In this document: piece by piece, positions 1 to 64,000 of the stretch
How the letters are laid out: each line of letters starts with the position of its first letter
Position numbering within the stretch: position 1 is the stretch's first letter
NCBI GenBank assembly: GCA_947627625.1
Contig: CANQWR010000001.1
Location: 124,001-188,000, forward strand
DNA from: an uncultured Ruminococcus sp.
GTDB lineage: Bacteria; Bacillota; Clostridia; Oscillospirales; Ruminococcaceae
Direction of reading: 5' to 3'
DNA: 64,000 bases
Position numbers and translations under genes: made by a program
Notes under the pieces: generated by a model
Database searches by the model: none
The model's input: the letters and a program-made list of their open reading frames with translations, nothing else
Told to the model about the DNA's origin: nothing

Positions 1-277
1 GATATATTTTAACAGGGTCGTCAATGGCAATTCCCTCCGTAGAGAGAGCCATTTCGAGGTCATTGGTGAGATTGTGTTCAATGTCCTTATCGCCGTCGGA
101 GTTCACATCATCTATGATTTCAATGTTCAGGTTTTCGCACTTGTCGTAGAAACTGTTCAGCTGGTCGACATCGAAATCGAGTTCCTCAAGTGCATCGGAA
201 ATTTCCTTTGTCGTGAGTTTTCCCCTTGTCTTTCCCTGTTCGAGCAGGGCGTCGATAGTATTCTTTTTTGAATCCAT
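1..277 (-). CDS. rpoD: RNA polymerase primary sigma factor, N-terminal part (runs off window edge)
   Basis: Reverse strand reads MDSKKNTIDALLEQGKTRGKLTTKEISDALEELDFDVDQLNSFYDKCENLNIEIIDDVNSDGDK...ALSTEGIAIDDPVKIY, i.e. sigma-70 region 1.1 and start of 1.2; directly downstream of dnaG. Not in the ORF track. Confidence 0.88.
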   Translation of the reverse strand, partial: MDSKKNTIDALLEQGKTRGKLTTKEISDALEELDFDVDQLNSFYDKCENLNIEIIDDVNSDGDKDIEHNLTNDLEMALSTEGIAIDDPVKIY

Positions 278-289
278 CTTTGTTCCTCC

Positions 290-2038
290 TTAAAGTTTTC
301 CTTTTTTTCCTGATTTTGAATTGAAAAGGGAACGAAGTTCCTCATTGGAAATATCTGCATTCTTTCCGTCTGCACTGTATAAGTTTCTCTTCCTCAGCAT
401 CTCTGCACAGTGCAGAAATGTCTGCCGTTCGCATTTTTTAGTCTCTATTCCGCTTATTCTGCCCAGTTCGGCGGGAGAAAATTCGTCATCAAGGAGAGAG
501 AGCGAAAAATTTCCGAATTTTTTTATTCTGTCGACAATTGCCGTGTAGACTTTTCTGTTGAACGGGTCTGTAAAATTAGCTGGGGGGGACTCCCTCTCTA
601 TTTCCGAAACGCTTGACGGGTTTGAGATAAGAAATGATATTATCATCTTTTCTAAGTCAACATCGGGGTAGTTATCCCGATATTCCCGATTGTCAAATTC
701 GGTCACGCCATAATTTTCGGTACGGAGCGGTCTGTCCGACTTCCGTACGCTCTCAACTCTCGCATTCACGGCATCTCTAAGAGTGTGGGAGGGTATTCCG
801 CACCTGTCCGCACATGACGATATGTAGACATCTCTTGCAACGGGTGATTTTATCTCGGCTATTATTTCCGAAACTTTCCTAAGATAATTTATTTTTCCGT
901 ATTCGGAGGACATATCAATTTCGTCCTCGCACTGTCTCAGCATATGCACAACAGCGTCCTCCGACTCCTCAAGCAGTTTTCCGAAATTCTCACTCCCGTA
1001 TTTTTTTATAAATTCATCGGGGTCTTTTGCACCTTTCACAACGAGAACCTTTGAAAATACGTCATATTCGGAGAGATACCTGACGGCTTTTCTGACAGCC
1101 TGCTGACCTGCACTGTCGTTGTCGTATGCAATAATGACTTCCCCCGCAAACCTGCTTATAAGTTTTGCCTGCTGTGGAGTTATTGCAGTGCCAAGAGTTG
1201 CGGTTGCGTTTTCAAATCCCGCCTGATTTACCGCAATTACGTCCATATAGCCCTCACAAAGGATTATATTTTTCATTCCCGATTTTTTCACAAAATTCAT
1301 TGAGTAGAGATTTGTACCCTTTTCAAATACGGGTGTCGTGGCAGTATTGAGATACTTAGCCCTTTCGGTGTCCTTCAGAGCCCTCCCGCCGAAACCTATC
1401 ACTTTTCCGTTCAGATCGACTATCGGGAACATAATTCTGTCTCTGAAAATGTCGTAGAGCCTGCCGTTTTTCTCGGACTTTGCCGACAGCCACGCACTTG
1501 TTATTTCCTCCTCCGAGTAGCCCTTTGACAGGAGATAGTCCGTCAGCAAATTCCACGAATCGGGGGCGTAGCCGAGACCGTATTTTTTAGCGGTCTCAGC
1601 CCGTATTCCCCTCTTTGTAAGATATTCCGCACCTGCAGTGTTCTCTCTGCTGTAGAGATTTTTGTAGAAAAAATTCGCACTCAGACGGTTCAGTTCATAT
1701 ATTACCTCTTTTTTCTTGCTGAGTAACTGTTCTTTTTTGCTGTACACGGGCATTTGAAGCCCCGAACGCCTTGCAAGTTCGGTGATTGTCTCCTTGAAGT
1801 CGAGACCGCTTATCTCCTGAACAAAATTTATAACGTCACCTCTTTTTTGACAGCCATAGCAGAAAAATCTGTTTTCATCGGGGTATATGGCGAGGGACGG
1901 CGTGTCGTCACCGCCGTGGAAAGGACAACTGCACCAGTACAGACGACCTTTTTTTTCGGTTTTACAGTAAGAACTTATGACTTCCTCAATGGGGTTTGCC
2001 TCTTTAAGTCTCTGTATAAAATCGCTGTTCTTATCCAT
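290..2038 (-). CDS. dnaG: DNA primase
   Basis: N-terminal zinc-binding motif (YWCSCPFHGGDDTPSLAIYPDENRFFCYGCQKRGDVINFVQ) and TOPRIM (ILCEGYMDVIAVNQAGFENATATLGTAIT). Confidence 0.97.
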   Translation of the reverse strand: MDKNSDFIQRLKEANPIEEVISSYCKTEKKGRLYWCSCPFHGGDDTPSLAIYPDENRFFCYGCQKRGDVINFVQEISGLDFKETITELARRSGLQMPVYSKKEQLLSKKKEVIYELNRLSANFFYKNLYSRENTAGAEYLTKRGIRAETAKKYGLGYAPDSWNLLTDYLLSKGYSEEEITSAWLSAKSEKNGRLYDIFRDRIMFPIVDLNGKVIGFGGRALKDTERAKYLNTATTPVFEKGTNLYSMNFVKKSGMKNIILCEGYMDVIAVNQAGFENATATLGTAITPQQAKLISRFAGEVIIAYDNDSAGQQAVRKAVRYLSEYDVFSKVLVVKGAKDPDEFIKKYGSENFGKLLEESEDAVVHMLRQCEDEIDMSSEYGKINYLRKVSEIIAEIKSPVARDVYISSCADRCGIPSHTLRDAVNARVESVRKSDRPLRTENYGVTEFDNREYRDNYPDVDLEKMIISFLISNPSSVSEIERESPPANFTDPFNRKVYTAIVDRIKKFGNFSLSLLDDEFSPAELGRISGIETKKCERQTFLHCAEMLRKRNLYSADGKNADISNEELRSLFNSKSGKKGKL

Positions 2039-2044
2039 TCTGTA

Positions 2045-3040
2045 TCACTTCCACGGTCTGGGTATAAAAATTTCGGAGTATCGTCTGATCGCATATTCGT
2101 CACTCATACCCGATATGTAGTCGCACACAGCACAGTCAACATCGCTCTCCCGAGCGATTTTTTGGTACTCATCGGGCATTTCGGAGACGTTCTCCCTGAA
2201 ATACGAGTAAAGACTTCTCACGAGATTTTCAGCCTTTCCCTCCTCACCCTTTGCGGATGGGTTGTAGTAGACTTTTTCAAACATGAAACTTTTGAGTTCA
2301 TCGTGAGCCTTGCGGACTTCGGGCATGAAGTCTATATTTTCCGCACCGTGTTCCACGACAGACGCTACCAGACTTGTAATTCTCTCCGACTTTGATTTCC
2401 CGAGTACCCTTGTGACACTTTCGGGAATTTCGTCATATGATAGAACTCCCGCACGCATGGAGTCCTCAATATCGTGGTTCAGATAGGCAATAGTGTCGGC
2501 AAGTCTCACAACGCACCCCTCACGGGTTTTTGCGGTCATATTTGTGTGGCACTCTATGCCGTCCCTGACAGCAAAAGTCAAATTCAGCCCCTCACCGTTG
2601 TTCTCGATTTTTTCGGCAACTCTCACGCTCTGCATATAGTGTCTGAAACCGTGCGGACAGATTTCGTTCAGGACAGCTTCACCACAGTGACCAAAGGGAG
2701 AGTGCCCGATGTCGTGACCGAGTGCAACAGCCTCCGTCAGGTCCTCATTGAGCCTCAAAGCCCTTGAAATAGTCCTTGCGACCTGAGCGACTTCAAGCGT
2801 GTGAGTGAGCCTTGTTCTGTAGTGGTCGCCTTCGGGGGCGAGAAAGACCTGAGTTTTACGCTTTAGTCTCCTAAAGGCGTTACAGTAGAGAATCCTGTCC
2901 CTGTCACGCTGAAAATCTGTCCTGTAGGGACACTTTTCCTCCTGTCTCTCACGCCTTGTGAATTTTTCATCGTCACTCTTGCAGGCGTACTCACAGAGAA
3001 TATTTTTTTCAATTTTTTCAGTCTGTTCACGGACGTTCAT
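2045..3040 (-). CDS. dgt: dGTP triphosphohydrolase-like HD domain protein
   Basis: RDRDRILYCNAFRRLKRKTQVF, RTRLTHTLEVAQVARTISRAL, ALGHDIGHSPFGHCGE. ATG at 3040 follows GGAGG; track start is 5 codons upstream. Confidence 0.93.
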   Translation of the reverse strand: MNVREQTEKIEKNILCEYACKSDDEKFTRRERQEEKCPYRTDFQRDRDRILYCNAFRRLKRKTQVFLAPEGDHYRTRLTHTLEVAQVARTISRALRLNEDLTEAVALGHDIGHSPFGHCGEAVLNEICPHGFRHYMQSVRVAEKIENNGEGLNLTFAVRDGIECHTNMTAKTREGCVVRLADTIAYLNHDIEDSMRAGVLSYDEIPESVTRVLGKSKSERITSLVASVVEHGAENIDFMPEVRKAHDELKSFMFEKVYYNPSAKGEEGKAENLVRSLYSYFRENVSEMPDEYQKIARESDVDCAVCDYISGMSDEYAIRRYSEIFIPRPWK

Positions 3041-3061
3041 AAAAAATCCTCCCATATCCGA

Positions 3062-3691
3062 CTAAGAAACCGATGTGAAATCCTGATAACTCTCGCCCAT
3101 ATCGGTGACATCTGCCGAGCCGTTTGTTATCTCGCAGAGCTTTTTTTTCAGAGGTTCAAGAAGTTCGCTTAGAACAAGAATTTCAAGCACAACTTCCCCG
3201 CCAAAATCCGAATTTACGACTATAGTCTTGAAATCAGGCAGAATATAGTTTATCTTGCCATAGAGATTGTAGTCTGTTCTGATTACAAGTCTGTGGCAGA
3301 GACACATATTCATAATTTTTGCCGAGTCGCAGGTTATTGACGCAGAGTGAGAATAAGCCCTTATAAGACCCCCTCCGCCGAGGAGTATACCGCCGAAATA
3401 TCTTGTGACGACTATACAAACGTCCGTGAGATTTTTTTTTCGGAGTACTTCCAGAACGGGCATACCTGCAGTTCCGTGGGGTTCGCCGTCATCGGAATAT
3501 CGGGAAATATTGTCGTCACGGAGTATGTAGGCATAGACGTTGTGACGTGCTTTTCGGTTATTCGCACGGACACTCTCGATAAAATTCACAGCTTGTTCGT
3601 TCGTCCTGACGGGAGCCATACAGCCTATAAATTCGGATTTTTTCTCTACAAAAGAGGTCTTTGCGACCTCAGCTATCGTGAAATAATTCAT
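3062..3691 (-). CDS. YigZ/IMPACT family protein
   Basis: KKSEFIGCMAPVRT, YSDDGEPHGTAGMPVLEVL, VTRYFGGILLGGGGLIRAYS. Start trimmed to MNYFTIAEV. Confidence 0.9.
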   Translation of the reverse strand: MNYFTIAEVAKTSFVEKKSEFIGCMAPVRTNEQAVNFIESVRANNRKARHNVYAYILRDDNISRYSDDGEPHGTAGMPVLEVLRKKNLTDVCIVVTRYFGGILLGGGGLIRAYSHSASITCDSAKIMNMCLCHRLVIRTDYNLYGKINYILPDFKTIVVNSDFGGEVVLEILVLSELLEPLKKKLCEITNGSADVTDMGESYQDFTSVS

Positions 3692-3708
3692 ATTTTTTAC
3701 CTTTTGTG

Positions 3709-3737
3709 CAAAAAAGCCGGTCAGGAAAGACCGGCTG
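3709..3737 (-). terminator. Rho-independent terminator downstream of rpmE
   Basis: Minus strand AGCCGGTC-tttcct-GACCGGCT followed by a T run. Confidence 0.8.
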
Positions 3738-3741
3738 TAAA

Positions 3742-3945
3742 TCACTTGCCCATATTGAAACGTCTCTTGAATCTGTCAACACGTCCGCCCGTATCGACGA
3801 GCTTTTGCTTACCGGTGTAGAACGGATGGCACTTCGAGCAGATTTCAACCTTGATATTCTCTTTTGTGGACAGAGTTTCAATTACGTTGCCACAGTGGCA
3901 GGTAATTGTAGTCTTGAAAAGCACAGGATGGAGTCCCTCTTTCAC
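3742..3945 (-). CDS. rpmE: 50S ribosomal protein L31
   Basis: (V/M)[62 protein letters not shown]; CxC...CxxC zinc-type L31. Probable GTG start after AAAGAGGTG. Confidence 0.93.
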
Positions 3946-4099
3946 GATTGTCACCTCTTTCAGAATACTATTTGTTGTATACTGACAGCCCATCAGTTCC
4001 CTTAGACAGTAGTGCCGTAATACAATATATTTCATTATAACAAATTGAGAACGATTTGTCAAGGGGAAAAGATATATTTTTATTTTTTAACTTTTGATT

Positions 4100-4942
4100 T
4101 TATTTCCTGCTCTCTTTTGCGTAGTCCGTGAGTTCACCGAGACAGTATTCAAAGCAAGTTCCGTACCACATTTCTTTCATGCACGGTAAAGTGGCACGGA
4201 TACAGTCGGCAGTAAACCCGACAGAGATGTCAAGGGACTCCTGCAATGACTTCCCAAGAGTGACCGCCCCAGTGAAAACGCTTGCGAAAATATCGCCTGT
4301 GCCGTGGACATAGCCGTCAATGTGTTCCCTGAAGGAGGAGCAGAAGACATTTTTTTCCGAGTCATAAGCCATAGCACCGTGTTTGTTGCCCGACTGCACG
4401 CCCGTCAGGACAGGTACACGGCAACCGAGTTCAGAGAGGTTTACTAAAATATTTTTAACGTTCTCCTGACTGTAGTCCTCTTTGTACGGAATATCGAGCA
4501 GCAGACAGGCTTCCGTGATGTTGGGGATTATAAAATCAGCCTTTGAGCAGAGTTTTTTCATCTCACGGACAAATTTTTCGGTGAAACCTGCGTAAAATTT
4601 TCCCGAATCGCCCATAACAGGGTCTACAACTATAAAATTTTCGGAATTTCCGAAATCGTCAAAAAAATCGGAGACAATTCTGACCTGTTCAACCGAACCG
4701 AGATAGCCTGTATAGATACCGTTGAAATCAAGACCGAGTTTTTTCCAGTGTTCCGCAATTTGGGGAATATCTCCTGTCAGGTCTCTGAAAGTATAGCCCT
4801 TGAAACCGCCTGTGTGAGTTGACAGGACAGCTGTGGGGATAACAGCAGTCTCAATTCCCATGGCGGAGATTATGGGCAGGGCAGAGGTCAGCGAACACTT
4901 CCCGAAACAAGATATGTCCTGAATTGTGACAATTTTTTTCAT
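4100..4942 (-). CDS. Pyridoxamine/pyridoxal kinase
   Basis: VTIQDISCFGKCSLTSALPIISAMGIETAVIPTAVLSTHTGGF, VVDPVMGDSGKFY, VHGTGDIFASVFTGA. Confidence 0.9.
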   Translation of the reverse strand: MKKIVTIQDISCFGKCSLTSALPIISAMGIETAVIPTAVLSTHTGGFKGYTFRDLTGDIPQIAEHWKKLGLDFNGIYTGYLGSVEQVRIVSDFFDDFGNSENFIVVDPVMGDSGKFYAGFTEKFVREMKKLCSKADFIIPNITEACLLLDIPYKEDYSQENVKNILVNLSELGCRVPVLTGVQSGNKHGAMAYDSEKNVFCSSFREHIDGYVHGTGDIFASVFTGAVTLGKSLQESLDISVGFTADCIRATLPCMKEMWYGTCFEYCLGELTDYAKESRK

Positions 4943-5481
4943 TCAGAGTCCTCCTGAAAGCCGAAATCAAAGTAATCCTCTTTTATGAATCTGTGATAGC
5001 TGACGTGTCCGCCCTCATCGGCAAGGCAGTAAAAATACTCTTCGGGCTTGCCGTCATTGAAAAAGACAAGGCAGTCAAACTCTTCACTTTTTACTTTTTT
5101 GACTGTTATTTCGCCGTATTTTCTGAAAATATCGAGAATTTCGGGGATAGTAGTGCCGTGCCTGCGGACAGCCTCCACAAACTCCGTGATAAAATCGTAA
5201 CCGTCAAGACCGTTCACATAGGCACCGCCCTTTTCGGGGACAGTTATGCAGAAACCGTTTTTTATCCTCTCAGAACTGATACCGCCGAGATGGTCACAGA
5301 AATACTCCGAAAAATCTTTGAGTATCTCCTCAGCCTGTTCAAAATCGAGTTTTTCGCCGAGCAGGTGACTGAGCGAGCTGAGCATATAGTTGAAACTCAC
5401 GGGCTTGTTGTCAAAGCCTATTTTGAGTTGAGCCTCTTTTATATTGTCGGTTATATTTTTTTCAAGTCTCTCAAAGTTCAT
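4939..5481 (-). CDS. Uncharacterised protein, DUF3877-like
   Basis: Coding ORF whose end overlaps the pdxK/Y-like start; resembles DUF3877 proteins of Clostridia from memory. Confidence 0.65.
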   Translation of the reverse strand: MNFERLEKNITDNIKEAQLKIGFDNKPVSFNYMLSSLSHLLGEKLDFEQAEEILKDFSEYFCDHLGGISSERIKNGFCITVPEKGGAYVNGLDGYDFITEFVEAVRRHGTTIPEILDIFRKYGEITVKKVKSEEFDCLVFFNDGKPEEYFYCLADEGGHVSYHRFIKEDYFDFGFQEDSE

Positions 5482-5546
5482 TTTAATCTCTCCTGTCTTA
5501 TATTAAATTTATATATATTTATATTAAATTTTATATTAAATAAAAC

Positions 5547-6707
5547 TCACACAGCTTGTAGTATTTCTATAGCTTTATTCAACTGTGCGTCAATATCGCT
5601 GTCGGAGTTGTCAACAACGTAGTCGGGAGTTATACCAACTCCGTCATAGCAATCGGAGACAGCCGTCTTGTACTCCGCAACGGTCAGCACAACCGCACTG
5701 CCGTCGTCAAATTCGGAAGTCACCTGCATAACGCCTTTTCCGTAAGTCTGCACTCCCACTATATCAGCCTTTCCCGCATCACGGAGTGCAGCGGTAAACA
5801 GTTCCCCCGCACTTGCCGTATTTTCGTTGACTATCACCACCATAGGCAATTCGATTTCGGACTCATCGGAGTAGACTATCGTCTCGGAGTGACCGTCTTT
5901 ATATTCGGCAGTCGCAACAACTCCCTCAGGCAGAAGAGGGTCAAGACAGTCCTCAAGAGCCGTTACAAGCCCCCCGCCGTTGTCACGCAGGTCAAATATC
6001 AGAGACTTTGCACCGTTTGAAGTAAGTCTCTCCAGAACATCTATAAACTGCTGTGTGGTGTTCTCCTTGAAACTGCTTATTTTTATATAACCCGTGTAAT
6101 TGCTGAGCATTTCGCCCGTCACGGAAACGACTTCTATCTCCTCACGGATAAAGGAGTAATCCCTGTCTATACCGTTTCTCCGAACGGTCAGAGAAATTTC
6201 AGAGCCGACATTTCCACGCATGAAGTCCATAGCCTCTTCAAACGTCATATCTTTTACGTCAACACCGTCAGCGGATATTATAATGTCGCCCTCCTGAATG
6301 CCCGAATCGCTTGCGGGGGAGTTCTCCATAACGCCTGTAACTGCTATATAACCGCTGTCGTCATGTTCGAGAGTAAGCCCCATTCCGACCACTCTTCCCG
6401 AACTGTCCTCTTTTTCGGTGTTGTACTCGTCCTCAGTCAGATAGCGTGAATACTTGTCATCGAGACCTGAGACATAACCTTTCAGAATGCCGTCCGTGAG
6501 TTCTGTCTCGTTTATATCTCCGTAGTAATTTTCTCTGACATATGTGTCAAGGAGCTGTAGCGAATCGTATTTCTTTCCCTTTTCGTTCACGTCGAGGACT
6601 TTTCTGTTGAAACTCTGTAGCGAGAAAAACGAAGTCAGTATAAACGTCACAGCGATAGATATGGCGACAAGACTGACAGCCAGACCGAGACTTATTTTTT
6701 TATTCAT
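5547..6707 (-). CDS. S41 family C-terminal processing peptidase with PDZ domain
   Basis: N-terminal TM, PDZ (GIQEGDIIISADGVDV), catalytic region VIVNENTASAGELFTAALRD, GVQTYGKGVMQ. Confidence 0.95.
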   Translation of the reverse strand: MNKKISLGLAVSLVAISIAVTFILTSFFSLQSFNRKVLDVNEKGKKYDSLQLLDTYVRENYYGDINETELTDGILKGYVSGLDDKYSRYLTEDEYNTEKEDSSGRVVGMGLTLEHDDSGYIAVTGVMENSPASDSGIQEGDIIISADGVDVKDMTFEEAMDFMRGNVGSEISLTVRRNGIDRDYSFIREEIEVVSVTGEMLSNYTGYIKISSFKENTTQQFIDVLERLTSNGAKSLIFDLRDNGGGLVTALEDCLDPLLPEGVVATAEYKDGHSETIVYSDESEIELPMVVIVNENTASAGELFTAALRDAGKADIVGVQTYGKGVMQVTSEFDDGSAVVLTVAEYKTAVSDCYDGVGITPDYVVDNSDSDIDAQLNKAIEILQAV

Positions 6708-6786
6708 AAAATATCTCTCTCTTTCAAATTTGCAGATTTGGAGTTATCGGGTTCACGCTTATTTCGGGAACACAGTATAAATTATA

Positions 6787-6810
6787 ATGCGGTTGCAGAA
6801 GCAACCGCAT
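6787..6810. repeat. Hairpin downstream of M23 peptidase gene
   Basis: Perfect 10-bp stem ATGCGGTTGC-agaa-GCAACCGCAT; no clean T tract. Confidence 0.6.
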
Positions 6811-6831
6811 AATATTGCAGTCATGGTGTTA

Positions 6832-8370
6832 TCAGGGACTTACATATTTCTGTGGGTCTGTCTGGACACCGTTTTCAAGTACTTCAAAGTGCAGGTGAGG
6901 ACCTGTCGACCAGCCTGTTGAACCGACATAGCCTATCTCCTGACCCTGTTGGACGTAGTCCCCCACAGAGACACATATACTTGCCATGTGACCGTAAAGT
7001 GTCGAATAAGTGCCGTCGTGTGCGATAACAACATAATTTCCGTAACCTCCTCCACAGCCACAGCTGTCGTCTTTTCCGTAGTTGTGAGTGCAGGAGTTAT
7101 TAGCCGAGACGACAGTTCCCGACCTTGATGCAACGACAGTACCGCCTGCTATGTTCGCATCGCCAACGTCCATACCCTTGTGGTCGGTACTTCCCGCAAG
7201 GTCTCTGAGACCGAACGGACTCGAAATATAGCTGAAACCGGGAGCGGGCCATATGAAATCGGATGTAGGAGCAGTGTAGGAGGATTCCTCGTTCTCATCA
7301 ACCTGTTTCTGAGCTTCCTCAGCTTCCTGCTTTGCCCTGTCGGCTTCCTCACGGGCTTGCTGTGCAAGTCTCTCCGCCTCCTCACGCTCTGCCTGTTCCT
7401 CAGCCTTTTTCTTCTCCTCAGCGAGTCTTTCAGCCTCTTCCGCAGCTTTTCTCTTCTCCTCAGCTATTCTGTCAGCCTCTTCAGCGTCTTTTCTCTTCTG
7501 TTCGGCAATAGCAGCCTGTTCCTCCTCATAGCGTTTCTGTGCGAGTTCCTTATTCTTTTCGATTTCGGCAACTATGTCGTTGTACTCCTCATTAAGAGCC
7601 TCATTCTGCTTTGCGAGTTCCTCCTTGTCCGCACCGAGTTTTTCCTGTTCTTTTGCAATGCGGTCTATCTCCTCTGAGGTCTTCTGCATTTTTTCGTTGA
7701 GAGTCTGTATTTCTGCATCTTTTTCGTCACGCTTTTTCTGCTGGTCGTTCTGTTTTGTCACAAGGGCGTTTTTTTCGGTTTCGAGGTCGGTTTTAGACTT
7801 TTCAAGCCTGTCTATTTCGTCAACGATTTCGGTTATGAGTTGTTCGTCGTGTTCGGACATTCTGCTGACCATTACAGCTCTTGACATCATGTCATAGAAA
7901 CTTGAAGAGCCGAGAAGTATCGAAGCTGTGTTTTCGTTTCCCGAAACGTAAATCTCACACAGACGCTGTTTGAAAGTCTCTATGTGTTCATCTATATCAG
8001 CCTGTTGGGACTCTATATCGGCAGTCAGAGAATCTATGCTGACCTGTGCGGAATATATCTCATCTGAAATTTTTTCAAGTTCGTCGTTCAGGAGAGAAAT
8101 ATTGTCCTGAATCAGCTTTATCTGTTCAAGAAGATTTTGCTGATAGGAAACTTCCTCGTCCTTGTCGCCCTCAAGTGCAGAGATTTTCTCTTCAAGTTCG
8201 GCAATTTTTTCGTCATTGTCCTTTCGCTGTTCCTGAATATCCACGACAGACCTTGCGGACACGCTCCTGCTGTCGTCCTTTACACACTCATACGACACAA
8301 CAGCACCCGCTGAAACGGCGGTACACACCAGAAAAGACAGAACTCTCTCCGCTATGTGCAGTTTCTTCAT
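6832..8370 (-). CDS. EnvC-like coiled-coil M23 metallopeptidase (murein hydrolase activator)
   Basis: Signal peptide, long coiled coil, C-terminal M23 (DHKGMDVG...GTVVASRSGTV...YGHMASICVSVGDYVQQGQEIGYVGSTGWSTGPHLHFEV). Start trimmed to MKKLHIAERV. Confidence 0.93.
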   Translation of the reverse strand: MKKLHIAERVLSFLVCTAVSAGAVVSYECVKDDSRSVSARSVVDIQEQRKDNDEKIAELEEKISALEGDKDEEVSYQQNLLEQIKLIQDNISLLNDELEKISDEIYSAQVSIDSLTADIESQQADIDEHIETFKQRLCEIYVSGNENTASILLGSSSFYDMMSRAVMVSRMSEHDEQLITEIVDEIDRLEKSKTDLETEKNALVTKQNDQQKKRDEKDAEIQTLNEKMQKTSEEIDRIAKEQEKLGADKEELAKQNEALNEEYNDIVAEIEKNKELAQKRYEEEQAAIAEQKRKDAEEADRIAEEKRKAAEEAERLAEEKKKAEEQAEREEAERLAQQAREEADRAKQEAEEAQKQVDENEESSYTAPTSDFIWPAPGFSYISSPFGLRDLAGSTDHKGMDVGDANIAGGTVVASRSGTVVSANNSCTHNYGKDDSCGCGGGYGNYVVIAHDGTYSTLYGHMASICVSVGDYVQQGQEIGYVGSTGWSTGPHLHFEVLENGVQTDPQKYVSP

Positions 8371-8452
8371 TTCAATTCGGCGAATAAAAAACGCCTTGTC
8401 TCCTCTCATAATAGTTAATCGGTTAATTTTAATTTATTAAATTTGTAATAAG

Positions 8453-9361
8453 TTACACGTCAAGATGTTTTCTTGTGCTTATGACACTTCCCACCGCTCC
8501 GAGCAGAGAGCCTGCGAGAATATAGCACAGTGCGACGGGTATTCTCACTTCCGAAAACGGTATGAGACTATTCCTGCCGACAGCTGTCACAAGTTTTTCG
8601 GTCTCCTGCATAAGGTCATAGACGGAGCTGTAAATCCCCCATGTTATAAAAAAGGCGGTTATTCCTGCGACCAGCCCCGTCACCATTCCCTCTATAAAGA
8701 ATGGGGTGCGGATAAAGAAGTCAGTCGCACCGACATACTTCATGATCTGTATCTCCTCACGCCTTGAGTAGACACTTGCCTTTGTGGTGTTTGAAATCAT
8801 TATTATTGAGACGGCAATCAGTGCAATCATAACAGCCGTCATTATAACCGTCACAATATTTCTCAGGTCTCTTAAGACCTGCGTGACCTCTTTTGAGACA
8901 TAAACCTCGTCAACATCGTCAAACTCGGAGATAATATCGGCGGTCTTCTCTATTTCGTCATTATTTTTGACAGTCACCGTAAACCCGTCGGGCATAAACT
9001 CATAGTCCTCAATATAGTTGAATATAGCCTGTCCCTTTTCGGAAATCTCCCCCTGCACCTTTTCAAGAGCCTGTTGTTTGGATATATAGCTGACATTGTT
9101 TACATTTTCAATTGAAAGAAGTTCAGCCTGAAATTCCGCAACACGTTCGGACGGCGTACCCTGTTCTATATAGACTGCTATTTCGTTCTGATTTCCGAGA
9201 CCCGTTATCATGGAGTTCATATTCATTGAAAAAAGTGAGGCAGTCCCCACAAGGAGGAGCGATATAAGCAGTACACAGAAAGTCGCAAAAGCCATCATCT
9301 TGTTTTTCCAGATGTTCTCAATGCCCTGTCTTGTGAGGTATCTGAAGCCGTTTGTAGTCAT
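8453..9361 (-). CDS. ftsX: Cell division ABC transporter permease FtsX
   Basis: FtsX topology; RREEIQIMKYVGATDFFIRTPFFIEG. Confidence 0.95.
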   Translation of the reverse strand: MTTNGFRYLTRQGIENIWKNKMMAFATFCVLLISLLLVGTASLFSMNMNSMITGLGNQNEIAVYIEQGTPSERVAEFQAELLSIENVNNVSYISKQQALEKVQGEISEKGQAIFNYIEDYEFMPDGFTVTVKNNDEIEKTADIISEFDDVDEVYVSKEVTQVLRDLRNIVTVIMTAVMIALIAVSIIMISNTTKASVYSRREEIQIMKYVGATDFFIRTPFFIEGMVTGLVAGITAFFITWGIYSSVYDLMQETEKLVTAVGRNSLIPFSEVRIPVALCYILAGSLLGAVGSVISTRKHLDV

Positions 9362-10350
9362 TCTCCGACCTCCTCCTCATCGGTATTTCGGACATCTTCC
9401 GCCTGTTTTTCACCCTGTCCTATTTCGTCGGCGATATGGGCGAGAATTTCGTCAAGCATAGCGTCTTCGGACAGACAAAGCGGATTTTCGTCACCGTTTT
9501 CCGAGACTGTAGTTTCCTCCGCCTGCTGTTCGGGCGGAATGAAAACGTCCTCAGCACTGTCATCGTCACTGTCATAGCTGTCGGGCGGGAGCGTCTCCTC
9601 CTCACGGAGAAATTCATTTTCGGACATCTGTCCCGCACTTATACCGTTTTCAAAGAACTCATCATCGGGCATTTCGTCCATTCCCGTTATGACTTCATCG
9701 AACACTATTTCACCGTCGGTTATATTTATTATTCTGCCTCCGAAACGCCTTACAAGGTCGTGTTCGTGAGTTACCATTAAGACCGTAGTCCCACGGTCGT
9801 TTATGCCTTTCAGCAGGTCCACAATTTCATAGGACAGTTCGGGATCTATATTTCCTGTAGGTTCATCGGCAATTATCATCTGCGGATCGTTCACAAGTGC
9901 CCTTGCTATCGCCACACGCTGTTTTTCACCGCCCGACAGTTCATCGGGGTAGGAGTTTATCTTGTCATCAAGTCCGACAAGGTTTATGACGTATGAAACC
10001 CTCTTTTTAACGAGTTTCGGCGGAGAGTCTATAACTCTCAGTACAAAGGCGATATTGTCGTAGACGGTCATAGAGGATATAAGTCTGAAATCCTGAAAAA
10101 CAAAGCCGAGAGTACGGCGAAATTCGGGGATCTGCTTTTTTTTCAGGGTGTTCAGGTCGTAGCCGTTCACGGTCACGGTACCGCTTGTCGCATCTATCTC
10201 TTTCAGAATAAGTTTTATCATGGTACTCTTTCCCGCACCCGACGAGCCTACCACAAAAGCAAAATCGCCGTCATTTATTTTAAGGCTGACGTTGTTCAGA
10301 GCGTCAACACCGCTTGCGTAGGTGACGGAGACATTCTGAAACTCTACCAC
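9358..10350 (-). CDS. ftsE: Cell division ATP-binding protein FtsE with ~100-aa acidic C-terminal extension
   Basis: Walker A GSSGAGKST, signature LSGGEKQRVAIARAL, Walker B MIIADEPTGNID; overlaps ftsX. Confidence 0.95.
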   Translation of the reverse strand: MVEFQNVSVTYASGVDALNNVSLKINDGDFAFVVGSSGAGKSTMIKLILKEIDATSGTVTVNGYDLNTLKKKQIPEFRRTLGFVFQDFRLISSMTVYDNIAFVLRVIDSPPKLVKKRVSYVINLVGLDDKINSYPDELSGGEKQRVAIARALVNDPQMIIADEPTGNIDPELSYEIVDLLKGINDRGTTVLMVTHEHDLVRRFGGRIINITDGEIVFDEVITGMDEMPDDEFFENGISAGQMSENEFLREEETLPPDSYDSDDDSAEDVFIPPEQQAEETTVSENGDENPLCLSEDAMLDEILAHIADEIGQGEKQAEDVRNTDEEEVGE

Positions 10351-10490
10351 TTGGGTTCACCTTCCTTACATACTCATATTGATATTTACAATATTTACAA
10401 ATGAGATAACCTCAGCGGTATTCTGTTTTTGGTGTGAGAAACCAGTCCGCAGAGCGTAATGCTCCGACAGACCGGTTTTGAGATTGTCTT

Positions 10491-11576
10491 TCAGAATTTT
10501 ACGGGGTTTGCAGACAGATATTTCTTTACCATCAAAGCTATCTTGAAAATAATTGCGTGGTCAAACTCACGCAGGTCAAGCCCCGTGAGTTTCTTTATCT
10601 TTTCGAGTCTGTACACAAGAGTATTTCTGTGTACAAATAATTTTCTTGAAGTCTCCGACACGTTCAGGTTGTTCTCAAAGAACTTCTGTATAGTGAACAG
10701 AGTTTCGTGGTCAAGGGAGTCTATACTTCCGACTTTGAAGACCTCGTGCAGGAAAGTGTCACAGAGGGTAGTCGGCAGGTGGTAGATAAGTCTTGCTATA
10801 CCGAGATTGTCATAGCTTATTATGACTTTGTCCGTATCGAAAACTTTTCCGACTTCAAGAGCCATCTGAGCCTCTTTGAAAGAGCGTGCAAGCTCCTTGA
10901 CACCGACAACGGGCGTTCCTATACCGACGTTCACCCTTGTGTAGAACTCACTGCTCAGAGTGTCAGCTATAGAACGTGCAAGCTTTTCAAGGTCCTTTGA
11001 ATCGACAGTGCTTTTCAGCTCCTTTACGAGAACAATGTCCATCTCCGTTATGTTGAAAACAAAGTCCTTGTTCTTGTCGGGGAAGAGGTTCTGGATAACG
11101 TCATATGCGGATATGTCGTTTGCGGACACTATCCTTATCAGGAAAACAGCACGGCTTATTTCGGCATTGAAATGGAGTTCCCTTGCCTTTATGACTATAT
11201 CTCCGGGGAGAATGTTGTCAAGAATGACATTCTTGATAAAGTTGTTGCGGTCGTACTTTTCATCATAATACTGCTTGATATTTGAGAGAGTTATGGCGAG
11301 GATACTTGCATACTTTGCGGCAGCATCGTCCACTCCCTCCACAAATACGGCATAGTCGGGCTTTACTCTTGAGCCGAAAGGCTTGTAGGTGAAGCCGTCC
11401 CTTATAAATATGTCGTGTGAGTCGCTCAAATCGAGCGAGACAAACTCGTTTGTTGTACCGACTCTTGTGAGGTCACTGCACGCAATTATGTTTGCAGTTT
11501 CGTCAACAACGCCGATAGTTGCGTCAATTGTATCACGCATCTGATGAACTAAACCCTGAAATAATCTGTTGGACAT
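10491..11576 (-). CDS. CdaR/PucR-family transcriptional regulator
   Basis: N-terminal sugar diacid recognition-like domain; C-terminal HTH FFENNLNVSETSRKLFVHRNTLVYRLEKIKKLTGLDLREFDHAI. Confidence 0.88.
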   Translation of the reverse strand: MSNRLFQGLVHQMRDTIDATIGVVDETANIIACSDLTRVGTTNEFVSLDLSDSHDIFIRDGFTYKPFGSRVKPDYAVFVEGVDDAAAKYASILAITLSNIKQYYDEKYDRNNFIKNVILDNILPGDIVIKARELHFNAEISRAVFLIRIVSANDISAYDVIQNLFPDKNKDFVFNITEMDIVLVKELKSTVDSKDLEKLARSIADTLSSEFYTRVNVGIGTPVVGVKELARSFKEAQMALEVGKVFDTDKVIISYDNLGIARLIYHLPTTLCDTFLHEVFKVGSIDSLDHETLFTIQKFFENNLNVSETSRKLFVHRNTLVYRLEKIKKLTGLDLREFDHAIIFKIALMVKKYLSANPVKF

Positions 11577-11898
11577 AAATACAACCCTTCTCTTAAAGTT
11601 TTAATATTTTGAGATATTTTTATAAATAATAAATAAATTTTATAAAAATTTATAAATTATAAAAATATATATTCTCAGGATCTCAAAGAGAATCACAGCA
11701 GGGCAAGAGAAAAAATCCCCTGCATTTATTACAGATTGTAACATATAATTATGAACATATTATGAATAAACTGTTAATTTTCTTTGAAGTTCCCGAAAAT
11801 TTACTATATTTTAGTGTTTATAATTGTCTGAATCGACTAAATTCTCAATTCAGATTGTAACCATTCAGTAATTTACTCTTAATCAGCTCTTAAAAAAC

Positions 11899-13659
11899 TC
11901 ACATTTTTTCGGGCTGTTCTATTTTGAGGACAGTGAGAACGTTCCGCATTACCTGTCTCACAGCCACACACAGGAGTATCCTTGCGTTCCTGAGTTCGGC
12001 GGACTCTGCGTTTCTGACGTTGCAGGAGTCGTAGAACTTGTGGAAAAGGCTTGCAAGTTCGACAGCGTATTTCGTCATTCTGGACGGATCATAGTTTTCC
12101 GCTGACAAATCTGTTTCGTGTGGCAGGGAGGCTATATGGCGTATCAGCTCGATTTCCTTGGTGTCACATAGGAGCGAAAAATCTGCACTTTCGGGAATCT
12201 CCACGCCGTCCGATTTGAGAGTGGCGAGCAGACTGCAAATTCTTGCGTGGGCGTACTGGACATAGTAGACGGGATTTTGTGAGGACTTCTCAACGGCGAG
12301 GTCAAGGTCAAACTCAAACTGTGAATTTGCCTCACGGAGATTGAAATAGAATCTTGCAGCGTCCACGGGTATTTCGTCGAGGAGAGTGACAAGAGTGATA
12401 GCTTTTCCGCTTCTCTTGGAGAGTTTCACGGTCTCACCGCCACGCACAAGTCTGACCATCTGCATAAGGACAGCATCGAGTTTCCCCGAATCCACACCGA
12501 GAGCGTCAAGGCAGGCTTTCAGTCTGGGAACATAGCCGTGGTGGTCCGCACCGAGAATATTGACAGCCCTGTCAAAATTTCTTGTGACGAGTTTGTCGCA
12601 GTGGTACGCAATATCGGGCACTATATATGTGTAAAGACCGTTGCTTCTTTTGAGGACAAAATCTTTGTCGAGACCGTAGTCCGTACCCCTGAACCATACA
12701 GCACCGTCCAGTTCATAAGCTTTGCCGTTTTCGAGTAATTTGTTTACAATTTCGGCAGTCTGATTTTTTTCGTGTATGGTACTCTCCCTGAACCAGTTGT
12801 CATAGACTATTCTGTATTTTTTCAAATCACGCTCAAGACCTGCAATATTTATCGGAAGAGCGTAGTCAACGAGAGCATTTTTTCTGTCCTGTTCGGGGAG
12901 ACTTGCGAGTGAATCGCCGTTTATTCTGTAGTAGTTGAGAGCGTGTTCTATAATGTCAGTTCCGAGGTAGACATCGTCGGGCATTGCGAACTTACCGCCC
13001 TCTGCACTTTGATTATATATCTCCGCACATATTTTTTCTATGTTTTCGGGGAACTTTTCAAGGACTTCCTGACCGTCGGGGGAGCATATCTGCATATATC
13101 TCAGAGAGAGGGATTTGCCGAATTTTTCAATCTGATTGCCCGCATCGTTGACATAAAACTCACGCTCAACGTAGTAGCCTGCTCTTTGGAGGACACTTGC
13201 GAGACAGTCACCTATCGCACCGCCCCTTGCGTTTCCGATGTGCATAGGACCTGTAGGGTTCGCAGAGACAAATTCAACGAGAATCCTCTTTCCCGCACCC
13301 GTGTCTGTACTGCCGTAATCGTCGCCCTCTTGGAGTACACTCTCAATGACTTTTGAAAACCAGTCCTTGCTTAGAAAGAAGTTCATAAATCCCGCACCCG
13401 CAGTCTCAAATCTCTCAAAGACCGAATTTTCAAGATTTATTTTTTCCGCAATCATACCTGCTATTTTAATGGGTGCATTTCTGAAAGTCCTTGCCGAGAC
13501 CATAGCTATATTTGAGGCGAAGTCGCCGTGTGACTTGTCCGCAGGTATCTCAATGGAGTAGTCGGGAATTTGGGTAACTCCCTGTGGAAGAATCTGTGAG
13601 ACCGCACCGTCTATTATTTTTTTAAGTTGGTCTGAGGCGTATTTTATCATATCCGACAT
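11899..13659 (-). CDS. argS: Arginyl-tRNA synthetase
   Basis: FVSANPTGPMHIGNARGGAIGD, MVRLVRGGETVKLSKRSG, C-terminal DALR anticodon-binding domain. Confidence 0.97.
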   Translation of the reverse strand: MSDMIKYASDQLKKIIDGAVSQILPQGVTQIPDYSIEIPADKSHGDFASNIAMVSARTFRNAPIKIAGMIAEKINLENSVFERFETAGAGFMNFFLSKDWFSKVIESVLQEGDDYGSTDTGAGKRILVEFVSANPTGPMHIGNARGGAIGDCLASVLQRAGYYVEREFYVNDAGNQIEKFGKSLSLRYMQICSPDGQEVLEKFPENIEKICAEIYNQSAEGGKFAMPDDVYLGTDIIEHALNYYRINGDSLASLPEQDRKNALVDYALPINIAGLERDLKKYRIVYDNWFRESTIHEKNQTAEIVNKLLENGKAYELDGAVWFRGTDYGLDKDFVLKRSNGLYTYIVPDIAYHCDKLVTRNFDRAVNILGADHHGYVPRLKACLDALGVDSGKLDAVLMQMVRLVRGGETVKLSKRSGKAITLVTLLDEIPVDAARFYFNLREANSQFEFDLDLAVEKSSQNPVYYVQYAHARICSLLATLKSDGVEIPESADFSLLCDTKEIELIRHIASLPHETDLSAENYDPSRMTKYAVELASLFHKFYDSCNVRNAESAELRNARILLCVAVRQVMRNVLTVLKIEQPEKM

Positions 13660-13662
13660 AGT

Positions 13663-14109
13663 TCAATTTTTTCCTTTCGGGGTTTTATTTTTATCTCTCA
13701 TTACGGTTATTATAATCTCGTTGTCGGAGAGATACGAGGCGTTTACATCGAGACTGTATTTCATGTAGAGTCTGCCGTTGCTGTTCAGAGTATTTTTGAT
13801 TACCTGAGTTGACACACCGAGCTGAAATGTCCCGAACGGCGTGTCATATTGACAGTAGTGCTTTTTGCCTGTTTCAAGTACGAGTACCGAACCTGCATAG
13901 CCGTCTCTCACAACGGACGCAGACCGACAGCCGTCTGCCGTCACTGTAGTTATACAGCCCTCAAAGCCCGTAGTCTCCGTATCCTCATATGAAATTTCGT
14001 AGCGGTTGTTTCTTGACGAAACGTGAGCTTTTGTCACAAGCTCCGTCCTGTTCTCACCGCTTTCGTCATTTATAACGCTTATGAGAGACACTGTTGCGTT
14101 TGTCTTCAA
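13663..14109 (-). CDS. DUF1934 family beta-barrel protein (YwiB-like)
   Basis: YEISYEDTETTGFEGCITTVTADGC...YDTPFGTFQLGVSTQVIKNTLNSNGRLYMKYSLDVN; upstream of argS. Confidence 0.82.
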   Translation of the reverse strand: MKTNATVSLISVINDESGENRTELVTKAHVSSRNNRYEISYEDTETTGFEGCITTVTADGCRSASVVRDGYAGSVLVLETGKKHYCQYDTPFGTFQLGVSTQVIKNTLNSNGRLYMKYSLDVNASYLSDNEIIITVMRDKNKTPKGKN

Positions 14110-14152
14110 AAATTATCCCTCCTGTTTCTGTAATGAGAATTTTTTCACGGGT

Positions 14153-15220
14153 TCAGTACGTTCTCTCCGAATTTTCGATAGCCTGCTGTAAAAGACGGTC
14201 TGTGAGTTCGGGGAGAGGAGTACCCGAAAAGTCCATAAGTTTCGGGAATATACTTGTCTGTCTGAGACCTGTGGCGGTTATTATCTTGTTCAGGAGGAGT
14301 TCCCCGTCAGCCGTGAGGAAAAACTCAACTCTTGCCATACCCTTACAGCCGAGGGCTTTGAACGCATTGACGGCGGTCTCCCTTATTTTTTCCCGCAAAT
14401 TTTCGGGAATATCCGCAGGTATGATTATATTCTTGCCGTTTCCCGCCTTTGTCGGATCGTACTCCATATCTGGAAATGAAATCTCCCCCACGCAAGAAGC
14501 TTCGGGATTTTCGTAGCCTGTGACGGCAACTTCAAGTTTCCTGCCCGATATGTACTTCTCCACGATAACTTTGTTGTCGTTTGAAAAAGCCATTTTTACG
14601 GCTTTGAGCATTTCGTCACTGCTTTTTACAATATTGCTCCCGATGTTACTGCCGCTGTTTGCAGGTTTGACTATCAGAGGAAATCCGAGCTGATTTGAAA
14701 TCTCTTTGCACTTTTCGTCAAGAAAATTTATCTCCCTTTGCGTTATGAGTTTCCACTTTGCGGTTTTTATGCCGTAGTCGTCAAGAACCATGTGGGTGTG
14801 CGACTTGTCCGTACACGATGCCGACGCAAGAAGTCCACAGCCGACATAGGGTATTCCCGACATATCAAGCAAGCCCTGAAGAGAGCCGTCCGCACCGAAT
14901 TTTCCCTGAAGTACGGGGAAAACGACATCTATTTTTCTGATGGAAACTTCCTTGTCCTCAATAATTATTATACCCCTGTGAATGGGGTCGGGCGAGAGGA
15001 CAGCGGAGACACAGTCGGGATTCTGTTCCCACCGACCGTTTATAATTTCGTCCGTGTCACCCGGAAAATAAAGCCACCTGCCTTTTTTAGTTATGCCTAT
15101 GCACACAATGTCATATGAAGATTTCGGAATGCTGTTTATGACCGAGACGGCGGTCGCACAGGAGAGATTGTGTTCATTTGATACACCGCCGAATATCACA
15201 GCAACTTTTGTTTTAGCCAT
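14153..15220 (-). CDS. ddl: D-alanine--D-alanine ligase
   Basis: VAVIFGGVSNEHNLSC, VFPVLQGKFGADGSLQGLLDMSGIPYVGCG, C-terminal ATP-grasp. True start MAKTKVAV; the track ORF runs upstream into a G/C repeat. Confidence 0.93.
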   Translation of the reverse strand: MAKTKVAVIFGGVSNEHNLSCATAVSVINSIPKSSYDIVCIGITKKGRWLYFPGDTDEIINGRWEQNPDCVSAVLSPDPIHRGIIIIEDKEVSIRKIDVVFPVLQGKFGADGSLQGLLDMSGIPYVGCGLLASASCTDKSHTHMVLDDYGIKTAKWKLITQREINFLDEKCKEISNQLGFPLIVKPANSGSNIGSNIVKSSDEMLKAVKMAFSNDNKVIVEKYISGRKLEVAVTGYENPEASCVGEISFPDMEYDPTKAGNGKNIIIPADIPENLREKIRETAVNAFKALGCKGMARVEFFLTADGELLLNKIITATGLRQTSIFPKLMDFSGTPLPELTDRLLQQAIENSERTY

Positions 15221-15281
15221 AGTTTTCTCCTCTCTTGATTTTTTATCATAAACCGGGGGTTTTGTGGGGAGCTCTGCTTTG

Positions 15282-15357
15282 TGGGGGGCTCTGCCCCCCA
15301 CACCCCCTGCCAAAGGGGGAAACCCCCTTTGGAAACCCGTGATTAAACATTTTTAGT
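15282..15357. repeat. G/C-run hairpin unit, type B copy 1
   Basis: TGGGGGGCTCTGCCCCCCA...CAAAGGGGGAAACCCCCTTTGGAAACCCGTGATTAAACATTTTTAG; near-identical to 15504-15578. Confidence 0.85.
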
Positions 15358-15374
15358 TTTCCCGCTATTTGAGT

Positions 15375-15495
15375 AACAGTAGAACTTGCCTAAGCCCATC
15401 ATGGGGGGTTCGGGGGGATGCTTCCCCCCGACGGGGGTTTGGGGGCTGAACCCCCAATGGGGGTTCAGGGGGGCAGAGTCCCCTGCCCCTTATCG
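15375..15495. repeat. G/C-run hairpin element, type A copy 1
   Basis: AACAGTAGAACTTGCC...ATCATGGGGGGTTCGGGGGGATGCTTCCCCCCGACGGGGGTTTGGGGGCTGAACCCCCAATGGGGGTTCAGGGGGGCAG. Confidence 0.85.
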
Positions 15496-15503
15496 TTGCT
15501 TTG

Positions 15504-15578
15504 TGGGGGGCGTTGCCCCCCAAGCCCCCTACCAAAGGGGGAAACCCCCTTTGGAAACCCGTAATTAGATATTTTTAG
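15504..15578. repeat. G/C-run hairpin unit, type B copy 2
   Basis: TGGGGGGCGTTGCCCCCCA...CAAAGGGGGAAACCCCCTTTGGAAACCCGTAATTAGATATTTTTAG. Confidence 0.85.
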
Positions 15579-15641
15579 TCTTGCTATTATTCAAGTTTTT
15601 GTTTAATCGTGGGGGGAGGTTTACATTTCTGCGGATTCCTA

Positions 15642-15815
15642 AAATTGAAACAATAGAACTATTATGGGGGTTCGGGGCGGGGTATGGGGTGTCCCCATTT
15701 TCAAATCACCCCCCGACGGGGGTTTGGGGGCAGAGCCCCCAATGGGGGTTCAGGGGGCAAAGCCCCCTGCCTCTTAGACTTAAATGGGGGGGTTGGGGGC
15801 AGAGCCCCCAACAGC
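15642..15815. repeat. G/C-run hairpin element, type A copy 2, plus extra TTGGGGGCAGAGCCCCCAA hairpin
   Basis: AAATTGAAACAATAGAACTATTATGGGGGTTCGGGGCGG...TTTGGGGGCAGAGCCCCCAATGGGGGTTCAGGGGGCAAAGCCCCCTGCC. Confidence 0.85.
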
Positions 15816-16121
15816 CCGCAAGTCAAAAAAATCTCCAAAAAAATATAATTTTAAGAAAATTATTTTCTGGAGTTCGTGGACAAAGCCCCCAATAGCCCAC
15901 AAATCAATGTTCCGTGAAATTTATAGTCATATTCGAGTATCAATATATTCTATCACATTTCACAAAAAACTTCAAGTATTTTCTGCAAAAATGAAAAATT
16001 TTTGCAAATCAATCACAATCTTCACAATAACGGGTTGCAATATTTGTGCATATTGACGACAAGTTTTCAACATACACAATCGACAGCAAGAATTTTATTT
16101 GTTCATAATGACGAAAATATA

Positions 16122-16150
16122 TTGACTTTCGGGAAACTATGGTGTATAAT
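16122..16150 (+). promoter_or_regulatory. Vegetative promoter upstream of smpB
   Basis: TTGACT - 17 nt - TATAAT, 40 nt upstream of the smpB ATG. Confidence 0.8.
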
Positions 16151-16189
16151 AAATATCAGATCAGAAATAAAGCAGGAGATGAGAGCTAT

Positions 16190-16654
16190 ATGCGTTCAAA
16201 GGGTACAAAGACTATCACCGAAAACAGAAAGGCGAGACACGAGTATTTTATACTTGAATCTTATGAGGCGGGAATAGAACTTGTCGGCACGGAGGTCAAG
16301 TCCATAAGACAGGGTAGTGTGAACCTCAAAGACAGCTGGTGCGGAATCGAAAACGGCGAGATTTTTGTCAAGGGTATGCACATATCGCCGTACGAAAAGG
16401 GGAACATATTCAACCGTGACCCCCTCAGACCGAGGAAGTTGCTAATGCACAAGAGAGAGATAAACAAGTTATATGGCACTCTCAAGCAGGACGGTCTGTC
16501 GCTCATTCCGCTCAGCTTGTATTTTAAGGACTCAAAAGTAAAAGTACAGCTCGGTCTTTGCAAGGGAAAGAAACTCTACGACAAGAGAGCAGATATGGCA
16601 AGGCGTGACGCAAAGAGGGAGATAGACAGAAATCTCAAAATAAAAAATCAGTAA
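16190..16654 (+). CDS. smpB: SsrA-binding protein
   Basis: [40 protein letters not shown]...[24 protein letters not shown]. Confidence 0.96.
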
Positions 16655-16673
16655 ATATTATTATATTATATTG

Positions 16674-16708
16674 AACGGTGTGACGGTACGGTCACGCCGT
16701 TTTTTTGT
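16674..16708 (+). terminator. Terminator of smpB
   Basis: AACGGTGTGAC-loop-GTCACGCCGTT followed by T7. Confidence 0.85.
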
Positions 16709-16798
16709 AATAATCATGTGTGCGGAGGAATATAATCAAACAGTACGGGGGAGAAAAATTTTTTACCCCTCAATGCGATTTCGGGAGGTTTTTTGAAT

Positions 16799-17710
16799 AT
16801 GGATATTGAAAAATACAAAAGAGAGATGATGAAACTCTACAGCAGGCGAAAACCGGAGGAAATTTCACAGCAGGAGAACGTCAATGCGGAAAGTGTTCAG
16901 GTGAACGGAGATATTAAAAGTCAAGGGGAGAATGTCAATAAATCGGGAGTGCAGGAGCAGAAACAGGAACAGCCTTTGCGGGAGAGTGTTCAGGTGAACG
17001 GAGAAATTAAAAATCGTGAGGAGACTTTTGACAAATCTGAAATTCAGGGACAGAAGCAGGAACAGCCTTTGCGGGAGAATGTCAAGACGGAGAATGTACG
17101 GGCAGACGGAGATATTAAAAGTCAAGAGGAGACTTTTGACAAATCTGAAATTCAGGGACAGGAGCAGGAACAGCCTTTGCAGGAAAATTTCGGTTCGGAG
17201 ACAGTCGATTACAGCGAACGCTATCCCGATATTGATTTTTCGGAACTGGAGAGCGATTTGGGGACACTCCCGTCAGAGGAGACAAACAATCCCCCCGAAT
17301 ATATTTCGGAGGAGAGTCTCGGAAGTGCCACGGGTTACATAATAGTGAACGCAAGGGCGGGTGACGAGTCCACAGCGGTAGTGGGTGCAGTGGTACTTGT
17401 CACGGCGATAGTGGACGGCAACAGAATGATACTTGCAAGCGGTGTCACGGACGAGAACGGCACAACCCCGAAATTCAGTCTGCCCGCCCCCGAGTACAGC
17501 CTTTCACAGAGACCGTCTCCGTCGTCAAGACCGTACAATCTATTTGACGTTTCGGTGACTGCAAAGGGTTATTTCAATGCGAGGAGTGTGGACGTACCCG
17601 TCTTTGCGGACACGGTCTCAATACAGAATTTCAGCATGATACCCGTGCCGTTTATGATGAAGTCAAATGACGAGACTGTGACGTATTTCAATCAGGAGCC
17701 TTTTGCCTGA
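16799..17710 (+). CDS. Uncharacterised protein: three tandem ~31-36-aa Gln/Glu-rich repeats plus C-terminal carboxypeptidase-regulatory-like beta domain
   Basis: Repeats end KQEQPLRE / KQEQPLRE / QEQEQPLQE; C-term GYIIVNARAGDESTAVVGAVVLVTAIVDGNR...VTAKGYFNARSVDVPVFADTV. RBS GGGAGG; no signal peptide. Confidence 0.8.
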   Translation: MDIEKYKREMMKLYSRRKPEEISQQENVNAESVQVNGDIKSQGENVNKSGVQEQKQEQPLRESVQVNGEIKNREETFDKSEIQGQKQEQPLRENVKTENVRADGDIKSQEETFDKSEIQGQEQEQPLQENFGSETVDYSERYPDIDFSELESDLGTLPSEETNNPPEYISEESLGSATGYIIVNARAGDESTAVVGAVVLVTAIVDGNRMILASGVTDENGTTPKFSLPAPEYSLSQRPSPSSRPYNLFDVSVTAKGYFNARSVDVPVFADTVSIQNFSMIPVPFMMKSNDETVTYFNQEPFA

Positions 17711-17764
17711 ACAGTTTTTCGGGAATTTTTTTAATTTTCAAAAAAAAACAGAGAGGAGAATTTT

Positions 17765-19156
17765 ATGCTGACAGGTACGCCATATATCCCCGAGACAATA
17801 ACCGTACACCTTGGAAGTCCCGATTCGGACGCTCCCAATGTGACGGTGGACTTCAATTCATATATAAAAAATGTGGCATCGAGCGAGATATTCCCGACGT
17901 GGCCCGAAAACGCTCTGAGAGCCAATATATACGCAATAGTCAGTTTTGCACTGAACAGGATATACACGGAGTGGTACAGGTCGAGGGGATACGATTTTGA
18001 CATAACGTCAGTCACGCAGTATGACCAGAAGTTCATAAACGGCAGGGAGTACTTCCAGAATATCAGCTATCTTGTTGACGAACTTTTCAACGACTATGTA
18101 CGCCGTCAGGGGAGTGTCGAACCGCTTTTCACGTCATTTTGCAACGGCACGACTGTCACCTGTGACGGTCTTTCACAGTGGGGAACTGTTGACCTTGCAA
18201 ATCAAGGTCTCACGCCTTACGAGATACTCCAATATTATTACGGAAAGGATATAGATATAGTGAAAGATGCACCCGTCAGAACAGCTCTGCCGTCCTATCC
18301 CGATATACCTCTTGAACTCGGAGCAGTCGGAAATGATGTCAGGTCACTTCAGATATATCTGAACAGAATATCGGGAAACTATCCTGCAATACCCAAAATT
18401 CCCTCTGCGGACGGAGTTTTCGATTCGGCTACGGAGGAGGCGGTGCGGACTTTCCAGAGCGTTTTCGGACTTGAGCCGACGGGAGTAGTTGACGAGGCTA
18501 CATGGTACAGGATAGCATATATTTACACAAGTGTCAAGAGGATAGCGGAACTCGATTCGGAGGGAGTGAGATTTGAGGAGATAACGCCTGTCTTTGCGGA
18601 GGATTTGAGTATAGGAATGCAGGGGATAGAAGTCAGCGGAGTGCAGTATTATCTTGCGGTCATAGGGGCTTACTATGAAGCGGTTGAGCCTGTGGAGATA
18701 ACCGGATATTTTGGAGAGCAGACCGAAAATTCGGTCAAGTCATTCCAGAGGGTTTTCGGACTTCCCCAGACGGGAATTGTAGACCGTGCAACAAGAAACG
18801 ATTTGTACAGGGCGTACAGGGGCATTGCAGACACTATTAAACCCGAGTACACGGCAGTTGCGATATATCCGGGAATAGTCCTGAAAGAGGGCGATTCGGG
18901 GGAGTCTGTCAGAATAATTCAGGAGTATCTCAGTCTGATTCACAACACTTACAGCAATATTCCCGCCGTAAACAACACGGGCTATTTCGGTCCTCTGACA
19001 AGGCAGGCTGTCACGGAATTTCAGAAACAGTTCGGGATAAACCCCACAGGGCTTGTCGGGGCGGTGACATGGGATAAGATCGCAGAAGTTTACTCAGATT
19101 TGAAATTCGGCTTTGACAAGAGACCTTACCAGAACCCCGGTTACACGATTACCTGA
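17765..19156 (+). CDS. SpoIID-like domain protein with three peptidoglycan-binding (PG_binding_1-like) repeats
   Basis: N-term YIKNVASSEIFPTWPENALRANIYAIVSFALNRIYTEWYRSRGYDFDIT...CDGLSQWGTVDLANQGLTPYEILQYYYG; repeats GVFDSATEEAVRTFQSVFGLEPTGVVDEATW, GYFGEQTENSVKSFQRVFGLPQTGIVDRATR, GYFGPLTRQAVTEFQKQFGINPTGLVGAVTW. Confidence 0.85.
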   Translation: MLTGTPYIPETITVHLGSPDSDAPNVTVDFNSYIKNVASSEIFPTWPENALRANIYAIVSFALNRIYTEWYRSRGYDFDITSVTQYDQKFINGREYFQNISYLVDELFNDYVRRQGSVEPLFTSFCNGTTVTCDGLSQWGTVDLANQGLTPYEILQYYYGKDIDIVKDAPVRTALPSYPDIPLELGAVGNDVRSLQIYLNRISGNYPAIPKIPSADGVFDSATEEAVRTFQSVFGLEPTGVVDEATWYRIAYIYTSVKRIAELDSEGVRFEEITPVFAEDLSIGMQGIEVSGVQYYLAVIGAYYEAVEPVEITGYFGEQTENSVKSFQRVFGLPQTGIVDRATRNDLYRAYRGIADTIKPEYTAVAIYPGIVLKEGDSGESVRIIQEYLSLIHNTYSNIPAVNNTGYFGPLTRQAVTEFQKQFGINPTGLVGAVTWDKIAEVYSDLKFGFDKRPYQNPGYTIT

Positions 19157-19185
19157 AAAAACAGCAAAAGGGAGAGTGATTTTTT

Positions 19186-19710
19186 ATGCCTTACAGCGAC
19201 ATTCAGAGGAGACAGCATATTTTTGAGTTACAGACCTATCTGCACGCTATATCTTTGATGGACAATAAAATACCGCTTGTCATTCCCGACGGCGTTTACG
19301 GACAGGAGACTTCAATAGCGGTTATGGCTTTTCAGCGTGAACACAGACTAAAAGACACCGGAAAAACAGACCCCGAAACTTGGGATATGATAGTAAAAGT
19401 GTACAGGAGTTACCTCGATGCGGAACCTATCGCCTATTCGGCTTTTCCGTCAGCAGGGTACACGGCGGTCACGGGCGACAGCGGACAGCTTGTTTATATA
19501 ATACAGGCTATGTTGCACAGTGTGGGAACTTGCTACGACAACACCCCCAATGTGACGGTCTGCGGAAATTTCAATGAAGTTACCTGTGAAGCGGTCAAAA
19601 GATTCCAGAAGTGGAGCGGTCTCCCCGAAAACGGCAAAGTTGACAGCGGAACGTGGAATATGCTTGTGCGTTGCTGTGAACACATAAATATGACGGTTTT
19701 CAGCGTGTGA
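19186..19710 (+). CDS. Peptidoglycan-binding domain protein (two PG_binding_1-like repeats)
   Basis: DGVYGQETSIAVMAFQREHRLKDTGKTDPETW and GNFNEVTCEAVKRFQKWSGLPENGKVDSGTW; directly downstream of the previous PG-binding gene. Confidence 0.85.
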   Translation: MPYSDIQRRQHIFELQTYLHAISLMDNKIPLVIPDGVYGQETSIAVMAFQREHRLKDTGKTDPETWDMIVKVYRSYLDAEPIAYSAFPSAGYTAVTGDSGQLVYIIQAMLHSVGTCYDNTPNVTVCGNFNEVTCEAVKRFQKWSGLPENGKVDSGTWNMLVRCCEHINMTVFSV

Positions 19711-19918
19711 GGGAAATTTTTTTACCTGCTATGACATATCGTCCGCATGATTTCAATATAAAAGCACAAAATATCAGTTTTTAAGCATTATATATCATTG
19801 CCAAAAATTATTTCATGATTTATAATAAATACTGTCAGAATAAACAGGCGGTGTACACAGGGTACACTGCAAAGCGTATCATTATATTTCATATTTTAAT
19901 TTTTTGGAGGGTAAAAAA

Positions 19919-22900
19919 ATGAGAAATTTACTCATGAAGAAGAGAATAACTGCTCTTCTCTCAGCGACAGTGATGTCGGTAACAGGTATAGCAGGTGCGG
20001 CAGGAACTGCAATGACAGCAGTCCTCACAGCAGGCGTGACAACTTCTTTCGCTGCGGAGAGCAGTGTAAAAGTCCTCACATCGGTGGGATACGGAGAGGG
20101 TATGTATGCAACATGGTCTCCCGTGACAGGTGCTGACGGCTACAATGTTTACGTTGACGGCACACAGATAGACTCAATGCTGATAAGACAGTATTCGGGC
20201 TATTTCAGAGCCGATATGGTCGGACTCAAAGCGGGAAGTCACACTATGACAATCGTACCCGTTACAGGCGGTAAAGAGGACACCTCAAAACAGGCTGAAA
20301 CAAAAGCGGACGTTTATGCACACGACAGAAGCGGTTTCGGATTTGTGAATGGCAGTTCTTCAGGTGCTTACAACGATGACGGTACTCTTAAAGCAAATGC
20401 TACTGTAGTTTATGTTACAAATGATACAAAGGATTCCGTCAGCGTGACACTCCCCGACAAGAAGGGCAACGATGTTGAACTCAAAGGCGTTCAGGCTATC
20501 ATAACAGGTCTAAAAAGCAACGAGAAGTGCGGACCTGTTGCAATAAGATTTATAGGAAATATCACAGACCCCGACGGAATGAGCAAGGGAGACCTCTATG
20601 TAGACGCTGTTACTTGCGGTCTCACAATTGAGGGTATAGGAAATGACACTACTTTCAACGGTTTCGGACTTGTCATGAAAAACAGTTCAAACGTTGAGGC
20701 AAGAAATATAGGTTTTATGAACTGTGACAGTTCTGAGGGTGATGACTGCGGACTCCAGCAAAAAAATGACCACATATGGGTTCACAACTGCGATTTCTTC
20801 TACGGCGATGCAGGTTCGGATGCCGACCAGGTAAAGGGTGACGGTGCACTCGACACAAAGACTTCCACATATGTAACTCACTCCTATAACCACTTCTGGG
20901 ACAACGGAAAGTGCAATCTGCAGGGTATGAAGAGCGAGTCCACGGAGAACTACATAACATACCACCACAACTGGTATGACCACTCCGACTCACGTCACCC
21001 CAGAATAAGGACTTGCACGGTCCACACTTACAACAACTACTTTGACGGAAACGCTAAATACGGTGTAGGCGTGACAATGGGTTCGTCCTGTTTCGTTGAA
21101 AACAACTATTTCAGGAACTGCAAATATCCTATGCTTGCTTCAATGCAGGGCAGTGACATTGCAGAGGGCGAGGGTACTTTCTCCGGTGAGGACGGCGGTA
21201 TCATCAAGTCCTACGGCAACTATATAGAGGGCGAAAAGGCTTATGTGACATATCAGGACAACGGTACCGAATTTGACGCATATGAGGCTTCCTCAAGAGA
21301 CGAACAGGTTCCGTCTTCCGTAAAGACAAAACAGGGCGGTACAGGTTACAACAACTTTGATACGGCAGGAGATTTCTACTCCTACACCCCCGACAAGGCA
21401 GAGGACGTTCCCGCTGTGGTTACTGCAAAGGCAGGACGTGTTGACGGCGGCGACTTCCAGTGGAGTTTTGACAATTCCGTTGACGATGCAAGTTATGCGG
21501 TAAATCAGGCACTTAAAGACGCAATAGTAGCTTACGATGATTCAATAGTAGCTATAGGTTCGGGATTCAAGGAGGATTCGGGTACGGTAACTCCCCCCAC
21601 GACTACTGCTCCCGTACAGACAGATACTCCCGCAACACAGACGACAGCTACTCCCACAAAGCCCGTTCTACCCGCAACAACAGCTACTCCCGTGACGGGC
21701 GACAACGTTATATATGCTTCTCCCGACGGCAAGGGTGACGGAAAGACCAAGGACACACCGACAGACGTTCTCACGGCTATAGGAAGTGTCAAGGCAGGCG
21801 GTACAATATACCTCCTCGGCGGAACTTATAAGTTCAGTGAGATGATTATGATAGACTCCTCAAACAGCGGTACAGAGGGCAATTACAAGACGATTTCCGC
21901 ATATCCCGGTGACAAGGTTGTCTGGGACTTCTCGGGACAGGGTGCTGCTGACGGCTCAAAGAGAGGTGTCACACTCGACGGTGACTACTGGCACTTCTAC
22001 GGCTTTGAGATTACAAAGGCTGCCGACAACGGAATGCTCCTGTCGGGAAACAACAACAAGATTGAGATGATGGTATTCAACGACAATCAGGATACGGGAC
22101 TTCAGGTTTCAAGGTACAACACAAGTGCCGCATCAATTGCAGACTGGCCCTCATATAACCTTATTCTCAACTGCACATCAAAGAACAACTGCGACGACGC
22201 TACAATGGAGAATGCGGACGGATTTGCCGCAAAACTCACCTGCGGAGAGGGTAACGTATTTGACGGCTGTATGGCTTACTGCAACTCCGATGACGGCTGG
22301 GATCTGTTTGCAAAGTCCGAAACAGGACCGATAGGTGTCGTTACTATAAAAAATTCAATAGCTTTCAGGAACGGTTTCACGGAGTTCGGAGAGGGCTACG
22401 GCGACTGTGACGGAAACGGCTTCAAACTCGGTGGTTCGGGAGTAGGTTCTGCACACGTTGTTGTGAACTGCCTTGCATTTGAGAACCTCAACTGCGGTTT
22501 CACGGACAACAACAACCCGAAACTCGGAAGTCTCACGGACTGCACAGCTTATAACAACGGTGTCGGCGGAAACGGCAAGCCCAATGTTTCCTGCTACCGC
22601 TGCACAGATACGACTACTCTCTTCACGGACGTTATGTCGTATATCAGCACGGGCAAGGTTTCCGATGTGGGAGCAGCCGGAATAAAGGTCTCCAATGATA
22701 AACTGGTCGGCAAGGCTGAGAACACTATCTACTACAACAGCAAGTACTACTACGCAAAGAGTGAGACCATGACAAACGGTGCAAAAGTCGGTGACATTAT
22801 AACTCCCTCTGATTCGGACTTCATAAGCCTGAGCGTTCCCGCAATGGGTACGGACTTCCACACGGCTTGGAGAGGTGCGGACGGTTCACCCAATCCCGCA

Positions 22901-23779
22901 GGTTTTGCGGAGACCGTCTCAAACGGAACATACGCAAGTGTAGGTTATCATATGTCAAACGGCAGTTCGTCGGTAACTCCTCCTGCAACGACTCCGACAA
23001 CTCCCACATCTCCTTCAAAGCCTGACGAGACAAAGACTACATCTACAAAAGCTCCTGAAGTAAACCCGACTTCCGCAGGCGGTTACGTTCACGACTTCAC
23101 AGCAAACGGCAAGAACAGCACTTTCTACACAATTACGGGTAATCTCTCGACAAGTAAGGGTACTGTGAACTATGCAGGCAAGGAACTCACACAGGCTCTC
23201 AAAATGGAGTCTTCCACTTCAATAGAATTTACAGCCGACAAGGACGGTACGCTCACACTCGTATTTGACAAGGGCGGTGCTGTAAAGGTTGACGGTGAGA
23301 AGTACACGGCAGACGCTTCCGGTATAGCTGCTATAGAACTCAAAGCAGGAGCTCACAAGATTACAAAGGGCGATTCGCTCAATATGTTCTACATGGTTTA
23401 CTCGGAGAAAGGCTCTTCACAGGGCGGAGATACGACTGCAACACCCGCTCCCACAACTTCAAAGACTCCCGACAATACAACAACTCCGAGCGACAAGACG
23501 ACGACTCCCGCCGACAAACCCACAAAGCCCGCTGAGACGGCAACAACTCCGTCTGGAAGTTCAAGTTGCGGAGATGCAAACCTTGACGGAAATGTCACTA
23601 TAGCTGACAGCGTTGCAATTCTTCAGTACCTTGCAAATTCCGATGAGTACGGTCTCAAAGGTGATGCCCTCACAAATGCCGACTGCTGTAACGTCGGTGA
23701 CGGTGTAAACACCGAGGACGCACTTTCGATACAGAAACTCGATGCAGGAGTAATCAGTTCACTCCCCGAGACAAAGTGA
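19919..23779 (+). CDS. Cellulosomal pectate lyase: PL1 + PL9 modules, CBM77-like module, type I dockerin
   Basis: Signal peptide; PL1 (HIWVHNCDFFYGDAGSDADQVKGDGALDTKTSTYVTHSYNHFWDNGKCNLQG...YHHNWYDHSDSRHPRIR); second beta-helix (ADGFAAKLTCGEGNVFDGCMAYCNSDDGWDLFAKSETGPIG) as in PL9; Thr/Pro linkers; dockerin GDANLDGNVTIADSVAILQYL...GVNTEDALSIQK. ATG after GGAGGG. Confidence 0.93.
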   Translation: MRNLLMKKRITALLSATVMSVTGIAGAAGTAMTAVLTAGVTTSFAAESSVKVLTSVGYGEGMYATWSPVTGADGYNVYVDGTQIDSMLIRQYSGYFRADMVGLKAGSHTMTIVPVTGGKEDTSKQAETKADVYAHDRSGFGFVNGSSSGAYNDDGTLKANATVVYVTNDTKDSVSVTLPDKKGNDVELKGVQAIITGLKSNEKCGPVAIRFIGNITDPDGMSKGDLYVDAVTCGLTIEGIGNDTTFNGFGLVMKNSSNVEARNIGFMNCDSSEGDDCGLQQKNDHIWVHNCDFFYGDAGSDADQVKGDGALDTKTSTYVTHSYNHFWDNGKCNLQGMKSESTENYITYHHNWYDHSDSRHPRIRTCTVHTYNNYFDGNAKYGVGVTMGSSCFVENNYFRNCKYPMLASMQGSDIAEGEGTFSGEDGGIIKSYGNYIEGEKAYVTYQDNGTEFDAYEASSRDEQVPSSVKTKQGGTGYNNFDTAGDFYSYTPDKAEDVPAVVTAKAGRVDGGDFQWSFDNSVDDASYAVNQALKDAIVAYDDSIVAIGSGFKEDSGTVTPPTTTAPVQTDTPATQTTATPTKPVLPATTATPVTGDNVIYASPDGKGDGKTKDTPTDVLTAIGSVKAGGTIYLLGGTYKFSEMIMIDSSNSGTEGNYKTISAYPGDKVVWDFSGQGAADGSKRGVTLDGDYWHFYGFEITKAADNGMLLSGNNNKIEMMVFNDNQDTGLQVSRYNTSAASIADWPSYNLILNCTSKNNCDDATMENADGFAAKLTCGEGNVFDGCMAYCNSDDGWDLFAKSETGPIGVVTIKNSIAFRNGFTEFGEGYGDCDGNGFKLGGSGVGSAHVVVNCLAFENLNCGFTDNNNPKLGSLTDCTAYNNGVGGNGKPNVSCYRCTDTTTLFTDVMSYISTGKVSDVGAAGIKVSNDKLVGKAENTIYYNSKYYYAKSETMTNGAKVGDIITPSDSDFISLSVPAMGTDFHTAWRGADGSPNPAGFAETVSNGTYASVGYHMSNGSSSVTPPATTPTTPTSPSKPDETKTTSTKAPEVNPTSAGGYVHDFTANGKNSTFYTITGNLSTSKGTVNYAGKELTQALKMESSTSIEFTADKDGTLTLVFDKGGAVKVDGEKYTADASGIAAIELKAGAHKITKGDSLNMFYMVYSEKGSSQGGDTTATPAPTTSKTPDNTTTPSDKTTTPADKPTKPAETATTPSGSSSCGDANLDGNVTIADSVAILQYLANSDEYGLKGDALTNADCCNVGDGVNTEDALSIQKLDAGVISSLPETK

Positions 23780-23835
23780 TGTGAATAAAACTAAAACAAA
23801 AGACAACCAGATACCCCTAAATATAATGATATAAG

Positions 23836-23867
23836 AAAAAAGGTTCTCCCACGGGGGAACCTTTTTT
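23836..23867 (+). terminator. Terminator downstream of pectate lyase
   Basis: AAAAAGGTTCTCC-cacg-GGGGAACCTTTTTT. Confidence 0.88.
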
Positions 23868-23875
23868 CGCTTTTT

Positions 23876-24799
23876 TTATGTTAGGGACTGTTTTATTTTT
23901 GAAACTATGTCCTCCCAGACAGTATTTTTGTCCGTTTCGTTGAGGATTTCGTGACGCATATCGGGGTACAGCTTGTGCGTGACGTTCTTGAAACCTCTTG
24001 TTTCGAGAAATCTTGTCGCATCAAAAAATTTTTCCTCCGAGAACAGACAGGGGTCGTCTTTTCCCGAAATAAAGTGTACGGGAATATCGGGATTTTCGGG
24101 AGTGAAATTATTCCAGAGTTCCTCCGAATAGGTTCGCTTTATGAGCGTGACGAGAGCTTCATAGCCGTTGAGAGTGTATATAAAACTACACAAAGGGTCG
24201 TTGTTGAATTTCAGGACAACTTCGGGATTACTGCAAATCCAGGAGTGTGCAGAGTCGCCGAAACCCATATTCAGGAAACTCTCCGACATTTCGGCTATAC
24301 GTCGGCTTCTGTGTCTCTCACCGAGTTTTTTTGCAAGTTCGGACTCTATAAAGCCCGCAATGCCCGAAAATCTCATAAAACAGGGCGAACCTGCGAGTAT
24401 TATGCCGTCAGCGTTACCTCTTGAAAGCAGAAAGCACCTGACCGTCAGAGAACCCATGCTGTGACCCATTACAAACAGCGGAACTTCACCGAAAATTTTT
24501 CTTGCGTGTTCCCCGACGGTAAAAACGTCACGGACGGCGTTTTCAGCGGGATTTTCGTACATATAGCCTATATCGTCGGGTTGGGATATACTCTGTCCGT
24601 GACCCCTTGTGTCGGATATGATAACCGCAATCTGGTTTTGCGTGAGAAATTCGGCAAAGGGGTAATATCTCTCCTTGTGTTCGTTCATGCCGTGGACTAT
24701 CTGTAAAACCGCAACGGGGGGATTGTCGGGAGAAAAAACAGCCGTGTGGAGGAGAGGTTTTTCCGATTCGGGAGTTATAAAAAATTCACTTTTATTCAT
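23876..24799 (-). CDS. Alpha/beta hydrolase (lysophospholipase-like serine aminopeptidase S33)
   Basis: VAVLQIVHGMNEHKERYYPFAEFLTQ, SDTRGHGQS, VMGHSMGSL, PDMRHEILNE. Confidence 0.92.
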   Translation of the reverse strand: MNKSEFFITPESEKPLLHTAVFSPDNPPVAVLQIVHGMNEHKERYYPFAEFLTQNQIAVIISDTRGHGQSISQPDDIGYMYENPAENAVRDVFTVGEHARKIFGEVPLFVMGHSMGSLTVRCFLLSRGNADGIILAGSPCFMRFSGIAGFIESELAKKLGERHRSRRIAEMSESFLNMGFGDSAHSWICSNPEVVLKFNNDPLCSFIYTLNGYEALVTLIKRTYSEELWNNFTPENPDIPVHFISGKDDPCLFSEEKFFDATRFLETRGFKNVTHKLYPDMRHEILNETDKNTVWEDIVSKIKQSLT

Positions 24800-24871
24800 T
24801 TTGGGGACTCCTTTTTGTTAAATTATTTTAGGACAATTATGGAGCAGGGGGTGTTTCACCTTGGGTTTCCG

Positions 24872-24990
24872 AAATTAAAGCGTTAGAATATCATGGGGGT
24901 CTGGGGGGATACTTCCCCCCAGCGGGGTCAAGGGGCGGAGCCCCTTGTGGGGGTTCAGGGGGCAAAGCCCCCTGCCCCCTAATCGTTCTT
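24872..24990. repeat. G/C-run hairpin element, type A copy 3
   Basis: AAATTAAAGCGTTAGAATATCATGGGGGTCTGGGGGGATACTTCCCCCCAGCGGGGTCAAGGGGCGGAGCCCCTTGTGGGGGTTCAGGGGGCAAAGCCCCCTGCC. Confidence 0.85.
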
Positions 24991-25020
24991 AAAATTTTGG
25001 GACTTACTTCCCGTACCTCA

Positions 25021-25140
25021 AAATTAAAACAGTAGAATTATTATGGGGGGCGGGGGCGGGGTATGGGGTGTCCCCATTTTCAATCACCCCCCAACGGGGG
25101 GTTGGGGGCAGAGCCCCCAATGGGGGTTCAGGGGGCAATA
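25021..25140. repeat. G/C-run hairpin element, type A copy 4 (different right end)
   Basis: AAATTAAAACAGTAGAATTATTATGGGGGGCGGGGGCGGGGTATGGGG...TTGGGGGCAGAGCCCCCAATGGGGGTTCAGGGGGCAATA. Confidence 0.85.
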
Positions 25141-25205
25141 CCTCGGTCAAAGAATATGGAGGTTAACCCTCCGTCTCCTATCGTTCCCCTAAAAAATTCA
25201 AAATA

Positions 25206-25241
25206 TTAAAAAACAACGCTCCCCGTATCTGAGGAGCGTTT
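25206..25241 (-). terminator. Terminator of HPr-like gene
   Basis: Minus strand AACGCTCC-loop-GGAGCGTT followed by T-rich tract. Confidence 0.8.
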
Positions 25242-25271
25242 CAGAGAATATGTTTATGCAACCGACTTTTT

Positions 25272-25502
25272 TTACTTCACGATGTACTTGTCGATCTCCT
25301 TGAAGAAAGCCTCGGCATCATCGGTGTGGGCAGTCAGTTCAATAGGTCTTGTGAGGTCGAGACTGAAAATACCCATGATAGACTTTGCGTCAACGGCGTA
25401 TCTTCCCGAGATGAGGTCGATGTCGTAGTCGTACTTCATGACGATGTTGACAAAGTCCTTTACATCGCTGATAGCCTGAAGTGAAATAGTAGCTTTTGTC
25501 AT
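25272..25502 (-). CDS. HPr-like protein lacking the His15 phosphorylation loop
   Basis: MTKATISLQAISDVKDFVNIVMKYDYDIDLISGRYAVDAKSIMGIFSLDLTRPIELTAHTDDAEAFFKEIDKYIVK; HPr fold with KSIMG (Ser46 region) but no GxHARP. Confidence 0.85.
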   Translation of the reverse strand: MTKATISLQAISDVKDFVNIVMKYDYDIDLISGRYAVDAKSIMGIFSLDLTRPIELTAHTDDAEAFFKEIDKYIVK

Positions 25503-25787
25503 AAAATGTTACCTCCTTATTCAAATAGGCGTGGCGTGTGGTTTTTTTCTCGTTTATTTCTTTTTCTGCGGCTTTCCCGTACCGCATATATATAATATCA
25601 CATAAATTTTCTGTTGTCAAGGGGTTGAAATAAATTCGTTAATTTAGTATAATATAAATATGGTTTGGTGGGAAGATTTTATTCAGAACGATAACAAATT
25701 TCCGCAAAAAAAGTCTGTGGACGCTTTTTTGCGGTATTTATGGGAAATTTTTGTCCATAAGTGCAGAAGGAGTGGAGACATAGCGAT

Positions 25788-27098
25788 ATGAACAAAGTGT
25801 TTTTAATGACGTTCGGCTGTAAGGTCAACCGATACGAGACGGACTGTCTGAGGGGGGATTTTTCGGAGAGAGGTTTTGAGATTGCGGAAAGTGTGTCCGG
25901 AGCAGATGTAGTGATAATAAATTCCTGCACGGTCACGGGTTCGGGGGACAGCAAAGTCCTGTATGCACTTAGAAAGTGCCGAAAGGAAAACCCTGAAGCG
26001 GTCATAGTCCTGACGGGCTGTCTGCCGCAGAGCAACCCGAACATAGCGAAAATTGCTCCCGAAGCCGATATAATAACGGGTACGAAAGACAGAAAAGCCG
26101 TCCCCGAACTTGTGGAGGGAGTTTTGAGGGACAGGGAGAAAATTTTTGCTGTTGAGAAGTACACGGGTGCGGAGAGTTTTGAAATTCAGGATTACTCCAT
26201 TCCGCCCGACAGGACAAGGGCTTTTGTCAAGATTCAGGACGGCTGTAACTCGTTCTGTTCGTACTGCATAATACCTTACGCAAGGGGGAGATGCCGTTCA
26301 AAGCCGATTGAAGTTATAGAGCAGGAAGTCAGAAAAATTGCGGATTCTGGCTGTAAAGAGGTGGTGCTGTCGGGAATAAATCTTGCATTTTACGGCAGGG
26401 AGTACGGCTTGAGACTTGCGGATGCAGTGGAGACCTGTTGCGGAGTTTCGGGCATAGAGCGTGTGAGACTTGGTTCGATTGAACCAGAAATGTTGCTTGA
26501 CAGCGATATAGAGAGATTTTCGGAACTTGAAAAACTGTGTCCGCAGTTTCACCTGTCCTTGCAAAGCGGTTGCGGGAGAACTCTGAAAGCCATGAACAGG
26601 AAGTACACCCCCGAGGATTACGCAGGACTTGTTGAAAAAATCAGGAGGATTTTTCCCGATTGTGCGATTACGACGGATATAATGGTAGGATTTCCGTGTG
26701 AAACGGATACGGATTTTGCGGAGTCGCTTGATTTTGTCAGAAAAATAGGTTTTGCGGGTGCACACGTCTTTCAGTACTCCCCACGTTCGGGAACTCCCGC
26801 CTCACGCATGGAGCAGATTTCGGACGAAATAAAGTCTCAAAGGGCTGATATTATGAAAAATCTCGTCTCCGAACTCAAAAAAAATCACCTTGAAAAGCAG
26901 GTCGGGAGGACAGTCCCCGTGCTGTTTGAGAGGGAGAGGAGTGCGAAATATCATCAGGGACACGCCCCCGATTATACTGTTGTGAAAATTTTGCGTGAAA
27001 ATGAGAAAAAAAGTTTGCGAAATCTGATTTTTTATGTTACAATAAAAGAGAGCTGTTCCGATTTTTGTATCGGAGCAGTTGAAAAGGGAGTGGACTAA
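25788..27098 (+). CDS. mtaB: tRNA t6A37 methylthiotransferase
   Basis: MTFGCKVNRYETD, radical SAM CNSFCSYCIIPYARGRCRS, TTDIMVGFPCETDTDF. Confidence 0.93.
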   Translation: MNKVFLMTFGCKVNRYETDCLRGDFSERGFEIAESVSGADVVIINSCTVTGSGDSKVLYALRKCRKENPEAVIVLTGCLPQSNPNIAKIAPEADIITGTKDRKAVPELVEGVLRDREKIFAVEKYTGAESFEIQDYSIPPDRTRAFVKIQDGCNSFCSYCIIPYARGRCRSKPIEVIEQEVRKIADSGCKEVVLSGINLAFYGREYGLRLADAVETCCGVSGIERVRLGSIEPEMLLDSDIERFSELEKLCPQFHLSLQSGCGRTLKAMNRKYTPEDYAGLVEKIRRIFPDCAITTDIMVGFPCETDTDFAESLDFVRKIGFAGAHVFQYSPRSGTPASRMEQISDEIKSQRADIMKNLVSELKKNHLEKQVGRTVPVLFERERSAKYHQGHAPDYTVVKILRENEKKSLRNLIFYVTIKESCSDFCIGAVEKGVD

Positions 27099-27131
27099 TA
27101 AACATTTGGGGACTTTATCTCAGAGCTGCCG

Positions 27132-27290
27132 GAATTAAAGCAGTAGAATTGTCATGGGGGTTCGGGGGGATTCTTCCCCCCGACGGGGGTTTGGGGGCAG
27201 AGCCCCCAATGGGGGTTCAGGGGGCAAAGCCCCCTGCCTCAAATCGTTCTAATGGGGGTTTGGGGGCGAAGCCCCCCACAAGGCAAAGTC
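27132..27290. repeat. G/C-run hairpin element, type A copy 5 plus short trailing hairpin
   Basis: GAATTAAAGCAGTAGAATTGTCATGGGGGTTCGGGGGGATTCTTCCCCCCGACGGGGGTTTGGGGGCAGAGCCCCCAATGGGGGTTCAGGGGGCAAAGCCCCCTGCC, then TTTGGGGGCGAAGCCCCCC. Confidence 0.85.
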
Positions 27291-27347
27291 CCCCAAAAAA
27301 TAACAACATCATAAAAAAATTCCCTTGCGGAGAATGGAGATTTAATT

Positions 27348-30300
27348 ATGTCCGTATTCAGAATTTATTCGGAAAAGAAAAAAGAGTATGCAGTCGAGGC
27401 ACAGGCGGTTCTCAACGACATACGCACGGCACTCAGAATAGGCATAGACAACGTGAGAATACTGAACCGCTACGATGCCGACAGAATTTCAGAGGAACAC
27501 TTCAGGTCTGCTATCAGCACGGTCTTTTCGGAACCTGCCGTTGACGTGGTTTACAGTGAACTCCCCGAAATAAGTTACGGTCAGAGAGTATTTGCGGTGG
27601 AGTACCTGCCCGGACAGTTTGACCAGAGAGCAGACAGCTGTGAGCAGTGTATACAGATACTCTGTCAGGGCGAGAGGTGCAGAGTAAGGAATGCGAGAGT
27701 TTATATTATTGAGGGAATTATTTCCGACAGCGATTTTGAACGCATAAAGTCATATATAATAAACCCCGTCGAGAGCAGAGAGGCTTCCCTTGACAGAGTT
27801 TCAACACTTGACACAGACTATGACATTCCCGAAACTGTCGAGACTTTGGAGGGATTTATAAAGCTCAACGAACAGGGGCTTCACGCCTTTGTGGACAAGT
27901 TCGGTCTTGCTATGGACTATGGCGATATAAAATTCTGTCAGGACTATTTCCGCAACGAAGAGAGACGTGACCCCACTATAACAGAAATAAGAATGATAGA
28001 CACCTACTGGTCCGACCACTGTCGCCACACCACTTTTCTGACAAATATAGAGAACGTCGACATAGATACGCCGTATATAAAAAAGGCGTATGATATGTAC
28101 CTTGACGTGAGAAAGGAACTCGGCAGAGAGGACAAGCCCATAACTCTTATGGACATAGCGACAATAGGTGCAAAGAAACTGAAAGCGGACGGTTATCTTG
28201 ACGACCTTGACGAGAGTGAGGAGATAAACGCTTGTTCGGTTAAAATAAAAGCCGATGTTGACGGTCAGCTTCAGGACTGGATATTGATGTTCAAAAATGA
28301 GACTCACAACCACCCCACGGAGATAGAACCTTTCGGAGGTGCGGCTACCTGTCTCGGCGGAGCTATTCGTGACCCTCTCTCGGGACGTTCATATGTGTAT
28401 CAGGCTATGCGTGTGACGGGTTCGGCAAATCCCCTTGTGCCTGTTGAGGACACCATTGCAGGAAAACTCCCACAGAGAAAGATAACTCTCGGAGCATCAA
28501 ACGGCTACAGTTCTTATGGAAACCAGATAGGTCTCGCCACGGGACACGTCTCGGAGGTATATCACCCTGGTTATATGGCAAAGAGACTTGAAATAGGTGC
28601 GGTACTGGGAGCAGCCCCGTCGGAGAACATAAGGCGTGAGAGACCCGTTGCGGGGGATATAGTGGTACTTCTCGGAGGAAAAACGGGACGTGACGGTTGC
28701 GGAGGAGCAACAGGCTCTTCAAAGTCGCACACACTTGAATCCCTTGACACTTGCGGTGCGGAGGTGCAAAAGGGAAATCCCCCCGAAGAGCGTAAATTAC
28801 AGAGACTTTTCAGAAATCCCGAAGTCACAAAGATGATTAAAAGGTGTAACGATTTCGGAGCAGGCGGAGTTTCTGTCGCTGTGGGAGAACTCACGGACGG
28901 TCTTGTAATAAATCTTAATGCAGTACCCAAAAAATACGAAGGTCTTGACGGCACGGAGATAGCTATTTCGGAGTCGCAGGAGAGAATGGCTGTTGTTATC
29001 TCACCGAAAGACCTGAAAAAATTCCTTGCGGAGGCGGAAAAGGAAAATCTTGAATGTGCGGTAGTTGCGGACGTTGTGGAGGAAAAACGCCTTAAAATGA
29101 TTTGGAACGGCAACACAATAGTGAACCTGTCGAGAGATTTTCTGAACTCAAACGGTGCGACAAGACACACAGATATAAAAATTGAGAACCCCGACATTGA
29201 TATAAAAGAGTACGCAAGCAATTCAGCTGATTCATGGATAGAAACAATGTCAAATCTGAATGTCTGCTCACAAAAAGGGCTTGTTGAAAAATTTGACTCA
29301 ACTATCGGTGCGGGAACAGTCCTCATGCCTTACGGAGGAGTACACCAGATGACACCCTCTCAGGCTATGGCGGGAAAAATCCCCGTACTCAAAGGCGAGA
29401 CGAACACCTGTTCGCTTATGGGTTGGGGATTCAATCCCGACATATCCGAAAAAAGCCCCTATCACGGTGCAATGCTTGCGGTCATAGAGTCCGTGGCGAA
29501 AGTCGTTGCAGGAGGAGGTTCTTACAAAAAATGTTGGCTGACTTTTCAGGAGTATTTTGAGAGAACACAGAGCGACCCGAAACGTTGGGGAAAACCTCTG
29601 TCCGCACTTCTCGGAGCACTCACAGCACAGCTTGAATTGAAATGTGCGTCAATAGGCGGTAAGGACTCCATGTCGGGCACTTTTGAAAATATAGACGTTC
29701 CGCCGACACTTGTCTCTTTTGCGGTCTCAACGGCACAGGCGGACAAGGTGATTTCCACGGAGTTCAAAAACGCAGGGGACAGCGTTATATTTATAGCTCC
29801 CGAATACGATTCAGACGGACTTCCCGTGTTTGAGAGTGTAAGAAAATGTTTTGACAAAGTTGAGAAAATTATCTCTGACGGCAGGGCAAAAGCTGTCTGG
29901 ACTATAGGCTATGGCGGTGTCGCAGAGGGCATAACAAAGATGTGTTTCGGAAACAGGCTCGGCTTTGAGTTTTCGGAGAGACTTGACTCCGTTAAACTTT
30001 TCAGACCTTGCTACGGAGCGTTTATAATAGAGCTTGACGGAGAACCGTCTGACGGTGAATTTGTCATAGGAAAGACCACCGATGACTACAGGGTTAAAAC
30101 TCTTGACTATATAATAAATCTCGACACGCTACAGAAAGTCTGGGAGAATAAACTTGAACCTGTTTTCCCGTGCAGGATAAAGACAACAGAGGCAAGACCT
30201 GTAGTGTACAGCTATGAAAATAAGCAGAGGACTTCCGCAAAGATAAAAATTGCACGTCCGAAAGTAGTAATACCTGTATTTCCGGGTACTAACTGTGAGT

Positions 30301-31052
30301 ACGACACGGCAAGGGCTTTTGAAAAGGCGGGGGCAGATGCGGAGGTATTCGTGATAAGAAACCTGTCCGCAGGGGACATTGAGGACTCTGTTAAATATTT
30401 TGAAAAAGCTGTGAGGAAGTCTCAGATGATAATGATTCCTGGAGGTTTCAGCGGCGGAGACGAACCCGAGGGCAGCGGTAAGTTCATAACGGCATTTTTC
30501 AGAAATCCCGCTATAAAGGACGCTGTTCACGATTTGCTGAAAAACCGTGACGGTCTGATGTTGGGCATATGCAACGGTTTTCAGGCACTTATAAAGTTAG
30601 GGCTTGTGCCGTATGGAGAGATTACGGACATGACGGACGAGTCGGCAACTCTCACGTTTAATCTGATAGCGAGACACCAGTCCATGATGGTGAACACGAG
30701 AATAGCCTCAAACAAGTCTCCGTGGCTTTATAACTGCAAAGTGGGGGACATCCACACTGTTCCGATTTCGCACGGCGAGGGACGTTTTGTCGCACCGCCA
30801 AGCCTTATACAGAAACTTGCGGACAGCGGTCAGATAGCCACACAGTACGTCGACCTGAAAGGCAATCCCTCTATGGATATTCACTTCAATCCGAACACTT
30901 CAGCCGAGGCTATCGAGGGTATAACTTCCCCCGACGGCAGAGTTTTCGGAAAAATGGGACACTCCGAGCGTAAGGGCAGTTACATTGCAAAGAACGTCGA
31001 GGGCAACAAGGACCAGATGATATTTGAGAGCGGAGTGGCATATTTCGGGTAA
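27348..31052 (+). CDS. purL: Phosphoribosylformylglycinamidine synthase, single-chain synthetase + glutaminase
   Basis: [45 protein letters not shown]; C-terminal class I amidotransferase ([32 protein letters not shown]). Confidence 0.96.
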   Translation: [1234 protein letters not shown]

Positions 31053-31200
31053 TAACTTTTAATCAATCGGACAAGCCGACGGGGGGAGTTGCACCTTGTC
31101 GGTTTTGTCTGTTGCAGACGGAATATTATGTAAATAAAAATAATAAGATAATAAAATAAAAAATAAAAATAACGGGAACAGAACGGAGTGTGGAGACAAA

Positions 31201-33588
31201 ATGGAGACTATTAACAAAAGTGAATCCGAAAAGGTTTTGAAAAATACTCTAAAAGGAGTAAAAGCGGGGGAGACTGTCAGGGTTGAGAAGATAAGCGGAG
31301 AGGGTTCGCTGCGACAGCATTTTCTTGACATGGGAATAATACCGGGTACTGAGATAACGGTCGTCAAGTACGCTCCGATGGGAGACCCTGTTGAGCTTAG
31401 AATACACAGTTATGAATTGACACTAAGACTTGCGGACGCTGAAAAGATAGAAGTAAGTCCCGTGGACAAAAAAGCGGAGACTGTTGTAAAAAAACAGGAC
31501 AGAAAGCCCTCCGAACACCCGGGTTTCGGCGAGGGGGGAAAGTTTCACCCAAAGGGCACGGGAAACCCTCTACCCGAGGGTACAGTGCTGAAATTTGCAC
31601 TTGTGGGCAATCAGAACTGCGGAAAGACCACGCTTTTCAACAAGCTGACGGGTTCAAATCAGCACATAGGAAATTTCCCGGGGGTGACAGTGGACAAAAA
31701 GGACGGTGAGATAAAAAATCACCCGAATACAATTATAACGGATTTGCCCGGAATATATTCAATGTCGCCCTATAGCAGCGAGGAGATAGTTTCGAGAAAT
31801 TTCGTACTTGAAAACAAGCCCCACGCTATAATAAATATAATTGACTCAACAAATATAGAGAGAAATTTATACCTGACAATGCAGTTGCTTGAAATGGACA
31901 TTCCCGTGGTAGTCGCACTGAACATGATGGACGAACTTACGGCAAACGGCGGAAGTATTGACGTGAACCGCATGGAGGAAATGCTTGGTACTCCCGTAGT
32001 GCCTATTTCGGCTTCAAAAAACGAGGGTGTTGACGAACTTGTCGGACACGCTCTGCATATAGCACGCTATCAGGAAAAACCTCTGAGACAGGATTTTTGC
32101 GGTAAAACTCATAACGGTGGAGCTGTACACAGGTGCTTGCACGGAATAAGTCATCTGATAGAGGACCACGCCGAAAAGGCGGGTTTACCGCTGAAATTTG
32201 CGTCAAGCAAGGTGACGGAGGGCGACGAACTTATAATAGAGCAGTTACAGCTTGACGACAACGAAAAAGAGATGATAGAGCATATAGTCCTACAGATGGA
32301 GAGCGAGAGGGGTCTTGACAGGAGTGCGTCAATTGCGGACATGAGATTTTCTTACATACAGAAAGTCTGTGACGAGACCGTCACAAAGCCGACGGAGAGC
32401 AGGGAACACATCAGGAGCAGGAATTTGGACAGGATTCTCACGGGAAAATATACCGCAATCCCGACTTTTATCGCAATAATGGTTTTAATATTTTACCTGA
32501 CTTTCGGTGTCATAGGGGCGTATTTGCAGGGACTTCTTGAAAAGGGTGTTGACTGGATTACGGATATTGTGGACGGCATTCTCACGGCGACAAATGTGAA
32601 CTCCGCCCTGCACAGCCTTATCATAGACGGAATTTTTGAGGGTGTCGGAAGTGTGCTGAGTTTTCTGCCGATAATAGTGACACTGTTTTTCTTTTTGTCG
32701 CTCCTTGAGGACAGCGGTTACATAGCGAGAGTGGCGTTTTTTATGGACAAGTTGCTGAGAAAAATAGGTCTGTCGGGCAGGAGCATAGTACCGATGTTAA
32801 TAGGTTTCGGCTGCACAGTCCCTGCGGTTATGGCGACAAGGACACTGCCGAGTGAGCGTGACAGGAAGATGACGGTACTCCTGACACCCTTTATGAGTTG
32901 TACGGCAAAACTCCCGATATACGCCTTTTTTGTGGACGCATTTTTTACTGGTTACAAGGCTCTTGTTATGACGGGAATGTATTTTCTGGGAATACTTATG
33001 GGAATACTCACGGCACTTATGTACAAAAACACGGTCTTTAAGGGGGAAGCCGTGCCGTTTGTACTGGAATTGCCTAACTACCGTATGCCGACAGCGGGGA
33101 ACGTCCTGAGACTGCTTTGGGAGAAGGCAAAAGATTTCCTACAGAAGGCTTTTTCCGTGATACTGCTTGCGACAATAGTCGTGTGGTTCTTGCAGAGTTT
33201 CGACACTCACATGAATATGACAAATGCACCCGAAAACAGTATACTTGCCGTGATAGCGGGAGTTATAGTGCCTGTTATGAGACCTATAGGTCTGGGAGAC
33301 TGGAGGATATGTGTGTCACTTGTAAGCGGATTTATGGCAAAGGAGAGCGTTGTGTCGACGTTGGGCATACTCTTTTCGGGGGACGTTGCGGGTTCAATGA
33401 CGGCACTTTCGGCGGTTTCACTTCTGGTCTTCTCGCTCCTCTACACGCCGTGTATGGCTTCAATAGCGGCGGTAAAGCGTGAACTCGGCACAAAATGGGC
33501 TTTCGGACTTGTCCTGTTTCAGTGTGTCCTTGCGTGGTGTGTGGCACTGACAGCCCGTGCTTTGGTTATACTTTTGCAGATTGCGTAG
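31201..33588 (+). CDS. feoB: FeoA-FeoB fusion ferrous iron transporter
   Basis: N-term FeoA-like (SLRQHFLDMGIIPGTEITVVKYAPMGDPVELRIHSYELTLRLADAEKIEV); G1 GNQNCGKTTLFN, DLPGIYSMSPYSSEE; Gate/core TMs. Confidence 0.95.
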   Translation: METINKSESEKVLKNTLKGVKAGETVRVEKISGEGSLRQHFLDMGIIPGTEITVVKYAPMGDPVELRIHSYELTLRLADAEKIEVSPVDKKAETVVKKQDRKPSEHPGFGEGGKFHPKGTGNPLPEGTVLKFALVGNQNCGKTTLFNKLTGSNQHIGNFPGVTVDKKDGEIKNHPNTIITDLPGIYSMSPYSSEEIVSRNFVLENKPHAIINIIDSTNIERNLYLTMQLLEMDIPVVVALNMMDELTANGGSIDVNRMEEMLGTPVVPISASKNEGVDELVGHALHIARYQEKPLRQDFCGKTHNGGAVHRCLHGISHLIEDHAEKAGLPLKFASSKVTEGDELIIEQLQLDDNEKEMIEHIVLQMESERGLDRSASIADMRFSYIQKVCDETVTKPTESREHIRSRNLDRILTGKYTAIPTFIAIMVLIFYLTFGVIGAYLQGLLEKGVDWITDIVDGILTATNVNSALHSLIIDGIFEGVGSVLSFLPIIVTLFFFLSLLEDSGYIARVAFFMDKLLRKIGLSGRSIVPMLIGFGCTVPAVMATRTLPSERDRKMTVLLTPFMSCTAKLPIYAFFVDAFFTGYKALVMTGMYFLGILMGILTALMYKNTVFKGEAVPFVLELPNYRMPTAGNVLRLLWEKAKDFLQKAFSVILLATIVVWFLQSFDTHMNMTNAPENSILAVIAGVIVPVMRPIGLGDWRICVSLVSGFMAKESVVSTLGILFSGDVAGSMTALSAVSLLVFSLLYTPCMASIAAVKRELGTKWAFGLVLFQCVLAWCVALTARALVILLQIA

Positions 33589-33622
33589 TGCATATTATTT
33601 TGTTAAATAAAAAAAAAAAAAA

Positions 33623-33657
33623 AAGGCTGTCGGAGCGGGATTCGGCAGTCTTTTTGT
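33623..33657 (+). terminator. Terminator of feoAB
   Basis: AGGCTGTCGGA-loop-TTCGGCAGTCTTTTT. Confidence 0.75.
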
Positions 33658-33676
33658 TAACAATGTATGAAATCTG

Positions 33677-33705
33677 TTGACATTTGCATGGGAATATGAT
33701 ATAAT
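33677..33705 (+). promoter_or_regulatory. Consensus promoter of solute-binding protein gene
   Basis: TTGACA - 17 nt - TATAAT. Confidence 0.85.
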
Positions 33706-33802
33706 TACAGGTGTACTAATATCTGCATTATTATTATTATTATTATGCGTCGCCGTATGTATCATTTTGACTTAATAAATAATGTTATATGGAGGTTTTT
33801 TT

Positions 33803-35224
33803 ATGAACAAGCTGAAAAAGTACATGGCTGTTGTTTTTGCAATTACGATGTTCGCAGGTGTCTCCTGTGGCGACACGGGCGATTCGGGTAAGGAAAATTC
33901 CACGGGGGAGCAGTCCGCAAAGGGTTACGCCGATATTCAAATCGGAACCGACTACACAGATTTGAGTGCAGATTTGACCGTTATGACGTGCCGTACGGAC
34001 ATTGTCGCCGAGAACCCCGATATAAGGGATTACACCGACTATGTCAGAGAGTTTAACGAAATGTACCCGAATATCAATGTGGTTTTCGAGGGCATTACGG
34101 AATATGATGTTGATATGACCACACGTCTCAATTCGGGAACTTGGGACATATGTTTTATACCCTCAAACCTGACTATGGCTGAATACCCGACTTATTTTGA
34201 ACCCGTCTGCCAGTATAGTGACTTGCCGAATTACAACTTTGTCACCCACGATGAAGATGGTTCGGTGTACGGCATACCGTCCTCCGCAAACGCACAGGGA
34301 GTGGTCTACAATAAAAAGGTCTTTGAGGAGGCGGGAATAACGGAGATTCCCAAAACTCCCGACGACTTTATTGACGCTCTGAAAGCTATAAAGGAAAATA
34401 CAGATGCGATACCATTATATACAAACTACGCCGCAAGGTGGACTATGGGTGCGTGGGACGTTTACGCTTTCTGTGGTGCGACGGGTGACACGGAGTACAT
34501 GAATTTTGAAATGCCGTATGACCCTGCTCCCTTTACGCAAAATGAGGAGAGAACGGGTCCTTATGAAGTGTACAACATACTCTACCGTGCGGTTGACGAG
34601 GGGCTTGTTGAGGACGACCCCACAACAACTAACTGGGAGCTTTGCAAAGCCGACATAAACAACGGCAAAATAGGCTGTATGATGCTTGGAAGCTGGGCGA
34701 TTCCGCAAATGCAGGGTGCGGGCGAAAATTCCGATGACATAGGATATATGCCTTTCCCGATTTCCGTGGACGGGGTGCAGTACGCAACGACTGTCGGGGA
34801 CTACGCATACGGAATAAATATAAAAGGTACGGATGACGAAAAACTCGCCTCCAAGATATTTATAAAATTCATGGTGGAAAATTCGAGTTACTCCAAAGAC
34901 CAAGGCGGTATATCCGTTGTAAAGGGTGGAGAACTGCCCGACGTACTCCTTGACTTCAAAGATGCAGAACTTATTATGGACTCGCCCGTACCCGACGGAG
35001 AGACAAACGCCTATGCAATAGTCAACGAAGGTTCGGGACTTATGCTACAGTCCGACTCCGAACACGTCATAAGGATAGTGGACGCTGCTATGAGCGGTGA
35101 CGAGACCTTTGACGACATAATGGCTGACTGGAATGAAAAATGGGCTGCTGCACAGGAGGGAATAACTTCCGATGCAGATGCAGATACAGGTGCAGAGGAA
35201 AAAGAGGACGATACTACCGAATAA
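33803..35224 (+). CDS. ABC-type extracellular solute-binding lipoprotein (family 1-like)
   Basis: N-term MNKLKKYMAVVFAITMFAGVSCGD; ...DYVREFNEMYPNINVVFEGITEYDVDMTTRLNSGTWD...GCMMLGSWAIPQM. No permease genes adjacent. Confidence 0.9.
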   Translation: MNKLKKYMAVVFAITMFAGVSCGDTGDSGKENSTGEQSAKGYADIQIGTDYTDLSADLTVMTCRTDIVAENPDIRDYTDYVREFNEMYPNINVVFEGITEYDVDMTTRLNSGTWDICFIPSNLTMAEYPTYFEPVCQYSDLPNYNFVTHDEDGSVYGIPSSANAQGVVYNKKVFEEAGITEIPKTPDDFIDALKAIKENTDAIPLYTNYAARWTMGAWDVYAFCGATGDTEYMNFEMPYDPAPFTQNEERTGPYEVYNILYRAVDEGLVEDDPTTTNWELCKADINNGKIGCMMLGSWAIPQMQGAGENSDDIGYMPFPISVDGVQYATTVGDYAYGINIKGTDDEKLASKIFIKFMVENSSYSKDQGGISVVKGGELPDVLLDFKDAELIMDSPVPDGETNAYAIVNEGSGLMLQSDSEHVIRIVDAAMSGDETFDDIMADWNEKWAAAQEGITSDADADTGAEEKEDDTTE

Positions 35225-35279
35225 TTTCAACGTTCTGAACATCATGGTACTATATATTTCTGTTCAAAGGTGACTCCAA

Positions 35280-36686
35280 ATGAATGATTCAAAAAATAGA
35301 GAACAAAGTATCTTATTCCGGACAAAGGGAATGCTTTCAACGCTGGTGCTCTTTGTGTGTATAGCTGTGATTTCGATACTTCTCACGATAAGAATAGACT
35401 ATCTGACGAAAGAACAGTGTTACGAGTTTCTGACGTTTTCAACGGAGGAGGCTTGCGGAAATATAGAAAACAATTTTACAAGTGACCGCATTTCACTTAG
35501 AGTTCTGTCACGAATAATCGCTCAGCACGACGACCTGACTTCCGGAGAAGTGAATAAGATCCTGACGGCTTATGACGTAAGCAGTCTCATATCGAATGTC
35601 GCAATACTGACAGCCGACAACACTGTCGTGCAGATAAGGGGCGGAAATATTGAAAACAACACGGTTATGGACTTTGAAGAGGAGAAAAGTCTCGGAGAAC
35701 ACATAAGCGGTCTGCAAACACCTCTCTCGTCGTCGTCTTCAAATAATACGCTGATGAGGAGTTTTGTGCCGATAAAAAAACTCGGCAAGATAGTGGGAAT
35801 GCTATTTCTTGAGATGAACTCCGAAGCGATTGCAAATTCCTGGTCTCCCGAAATATACGACAATTCCGCATCGTTCTGCATAATAGACAGGGCAACAGGC
35901 GACTTTCTTGTAAACAGCTGGGACGAAAATATGAAGAACGTTTCGGACTTAGGTTCGGACAGTCTCTCTGAAGATCTGCTCGGCGGTAAGACGGGATTTG
36001 TCCAGATGGATGTCACGGGAGAATTTGTGTCGTATATGCCTATGGAGATAGAGAGCTGGGAGATAATAGTCGCAGTAGGAGAGGAGGACGTTTTTTCGTC
36101 CGCAAACGAGATGAGAAAATCGATGGCTATGTTCCTGACGGCAGGGGCAATTCTGCTGTTTGCGTATCTTCTCTGGATAATGTACAGCAACAGGCGTTCG
36201 ATAGCAAACACCGAAAAACAGGCTAATATAGACGTTCTGACGGGCTTGCAGAACCGCAACCGCTATGAGATATACTGCAAAAAACTGGAGGGCAGAAACA
36301 AGGGTGTTGCGTGCATATATATAGACGCAAACGGTCTGCACGAGATAAACAACACTATGGGACACCTTGCAGGAGACCAGATGCTCAGATTTATTGCGGA
36401 CTCCCTGAAATCCGTTTTTGGAGAGGACACCGTCTACAGAATAGGCGGTGACGAATTTGTGGTATTCCAGAAGAAAAAGACACAGACGGAACTGGAGAGC
36501 CTTCTTGAAAAGGTACACTCCGAAGTTGAAAAAAATGACTATCATGTGTCATCGGGACTGTGTGTCTGTGAATCGGATATGTCCGTGAACGACATGATAA
36601 AGACTGCCGAAAAGAGGATGTACGAGGCAAAGAGACGTTACTATGAGAGCATAGGCAGACAGGTCAGAAACAATGTCGAGGAGTAG
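35280..36686 (+). CDS. Membrane-bound diguanylate cyclase with extracytoplasmic sensor domain
   Basis: Two TM helices flanking a Cache-like region; GGDEF domain YIDANGLHEINNTMGHLAGD...YRIGGDEFVVF. Confidence 0.92.
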   Translation: MNDSKNREQSILFRTKGMLSTLVLFVCIAVISILLTIRIDYLTKEQCYEFLTFSTEEACGNIENNFTSDRISLRVLSRIIAQHDDLTSGEVNKILTAYDVSSLISNVAILTADNTVVQIRGGNIENNTVMDFEEEKSLGEHISGLQTPLSSSSSNNTLMRSFVPIKKLGKIVGMLFLEMNSEAIANSWSPEIYDNSASFCIIDRATGDFLVNSWDENMKNVSDLGSDSLSEDLLGGKTGFVQMDVTGEFVSYMPMEIESWEIIVAVGEEDVFSSANEMRKSMAMFLTAGAILLFAYLLWIMYSNRRSIANTEKQANIDVLTGLQNRNRYEIYCKKLEGRNKGVACIYIDANGLHEINNTMGHLAGDQMLRFIADSLKSVFGEDTVYRIGGDEFVVFQKKKTQTELESLLEKVHSEVEKNDYHVSSGLCVCESDMSVNDMIKTAEKRMYEAKRRYYESIGRQVRNNVEE

Positions 36687-36788
36687 TTTTATAAATTTTA
36701 TAAATATATTTATAATATAATTAAATATAATATAATAAAAATCTTGTAATTTATTTTTGTAACGGTTTTGCAGAGGAGTTTTTGATTT

Positions 36789-39722
36789 ATGCGGGAAAAG
36801 AACAGGAATATCGGTACACACATTCTCGTCTCAATTGCCATTACTCTGTTTGTGGTGGCATCGCTCATCTTCTTTCTGAGGAACAACAACAGCCGTATTG
36901 TGAAACAGAATGAGAGCTATATAGTTGATGCGACAAAGCTGTCTGCGAGCCACGTCAACGACAGGATAGAGACCGCTTTGAACTACATATACACAATTGC
37001 ATCTTTTACAAGCAACAGCCTTGAGTCTCCTGAAGTGGACACGGACGAAATACAACAGCTCAGCGGAGAAAACAGGTTTGATTTTTTTCAGTTTCTGCCT
37101 GCGGAGGGTCACATAACCACGACTGCGGGTCAGGAGGTTGATTTGTCCGACAGACCTGCCTTTATAAACGGCATGGAGGGCAAGACGGGTGTCACACTTA
37201 TTGCGGACAGTGAACTCACAACTTCACATATGTTTTCGTTCTATTCACCTGTTTACTATAATGGGGAGATAATAGGCGTGCTGTGCGGAATTTACAGGGA
37301 TTCGAGTATGCAGGAGGTAATATCGAACGACTTTTTCGGTGTCCGTGCAAAGACCTATTTATGTCTGGGGGACGGCACTGTCATAACGTCATCGGGGGAC
37401 GACAATCCGCCCGAAAATATGATAGAACTTGTCAAAAAGTCCGACATGATAGACAGCGACAGCCTTGACACTCTTATGAATGCGTTTGAAAATCACGAGT
37501 CCGCATCGTTCAGTTTCAGGAATAATTCAGTCACGACAAACGCCTATATTTCGGCACTCAATTACAGCGACTGGGTTCTTATACAGGCGTTTCCCTCCGA
37601 GGTGACATCTGCAATGCGGCAGGAGTCCGACAATGCAGGGATAATACTTGTCGGGTGTATAGTGTTTGCGTTTGCGAGTTACATAATTTTCCTTATGGCT
37701 ACAAAGAGAAAGAACGAGATAGACCTGATAAACGAAAATGAGGAGATAAACAGGATTGTCGAGAGTGTCACGGAACTTTTCGCACGTTTTGCGGTCGTGG
37801 ACCTTGAAAACGATTCCTATTACTATGTCGCAAAAAATGACGGTATGCCGCCAAAGGGAAAGTACACAGACCTGATTAAATATATAAGTCAGTTTTATGT
37901 TGACGAGGAGGACACCGTCCCGATGGAGGAACTTATATCTCCCGAACACATAAGAGAACACCTTGACAGGGATTCGAGTTACCTGCAATATGAGTACCAC
38001 ATAACAAGAGGAGTTGACAGGTGGGAGAATGTGTCTATAATATGTCTTAGGCGTGACGACGACGGAAAGCCTGTCTCTGTCCTGTGTGCGGTGCAGAACA
38101 TAACAGACCTGAAACAGAGGGAGCTTGAGAGCCGTATAGCACTGAAAAACGCTTTTGATTCCGCAAAGGCTGCAAACCGTGCAAAGAGTGAATTTTTGTC
38201 GAGAATGTCGCACGATATAAGGACTCCCATGAATGCGGTGATGGGTATGACGGCAGTTGCGGCAATGCACATTGACGACAAGGAGCGTCTTGTGGACTGT
38301 CTGAACAAAATCACGACTTCAAGCCGTCACCTGCTTGCACTGATAAATGATATTCTTGATATGTCAAAGATAGAGAGCGGCAAGGTAACGCTTTCGGAAG
38401 AGCCTTTCAACCTTGCGGAGATGACGGAGAGCATTTTCACGATCATGCACCCGCAGATAAAGGCAAAGAACCAGAAAATCAGCATAGGTACTTCAAATGT
38501 CATTCACGAGGACGTTATAGGCGATACTCTGAGGCTTAGACAGGTCTTTGTGAACATAATGGGAAATGCGGTGAAGTTCACGCCATACGGGGGAAGTATT
38601 TCCCTCGACATAAAAGAGCTTGACTCCCACATTCCCGGCAAGGCTTTTTACGAGTTTGTTTTCACCGATACGGGTATAGGAATGGAGCAGTCTTTCATAG
38701 AGGAGATTTTTGAGCCGTTTTCACGTTCCAAAAACCCCGATTCTATGAAGATAGAGGGTACAGGTCTGGGAATGCCCATTGCCAAGAACATAGTCAGCAT
38801 GATGGACGGAGATATAAAAGTCGAGAGCAAAATCGGAGAGGGTTCAAAGTTCACGGTCAGACTGCACCTCACTATACAGAATATATCCGAGACAGATGCA
38901 AAGTGTCTGGACAATCTGAGGATTCTTGTTGCGGACGACGACGAAGTTGCCGCCGAGAACACGAGGGAGATTCTCAGCAGTATAGGAATGGATGCAACGA
39001 GTGTTCTGAGTGGAGAGGAAGCCGTGGAGCAGGTTGTCGCCCACCACAACACGGGAAATGATTTTTCGGCGGTAATTCTTGACTGGCAGATGCCCGACAA
39101 GAACGGCATTCAGGCGACAGCGGAAATTCGTGAAAAAGTCGGTGAGTCCGTGCCGATAATAATACTCTCCGCATACGACTGGACCGACATTGAACAGGAA
39201 GCAAGAGAAAAGGGAGTGAACGCATTTATAGCGAAACCTTTGTTCCGTTCACGTCTTATATATGTGCTGAAATCACTCGTTTCGCCCGTGCCCGTGGAGA
39301 CCGAGGCGATAAAGATAGATGATTTCACGCAGAATCAGTACAACGGCAAGAGGATACTGCTTGTTGAGGACAACGAGCTGAACCGTGAAATTGCGGGCGA
39401 ACTCCTGACCATGATAGGCGTTGAAGTGGAGATGGCTTTTGACGGCAGGATAGCTGTCGACATGGTGAGAGATAAGCCCGAAAATTATTACGACCTGATT
39501 TTCATGGACATACAAATGCCGAACATGAACGGTTACGATGCTACACGGACTATAAGGGCTATGGGGCGTGAGGATTTGCAAAAGATACCGATTATCGCAA
39601 TGAGTGCGGACGCTTTTTCGGACGACGTTTACAAGGCGAAAGAGTCGGGAATGGACGACCACATTTCCAAGCCCGTGGAGATACCGAAGCTGTCGGAGAC
39701 TCTCGAAAAGTGGCTTAAATAA
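36789..39722 (+). CDS. Hybrid sensor histidine kinase with extracytoplasmic sensor and two receiver domains
   Basis: H-box FLSRMSHDIRTPMNAVMG, N/G boxes, two REC domains (AVILDWQMPDKNG; LIFMDIQMPNMNGYDATRTIR). Confidence 0.94.
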   Translation: MREKNRNIGTHILVSIAITLFVVASLIFFLRNNNSRIVKQNESYIVDATKLSASHVNDRIETALNYIYTIASFTSNSLESPEVDTDEIQQLSGENRFDFFQFLPAEGHITTTAGQEVDLSDRPAFINGMEGKTGVTLIADSELTTSHMFSFYSPVYYNGEIIGVLCGIYRDSSMQEVISNDFFGVRAKTYLCLGDGTVITSSGDDNPPENMIELVKKSDMIDSDSLDTLMNAFENHESASFSFRNNSVTTNAYISALNYSDWVLIQAFPSEVTSAMRQESDNAGIILVGCIVFAFASYIIFLMATKRKNEIDLINENEEINRIVESVTELFARFAVVDLENDSYYYVAKNDGMPPKGKYTDLIKYISQFYVDEEDTVPMEELISPEHIREHLDRDSSYLQYEYHITRGVDRWENVSIICLRRDDDGKPVSVLCAVQNITDLKQRELESRIALKNAFDSAKAANRAKSEFLSRMSHDIRTPMNAVMGMTAVAAMHIDDKERLVDCLNKITTSSRHLLALINDILDMSKIESGKVTLSEEPFNLAEMTESIFTIMHPQIKAKNQKISIGTSNVIHEDVIGDTLRLRQVFVNIMGNAVKFTPYGGSISLDIKELDSHIPGKAFYEFVFTDTGIGMEQSFIEEIFEPFSRSKNPDSMKIEGTGLGMPIAKNIVSMMDGDIKVESKIGEGSKFTVRLHLTIQNISETDAKCLDNLRILVADDDEVAAENTREILSSIGMDATSVLSGEEAVEQVVAHHNTGNDFSAVILDWQMPDKNGIQATAEIREKVGESVPIIILSAYDWTDIEQEAREKGVNAFIAKPLFRSRLIYVLKSLVSPVPVETEAIKIDDFTQNQYNGKRILLVEDNELNREIAGELLTMIGVEVEMAFDGRIAVDMVRDKPENYYDLIFMDIQMPNMNGYDATRTIRAMGREDLQKIPIIAMSADAFSDDVYKAKESGMDDHISKPVEIPKLSETLEKWLK

Positions 39723-39746
39723 GTTAAATTAAAATAAAAATAAAAA

Positions 39747-39784
39747 AATTCAGGCAGATTTCAGAAAAATCTGCCTGAATTTGA
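39747..39784 (+). terminator. Terminator of hybrid kinase gene
   Basis: AATTCAGGCAGATTT-cagaa-AAATCTGCCTGAATT perfect 15-bp stem. Confidence 0.85.
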
Positions 39785-39795
39785 AGTTACGGATA

Positions 39796-39825
39796 ATAAA
39801 AAACGTCCCCGAAAAGAGGACGTTC
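39796..39825 (-). terminator. Terminator of tRNA-Thr
   Basis: Minus strand AACGTCC-loop-GGACGTT followed by TTTTTATT. Confidence 0.8.
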
Positions 39826-39832
39826 CAAAGCG

Positions 39833-39908
39833 TGGAGCTGATGATCGGATTTGAACCGACGACCTACGCCTTACCAAGGCGTTGCGCTACCGACTGTGCC
39901 ACATCAGC
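39833..39908 (-). tRNA. tRNA-Thr (anticodon GGT)
   Basis: Minus strand GCTGATGTGGCACAGTCGGTAGCGCAACGCCTTGGTAAGGCGTAGGTCGTCGGTTCAAATCCGATCATCAGCTCCA; cloverleaf closes, loop TTGGTAA, encoded CCA. Confidence 0.97.
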
Positions 39909-39996
39909 ACCAACAACAATTATTATACACCATAAATTTCAAAAAGTCAATAGAAAGAGATATATTTTTTTTCTATAACAAGTCGAGAGGAGTTTT

Positions 39997-40179
39997 GTGA
40001 AAATTGATTTACCGCCTTTGAAAAACAGAATTTTCGGCTATATTCTGGGAGTTCTTATGTTTTTTACAGTCATGTTTTTTATGGATTTTCCGTTTTGGCT
40101 GAATATTTTTTTGACTGTTCTGAGTGCGGTACTGCTGACTTTTGCGACTGTTCCGGAAATCCGTTCAAAAAAAGCGTGA
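39997..40179 (+). CDS. Small membrane protein, uncharacterised
   Basis: 60 aa with two hydrophobic segments, first of a same-strand group of membrane ORFs. Confidence 0.5.
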   Translation: MKIDLPPLKNRIFGYILGVLMFFTVMFFMDFPFWLNIFLTVLSAVLLTFATVPEIRSKKA

Positions 40180-40294
40180 CGAGAATTTTGTCAAATAAAT
40201 TAAAAACGGGGAGTACTTCACAGACGAAAAGAGAATTTACAAATACTCGGAGTACAGCCGAAAACACGGTTTTAAGAGGGTCAAATCGAAGTCC

Positions 40295-40882
40295 ATGAGA
40301 GCAGATTTGAATAAAATATATTTCAAACCCGAGTCAATATTTTATATAATTTTGGGAACTTTTTTAGTTGCAGTCGCCGTTCTGTTTGAGCTTGAGGACG
40401 TTTTTGAGAAAATTTTCATAGCTTGCGGAGGAATCTTTTCTGTGATTTTTGGAATAAACAAAATAAGAAAGACTCCCGTGAGGAAATTTTTTGCCGAATA
40501 TTCGGGAAATATTGAAGATATAGAAAATTCCTATATGTATGGTGAAAAAATTTTTCACCGTGAGAAATTTTCAGACGAGTACAAATTTTGCGGTGTCAAT
40601 ATCGGGAAATATATAGTTATATATAAAAATAATAATATAAGTGCGTTTGAAATCGGCGATATTTCGCAGGTAAACCGCCGTATTCTGCGAAAAAAGTACT
40701 ACGGGAACGGCATTTACAATGGCATTCGTGACGAGTGGTATCTTGATATTTTTACCAATTCGGGAAAAAGATTTATCGTTCAGCTTGACGAATTTCAGAC
40801 GGAAATGCTCTATGAACGTCTCAAAATCCGCTATTCTGAGCCGAAAATCAGTCGGGAGACTATTTCTGAGTTCAGCACTTGA
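40295..40882 (+). CDS. Uncharacterised membrane protein, paralogue of the next ORF
   Basis: Two TM segments and cytoplasmic beta-rich domain IENSYMYGEKIFHREKFSDEYKFCGVNIGKYIVIYKNNNISAFEIGDISQVNRR. Confidence 0.75.
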   Translation: MRADLNKIYFKPESIFYIILGTFLVAVAVLFELEDVFEKIFIACGGIFSVIFGINKIRKTPVRKFFAEYSGNIEDIENSYMYGEKIFHREKFSDEYKFCGVNIGKYIVIYKNNNISAFEIGDISQVNRRILRKKYYGNGIYNGIRDEWYLDIFTNSGKRFIVQLDEFQTEMLYERLKIRYSEPKISRETISEFST

Positions 40883-40927
40883 CAATCTTCGGAAAATGTA
40901 GTATTATAGGTTCATGGGGGTGACGAG

Positions 40928-41830
40928 ATGCCCGACAGAAAAATTTTGTTTTGGACGGTCACGGCTTTCGGTGCAGGTGCATTTCTGCTGTGTTTTGTGT
41001 TCGGGGACGAAAAAATAGAGAAAATTTTCGGGATTGCGGTACCCCTTTTTGTGTTTCTGGCTTTTTTCAGAGAATACCGTGACGATAGAAAATCCGAGAA
41101 TATAAGGGAAAAAATTTCGGGCGGACTTGCTTTTGACACGGCAGTCCACCGTGAAAAGCAGATTCGCTATTCAATGGAACACCAATTTGAGCGTCCGAAC
41201 CCCAAGGGCACGGAGTACGATATGCTGAAACGCTGTCGGAATTTTCGGTCTCTCTCAAAATTTTTGCTGTGCCTTGCGTTCACTCTCGGGGAAATTTTTA
41301 TAATAATAAAAAATTTTATAAAAAAATTTTCGGACGGCGGTAATTCCGACAAAAATCTTCCCGTAATCGTGATCTGTGTACCTTTTTTCATGTTTGCAAC
41401 ATATATCTTTTTTCGGGAGTACACGGGTCTTGCGGTAAAAAAGTGGCTGAGGGAGAATGCGGATAGATTTCGGGAGCTTGAAATTTCCTACATGGGCGGA
41501 CAGATTCTGTCGTACAAGTCGGACTGTGTAAACCTCGGCAGGGAGCATATTTTTGTTATAAAAAACGGCAGATTGACAGTTGTCGACTATAATTCGGTGC
41601 AGTCCGTCACAAGGCTTGTGGAGCGGAAAAAGGAGTATATAGATTATATCTACACGGGCGACAGGTATGGACACTACGCCGTTATAAAGGTGTCGGACGG
41701 TTCTGAAATCAAAGTCCGCCTTGACTGTTATCAAGTCGGAATGTTCGTTGAGGAGTATATGAGAATTTCGGGGGTTTTTGCCGATAAGACCGACTACTCC
41801 GAAATTTCCGAGAACGATATAATTTGTTAA
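40928..41830 (+). CDS. Uncharacterised membrane protein, paralogue of the previous ORF
   Basis: Four hydrophobic segments and ELEISYMGGQILSYKSDCVNLGREHIFVIKNGRLTVVDYNSVQSVTR. Confidence 0.8.
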   Translation: MPDRKILFWTVTAFGAGAFLLCFVFGDEKIEKIFGIAVPLFVFLAFFREYRDDRKSENIREKISGGLAFDTAVHREKQIRYSMEHQFERPNPKGTEYDMLKRCRNFRSLSKFLLCLAFTLGEIFIIIKNFIKKFSDGGNSDKNLPVIVICVPFFMFATYIFFREYTGLAVKKWLRENADRFRELEISYMGGQILSYKSDCVNLGREHIFVIKNGRLTVVDYNSVQSVTRLVERKKEYIDYIYTGDRYGHYAVIKVSDGSEIKVRLDCYQVGMFVEEYMRISGVFADKTDYSEISENDIIC

Positions 41831-41913
41831 AATTATAATTTAATAAAATATATAAATATATATAATCAAAATATTAAAAATTATAAAAATATTAAAAACA
41901 AGGAGTAAATATT

Positions 41914-43131
41914 ATGACTATTTTTGAGGAACTCAAAAGGCGTGGACTTCTCGCACAGCTCACGGACGAAAAGGAAATTGAGGAGCTTATAAATTCGGGG
42001 AATGCCACTTTTTACATAGGTTTTGACCCGACTGCCGACTCTCTGCACGTTGGTCACTTCATGGCACTGTGTCTGATGAAGAGACTGCAAATGGCGGGAA
42101 ACAAGCCGATAGTGCTGCTTGGCGGAGGTACGGGAATGATTGGCGACCCGACGGGGAAGTCCGATATGCGTAAGATGATGACAAAGGAGACGATTCAGCA
42201 CAACGTTGACTGTTTTCTGAAACAGATGAGCAGGTTTATTGACTTCTCGGACGGAAAGGCGATTTCGGTGAACAATGCGGACTGGCTTCTTGACCTGAAC
42301 TATGTGGAGCTTCTGCGTGAAGTCGGACCGCATTTCACGGTGAACAGAATGCTGTCACATGAGTGTTACAAACAGCGTTGGGAAAAGGGCTTGACGTTTT
42401 TTGAGTTCAACTACATGATAATGCAGAGCTACGACTTCTACAGGCTTTTTCAGGATTACGGCTGTAATATGCAGTTTGGCGGTGACGACCAGTGGGCGAA
42501 TATGCTCGGCGGTACGGAGCTTATAAGGCGTAAACTCGGCAAGGACGCTTATGCTATGACTATAACTCTTCTGTTAAATTCGGAGGGCAGGAAGATGGGA
42601 AAGACCGAAAAGGGTGCGGTGTGGCTTGATGCGGAGAAAACAAGTCCCTATGAATTTTACCAGTACTGGAGGAATGTTGCGGATGCGGACGTTATAAAGT
42701 GCCTTAAAATGCTGACTTTTGTGCCGATTGAGGAAATTGAGGAGATGGAAAAGCACATGGAGGGTGCGGAGTTCAACAAGGCTAAGGAGCTGCTTGCGTT
42801 TGAGCTTACAAAACTCGTCCACGGTGAGGAAGAGGCTAAAAAGGCACAGGATTCCGCAAAGGCACTCTTTGGCGGAGTTGGTTCGGACGAGAATATGCCC
42901 GTGGCGGAGATAAGTTCGGAGGAACTTGAAAACGGTTCAATGGGACTAATCACTCTTCTTGTGAAGTCACAGCTTGCACCGTCCGCATCGGAGGCGAGGA
43001 GACTTATTCAACAGGGTGGAATTTCCGTTGACGGCGAAAAGATAACCGACCCGAAAGCACAGGTAAAACTTGACAAGGACGTTATAATCAAAAAGGGCAA
43101 AAAGGCGTTCAAGAAGATAGTTGTGAAGTAA
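41914..43131 (+). CDS. tyrS: Tyrosyl-tRNA synthetase
   Basis: [56 protein letters not shown]-terminal S4 domain. Confidence 0.97.
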
Positions 43132-43212
43132 AAAAATGGGGCGGGGAGTCCTGTCCATTAAAATAATTAAGATTAAAATAAATAAAATAAAAAACAGAAA
43201 GGATTTTTTATC

Positions 43213-43758
43213 ATGATTTATGTATATCTTGCAAACGGATTCGAGGAGACAGAAGCTATTGCTCCCATTGACCTACTGAGGAGAAGCGGAAAAAAAGTCG
43301 TGACAGTCGGCATAGGCGACAACGTTGTGACAAGTTCACACGGCGTGACGGTTGTCACGGATACCATTGACAAAGAAGCTGTCCTCAGCGATGAGCTTGA
43401 GATGATAGTCCTCCCCGGAGGTATGCCGGGCACTCTCAATCTGGAGAAGTCCGAAATTGTGCAGTCCGCTATAGACTACTGTGTTGAGAACAACAAGTTC
43501 ATAGGTGCGATATGTGCAGCACCGTCAATACTTGGTCACAAAAATCTCTTGCAGGGCAAAAAAGCCGTCTGCTATGAGGGCTTTGAGGAACAGCTTCTTG
43601 GTGCGGAAGTTCTGAAAACTCCCGTTGCTGTTGACGGCAATATCGTAACCGCAAGGGGTGCGGGAGTTGCCGTGCAGTTTGGTCTTAAACTTGTGGAAGT
43701 ACTGATTTCAAAGCAGGAGAGTGAGAGACAGTTTGGTGCAATAATGTGTGAGAGATAA
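43213..43758 (+). CDS. DJ-1/PfpI family protein
   Basis: VYLANGFEETEAIAPIDLLRRSGKKVVTVGIG, VLPGGMPGTLNL, IGAICAAPSIL, TARGAGVAVQFGLKLVE. Confidence 0.93.
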   Translation: MIYVYLANGFEETEAIAPIDLLRRSGKKVVTVGIGDNVVTSSHGVTVVTDTIDKEAVLSDELEMIVLPGGMPGTLNLEKSEIVQSAIDYCVENNKFIGAICAAPSILGHKNLLQGKKAVCYEGFEEQLLGAEVLKTPVAVDGNIVTARGAGVAVQFGLKLVEVLISKQESERQFGAIMCER

Positions 43759-43760
43759 TT

Positions 43761-44342
43761 ATGGAAGATTTCGGCTTTGAGAAAAAAACTTTAAGAAAAA
43801 AATTTTCCCAAATACGTTTACAGGCAAAGACTCCCGAAAAAGATAACGCCATAGCGGAGAGACTTCTAACTGTTGAGAGACTTTTGAACGCCGAAACCGT
43901 ACTGCTGTATGCGTCTTTCAGGTCGGAGGTGGACACTCGGAATATTGCCGAAAATCTGATTCACAGAGACAAAAAAATTGCGTTTCCTGTGTGCGGTGAG
44001 GACGGTTTCATGACTTTTCACACTGTCTCGGATTTGTCACAGCTGAAAAAGAGTGAAATGGACATTCCCGAACCCGATATTTCCCTGCCACAGCCGAAAA
44101 TTGACAATAAAACGGTCTGCATTGTACCTGCCCTTGCCCTCACGGTTTCGGGTTTCCGTCTCGGCTACGGCGGCGGTTACTATGACAGATTTCTCGCAAA
44201 AAATCCCTGTGTGTTCACAGTCGCCCTTGCATATGAGGAGTCCGTGACAGATTCGCTCCCCGTCAGCGATTTTGACGTGAAAATAAATATGATTATAACA
44301 AATGAAAGGAAGATATACTGCAATGAGCAACGAACCAAATGA
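43761..44342 (+). CDS. 5-formyltetrahydrofolate cyclo-ligase
   Basis: LRKKFSQIRLQ, YASFRSEVDTRNI, VPALALTVSGFRLGYGGGYYDRFLA. Confidence 0.93.
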   Translation: MEDFGFEKKTLRKKFSQIRLQAKTPEKDNAIAERLLTVERLLNAETVLLYASFRSEVDTRNIAENLIHRDKKIAFPVCGEDGFMTFHTVSDLSQLKKSEMDIPEPDISLPQPKIDNKTVCIVPALALTVSGFRLGYGGGYYDRFLAKNPCVFTVALAYEESVTDSLPVSDFDVKINMIITNERKIYCNEQRTK

Positions 44343-45630
44343 GTATGCGGACGAACTCAATGAGTCGCCCGATACGGAATATACAGCTCCGTCTCAGCAG
44401 GAAAACCCTCCCGAGGAGTACTCCTCGGAGGAAATTCCCCCTGAACAGCAACCGATTTACAACAGCACTCCGCCTGCCTATCCACCTCCGCCACAGAGAC
44501 GGAGTACAGGAAATCGCAAAAAAAAGAAAAAGAAAAAACGCCGCAGCAGAGTACCCGGTATACTTATACTCACCACTTTTATATTTGGTGTGTCGATTAT
44601 ACTGTCACTTGTAATTATAGGTTACGGCAAGGATATGTTCGGCATCGGCAAGAGCGACAAAACTCACCTGATAATAATTCCCGAAAACGCCTCGACGGAG
44701 GAAGTGGCATCTATGCTCGAAACGGACGGAATTATAAAGTCCCCGAAATTTTTCTCACTCTTCACAAGGCTCAGAAACAACGACAAGCCCTATATATCGG
44801 GTGAACACTTCATAAGACCCAATATGGCTTATGAGACTATAATAAATGAACTCACGACCATTGAGGAGGAGGAGATAAACGAATCCGTGGAAGTCACATT
44901 CCCCGAAGGCATAACGCTTATAGACGCTGCAAAGGAACTTGAGGAGAACGGTGTCTGCTCCGCTGATGATTTCCTGTTCTACTTCAATTCGGGCGGTTTT
45001 GGTTACGATTTTGAGAGCAGACTGCCGACAGACCAGTCTATCAAATTCATGCGTATGGAGGGCTACCTCTTCCCCGATACCTACTACTTCTATCTGGATA
45101 TGGATCCCGAACAGGTCTGCCAGAAAATTTACATGAACTTCAATGACAAGATGACTGAGGGTAGACTTGAAAAGCTCGACAACCTCGGAATAAGTCTTGA
45201 TGAGATGATTACGCTTGCATCTGTCGTACAGAAAGAGGCTGCCACAACAGGTACTATGACACTTGTTGCCTCTGTTTTCTGGAATCGTCTGAGAAATGCA
45301 GACGTGTTCCCGCTCTTGCAGTCCGACCCGACTTCAAACTATGCAAATGACGTTGTCAGACCCAATATGGAAGTCGTTGACGAGACTATTGTCAATTCGT
45401 ACGACACATACAAGAGCCCGGGTCTGCCACCCGGTGCAATATGCAACCCCGGAATTGAGGCTATTGATGCAGTCCTTGATGACTACCAGTCCAACTACTT
45501 CTACTTCATCGCAAATATCAACACGGGTGTCACGCTCTTTGCCGAGACTCTTGAGGAACACTATGCAAATGAGGAAAAAATAAATCAGGAGTACGCAGCC
45601 GAAAGTGACGGTGCAGGAGAAGGGGAGTAA
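44323..45630 (+). CDS. mltG: Endolytic transglycosylase
   Basis: Single TM after a Lys/Arg-rich cytoplasmic tail; LASVVQKEAATTGTMTLVASVFWNRLRNADVFPLLQSDPT, YDTYKSPGLPPGAICNPGIEAIDAVL. Confidence 0.93.
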   Translation: MSNEPNEYADELNESPDTEYTAPSQQENPPEEYSSEEIPPEQQPIYNSTPPAYPPPPQRRSTGNRKKKKKKKRRSRVPGILILTTFIFGVSIILSLVIIGYGKDMFGIGKSDKTHLIIIPENASTEEVASMLETDGIIKSPKFFSLFTRLRNNDKPYISGEHFIRPNMAYETIINELTTIEEEEINESVEVTFPEGITLIDAAKELEENGVCSADDFLFYFNSGGFGYDFESRLPTDQSIKFMRMEGYLFPDTYYFYLDMDPEQVCQKIYMNFNDKMTEGRLEKLDNLGISLDEMITLASVVQKEAATTGTMTLVASVFWNRLRNADVFPLLQSDPTSNYANDVVRPNMEVVDETIVNSYDTYKSPGLPPGAICNPGIEAIDAVLDDYQSNYFYFIANINTGVTLFAETLEEHYANEEKINQEYAAESDGAGEGE

Positions 45631-45663
45631 TTCCCGAAAATTATTGAAATTATTGTGAATTTG

Positions 45664-45694
45664 TCAGCCGTAAGCTAAAAAAGCTCACGGCTGA
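45664..45694. repeat. Intergenic hairpin between mltG and U32 peptidase gene
   Basis: TCAGCCGTAAGCT-aaaaa-AGCTCACGGCTGA, 13 bp with one mismatch; no T tract. Confidence 0.7.
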
Positions 45695-45717
45695 TATTCT
45701 CAGAGAGGAGTTTTTTT

Positions 45718-46944
45718 ATGATTTGTAACAAACTCGAAGTCCTTGCACCCGTCGGGGATATGGAACGTCTCGACTCCGCTTTGCAGTACGGTGCGGACGC
45801 TGTTTACCTCGGACGGAAACAGTTCGGTATGCGTTCAGCTCCTGCAAATTTTGACTTTGAAAATCTTTGTACAGCCGTTGAAAAGTCGCACAAAAAAAGT
45901 GTAAAAGTCTACCTGACCTGCAATACCCTCCCCAGAAATAACGAAATTCCGCAGTTTGAAAAATTTGTCCGTGAAGCAGTCGAGGCGGGAGTTGACGCAC
46001 TCATATGTGCCGACATAGGTCTCATGACTTTAATTAAAAAATTTGCTCCCGATATGGAAATACACATCTCCACCCAGACGGGAATTGTTAATTACGCCAC
46101 AGCCCGTGAACTTTTCAACATGGGTGCAAAGAGAGTTGTCCTTGCAAGGGAACTGTCCCTTGACGAAATTTCCGAAATAAGAGCTAAAACAAGTCCCGAA
46201 CTTGAAATAGAGTGCTTTGTACACGGTGCAATGTGTGTCTCGTTCTCAGGGAGGTGTCTGCTGTCACAGTACCTTGTGAACCGTGACGCAAATCACGGGG
46301 AGTGTGCACAGCCTTGCAGGTGGGGGTACTACCTCATGGAGGAAAAGCGTCCGGGACAGTATTTCCCCATATTTGAGGACGAGAGGGGTACTTTTATCCT
46401 GAACGCAAAAGACCTCTGCATGATTGAACACATTGACAAGCTTGCACGGGCAGGCGTGGACAGTCTCAAAATAGAGGGGCGTGCGAAGTCCGCATACTAT
46501 GTGACGGTCGTGACAAACGCCTACAGAATGGCGGTGGACGAGTACTACAAAAATCCCGAAAATTTTACCCTCCCCGACTGGATTCGTGAGGAGGTTTTCA
46601 AAGTGAGCCACAGGCAGTACTGCAGCGGCTTTTTCTTTGGAGTGCCTGAAAATTCCCAGTATTACGAGAACAGCGGTTACATAAGAAATTATGACGTTGT
46701 CGCTGTTGTGGACGGCTTTGAAAACGGTTCTGTGTACTGCACTCAGCGGAACAGGTTCTTTGCGGGGGATACGGTTGAAATTCTCTCACCCTCCGAAAAA
46801 CCTGTCGAGATTAAAATAGACAGGCTTTTTGACGAGGAGGGTCGGGAGATTGAGACCGCAAACCACGCTATGATGCGGTTTTCTTTTAAGTCCGACAAAA
46901 GTTTCCCCGCAGGAAGTGTCATAAGAAAAAATCTTGAACAGTAA
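45718..46944 (+). CDS. Peptidase U32 family protein
   Basis: LEVLAPVGDMERLDSALQYGADAVYLGRKQFGMRS, HGAMCVSFSGRCLLSQYLVNRDANHGECAQPCRWGY, SLKIEGRAKSAYYV. Confidence 0.94.
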   Translation: MICNKLEVLAPVGDMERLDSALQYGADAVYLGRKQFGMRSAPANFDFENLCTAVEKSHKKSVKVYLTCNTLPRNNEIPQFEKFVREAVEAGVDALICADIGLMTLIKKFAPDMEIHISTQTGIVNYATARELFNMGAKRVVLARELSLDEISEIRAKTSPELEIECFVHGAMCVSFSGRCLLSQYLVNRDANHGECAQPCRWGYYLMEEKRPGQYFPIFEDERGTFILNAKDLCMIEHIDKLARAGVDSLKIEGRAKSAYYVTVVTNAYRMAVDEYYKNPENFTLPDWIREEVFKVSHRQYCSGFFFGVPENSQYYENSGYIRNYDVVAVVDGFENGSVYCTQRNRFFAGDTVEILSPSEKPVEIKIDRLFDEEGREIETANHAMMRFSFKSDKSFPAGSVIRKNLEQ

Positions 46945-46987
46945 AATAATAATAATAATAATAATAATTAAATAAAAAATAAAAAAT

Positions 46988-47022
46988 AAAAAATCCCCGT
47001 TTTCAAAAATCGGGGATTTTTC
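46988..47022. terminator. Bidirectional terminator between U32 peptidase and thyX genes
   Basis: AAAATCCCCG-loop-CGGGGATTTT with flanking A/T runs between convergent genes. Confidence 0.85.
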
Positions 47023-47034
47023 GTCATATTTACT

Positions 47035-47796
47035 TCAAGACCTGTATTTTTTCCTGACTTCACAAATTTTTCCGCAGGTTCTGTTTCCCTCGGGACAAGT
47101 GCCGTCCGAAACGCAGGAGGGTCCCGCATATCTGAAAATATCGGGGGCGGTCTCCATGCAGAGTTTGAGCATCTCGTCGGCGACAGCGTGAATCTCCCAC
47201 TGTGCCCTGTTACAGCATCTCAGCCTGAAAAAATTAAACAGTGAGCGGACGTTCATTGTGACTATTATTTTGGTCTCACAGGCATTCGGGAGCAGAAAAC
47301 GAGCGTCTTCAATGGCGAGTTTGCGTGCCTTTGAGTTTGCAGTTTTTTCGTCCGCACCCTCCGACAGCAGTCTCTCCCTGTGTTTTTCGGTGAGAATATC
47401 GGCAATTTCGGAGTAGCCGTCCGCAATATTTGCGATAATTTTATCGTACTTTTCCCTTGCGTCGGGAGTGCCCAGAATTTCGGGCGGTGTTATATACTCA
47501 AAACTGTCCCTCTCGTCCACATAACGCTGACTTTTTTGTGAATAGGAGGCAATTCTGTGGCGGACAAGCTGGTGGGAACAGGCTCTTGATATGCCCTCAA
47601 TGCCGAAAGTAAAGCTGACGTGTTCGAGAACGCTCTCATGACCGACGGAGATAAGCATATTTATAAAATCCCTGATTTTTTCGGGCGTGAGGGAATCACG
47701 TATATCGGATATATCGCTGTCGGAGTAGCAGAGTTTTGCGGAAGAAGCTATGAGCTTTTCGGGTTCGGGCGTGTGTGAAATCAGAATGACTTTCAT
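47035..47796 (-). CDS. thyX: Flavin-dependent thymidylate synthase
   Basis: HESVLEHVSFTFGIEGISRACSHQLVRHRIASYSQKSQRYV, NVRSLFNFFRLRCCNRAQWEI. Confidence 0.95.
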   Translation of the reverse strand: MKVILISHTPEPEKLIASSAKLCYSDSDISDIRDSLTPEKIRDFINMLISVGHESVLEHVSFTFGIEGISRACSHQLVRHRIASYSQKSQRYVDERDSFEYITPPEILGTPDAREKYDKIIANIADGYSEIADILTEKHRERLLSEGADEKTANSKARKLAIEDARFLLPNACETKIIVTMNVRSLFNFFRLRCCNRAQWEIHAVADEMLKLCMETAPDIFRYAGPSCVSDGTCPEGNRTCGKICEVRKKYRS

Positions 47797-47983
47797 AATG
47801 TCTCCTCCAAAAAAATTCTATAGTACAATCATACACTTTTATTTTAACATTTTTCGGCGGATAAGTCAAGGAAAAAAACAGATATTTATTTCTGAAAAAA
47901 ATTCTCTCTTCCTATGGACAAACCGAAAAAAAAGTAGTATAATAATATGGTATCTGAAATTTTTACAAAATCGGAGGAATATT

Positions 47984-49234
47984 ATGATGAAAATGAAAAA
48001 GTTAAAAAAGATTTCCGCACTTCTCACGTCCTTTACTCTTGCGTCCACGATGTTCGGCTGTACGCCCACAATAGGAAGCGGTACGCAGGAAGCTATGAAT
48101 GCGGAGAATTACAGTGTCAGAGCGGGAATTTTCATTTACTACACATTGCAGGCTTATAATGACGCTGTTTCCGTACTTCAGGAGCAGGGAGTGGAGTCGC
48201 CCACTCTTGACGACGTGAAAAAAGCCCGTATAGACGAGGTGGACTCCTCGGACTGGATACAGAACAAGGCTACGGAGTACTGTCAGCAGTACCTCTCCAT
48301 ACTCAAAGAGGCTGACAATGTGGGCATAGTCCTCACTGATGAGGAGCTTGAAGAGGCTGAGTCGATGGGAAATTACTACTACAGCATGAACACTCTCTAT
48401 GACGAAAACGGCATAGGTGAGCAGACCATGAAAGAGATAGCGGAAAGTACCTACAAAGAGGAGGACATTTTCAAGTATTACTACGGCTTTGACGGTGAAA
48501 GGGGCTGTACGGAGGAGGAACTCAAAGACTACTTTGACGAGAACTTTGCGAGAGTAAAGTATTTCACAATTGATCTGACAAATGACGAGGGCGAACTTGT
48601 GGACGAAGACCAGCAGAGGGAACTCCGCAAGAAAGCCGAGGACTACGCAAAGCAGATAAACAAGAAGTCCAATGAGATGGACAAGATGTGGGAAGTCGAC
48701 AAAGTGAGTGAAGACTATGACGAGTATAAAGAATCCCTTGTGACGACGACTGCCGCAGAGGGTGAGGAGTCCGAGACAACAACTACCACCACTGTCGAGA
48801 CAGAGGAGGAGACCGAGACCACTACAACAGACCCCTATGCAAACGAAAATCTCATACAGAAACAGACTACCACAGTAGCGAGTGATGAGAGTGAAGAGAC
48901 ACAGACTACAACGACAGAGGACGATGCCGCGAGAGCAAGCCGTGAGTTCAACGAGTATGTGTTCAATGAACTCCCGCTTGACGAGGCACAGGTTTACGAC
49001 TATGACGAGGACACTATATATGTAATAGTCAGGGGAGACCTCAGAGAGCGTATGACAGAGGACGACTATTGGTCACAGGACTACATCGACCAGCTCTTGC
49101 AGTTGCGTTATTATGACGAATTTTCGGACTATATGCAGGGACTTGCCGACCAGATAGTGATAGACAAAAACAATGCGTCTTACAGGAGATATGCACCGTT
49201 CAAGCTGAAACTTGAATCAGAGGAGTCTCAATAA
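47984..49234 (+). CDS. Lipoprotein, PrsA/SurA-like foldase with Thr/Glu low-complexity insert
   Basis: Signal/lipobox STMFGC; SurA-like helical region; insert ESETTTTTTVETEEETETTTTDPY. ATG after GGAGGA; track start runs into thyX. Confidence 0.7.
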   Translation: MMKMKKLKKISALLTSFTLASTMFGCTPTIGSGTQEAMNAENYSVRAGIFIYYTLQAYNDAVSVLQEQGVESPTLDDVKKARIDEVDSSDWIQNKATEYCQQYLSILKEADNVGIVLTDEELEEAESMGNYYYSMNTLYDENGIGEQTMKEIAESTYKEEDIFKYYYGFDGERGCTEEELKDYFDENFARVKYFTIDLTNDEGELVDEDQQRELRKKAEDYAKQINKKSNEMDKMWEVDKVSEDYDEYKESLVTTTAAEGEESETTTTTTVETEEETETTTTDPYANENLIQKQTTTVASDESEETQTTTTEDDAARASREFNEYVFNELPLDEAQVYDYDEDTIYVIVRGDLRERMTEDDYWSQDYIDQLLQLRYYDEFSDYMQGLADQIVIDKNNASYRRYAPFKLKLESEESQ

Positions 49235-49276
49235 TATTAAATAAATAAAATAATAATAATAAATAAAAATATAAAC

Positions 49277-49309
49277 AAAAAGCTGTTGCACGTCAGCAAC
49301 AGCTTTTTT
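49277..49309. terminator. Bidirectional terminator (PrsA-like gene and the 6S-like RNA)
   Basis: AAAAGCTGTTGC-acgtca-GCAACAGCTTTT, flanked by A and T runs. Confidence 0.85.
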
Positions 49310-49349
49310 ATTTATGCGACAGAACTTAAATCAAGTCAAAAAAATAAAA

Positions 49350-49542
49350 ATAAACATCCGCCTTGCCGTCATATAGACTATAAAACCCGCACGAAGCAGG
49401 TGGGTATCTGCCCATGTGTTTCACGCTCCCTTCGTCCGAAAAACGGGAGGTCTGCAATCTGCACACGGAGCAACATTCCCTAATAAAATGTGTTGGATTA
49501 TAAAAACTATAATTACCCGAACAAGGCAGATATTTATTTTGT
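49350..49542 (-). ncRNA. ssrS: Probable 6S RNA
   Basis: Minus strand: TTGATT-17-TATAAT promoter; perfect 10-bp closing helix ATCTGCCTTG / CAAGGCGGAT; internal AACACATTTTATTAGGGAATGTTGCTCC...GGGAGCGTGAAACACATGGGCAGATACCCACCTGC...GCGGG, resembling Firmicutes 6S; terminator downstream. Confidence 0.68.
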
Positions 49543-49548
49543 GATTAT

Positions 49549-49577
49549 ATTATATCACACAAATTTTGAAAAATCAA
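49549..49577 (-). promoter_or_regulatory. Promoter of the 6S-like RNA
   Basis: Minus strand TTGATT - 17 nt - TATAAT, just upstream of the closing helix. Confidence 0.8.
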
Positions 49578-49660
49578 GTGTTTTTGTACAATTTTCCGAA
49601 AAAATTTTTTGCGTACGAAATTTCCGTGAACGGGGGAAATTTTTATGTAAAAAAATTTTC

Positions 49661-49984
49661 TCAGAAGTCGTCCTCGTACATCGACTCCCACTCCGCAAGG
49701 GTGGAGGAAAATTTTTCGTGTTCAAGAAAAGCCTCGTAGACCTCGTTGAACTCGTCATCATCTTCAATGGAGTCAAAAAACTCCACGCCGTCCTCCTCGA
49801 CGGCTTTCAGAATGACAATTCCGCCCTCGTCAAAGATAAAATTCTCGTCCTCCTCGGAAATTATGAAGGCGAAATACTGTTCACCGCCCAACTCCATAGT
49901 GTCGATAAGTTCAAAGCACCTCTTGACACCGTGCTCGTCGACAAGTTCCATAAGTTCGGGGGTGTATTCGTTCATTTCAGACAT
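49661..49984 (-). CDS. DUF1292 family protein (YrzB-like)
   Basis: ITLxDEDG-type acidic protein: MELVDEHGVKRCFELIDTMELGGEQYFAFIISEEDENFIFDEGGIVILKAVEEDG. Confidence 0.8.
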   Translation of the reverse strand: MSEMNEYTPELMELVDEHGVKRCFELIDTMELGGEQYFAFIISEEDENFIFDEGGIVILKAVEEDGVEFFDSIEDDDEFNEVYEAFLEHEKFSSTLAEWESMYEDDF

Positions 49985-50188
49985 ATTCAAACTCCAATCC
50001 GGCAAAAGCCATGTTATATTTCTGATTATACAACTTTTTTTCGGAAAAATCAAGTGGAAAGTTCAGTAATTACGGCAATATTTTACCGCTTTGGAACGTA
50101 AATATGTTGAAACTGCACAATAAATAGTCTCGAATTTGTGAAAGTGTACAAAATATACTTAAATTCGGAATTTTTTTGAAAAATACTA

Positions 50189-50217
50189 TTGACTTTTCAT
50201 GAAAGTTGTGGTATCAT
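50189..50217 (+). promoter_or_regulatory. Promoter of the ~590-nt transcript
   Basis: TTGACT - 17 nt - TATCAT. Confidence 0.78.
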
Positions 50218-50223
50218 AATATC

Positions 50224-50815
50224 AAGATAAAGAGCAGGTGATAGCTCGATAGCTGAATTTACTTGGTTTGTGGTTTTATCCTCAATGTAAATTATTTCAG
50301 GCGGAAAGGTGAGTGAGTCCGATGGAAGAAACTATTGAACAGCAGCGTGAAGCCGACGGGCTTGCTGATTAGCTGAATTTTGTAAAGAGGGAATTTAGGT
50401 TCTTTGTGACTTGTTCCGATGAATGAAGATGCAGATGTTTGGATTCGGTTATGATGCGGACGTATTGCTGGTTTTGAAACGGTTTCATGTCTAAGCTCCA
50501 TTTGGATACAGGATTATCTGAAATTTCGACGTGAGTCTTTAGATATATGTAAAATATTCTGTAAAGGTATGATTCCGGTGAAAAGTGTACTTTCCCAGAG
50601 GTGACTGCGGTTGTCCACTGTGGTCGTCTGAAAACTAAGCCAACTGATTATATTTCTGAAAGGTGATTCCAATGAGAATGCGTGGTTTCTGTCCTGTCTG
50701 ACGGGCTTTTGAAGTTCAAAGTACAGGGCGGTGCGAGTGATTCGGCTTGTGGTTAGTGTTGCTCTAAAATTGAATATCGTGTTAATCCCGAATGTGTGTA
50801 CATTCGGGATTTTTC
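50224..50815 (+). ncRNA. Candidate large structured non-coding RNA (~590 nt)
   Basis: Consensus promoter, 12-bp perfect terminator hairpin, no ORF above a few dozen codons on the + strand, complementary ends (AGAGCA near 50232 with TGCTCT near 50760), many local hairpins and repeated short motifs. Confidence 0.6.
50784..50815 (+). terminator. Terminator of the ~590-nt transcript
   Basis: AATCCCGAATGT-gtgt-ACATTCGGGATT followed by TTTCTGT. Confidence 0.88.
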
Positions 50816-50827
50816 TGTCTGTTCAGA

Positions 50828-52105
50828 TTATCTTTTCTCCGACTCCCTCAGAATTTTAGCCCTGTACTGCCAAGCAAGCTGTTCGTTCTTGTTGTCACCA
50901 AATTTATAGTAGACGTGTCCGGCAAGAGCGTCCGGGAGATACTGCTGCCGGACATAGTGATTCGGGAAATTGTGCGGATATAGATAGTGCTGACCGTATA
51001 CTTCTGCACCCGTGCCGTCAAAGTGGACGTTCTGCAAATGGCGTGGAAAATCGAGAGTGTCGCAGTTTTTCAGGTCCTCAAGAGCCGAATTTATAGCCAA
51101 GTAACCGCTGTTTGACTTTGGTGCGGTCGCAAGGAGTATGACAGCGTCGGCTATGGGAAGTCTTGCTTCAGGGAGACCGAGTTGCAAAGCGGTGTCCACA
51201 CAGGCTTTTACTATGGGAATTGCGTTTGGGTACGCAAGCCCCACGTCCTCACAGGCTATGCAGAGGAGTCTCCTGCAAAGTGAAATAATATCTCCAGCCT
51301 CAATAAGTCTCGCAGCGTAGTGGAGGGCAGCGTTTTCGTCCGAACCACGCACGGACTTGTGAAAAGCCGAGAGAATGTCAAAATGCTGGTCGCCGTCACG
51401 GTCGTAACGCATATTGCTCCTCTGGGAGAGAGTTTCAAGAGAATTTTCAGTTATAAAAAATTTCCCGTCACGCTCCTCCGCACACATGGCACACAGTTCG
51501 ACGGTGTTTATAGCTTTGCGGACATCTCCGCCACAGCCGTAAGAAATTTTTCTGCATATTTCGTCCGTGATTTCAAACTCTTTTCCGCTCTCCTTAGAGA
51601 GGATACCGAAAGCCCTCCGAACGGCGGGAATAAGGCTCTCAGCCGAGACGGGTTTGAACTCAAAGACCGTGCAACGGCTTATTATTGCGTTGTAGACCGC
51701 AAAATAGGGGTTTTCGGTAGTCGATGCGATGAGAGTTATATCGCCGTTTTCGATGTATTCAAGCAGACTTTGCTGTTGTTTTTTGTTGAGGTACTGGATT
51801 TCGTCCAGATAGAGCAGAATGCCGTTCACAGCTCCGAAAGTACCGATTTCGGCGATTATCTCCTTTATATCGGCAGTCGAGGCACTTGTGCCGTTCAGCT
51901 TATGCAATGTCATATTGCAGTTTTCGGCTATAATACGTGCGACTGTAGTCTTCCCGACACCCGAAGTTCCGTAAAAAATCATATTCGGGATATTTTTGCT
52001 CTCAATAATCCTCCGCAGAGGTCTGTTTTTGCCCAGAATATGCTCCTGTCCGACAACGTCATCGAGAGTTTTCGGACGTATTCTGTCCGCAAGAGGTGCT
52101 GACAT
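50828..52105 (-). CDS. rarA: Replication-associated recombination protein A (AAA+ ATPase)
   Basis: PLADRIRPKTLDDVVGQEHILGKNRPLRR, FYGTSGVGKTTVARIIA, LYLDEIQYLNKKQQQSLLEYIENG. Confidence 0.94.
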   Translation of the reverse strand: MSAPLADRIRPKTLDDVVGQEHILGKNRPLRRIIESKNIPNMIFYGTSGVGKTTVARIIAENCNMTLHKLNGTSASTADIKEIIAEIGTFGAVNGILLYLDEIQYLNKKQQQSLLEYIENGDITLIASTTENPYFAVYNAIISRCTVFEFKPVSAESLIPAVRRAFGILSKESGKEFEITDEICRKISYGCGGDVRKAINTVELCAMCAEERDGKFFITENSLETLSQRSNMRYDRDGDQHFDILSAFHKSVRGSDENAALHYAARLIEAGDIISLCRRLLCIACEDVGLAYPNAIPIVKACVDTALQLGLPEARLPIADAVILLATAPKSNSGYLAINSALEDLKNCDTLDFPRHLQNVHFDGTGAEVYGQHYLYPHNFPNHYVRQQYLPDALAGHVYYKFGDNKNEQLAWQYRAKILRESEKR

Positions 52106-52187
52106 TGAATCACTTCCTTGTTTTTTTTTGCTAAAAATTCAAACTTTCCAAAACAGGGACAGACAAAAAGCCTGTCCCCGTAAATTT

Positions 52188-52718
52188 TTATGATAACAAT
52201 TTTTTGACGATACCCAGAGCCTTGAAATCGGTCAGCAGGTTGAAAAGAGCCTTTCTCGTTGTTGGATTTTTGACAAGTTTTATTATAATTTTCAGTTTGT
52301 CCGCCAAATCGGATTTTTTTGAATCCTTTATGGTTTTTTCTACAATTTTAACCGCCTTATCGTCTTTTGCAACGGCAATTACAGCATTTTTTATTGTTTT
52401 GTTTTCAAGACAGTCTCCGATAACTCCCGCTTTTTTGAGAAATTTGCCGTTTATTTTCGGGAAAATCTTTCCGATAAGAGTAATCAGCTCCTTATTGTGC
52501 AGAACATTTACAAGATTTTTTGTTAAAGTTTTGTTTTTAATTATAAGCGGAACAGCTCGGACGTTCTTTTTAGTATCTGTTCTGTCGGCATTTTCGTATA
52601 TATTTTTAATAATATCCATAGAACTACGGTCTCTTAGGACATTTACAGCCGACTGTCTTGCCAACTGATTTTCAAGCAAATCCGCTATCAAGTCGGAATT
52701 TTCAAAAATGTCGAACAT
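52188..52718 (-). CDS. Uncharacterised Lys-rich protein of four degenerate helical repeats
   Basis: Continuous ORF between conserved genes; repeat units can be aligned by eye. Confidence 0.75.
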   Translation of the reverse strand: MFDIFENSDLIADLLENQLARQSAVNVLRDRSSMDIIKNIYENADRTDTKKNVRAVPLIIKNKTLTKNLVNVLHNKELITLIGKIFPKINGKFLKKAGVIGDCLENKTIKNAVIAVAKDDKAVKIVEKTIKDSKKSDLADKLKIIIKLVKNPTTRKALFNLLTDFKALGIVKKLLS

Positions 52719-52721
52719 CGT

Positions 52722-52937
52722 TTACTTTTTGGACTCCTGTTTTTTGTCGTTTTTGTCCTCTTTTTCGCTCTTTTCCTTTGCGGACTTCAGTTCCTCGCCT
52801 ATTTTCTTGAAATACTTTCCCGTACTCTTTATGACTTTTTCGGTGTCTTTCTTGACTTCGGGGTCATTCATAGCCTCCGATGCGACTTTTTTTACAGCTT
52901 CCCCGGCAGACTTTGCAAATTCAAGTAAATCCGACAT
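52722..52937 (-). CDS. Small Lys/Glu-rich protein, uncharacterised
   Basis: MSDLLEFAKSAGEAVKKVASEAMNDPEVKKDTEKVIKSTGKYFKKIGEELKSAKEKSEKEDKNDKKQESKK, tightly packed between glyA and the repeat protein. Confidence 0.7.
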   Translation of the reverse strand: MSDLLEFAKSAGEAVKKVASEAMNDPEVKKDTEKVIKSTGKYFKKIGEELKSAKEKSEKEDKNDKKQESKK

Positions 52938-52954
52938 ATCACACTCTCCCGAAA

Positions 52955-54220
52955 TCATTCATAGAGGGGATATTTTTTGCATATTTCCGTAACGCCCGCA
53001 CGGATTTCGTCAGCCTTGTTTTCAAAGTCCGTGGCACAGAGATAGATATATTCGGCGATTTTCTCCATCTCCTCAGAACCGAGACCTCTTGTTGTGACGG
53101 CGGGAGTACCAATTCTGATACCGCTTGTTACAAACGGCTTTTCGGGGTCGTTGTGTATAGCGTTCTTGTTTACAGTGATGTAGACTTCATCGAGACGGTG
53201 TTCAAGCTCTTTTCCCGTTATGCTGAACGGACGGAGGTCAACAAGCATAAGGTGGTTGTCCGTACCGCCCGACACGAGATTGAAACCTCTTTTGAGAAGT
53301 CCCTCCGAGAGAACTTTTGCGTTTGCGACAATTTTTTTCTGGTACTCCTTAAATTCGGGCTTGAGAGCTTCACCAAAGCAGACAGCTTTTGCGGCGATTG
53401 TGTGCATAAGAGGACCGCCCTGTGTACCCGGGAAAATAGCGGAGTTTATCTTCTTTGCGAGAGTTTCGTCATTTGTGAGGATAAGACCGCCACGGGGACC
53501 TCTCAAAGTCTTGTGAGTGGTAGTCGTAGTTATGTCGGCATAGGGTACGGGGGACTGGTGTACACCTGCTGCCACAAGACCTGCTATGTGAGCCATATCG
53601 ACCATGAGAAGTGCACCGACGGACTTTGCAATTTCGGACAGCTTTTTGAAGTCAATAGCTCTTGGATATGCACTTGCACCTGCCACGATGAGTTTGGGCT
53701 TGTGCTGTTCGGCGAGAGCCTGAACCGTGTCGTAGTTTATCATCTCCGTTGTGTCGTCGAGACCGTAAGAGACAAAGTTGAAATATTTTCCCGAAATATT
53801 GACGGGTGAACCGTGAGTGAGATGACCTCCGTCAGCGAGACTCATTCCGAGAACGGTGTCACCGGGCTGGAGAACCGAGAAGTAAACGGCGGTATTAGCC
53901 TGTGCACCCGAATGGGGCTGTACGTTTGCAAATTTCGCACCAAACAGCTCCTTTGCACGCTCTATTGCTATTTTCTCCACTATATCCACATACTCACAAC
54001 CGCCGTAGTAACGCTTAGCGGGGTATCCCTCCGCATACTTGTTTGTGAGAACCGAACCCATAGCTGCCATTACGGCGGGGGAGACTATATTCTCACTTGC
54101 AATGAGTTCGAGATTTCTCTTCTGCCTTGCGAGTTCCAGACCCATAGCCTCACCGACTTCGGGGTCATACTGTGATACAAAACCTATTGTATCCATTACA
54201 TCACTGTACATTTCAAACAC
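52955..54220 (-). CDS. glyA: Serine hydroxymethyltransferase
   Basis: [60 protein letters not shown]. Confidence 0.97.
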
Positions 54221-54337
54221 TCCTTTTGATTTTTACAAATTTATTATAATACACGGGAAATTCACAAGTGCAGCTACCCGTGCAGTATAATCGTTATTAT
54301 TTTATATTGTTTTATATTAGATTTATGTTAAATTATA

Positions 54338-55159
54338 TTACAGTATATCGTCCCAAGAGGGGTTACTGCTGACGGATGCGTTTATATAGTATTGCAGAAT
54401 GAGTGAAGCATCGGCAGCGTCTATCATACCGTCTCTGTTGACATCACAGATTTTTTTCATATCGTCAGATACTTCGGTCAGAACACCCGTTGATATATCG
54501 GAGTAAATTCCGAGTATTGCAGAGGCATCACACGCATCTGCTCTTGAATCGGAATTTACGTCTCCGAGATTTCTGCACAGACTGACGTTGTAAGAAGCAA
54601 TAGGTCTGTTGCTGTTTACGGGATAGACTTCTATAACGGCGTTGTCACCATCGGCGAAAGCCTCTTCGCACGTTGACGGCGATGCGGTACACGTTGACTC
54701 TATATTTACAACTTCCGTATTTGTTTTGAAATTTCCGTCCTCGTCCTGTTCGGGGAGTTGTCTCTCAGCGGTTATGGTGACTTCAAGTCCGTCAAGGGAG
54801 ATTTCCCCATTTTCGGAGTAGTACTCAACTTTGTCGGGGAGAGACTCCAAAGCTATCGTCATTTTGACATACAAAGCCCTGACGGTAATATCCTCCGTTA
54901 TCTTTTCGGGGTAACTGCTCCAGCCGTTGAAACCTATCTGCGTGTAGACATCGAGGTGTTTTTCAAGTGAATCGGTGTCAACGCCGTCCAGACTGAGGGC
55001 TTCCCCGTCACCGACTTCTATGGAGTCAATGACATTGCCGTCAAAGTCAAGGACGGTGACGGTGTGAGTGTCCGCATCTTCAGCGTAAACATTGGTCGGC
55101 AGAGACGACGCAATTAGGACAGCCGACATCAGCAGACAAAGTTTTTTTATGTGTATCAC
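54338..55159 (-). CDS. Secreted protein with C-terminal type I dockerin and no recognisable catalytic module
   Basis: Signal peptide; dockerin LGDVNSDSRADACDASAILGIY...ICDVNRDGMIDAADASLILQYY. Confidence 0.88.
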   Translation of the reverse strand: MIHIKKLCLLMSAVLIASSLPTNVYAEDADTHTVTVLDFDGNVIDSIEVGDGEALSLDGVDTDSLEKHLDVYTQIGFNGWSSYPEKITEDITVRALYVKMTIALESLPDKVEYYSENGEISLDGLEVTITAERQLPEQDEDGNFKTNTEVVNIESTCTASPSTCEEAFADGDNAVIEVYPVNSNRPIASYNVSLCRNLGDVNSDSRADACDASAILGIYSDISTGVLTEVSDDMKKICDVNRDGMIDAADASLILQYYINASVSSNPSWDDIL

Positions 55160-55165
55160 AATAAA

Positions 55166-55456
55166 TCAATCCTCCGATTTTTTTATAAAAAGTATTTTGC
55201 AGTTCTCGGTCAGTGAGGAGAACAGGCGAATATATCTCTTGTACGTCATTTTCAGGGTCATGAAGTCGGCAGAGAGAAGTTTCCTCGTTTTGGGTTCATA
55301 CAGGAGTATTGCGTACAGGACTACTTCGTCCCAATCGGCACTCTTTGCGAGAATATCTGCTTTTTTGGCGTACTCCCGCAAATAGTCCTCTATTTTGCGT
55401 AGTCTCCTGAAACCCATATATATCGAATTTATGTAAAGGTCTATTTCAAAGTCCAT
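55166..55456 (-). CDS. Hypothetical protein
   Basis: 96-aa ORF adjacent to a DUF4364-like gene on the same strand. Confidence 0.55.
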   Translation of the reverse strand: MDFEIDLYINSIYMGFRRLRKIEDYLREYAKKADILAKSADWDEVVLYAILLYEPKTRKLLSADFMTLKMTYKRYIRLFSSLTENCKILFIKKSED

Positions 55457-55468
55457 AGCCGTGTACCC

Positions 55469-56044
55469 CTATATCAGTTTTTGGGAGTCCGCATTTGGGT
55501 CTGACAGGGCATATCCTGCGACAGTGCTGTAAAATCCTGCGGGACTGTTCAGCATACGCCTGCCCATCTTTTCGGCGGTCTCCAAATCGGGGGCGTACAG
55601 GTTCAACTGCATAAGAGTGCGTGAGCCGTCCGAAAAGGACATATTTACTCTGACACCGCTGCCGTCCTGAACGTACTCGACTTTTCCCCCGTCACTGTTT
55701 CTGTTTCCCGCAAAAAAATTTGCAGAAGACATACACAGCTTGTCCCAGTACGCTTTCGGGGCGTATTCGTCCAGTTTCAATGCACACTCGGAGCCTTTCG
55801 GGGTGAGGACAAAGCAGTCGGACTCCTTGACCACAAGTTCATTTTTCAGCATATAGTCAATTGACTCCTGATATGAAAAATACGTTATACAGCCCGAACA
55901 CATAACGATTTCGTAGAAATTTTCGGTGTTCACGGGCATATTGAGCTTGTAAAGCAGACAACAGAGGAGTATATTTATAGTGGGGACATCATCAGTGCTT
56001 ATGTCCGCAAGCTCCGACATTTTGAAAATATTTGATTCAAGCAT
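55469..56044 (-). CDS. DUF4364-like protein
   Basis: Winged-helix-like N-terminal region (LLCCLLYKLNMPVNTENFYEIVMCSGCITYFSYQESIDYMLKNELV); abuts aroC. Confidence 0.7.
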   Translation of the reverse strand: MLESNIFKMSELADISTDDVPTINILLCCLLYKLNMPVNTENFYEIVMCSGCITYFSYQESIDYMLKNELVVKESDCFVLTPKGSECALKLDEYAPKAYWDKLCMSSANFFAGNRNSDGGKVEYVQDGSGVRVNMSFSDGSRTLMQLNLYAPDLETAEKMGRRMLNSPAGFYSTVAGYALSDPNADSQKLI

Positions 56045-56045
56045 T

Positions 56046-57110
56046 TCAAATCACCTGACAGAAATTCGGGTAGTCCATCATACAGGACATAACAGCTATG
56101 TTTACTGCCGACTCAACACAGACCACCAGTCTCGGAACTACACTCGGTTCGGTTAAAATTTCGTCACTGCCTCTCTTTTTTATGCGGTACTCCATAGGAG
56201 CAAAAGCAGTCCGCACGACAAGGGGCATTCCCGACGAAAAACCGCCTATCACACCGCCGTGGTTGTTGGTTTTGGTGACAGTCCGTCCGCTGCCGTCCAC
56301 ATAAACGCTGTCGCTGTGCTGTGAACCCGTCATATTTGCGGAGCGGAAACCCGAACCGAACTCCACTCCCGCAACGCTCGGAATGCTGAAAAGTGCAAGG
56401 GCGACACTGTTCCTGATACCGCTGAAAAGGCGTGAACCTGCTCCCGTCGGAATGTTTACCGTTGCACACTCAACTATCCCGCCGAGGGTCTCCGAAAACT
56501 GTGAAGCCTTTTTCATGTCGTCAATCATGAGCCAGCCACGCCTGTCGTTTATGACAGGGAAACTCTTGTTTCTTATGCTCAGAACAGCGTCACGGGTAGT
56601 GTTCACAGGGTCAAAAGGGTTGTCCCTTATGTTGTGCAGCTGTGCGATGTGTGCCCCCGTGTATATACGCCGTCTTTCGAGAATCTGACCGCATATTGCT
56701 CCTGCAAGGCAGAGCGGGGCAGAAATTCTCTCGGAGTAACGCTCTTCTTCTGCAAGTTCGGAAAAACTGCGGAATCTTGCCGTGCCTGTGTAGTCGGCAT
56801 TCCCACGCACGGGGAAAATTACAGTGCTTTTCCTCTCCTCCGTCAAGCACTCCCCACTCTTCTGCATGATTACACACAGCGGTTCGCCCGTAGTCCTGTC
56901 GCCCGATATGCCCGATATTATTCTCAGAGCGGGAGGTTTTGGGGCGGGACTTCCGTCTGACGGAATCATCATTCTCCGCATGAACTTTGTTATACGTTCG
57001 GGGTCTATGTACTCTCCGACGGGGAGATTTCCAATCATAACGCCCATTGAGGAGCTGTCCTGCTCTCCGAAAACGGAGACTGTTATTTTGTTATTCCAAA
57101 TTGACGGCAT
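56046..57110 (-). CDS. aroC: Chorismate synthase
   Basis: FGEQDSSSMGVMIGNLPVGEYID, RGNADYTGTARFRSF, TNNHGGVIGGFSSGMPLVVRTAF. Confidence 0.92.
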   Translation of the reverse strand: MPSIWNNKITVSVFGEQDSSSMGVMIGNLPVGEYIDPERITKFMRRMMIPSDGSPAPKPPALRIISGISGDRTTGEPLCVIMQKSGECLTEERKSTVIFPVRGNADYTGTARFRSFSELAEEERYSERISAPLCLAGAICGQILERRRIYTGAHIAQLHNIRDNPFDPVNTTRDAVLSIRNKSFPVINDRRGWLMIDDMKKASQFSETLGGIVECATVNIPTGAGSRLFSGIRNSVALALFSIPSVAGVEFGSGFRSANMTGSQHSDSVYVDGSGRTVTKTNNHGGVIGGFSSGMPLVVRTAFAPMEYRIKKRGSDEILTEPSVVPRLVVCVESAVNIAVMSCMMDYPNFCQVI

Positions 57111-58317
57111 AGGCTTTTCCCCCCAGACTGTTGTAGTTGCTGAAAAATTCAGGATAGGATTTCATGACGGCTTCTGCACCTTTTATTCTGACCTCACCTT
57201 CTGCCCGCAGACCTGCAATTGCACAAGCCATTACAATTCTGTGGTCGTTGAAACTGTCCACAATACCGCCGTGCAGTTTGCCCGTTGGGTTTATTTCGAG
57301 ACCGTCACGGGTAACTGTCACATTACCGCCGAGACCGTTCAGCATATCGGCACAGGCTTTGAGCCTGTCGCTCTCCTTTATTCTTAGTCTTTCGGCGTTG
57401 TAAATTACAGACTTTTCACAGCCGTACGCACCGAGTACCGACAGAATCGGCACAAGGTCGGGAATGTCGGAGCAGTCCGCCTTAAAACCCGTAATTTTAC
57501 CATTTGATACGGCACTGTTTATTATATCAATTATTCTCCTGTCGCCCTGAACGCTGTCGGGGTTCAGGTTATTTATTTTAACGGACGAGCCGAGAGCGTT
57601 TGCGACGAAAAAGAAAGCGGACTGCGAATAGTCTCCCTCAACACAGTCATCGTGCGGAGTGTACTTCTGACCGCCCTTTATTGCGAAACCGTTAGCTGTC
57701 TCCGTGATTTTTATGCCGTAGCGTTTCAGAACGTCTATAGTTATGTCAACATAAGGTCTTGACTCAAGGCGGGAAGTGAGTACAATTTCGGAATCGCCCT
57801 CAAGAATCGGGAGTGCAAAGAGCAGACCCGTTATGAACTGTGAGGAAATATTTCCCTCTATTTCGTACTTACCGCTTGTTAGTTTCCCCGAAACGGTGAA
57901 AGGCATGGTGTTATTATAATTAAAAGTTATGCCGTGCTTTGACAATTCTCTTATATAAATATCAATGGGTCTCTGCGGAAGTCTGCCCCTGCCGTGAAAT
58001 TCGGTCTCCACACCCAAGGCACAGGCTACAGGTATCAGAAATCTTAGTGTAGAACCGCTCTCGTTGCAGTCTATGACAGCTTTTTGGGGGGGATTTATTG
58101 AATCGGGAATGTCGGCACTGTTTTCATTTGTGTAAATTACAGAGCCGAGTGAACTCATTGCCTGAATAGTAGCTTCAATATCTTTTGAGAAATTTATATT
58201 GTTTACTTCGGAATTTCCCGCAAGTGCCGCACAGATAAGCAGTCTGTGAGCGACACTCTTAGAGGCGGGAATATTCACTTCTCCGCTGAGTACAGAGGGT
58301 TTGATTAAAATATCCAT
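57091..58317 (-). CDS. aroA: 3-phosphoshikimate 1-carboxyvinyltransferase
   Basis: IPASKSVAHRLLICAALA, CNESGSTLRFLIPVACALG, DHRIVMACAIAGL; overlaps aroC start. Confidence 0.95.
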   Translation of the reverse strand: MDILIKPSVLSGEVNIPASKSVAHRLLICAALAGNSEVNNINFSKDIEATIQAMSSLGSVIYTNENSADIPDSINPPQKAVIDCNESGSTLRFLIPVACALGVETEFHGRGRLPQRPIDIYIRELSKHGITFNYNNTMPFTVSGKLTSGKYEIEGNISSQFITGLLFALPILEGDSEIVLTSRLESRPYVDITIDVLKRYGIKITETANGFAIKGGQKYTPHDDCVEGDYSQSAFFFVANALGSSVKINNLNPDSVQGDRRIIDIINSAVSNGKITGFKADCSDIPDLVPILSVLGAYGCEKSVIYNAERLRIKESDRLKACADMLNGLGGNVTVTRDGLEINPTGKLHGGIVDSFNDHRIVMACAIAGLRAEGEVRIKGAEAVMKSYPEFFSNYNSLGGKAYAVNLE

Positions 58318-58319
58318 CT

Positions 58320-59363
58320 TTATCCCTCCATAAGTTCTTCAAATTCTTTTACAGTAGCTTTTCTTATTTCGGCACGTCCTGTTTCGGGGCAGACTATGTA
58401 GCTGATATTTCCCGATTCACGCTTTTTGTCCTTTGAACAGAACGGCAGGAGTTCGGACATAGGGATGTCCGTACTTGTCGGGAGGTTGTAATTTTCAACG
58501 CATTTAACAAGCCTGTCGGAGAGTTCCTTTGAACAGAATTTTTTGGTCATAATGCACATTCCCGTTGCGACACCCATTCCGTGAGTAAAATTGTTGTAAC
58601 CGTGCCAGCCCTCTATAGCGTGACCTATCGTGTGACCGAAATTCAGAATCATTCGCTCACCCTTGTCAAATTCGTCATGCTCGACCACTTCACGCTTTAT
58701 GTCTATGCAGGTGTAGACGAGTTCGTCCATAACTTCGTCAATATTTTTGAGACAGTGATTTTCTATAAGTGAAAAAAGTTCACTGTTTTTTATCATGCCG
58801 TACTTTATAGCCTCACCCATGCCGTCAGCGAGAATTTGCGGAGTGAGAGTTTTTAAGGTGTCGCTGTCACAGATGACGAGTGCAGGCTGTTTGAAAGCCC
58901 CCACGAGATTTTTACCGCCCTTTATGTCAACGGCAGTCTTACCGCCTACGGAGGAGTCAATCTGTGCGAGGAGAGTGGTGGGAATCTGTACAAAGTCTAT
59001 CCCTCTCAGAAAACAAGCCGCCGCAAAGCCTGTAATATCGCCGACAACACCGCCGCCGAGTGCAATCAGGAAGTCAGACCTTGTTATATTTTTCATACAG
59101 AGGAAGTCGAAAATATTGCTTAGTACCGTTAAATTTTTTGACTGTTCACCGTTTGGGAATACAAAAACAGATGCACTTATGCCTGATTTTTCGAGTGACG
59201 ACACAAGTCTGTCGGCGTAAAGCGGACCGACTATGTCGTCCGTAACGACAACGGCTTTTTTTGATTTTGTCACAGAGGAGATATATTCTCCGCTCCTGTC
59301 GAGACTCCCTCTCTCTATTATAACATCATAGGGAGTACTTGTGTGGACTGTTATTTTTTTCAT
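58320..59363 (-). CDS. aroB: 3-dehydroquinate synthase
   Basis: FPNGEQSKNLTVLSNIFDFL, ALGGGVVGDITGFAAACFLRGIDFVQIPTTLLAQIDSSVGGKTAVD, LNFGHTIGHAIE. Confidence 0.95.
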   Translation of the reverse strand: MKKITVHTSTPYDVIIERGSLDRSGEYISSVTKSKKAVVVTDDIVGPLYADRLVSSLEKSGISASVFVFPNGEQSKNLTVLSNIFDFLCMKNITRSDFLIALGGGVVGDITGFAAACFLRGIDFVQIPTTLLAQIDSSVGGKTAVDIKGGKNLVGAFKQPALVICDSDTLKTLTPQILADGMGEAIKYGMIKNSELFSLIENHCLKNIDEVMDELVYTCIDIKREVVEHDEFDKGERMILNFGHTIGHAIEGWHGYNNFTHGMGVATGMCIMTKKFCSKELSDRLVKCVENYNLPTSTDIPMSELLPFCSKDKKRESGNISYIVCPETGRAEIRKATVKEFEELMEG

Positions 59364-59549
59364 TTGAAATTCCTGCCTCTCTTTGCTTCTGTTCCAATAC
59401 AAAAAATACTTTAATCACATTATACCATGCGGACAATATTTTGTCAAGAATATTTTAGATATATTACAAACAAACGGATTTTACGGGTGATTTCACGTCT
59501 TAAAACGGCATTGACGGTATAAAAAATTCTGCGAAAGTCAAAAAATGCC

Positions 59550-59578
59550 TTGACTTTTTTACAAAAATACTGTAAAAT
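59550..59578 (+). promoter_or_regulatory. Promoter of the Hsp70-like cassette
   Basis: TTGACT - 17 nt - TAAAAT, ~48 nt upstream of the first ORF. Confidence 0.8.
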
Positions 59579-59625
59579 TATATGGTAATGCGGAGTTCGG
59601 ATTTTTCGGAGGGAGTTGTTTTGTC

Positions 59626-60609
59626 TTGTCTTTTGATAATATAGTAGAAATTTTTAATTTATTTCCGACATGGTTCAAAATTGTTTTAATAGGAGTTACC
59701 GCCGTGGGAGCTGTCACGGCTCTGGCGGGTGGCAAAAAGAAATTCAACAGACTGCTCTGGCTTATTGTGGCGTGCGTGTCACCGATTTTCGGCACGGTCT
59801 TGACGGTTGTCGCATTTGTAGTGATGGGGGCTTTGAGCAAGGGAAACAAAAACTTTGATTTTGAGTGTCCTTTTCGGAAGAGTTACGTTATAGCACCGTT
59901 TATAGTGGGAATTTCGGGCTTTTACATAAGTACCGAGTTGTCGGACGATGACATTGCCCAGACGGTTACAATTACACTGTCGCTCACGGTCATCTTTTTA
60001 CAGCTTGTGTACTCCTATGTGAAATCGCACAGAAAGAGACTTCTCTTTTATATTTTCAAAAACAGCGGAAAAGTTGTTTCGGAGCAGGTCAGCGAGTACA
60101 TATACGGTCACGAGTGTCACGACGAGCTTGCGGAAGCCGTGCCCGATGTCAAGACCGCCTATGCCGTGGCAAAACACCACTATCAGACCGCACCCAAGAA
60201 ATCTGACGGTGAAATGGTTCAGGCGTGTTTTGACAGTCCCGATGAGGAGGATAAGGACAGACAGAAATTGCCCATATATAATTACAAAGCGGGCGAAGAG
60301 GAATATATGTACGCGGTCATAGACACAAAGGGTCTAAGGGGAGATTTTGACGTTGAGACTGCCGAGTACATGGGAAGCGGAATAACAAGGCTGAAAGTTC
60401 TTGAGTGGAGGAAAAATTCGGCGGGAAAGTTCAAAATCGGCAAAGGGGACCCGGTTTACAGAATTTCCATGTGGAATATACTGCCGCCGTTTATGCCGTG
60501 CGTTCTGGAGTCGCTCACAGCTTTTTTGTTTGTCGCAGCCATCTTTACGCCTTGCGGATTGAAACTTTTCTGCAATACGCTTAAATTTTTTTCGGGATTC
60601 TTTTCCTGA
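59626..60609 (+). CDS. Uncharacterised membrane protein at head of Hsp70-like cassette
   Basis: Four to five hydrophobic segments and a cytoplasmic middle region; 18 nt upstream of the Hsp70-like gene. Confidence 0.75.
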   Translation: MSFDNIVEIFNLFPTWFKIVLIGVTAVGAVTALAGGKKKFNRLLWLIVACVSPIFGTVLTVVAFVVMGALSKGNKNFDFECPFRKSYVIAPFIVGISGFYISTELSDDDIAQTVTITLSLTVIFLQLVYSYVKSHRKRLLFYIFKNSGKVVSEQVSEYIYGHECHDELAEAVPDVKTAYAVAKHHYQTAPKKSDGEMVQACFDSPDEEDKDRQKLPIYNYKAGEEEYMYAVIDTKGLRGDFDVETAEYMGSGITRLKVLEWRKNSAGKFKIGKGDPVYRISMWNILPPFMPCVLESLTAFLFVAAIFTPCGLKLFCNTLKFFSGFFS

Positions 60610-60627
60610 ACCTACAGGGGGAATATT

Positions 60628-62118
60628 ATGAACATTGGAATAGACCTCGGCACTACTAACACTCTTGCGTGCTATGTGAGTGAGGCGGGAACTGTCGAAA
60701 AGATAGAGTTTCTGAACGGCAGGACGGATAACAAATTTCTTCTGCCGTCCTGTATAGCGGTGATGTCGGACGGAAGTATAAAAGTCGGACAGCCTGCCGT
60801 TGATATGAAACAGAAAATCCCCGAGTGCGTGCTTGAAAACACCAAATATTACATGGGTACGGGGAAAACGTGGTCTGTGGGGAGAATTACGGTTTCGGCG
60901 GAACAGACAGCGGAGTATATTCTTAGGGAAGTACACGACGAACTTTCAAGACAGTTTCCGCAGGAGGAATCTTTCAGGGCGTTTGTGACAGTCCCCGCAA
61001 GATTTGACTCTCAGTCACCGAGAATTGCCACAAAGGAAGCTCTCTTGCGTGCGGGGTTCACGGCAGACAATGCGGACTGTGTGACGGACGAACCCATAGC
61101 GGCGGCAGTGGCGTATAGTAAACTCCTTGACGGTGGGCAGACTATACTTGTTGTGGACTTTGGTGGAGGTACGTTTGACATATCACTCCTGCACTCCAAA
61201 ATAGTGGGAGCATCGGTCTCCCCCGACAGGCTTATTCCTGTTAGTTGGGGAGGAGATTTGTACATAGGCGGTAATACTGCCGACAAGATTATAACGGAAC
61301 TTATGTGCAAGAAAATCCTTGAGGAAAAGGGTTGCGACCTCTCCGCAAACCCCGACAGCATGAGATATTCAGCGGAGGAGTCGGAGGCGGCAGCGGTTAT
61401 CAGGACTTACACGGAGACTATAAAAAAACAGCTATATGCGGAAAATTCGGACGGTGCGGAAGTCTATATTCCCGAGCTGATTTCCGACTATGATTTTGAC
61501 TTTTCACTCAGTTGTGCGGAGTATGAAAACGCCTTTGGTGAAGTTTCGCAAAAGATGAGAGATATTATACAGGGAGTTTTCAAAAATGCGGGAATGGCTG
61601 TAAATTCTGCCGACAAGGTACTTGTTGTCGGGGGAATGGCTCACGAGTATTGCCTTGTTAAAATGTTGAAATCGATGTTCGGGGAGGAAAAAATCATAAT
61701 TCCCGATGACTCTATGTACCTTGTTGCAAGGGGTGCGTCAATATGCGGAAGCGACACGAGCGTACACGTTGACAATGTGGCGTACACTTCAATAGGAGTG
61801 CTTATAAAGGAGCGTACGGACGTTGACGTTATAATCCGTGAGGGAGAAGTAATAGAGCGTGGATTTGAAGTTGAGAGGGAGTACACCCCGAGCAAGGACA
61901 ATGCGTGGGAGCTAAATATAGCCGTTGCGGAGTTCAGAGGTGCTTTCAGGAAGGACGGTTACACGACTTTGATTGATACGGTCATACCGCTGAAAAAGAG
62001 ACTCCTGAAGAGAAAACAGAAGCTGAAATTCCGCTTTGTCTTTACGGAGGACAAGATATTGCAGATTACCGTCAAACAGCCCGACGGCACGGAGAGTCCG
62101 CTTAGTGTGAGACTTTGA
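60628..62118 (+). CDS. Hsp70/DnaK-like protein with short C-terminal region
   Basis: Phosphate 1 MNIGIDLGTTNTLACYV, phosphate 2 ILVVDFGGGTFDISLLH, adenosine motif VLVVGGMAHEYCLVKML. Confidence 0.93.
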   Translation: MNIGIDLGTTNTLACYVSEAGTVEKIEFLNGRTDNKFLLPSCIAVMSDGSIKVGQPAVDMKQKIPECVLENTKYYMGTGKTWSVGRITVSAEQTAEYILREVHDELSRQFPQEESFRAFVTVPARFDSQSPRIATKEALLRAGFTADNADCVTDEPIAAAVAYSKLLDGGQTILVVDFGGGTFDISLLHSKIVGASVSPDRLIPVSWGGDLYIGGNTADKIITELMCKKILEEKGCDLSANPDSMRYSAEESEAAAVIRTYTETIKKQLYAENSDGAEVYIPELISDYDFDFSLSCAEYENAFGEVSQKMRDIIQGVFKNAGMAVNSADKVLVVGGMAHEYCLVKMLKSMFGEEKIIIPDDSMYLVARGASICGSDTSVHVDNVAYTSIGVLIKERTDVDVIIREGEVIERGFEVEREYTPSKDNAWELNIAVAEFRGAFRKDGYTTLIDTVIPLKKRLLKRKQKLKFRFVFTEDKILQITVKQPDGTESPLSVRL

Positions 62119-62175
62119 TTATATTTGTTTACGGTGAGACAAAAAACTTTTTTGAAATAAAGAGGTGGTTATAGA

Positions 62176-64000
62176 GTGAATCTTAGAGAGTGGCTGAGTT
62201 CACCGCACACGGACAGGGTAAACCTTGATGTGATTGTACAGATAGCACAGATTTGTATGAATTTTTCGGGGAGTGCGGTCATAAGACCCGAAAATTTTGA
62301 GGTTTCCGAGAGCGATGAGGGCGACGGATATTTTGAAGTCTCATATAATAAAATTTGTGATTATGACAATACCTGCCGACCTGTCCCTGAGTGTGCGGAT
62401 ATTGCGGACGAAAAAGACAATATTTTCTGTCTGGGACTTCTTATATATCGGATAGCTACGGGGGGAGACTATGACCTGTCAAAGGCGGAAATGCTCTCCA
62501 ATATGGTTGAGGACGAAAACAGTTTCCCGTTTTTGTCATACGAGAGCGTTTACGGAAGCGGTGCAGTACCCGACAGAAAAATTGTCTGGGAGATAACAGA
62601 GCGTGCGACAGACCTGAACAGAGAGAAAAGACCGTCATACGAGTGGATACTTGACAGGATAATATCGGAGTTTCCGTCAGGGGCTGAAATTGACATTCGG
62701 GAAAAGGCTACGGGTAGAGTTATGGAGACGGTCAATGTTGCACTTGACTGCCCTCTCACGGTCTGGAAGTGCAGAGAGGAGTACAATTTTTCGGGGAGGG
62801 TCTACATACCCGAAAAGCTGGAGCAGGAGAGTAAAATCCCGTACAGAATATGTGTCAAGAAATACATATGCCAAATAGTGCCGAAAGACTTGCCGTCACC
62901 CGAAAAATGGTGCGTATCGGTTCTGTCGGGGAAAAAGTGTGTCGGGATAGACTTCGGCACTTGGAACAGTTCTGTATCGTATGTGAACAGCGAGGGCTAC
63001 ACGGAGGACGTTTTTTCGGGAAAAGGTACTATTCCGACGGTAGTCTGCTATATTTCGGAAAATGAATGCATTTTTGGTGAGGAAGCTGTCAGACACTATT
63101 TAGCTCACCCGAATGCGGTGTCAAGGTGTTTCAAGAGGAGCATAGAGACAGCCGAGAAGTTCACGATAACCGCCGAAAACGGTGATATTATTGAGGAGAC
63201 ATATTATAGTCTGACAGTAAAATTTCTGAAATATCTCTATGGGACTGCAAGCGAAAAACTTGGTCTTGACAGCGAAAACAGCGTGGTAGTCCTGACAGTT
63301 CCCGCTTGCTATGATGCGGGAATGAAAACGACTATATATACAGCGTCCTGTGAGGCGGGTTTTGAGCCTGTTATACTCACAGAGCCTGAAGCCGTTGCGT
63401 TCTTTTTCGGCATGAGAAACGAGTGCAGCGGGAATGCACTTGTCTTTGATATGGGCGGCGGGACTACAGACATAAGTATAATAAATTTCAGTGGAGTATC
63501 TGGGGACGCTCCGTCTGTCAGGTCTGAGACAATAGACGGTATCGGACTTTTAGGCGGTGCGGACTTGACAGAGGTGCTTTTTTCGGAGTTCCTGAAAATT
63601 CTGAAAACACGCCATGGTCTTGATATGTCGTCGGAGACTGTGTCGGGGCTTGAGACTCACAGATTCAATGTAAACAGAAGTGAGCTAATGTCTCTTGCGG
63701 AGGAGATGAAAATAAAACTGTCATCTGAGGAAAAAGCGGAGGCTGAGACGGAAATTTACTTCCCGAACAGTCTTGAAAAGAAAAAAATAAATTTTCTTAT
63801 AAAAAGACGGCAGTACGAAATATTGATAAAGGACAGGATAAACTCCCTCAAAGGCAGGATAAAAAACGCCGTCTCAAAGAGTGGCATGAAGATAAATTCA
63901 ATAAAGAATGTGATAGTCACGGGCGGAGCTTCGGTTACTCCTGCTGTGAGAGACATGGTTTTTTCGCTGTTTTCGTCACCCGATTGCAAGTTGCACTATG
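62176..64000 (+). CDS. Pseudokinase-like (C-lobe only) - Hsp70 ATPase fusion, 3' end beyond window
   Basis: Absent from the ORF track (no stop in window). GTG start after AGAGGTGG. N-term NLREWLSSPHTDRVNLDVIVQIAQICMNFSGSAVIRPENFEV...DNIFCLGLLIYRIATGG...ITERATDLNREKRPSYEWILDRI; then VGIDFGTWNSSVSYV, ALVFDMGGGTTDISIINF, VIVTGGASVTPAVRDMV. Confidence 0.88.
   Translation, partial: MNLREWLSSPHTDRVNLDVIVQIAQICMNFSGSAVIRPENFEVSESDEGDGYFEVSYNKICDYDNTCRPVPECADIADEKDNIFCLGLLIYRIATGGDYDLSKAEMLSNMVEDENSFPFLSYESVYGSGAVPDRKIVWEITERATDLNREKRPSYEWILDRIISEFPSGAEIDIREKATGRVMETVNVALDCPLTVWKCREEYNFSGRVYIPEKLEQESKIPYRICVKKYICQIVPKDLPSPEKWCVSVLSGKKCVGIDFGTWNSSVSYVNSEGYTEDVFSGKGTIPTVVCYISENECIFGEEAVRHYLAHPNAVSRCFKRSIETAEKFTITAENGDIIEETYYSLTVKFLKYLYGTASEKLGLDSENSVVVLTVPACYDAGMKTTIYTASCEAGFEPVILTEPEAVAFFFGMRNECSGNALVFDMGGGTTDISIINFSGVSGDAPSVRSETIDGIGLLGGADLTEVLFSEFLKILKTRHGLDMSSETVSGLETHRFNVNRSELMSLAEEMKIKLSSEEKAEAETEIYFPNSLEKKKINFLIKRRQYEILIKDRINSLKGRIKNAVSKSGMKINSIKNVIVTGGASVTPAVRDMVFSLFSSPDCKLHY

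Follow-up and report, generated by a model that had tools for sequence, protein, structure and literature searches.

The question raised by this locus is what kind of gene, if any, occupies positions 50189-50815 of the 64,000-nt stretch of Ruminococcus DNA analysed here (hereafter the window), an interval lying between two minus-strand genes, DUF1292 and the convergent rarA; all features below lie on the plus strand unless stated otherwise. A preliminary description had set its bounds at a TTGACT-17-TATCAT promoter and a 12-bp terminator stem, with no long plus-strand ORF inside. We located the promoter at 50189-50217 and the intrinsic terminator, also present in homologs, at 50784-50815 (12-bp stem at 50784-50811, followed by a T run), and our ORF listing agrees with the third point. 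With its start placed from the promoter and its end from the terminator, the whole RNA would span 50222-50815, or ~594 nt. Within the window alone such signals are in only slight excess (6 promoter-like sites vs. 3.5 in shuffled sequence, and 4 terminator-like sites vs. 2.0). They recur across homologs, however, and are therefore not attributable to chance: a promoter of the same kind (consensus TTGACw-N17-TAATAT, preceded by TGTGG) lies 5' of all 99 homologous copies with enough upstream sequence, and a terminator lies 3' of 93 of the 97 testable copies, delimiting RNAs with a median length of ~650 nt (range ~560-700 nt). Judged by these signals, 50189-50815 reads as a real, self-contained transcription unit consisting of promoter, ~594-nt RNA and strong terminator.

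The genes that follow this unit bear on whether it could act in cis. The convergent rarA is the 3' neighbour in many genomes, including the window's, while other species have a trypsin-like protease, asnS, SHMT or a secreted protein in that place; this variation indicates that the RNA is not a leader for one gene, and together with the terminator it rules out the leader of a fixed gene. Attenuators typically consist of short leader ORFs followed by a terminator, and the RNA does combine short ORFs with a terminator and has a co-directional next gene in about a third of genomes, so that its micro-ORFs might be leader peptides governing readthrough into whatever lies downstream; lacking any constant partner, such a 5' leader or attenuator appears very improbable. 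Several other features were observed around the RNA, among them a 6S RNA gene (74 bits, 49351-49535, minus strand) just beyond DUF1292, which shares the RNA's neighbourhood in 7 of the 10 homologous loci scanned, and a 494-aa ORF with Thr/Glu-rich stretches and no Pfam match (47750-49234) between thyX and the 6S gene. In the species where asnS lies downstream of the RNA, a T-box leader is found upstream of asnS (L115:2772-3017, minus strand).

Comparison with catalogued RNAs returned no match at gathering score for the window interval in Rfam, and chance matches only at E<=10, while ten homologous loci yielded just the neighbouring 6S RNA, tRNAs and the T-box of asnS. The preliminary description had named ROOL, OLE and GOLLD (RF03087, RF01071 and RF02032, respectively) as candidate classes; none of the three scored above its gathering threshold in the window or in the ten loci, nor at E<=10 in the window, and they are excluded as families to which the RNA belongs. 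The same description had set aside RNase P RNA, tmRNA and SRP RNA, and divergent versions of these can likewise be dismissed: canonical RNase P and SRP RNAs were located elsewhere in 9 of 9 and 9 of 9 genomes tested, and the RNA gave no match to the tmRNA model, with a genuine tmRNA above cut-off elsewhere in 7 of 9 genomes tested. As a side observation, no full tmRNA match above cut-off was found in the window's own genome (G000, 87% complete) or in G087, which is listed as 100% complete. Across Rfam 15 and open-access papers we found no described class joining the features reported here, although an unnamed motif within a large list is possible. From these searches the RNA would be a previously uncatalogued class, fitting no Rfam family.

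Distribution was assessed with a covariance model of the 5' domain, which detected one copy of the RNA per genome in 100 of 126 Ruminococcus species and in 66 of the 69 Ruminococcus genomes of good quality (>=90% complete, <=5% contaminated). BLAST likewise found the sequence in most genomes of the genus and in none of 16 other genera sampled, and alignment shows the promoter, a 5' domain of ~330 nt, the repeated elements and the terminator to be common to the homologs. Among 298 genomes of the order, the 5'-domain model gave two weak, unconvincing matches only (E 0.001-0.01), and a broader covariance model built from 101 sequences gave no match outside Ruminococcus in either 249 genomes of the family (126 genera) or 392 genomes of the class (223 genera); the stricter filters applied in such large searches may have let very divergent copies escape. 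No copies were found in the phages and viral contigs searched. The RNA thus appears to be chromosomal, near universal in Ruminococcus and specific to it. One short contig (L081, G134:C117) carries two equal-score matches, at 1658-1862 and 5500-5704, representing either a tandem duplication or an assembly artefact.

The fold of the 5' domain is supported by extensive covariation. In the model, 32 of 45 base pairs have changed on both sides vs. 16.6 in shuffles, and over 100 distinct sequences the fraction of pairing cells is 94.8% vs. 86.8% shuffled (somewhat inflated by the fitting of the alignment to the covariance model), with 358 vs. 76 double-sided changes and a covariation score of 0.319 vs. 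0.171. No shuffle control reached the observed pairing and covariation values, and sliding one strand by a single base lowers pairing to about 50%. Earlier RNAalifold runs on plain MAFFT alignments had already given 18 pairs with compensatory change. The covariation check suggested in the preliminary description thus came out above both shuffled and slid controls, and its picture of a large, structured, independently transcribed RNA of ornate size is borne out by this covariation and by the genus-wide conservation, which together argue strongly for a structured RNA class. Note that the thermodynamic fold of the window copy on its own is unremarkable (z = -1.8).

Individual helices can be placed on the window copy. 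Hairpin P2 (50255-50293; GAAUUUAC-UUGGUUU-GUGG...CCUC-AAU-GUAAAUU) comprises helices 1 and 2 around a conserved internal loop and shows double-sided changes in 9 of its 12 pairs (100 sequences); a candidate pairing of this loop (UUGGAC) with AGUCCAA of the repeated elements was rejected, as it does not covary and species with UUGGUC or UUGGUU keep AGUCC. Covariation further supports helices 4 and 5, formed by GCTGATTAGCTGAATTT (50364-50380) and GGATTCGGTTATGATGC (50441-50457), in which 3 of 3 and 10 of 10 pairs covary, respectively. Helices 7 and 8 form an inner hairpin at 50387-50417 (GAGGGAATTTAGGT...ACTTGTTCC), where all 10 pairs show double-sided changes. A hairpin at 50515-50545 (TATCTGAAATTTCGAC...GTCTTTAGATA) is kept in nearly all homologs, with a longer inner GAC/GUC stem in L015. 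Two more helices with compensatory pairs lie outside the model, namely a 3' GAAA-loop hairpin and a long-range helix (GAAGCCG/CGGCUUC in homologs) that in the window joins GAAGCCG (50349-50355) to CGGTTTC (50480-50486). The latter is complementary at all 7 positions in 64 of 66 homologs—a figure favoured by the search pattern used for its 3' strand—and includes the compensatory pairs GAAGCCA/UGGCUUC and GAAGUCG/CGACUUC. It is mutually exclusive with a local hairpin noticed earlier and indeed present (AAGCCgacgGGCTT, 50350-50363), and this competition suggests that the RNA may switch; in helix 3 of the model, the same GGGCUU is paired with GAGUCC of element R1. Other structural suggestions of the preliminary description fared less well: its pairing of the RNA ends (AGAGCA/TGCTCT) is not kept in relatives, where the 3' string belongs to a separate local GAAA-loop hairpin, and its repeat GATAGCTGAATTT/GATTAGCTGAATTT does exist as sequence but is not a functional repeat, because the copies of GATAGCTGAATTT sit in different helices of the covariation model.

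Another repeated motif proved more informative. GAAAGGTGA, previously noted at 50304 and 50658, is present at both places, and both copies are parts of a ribosome-binding element whose consensus, taken from an information profile across homologs, is AAAGGUGAnUCCrAUG. AGGUGA within this element is a strong Shine-Dalgarno site five bases from the AUG, and throughout the genus the reading frame opened by this AUG closes after 2-4 codons, typically as AUG-AGA-N-stop. Among 123 distinct internal elements, 101 end after 2-4 codons (two in 19, three in 71, four in 11), and the stops of all 123 comprise TAA (66), TGA (35) and TAG (22); the +2 frame, by comparison, shows a broad spread of stops with no clustering. 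For the first internal element, R2, a stop falls at codon 3 or 4 in 78 of 89 orthologous copies, compared with at most 68 in 2000 trials in which letters were redealt within columns and with 8.5% of control ATGs from the flanks or the 5' domain; after collapse to 40 lineages of <80% identity the count is 35 of 40, with all three stops in use. Because UAA, UAG and UGA interchange in register, above the column-shuffle control and after lineage collapse, we regard the stop as being kept as a codon.

Most RNAs carry just one or two internal elements, with one to five overall, and six RNAs have no recognisable intact one. Tandem arrangements occur, such as that of R. flavefaciens FD-1, where five units repeat with a 70-nt period and hairpins in the linkers, four of them reading AUG AGA UAA, and those of L119 and L120, with four units each at ~52 nt. 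The final element, R5, has neither an AUG nor an immediate stop, a coincidence that favours the minigene reading. R5's retention of the motif, alongside the large covarying 5' domain, would suit a purely structural RNA in which nucleotide conservation produces the AUG and stop patterns incidentally, yet the appearance of three different stop codons in the right register, after the controls above, leaves that reading with very little probability. By its sequence the RNA instead qualifies as a carrier of translational minigenes, with a Shine-Dalgarno site and with start and near stop selected as codons. The earlier label of "apparently non-coding" is accordingly only half true, given that selection acts on the starts and stops of several micro-ORFs. 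Conservation of a protein-coding kind, which the preliminary description had named as evidence against its proposal, is found in part, for ORFs of 2-16 codons, and coexists with strong covariation.

The element itself could conceivably be the functional part. CsrB titrates CsrA, and by analogy the AAAGGUGAnUCCrAUG repeats might pose as a ribosome-binding site and so titrate away a repressor of translation or a small RNA, as befits repeats that are near-identical, variable in copy number, tandem in FD-1 and conserved at spacer bases beyond the needs of a Shine-Dalgarno site. The RNA resembles CsrB/RsmZ decoys in being free-standing with repeated Shine-Dalgarno-like motifs, but its motif includes start and stop codons, and CsrA is encoded in 0 of 12 genomes tested, which rules out a CsrA decoy specifically. 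Searching 18 genomes for the element placed 9 of 12 matches in the RNA itself, and one in the window's genome; given this near confinement, we see no sign of an mRNA regulon sharing the site. A stop moving in register with the start would moreover be needless in a decoy, unless it served to limit translation, and we consider the decoy reading improbable. The conserved nUCC between Shine-Dalgarno and AUG is dispensable for initiation and could mark another ligand. We infer that UCC fits the UGGAUCACCUCC tail of a genus 16S gene with one bulged base. In Staphylococcus aureus, cryo-EM has revealed extended Shine-Dalgarno pairing near the start codon (PMC13009471). We also observed that a 468-aa gene in the window has a ribosome-binding site, AAAGGTGACTCCAAATG (35266-35282), much like the RNA's element.

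The codons between start and stop speak to what is, or is not, made. Codon 2 is usually AGA, with GAG, GGA, AAG and CAG also occurring, and this variation implies that no fixed peptide is selected. The bar minigenes of phage lambda deplete their tRNA through peptidyl-tRNA drop-off, and the RNA might do likewise with tRNA-Arg and thereby serve dormancy or phage defence; AUG-AGA-UAA behind a strong Shine-Dalgarno site does resemble toxic minigenes (PMC8012679, PMC8708949). AGA is, however, the commonest Arg codon (39% of those in the long ORFs of the window), which rules out a rare-AGA codon trap, and codon 2 need not be AGA at all. The promoter looks vegetative and is conserved; single-copy and near universal across Ruminococcus, the RNA does not resemble a defence island, and no copies turned up in phages or viral contigs; a toxic role therefore seems highly unlikely.

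Two longer micro-ORFs show coding-like conservation. Element R1, a Shine-Dalgarno-like GGAAAGGTGAGTGAGTCC followed by a start codon (50303-50325), opens ORF1, which in the window has 16 codons (50322-50372, MEETIEQQREADGLAD and stop). Its peptide is conserved at ~16 aa (ME..QQREAGGLAE, ending EAGGLAE), a length of 16 codons is kept by 66 of the 94 homologs whose start can be recognised, and its synonymous fraction is 0.42 in frame vs. 0.16 and 0.32 in the other frames. ORF4 encodes a conserved peptide of ~10 aa (MKxxRYxxKx) in 8-12 codons (70 genomes, 51 distinct sequences), with a stop exactly 5 nt 5' of R5 in 52 of 70 and synonymous fractions of 33% in frame vs. 21% and 17%. These synonymous counts are supportive rather than decisive, being pairwise and uncorrected for phylogeny, and the two peptides may add a function at the peptide level.

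The ribosome-engaging reading developed below competes chiefly with a peptide function of ORF4. That function forms part of a wider alternative—a dual-function small RNA whose product is a micropeptide (ORF4, ORF1) or antisense pairing by the structured domain, with minigenes that only stabilise the transcript by holding ribosomes on it—which we judge unlikely but serious. In its favour, even distant species retain M-K, R-Y and an end that is basic or acidic in ORF4, whose length stays in frame and whose Arg codons vary (AGG/AGA/CGU), both ORFs have the in-frame synonymous excess just given, and published minigene work favours mRNA protection (PMC8708949). Against this, some clades, the window's among them, lack ORF4 or have it fused but retain the 5' domain, peptide residues vary widely, and several divergent species have lost or shifted the frame of ORF1. 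ORF1 overlaps a hairpin, so that part of the micro-ORF signal coincides with RNA structure, a point that counts against the minigene reading. Dual-function small RNAs are similarly regulatory-type structured RNAs with short ORFs, but they usually have one longer ORF, in contrast to the several ORFs of 2-16 codons seen here, most of them too short for functional peptides.

Starting from the transcription signals, covarying structure and selection on start and stop codons displayed by the homologs, we tentatively favour, with confidence somewhat short of even, a free-standing, strongly promoted and structured RNA with micro-ORFs whose minigenes dock ribosomes to regulatory effect. The covarying 5' domain would present ORF1; 3' of it would follow one to five minigenes, each with a strong Shine-Dalgarno site, an AUG, one to three further sense codons and a stop; next would come an ORF of ~10 codons for a basic peptide, and last the start-less Shine-Dalgarno-like site by the GAAA-loop hairpin. 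Ribosomes would initiate at each minigene and terminate almost at once, the strong site would let them re-initiate or linger so that the RNA is repeatedly occupied, and the immediate stop would allow engagement without elongation through the fold. The outcome would be regulatory, with free initiating ribosomes being titrated or read out, and ribosome cover might also protect the RNA; titration, sensing and RNA protection are thus the purposes we infer. In published experiments on other systems, a strong-SD two-codon minigene could restart ribosomes that had not dissociated, and could shield the mRNA carrying it (PMC8708949).

With stops after only 2-4 codons, the RNA looks built to catch and release ribosomes rather than to make protein. 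The near privacy of the element argues against a decoy that mimics mRNA, the lack of CsrA against an analogue of CsrB, and the commonness of AGA against a trap based on rare codons. The most economical reading would be that the RNA engages ribosomes time and again but does not let them elongate, the result being regulation of, or by, translation. On the other side, titration by one or two sites would need very high RNA abundance, and the six RNAs without an intact internal element, the decayed copy in the window and the conserved nUCC, with its possible other ligand, all count against the minigene reading. The more specific proposal that this is a new ribosome-engaging RNA class, whose minigenes capture and cycle ribosomes as a translation sensor or brake without encoded protein, is rather unlikely.

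Comparison with known systems helps to situate this ribosome-engaging proposal. The RNA is like ROOL, OLE and GOLLD in size class, elaborate conserved structure and single locus, and like ROOL in its ruminal and gut host range; it differs in lacking any sequence or structure match to them in Rfam and in having micro-ORFs under selection. ROOL and GOLLD have been reported from phages and prophages, in the vicinity of tRNA islands (PMC12286853), whereas the Ruminococcus RNA is chromosomal, with 6S, DUF1292 and rarA as neighbours, and near universal in its genus. Like tmRNA, whose model it does not match, it is structured and would engage ribosomes through short ORFs. In the minigenes of axe-txe mg2, EHEC LEE1 and phage lambda bar, ribosomes initiate and terminate at once (PMC8708949, PMC8012679), and these have the same sequence of strong Shine-Dalgarno site, AUG, one or few codons and stop; they are single and belong to protein-gene leaders or phage transcripts, whereas the Ruminococcus minigenes form a conserved, sometimes tandem series on an independent structured RNA with no downstream gene.

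Ruminococcus, including the fibre degrader R. flavefaciens, thus appears to keep a large RNA absent from RNA databases that unites ornate structure with start-stop minigenes, features that are usually investigated separately. The natural minigenes known from leaders and phages are isolated cases; the conservation of minigenes across some 100 species in an independent RNA makes their purpose testable by comparative and genetic means. More generally, classing an RNA as "non-coding" because its ORFs are short can overlook translation that need not serve to make a peptide.

The copy in the window itself is a partly decayed member of the class. Its element R2 (AAAGGTATGATTCCGGTG) and the attached ORF (50563-50604) have decayed to a GTG start and 8 codons (VKSVLSQR and stop). 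Element R3 (GAAAGGTGATTCCAATGAGA, 50658-50677) has kept a ribosome-binding site and start codon, and its AAGGTGANTCCNATG occurs nowhere else in the 2.04-Mb genome. It leads into a micro-ORF at 50672-50701 (MRMRGFCPV and stop) that is probably the R3 minigene fused with ORF4, the correspondence to ORF4 being our reading of the locus. The GAAA hairpin is degenerate in the window's species, as is element R5 (50727-50746, placed by alignment with near relatives), which in relatives reads AAAGGGUGAGUCCAmAGGGUAAUUUAGC, without a start codon, and is intact in about 70 homologs.
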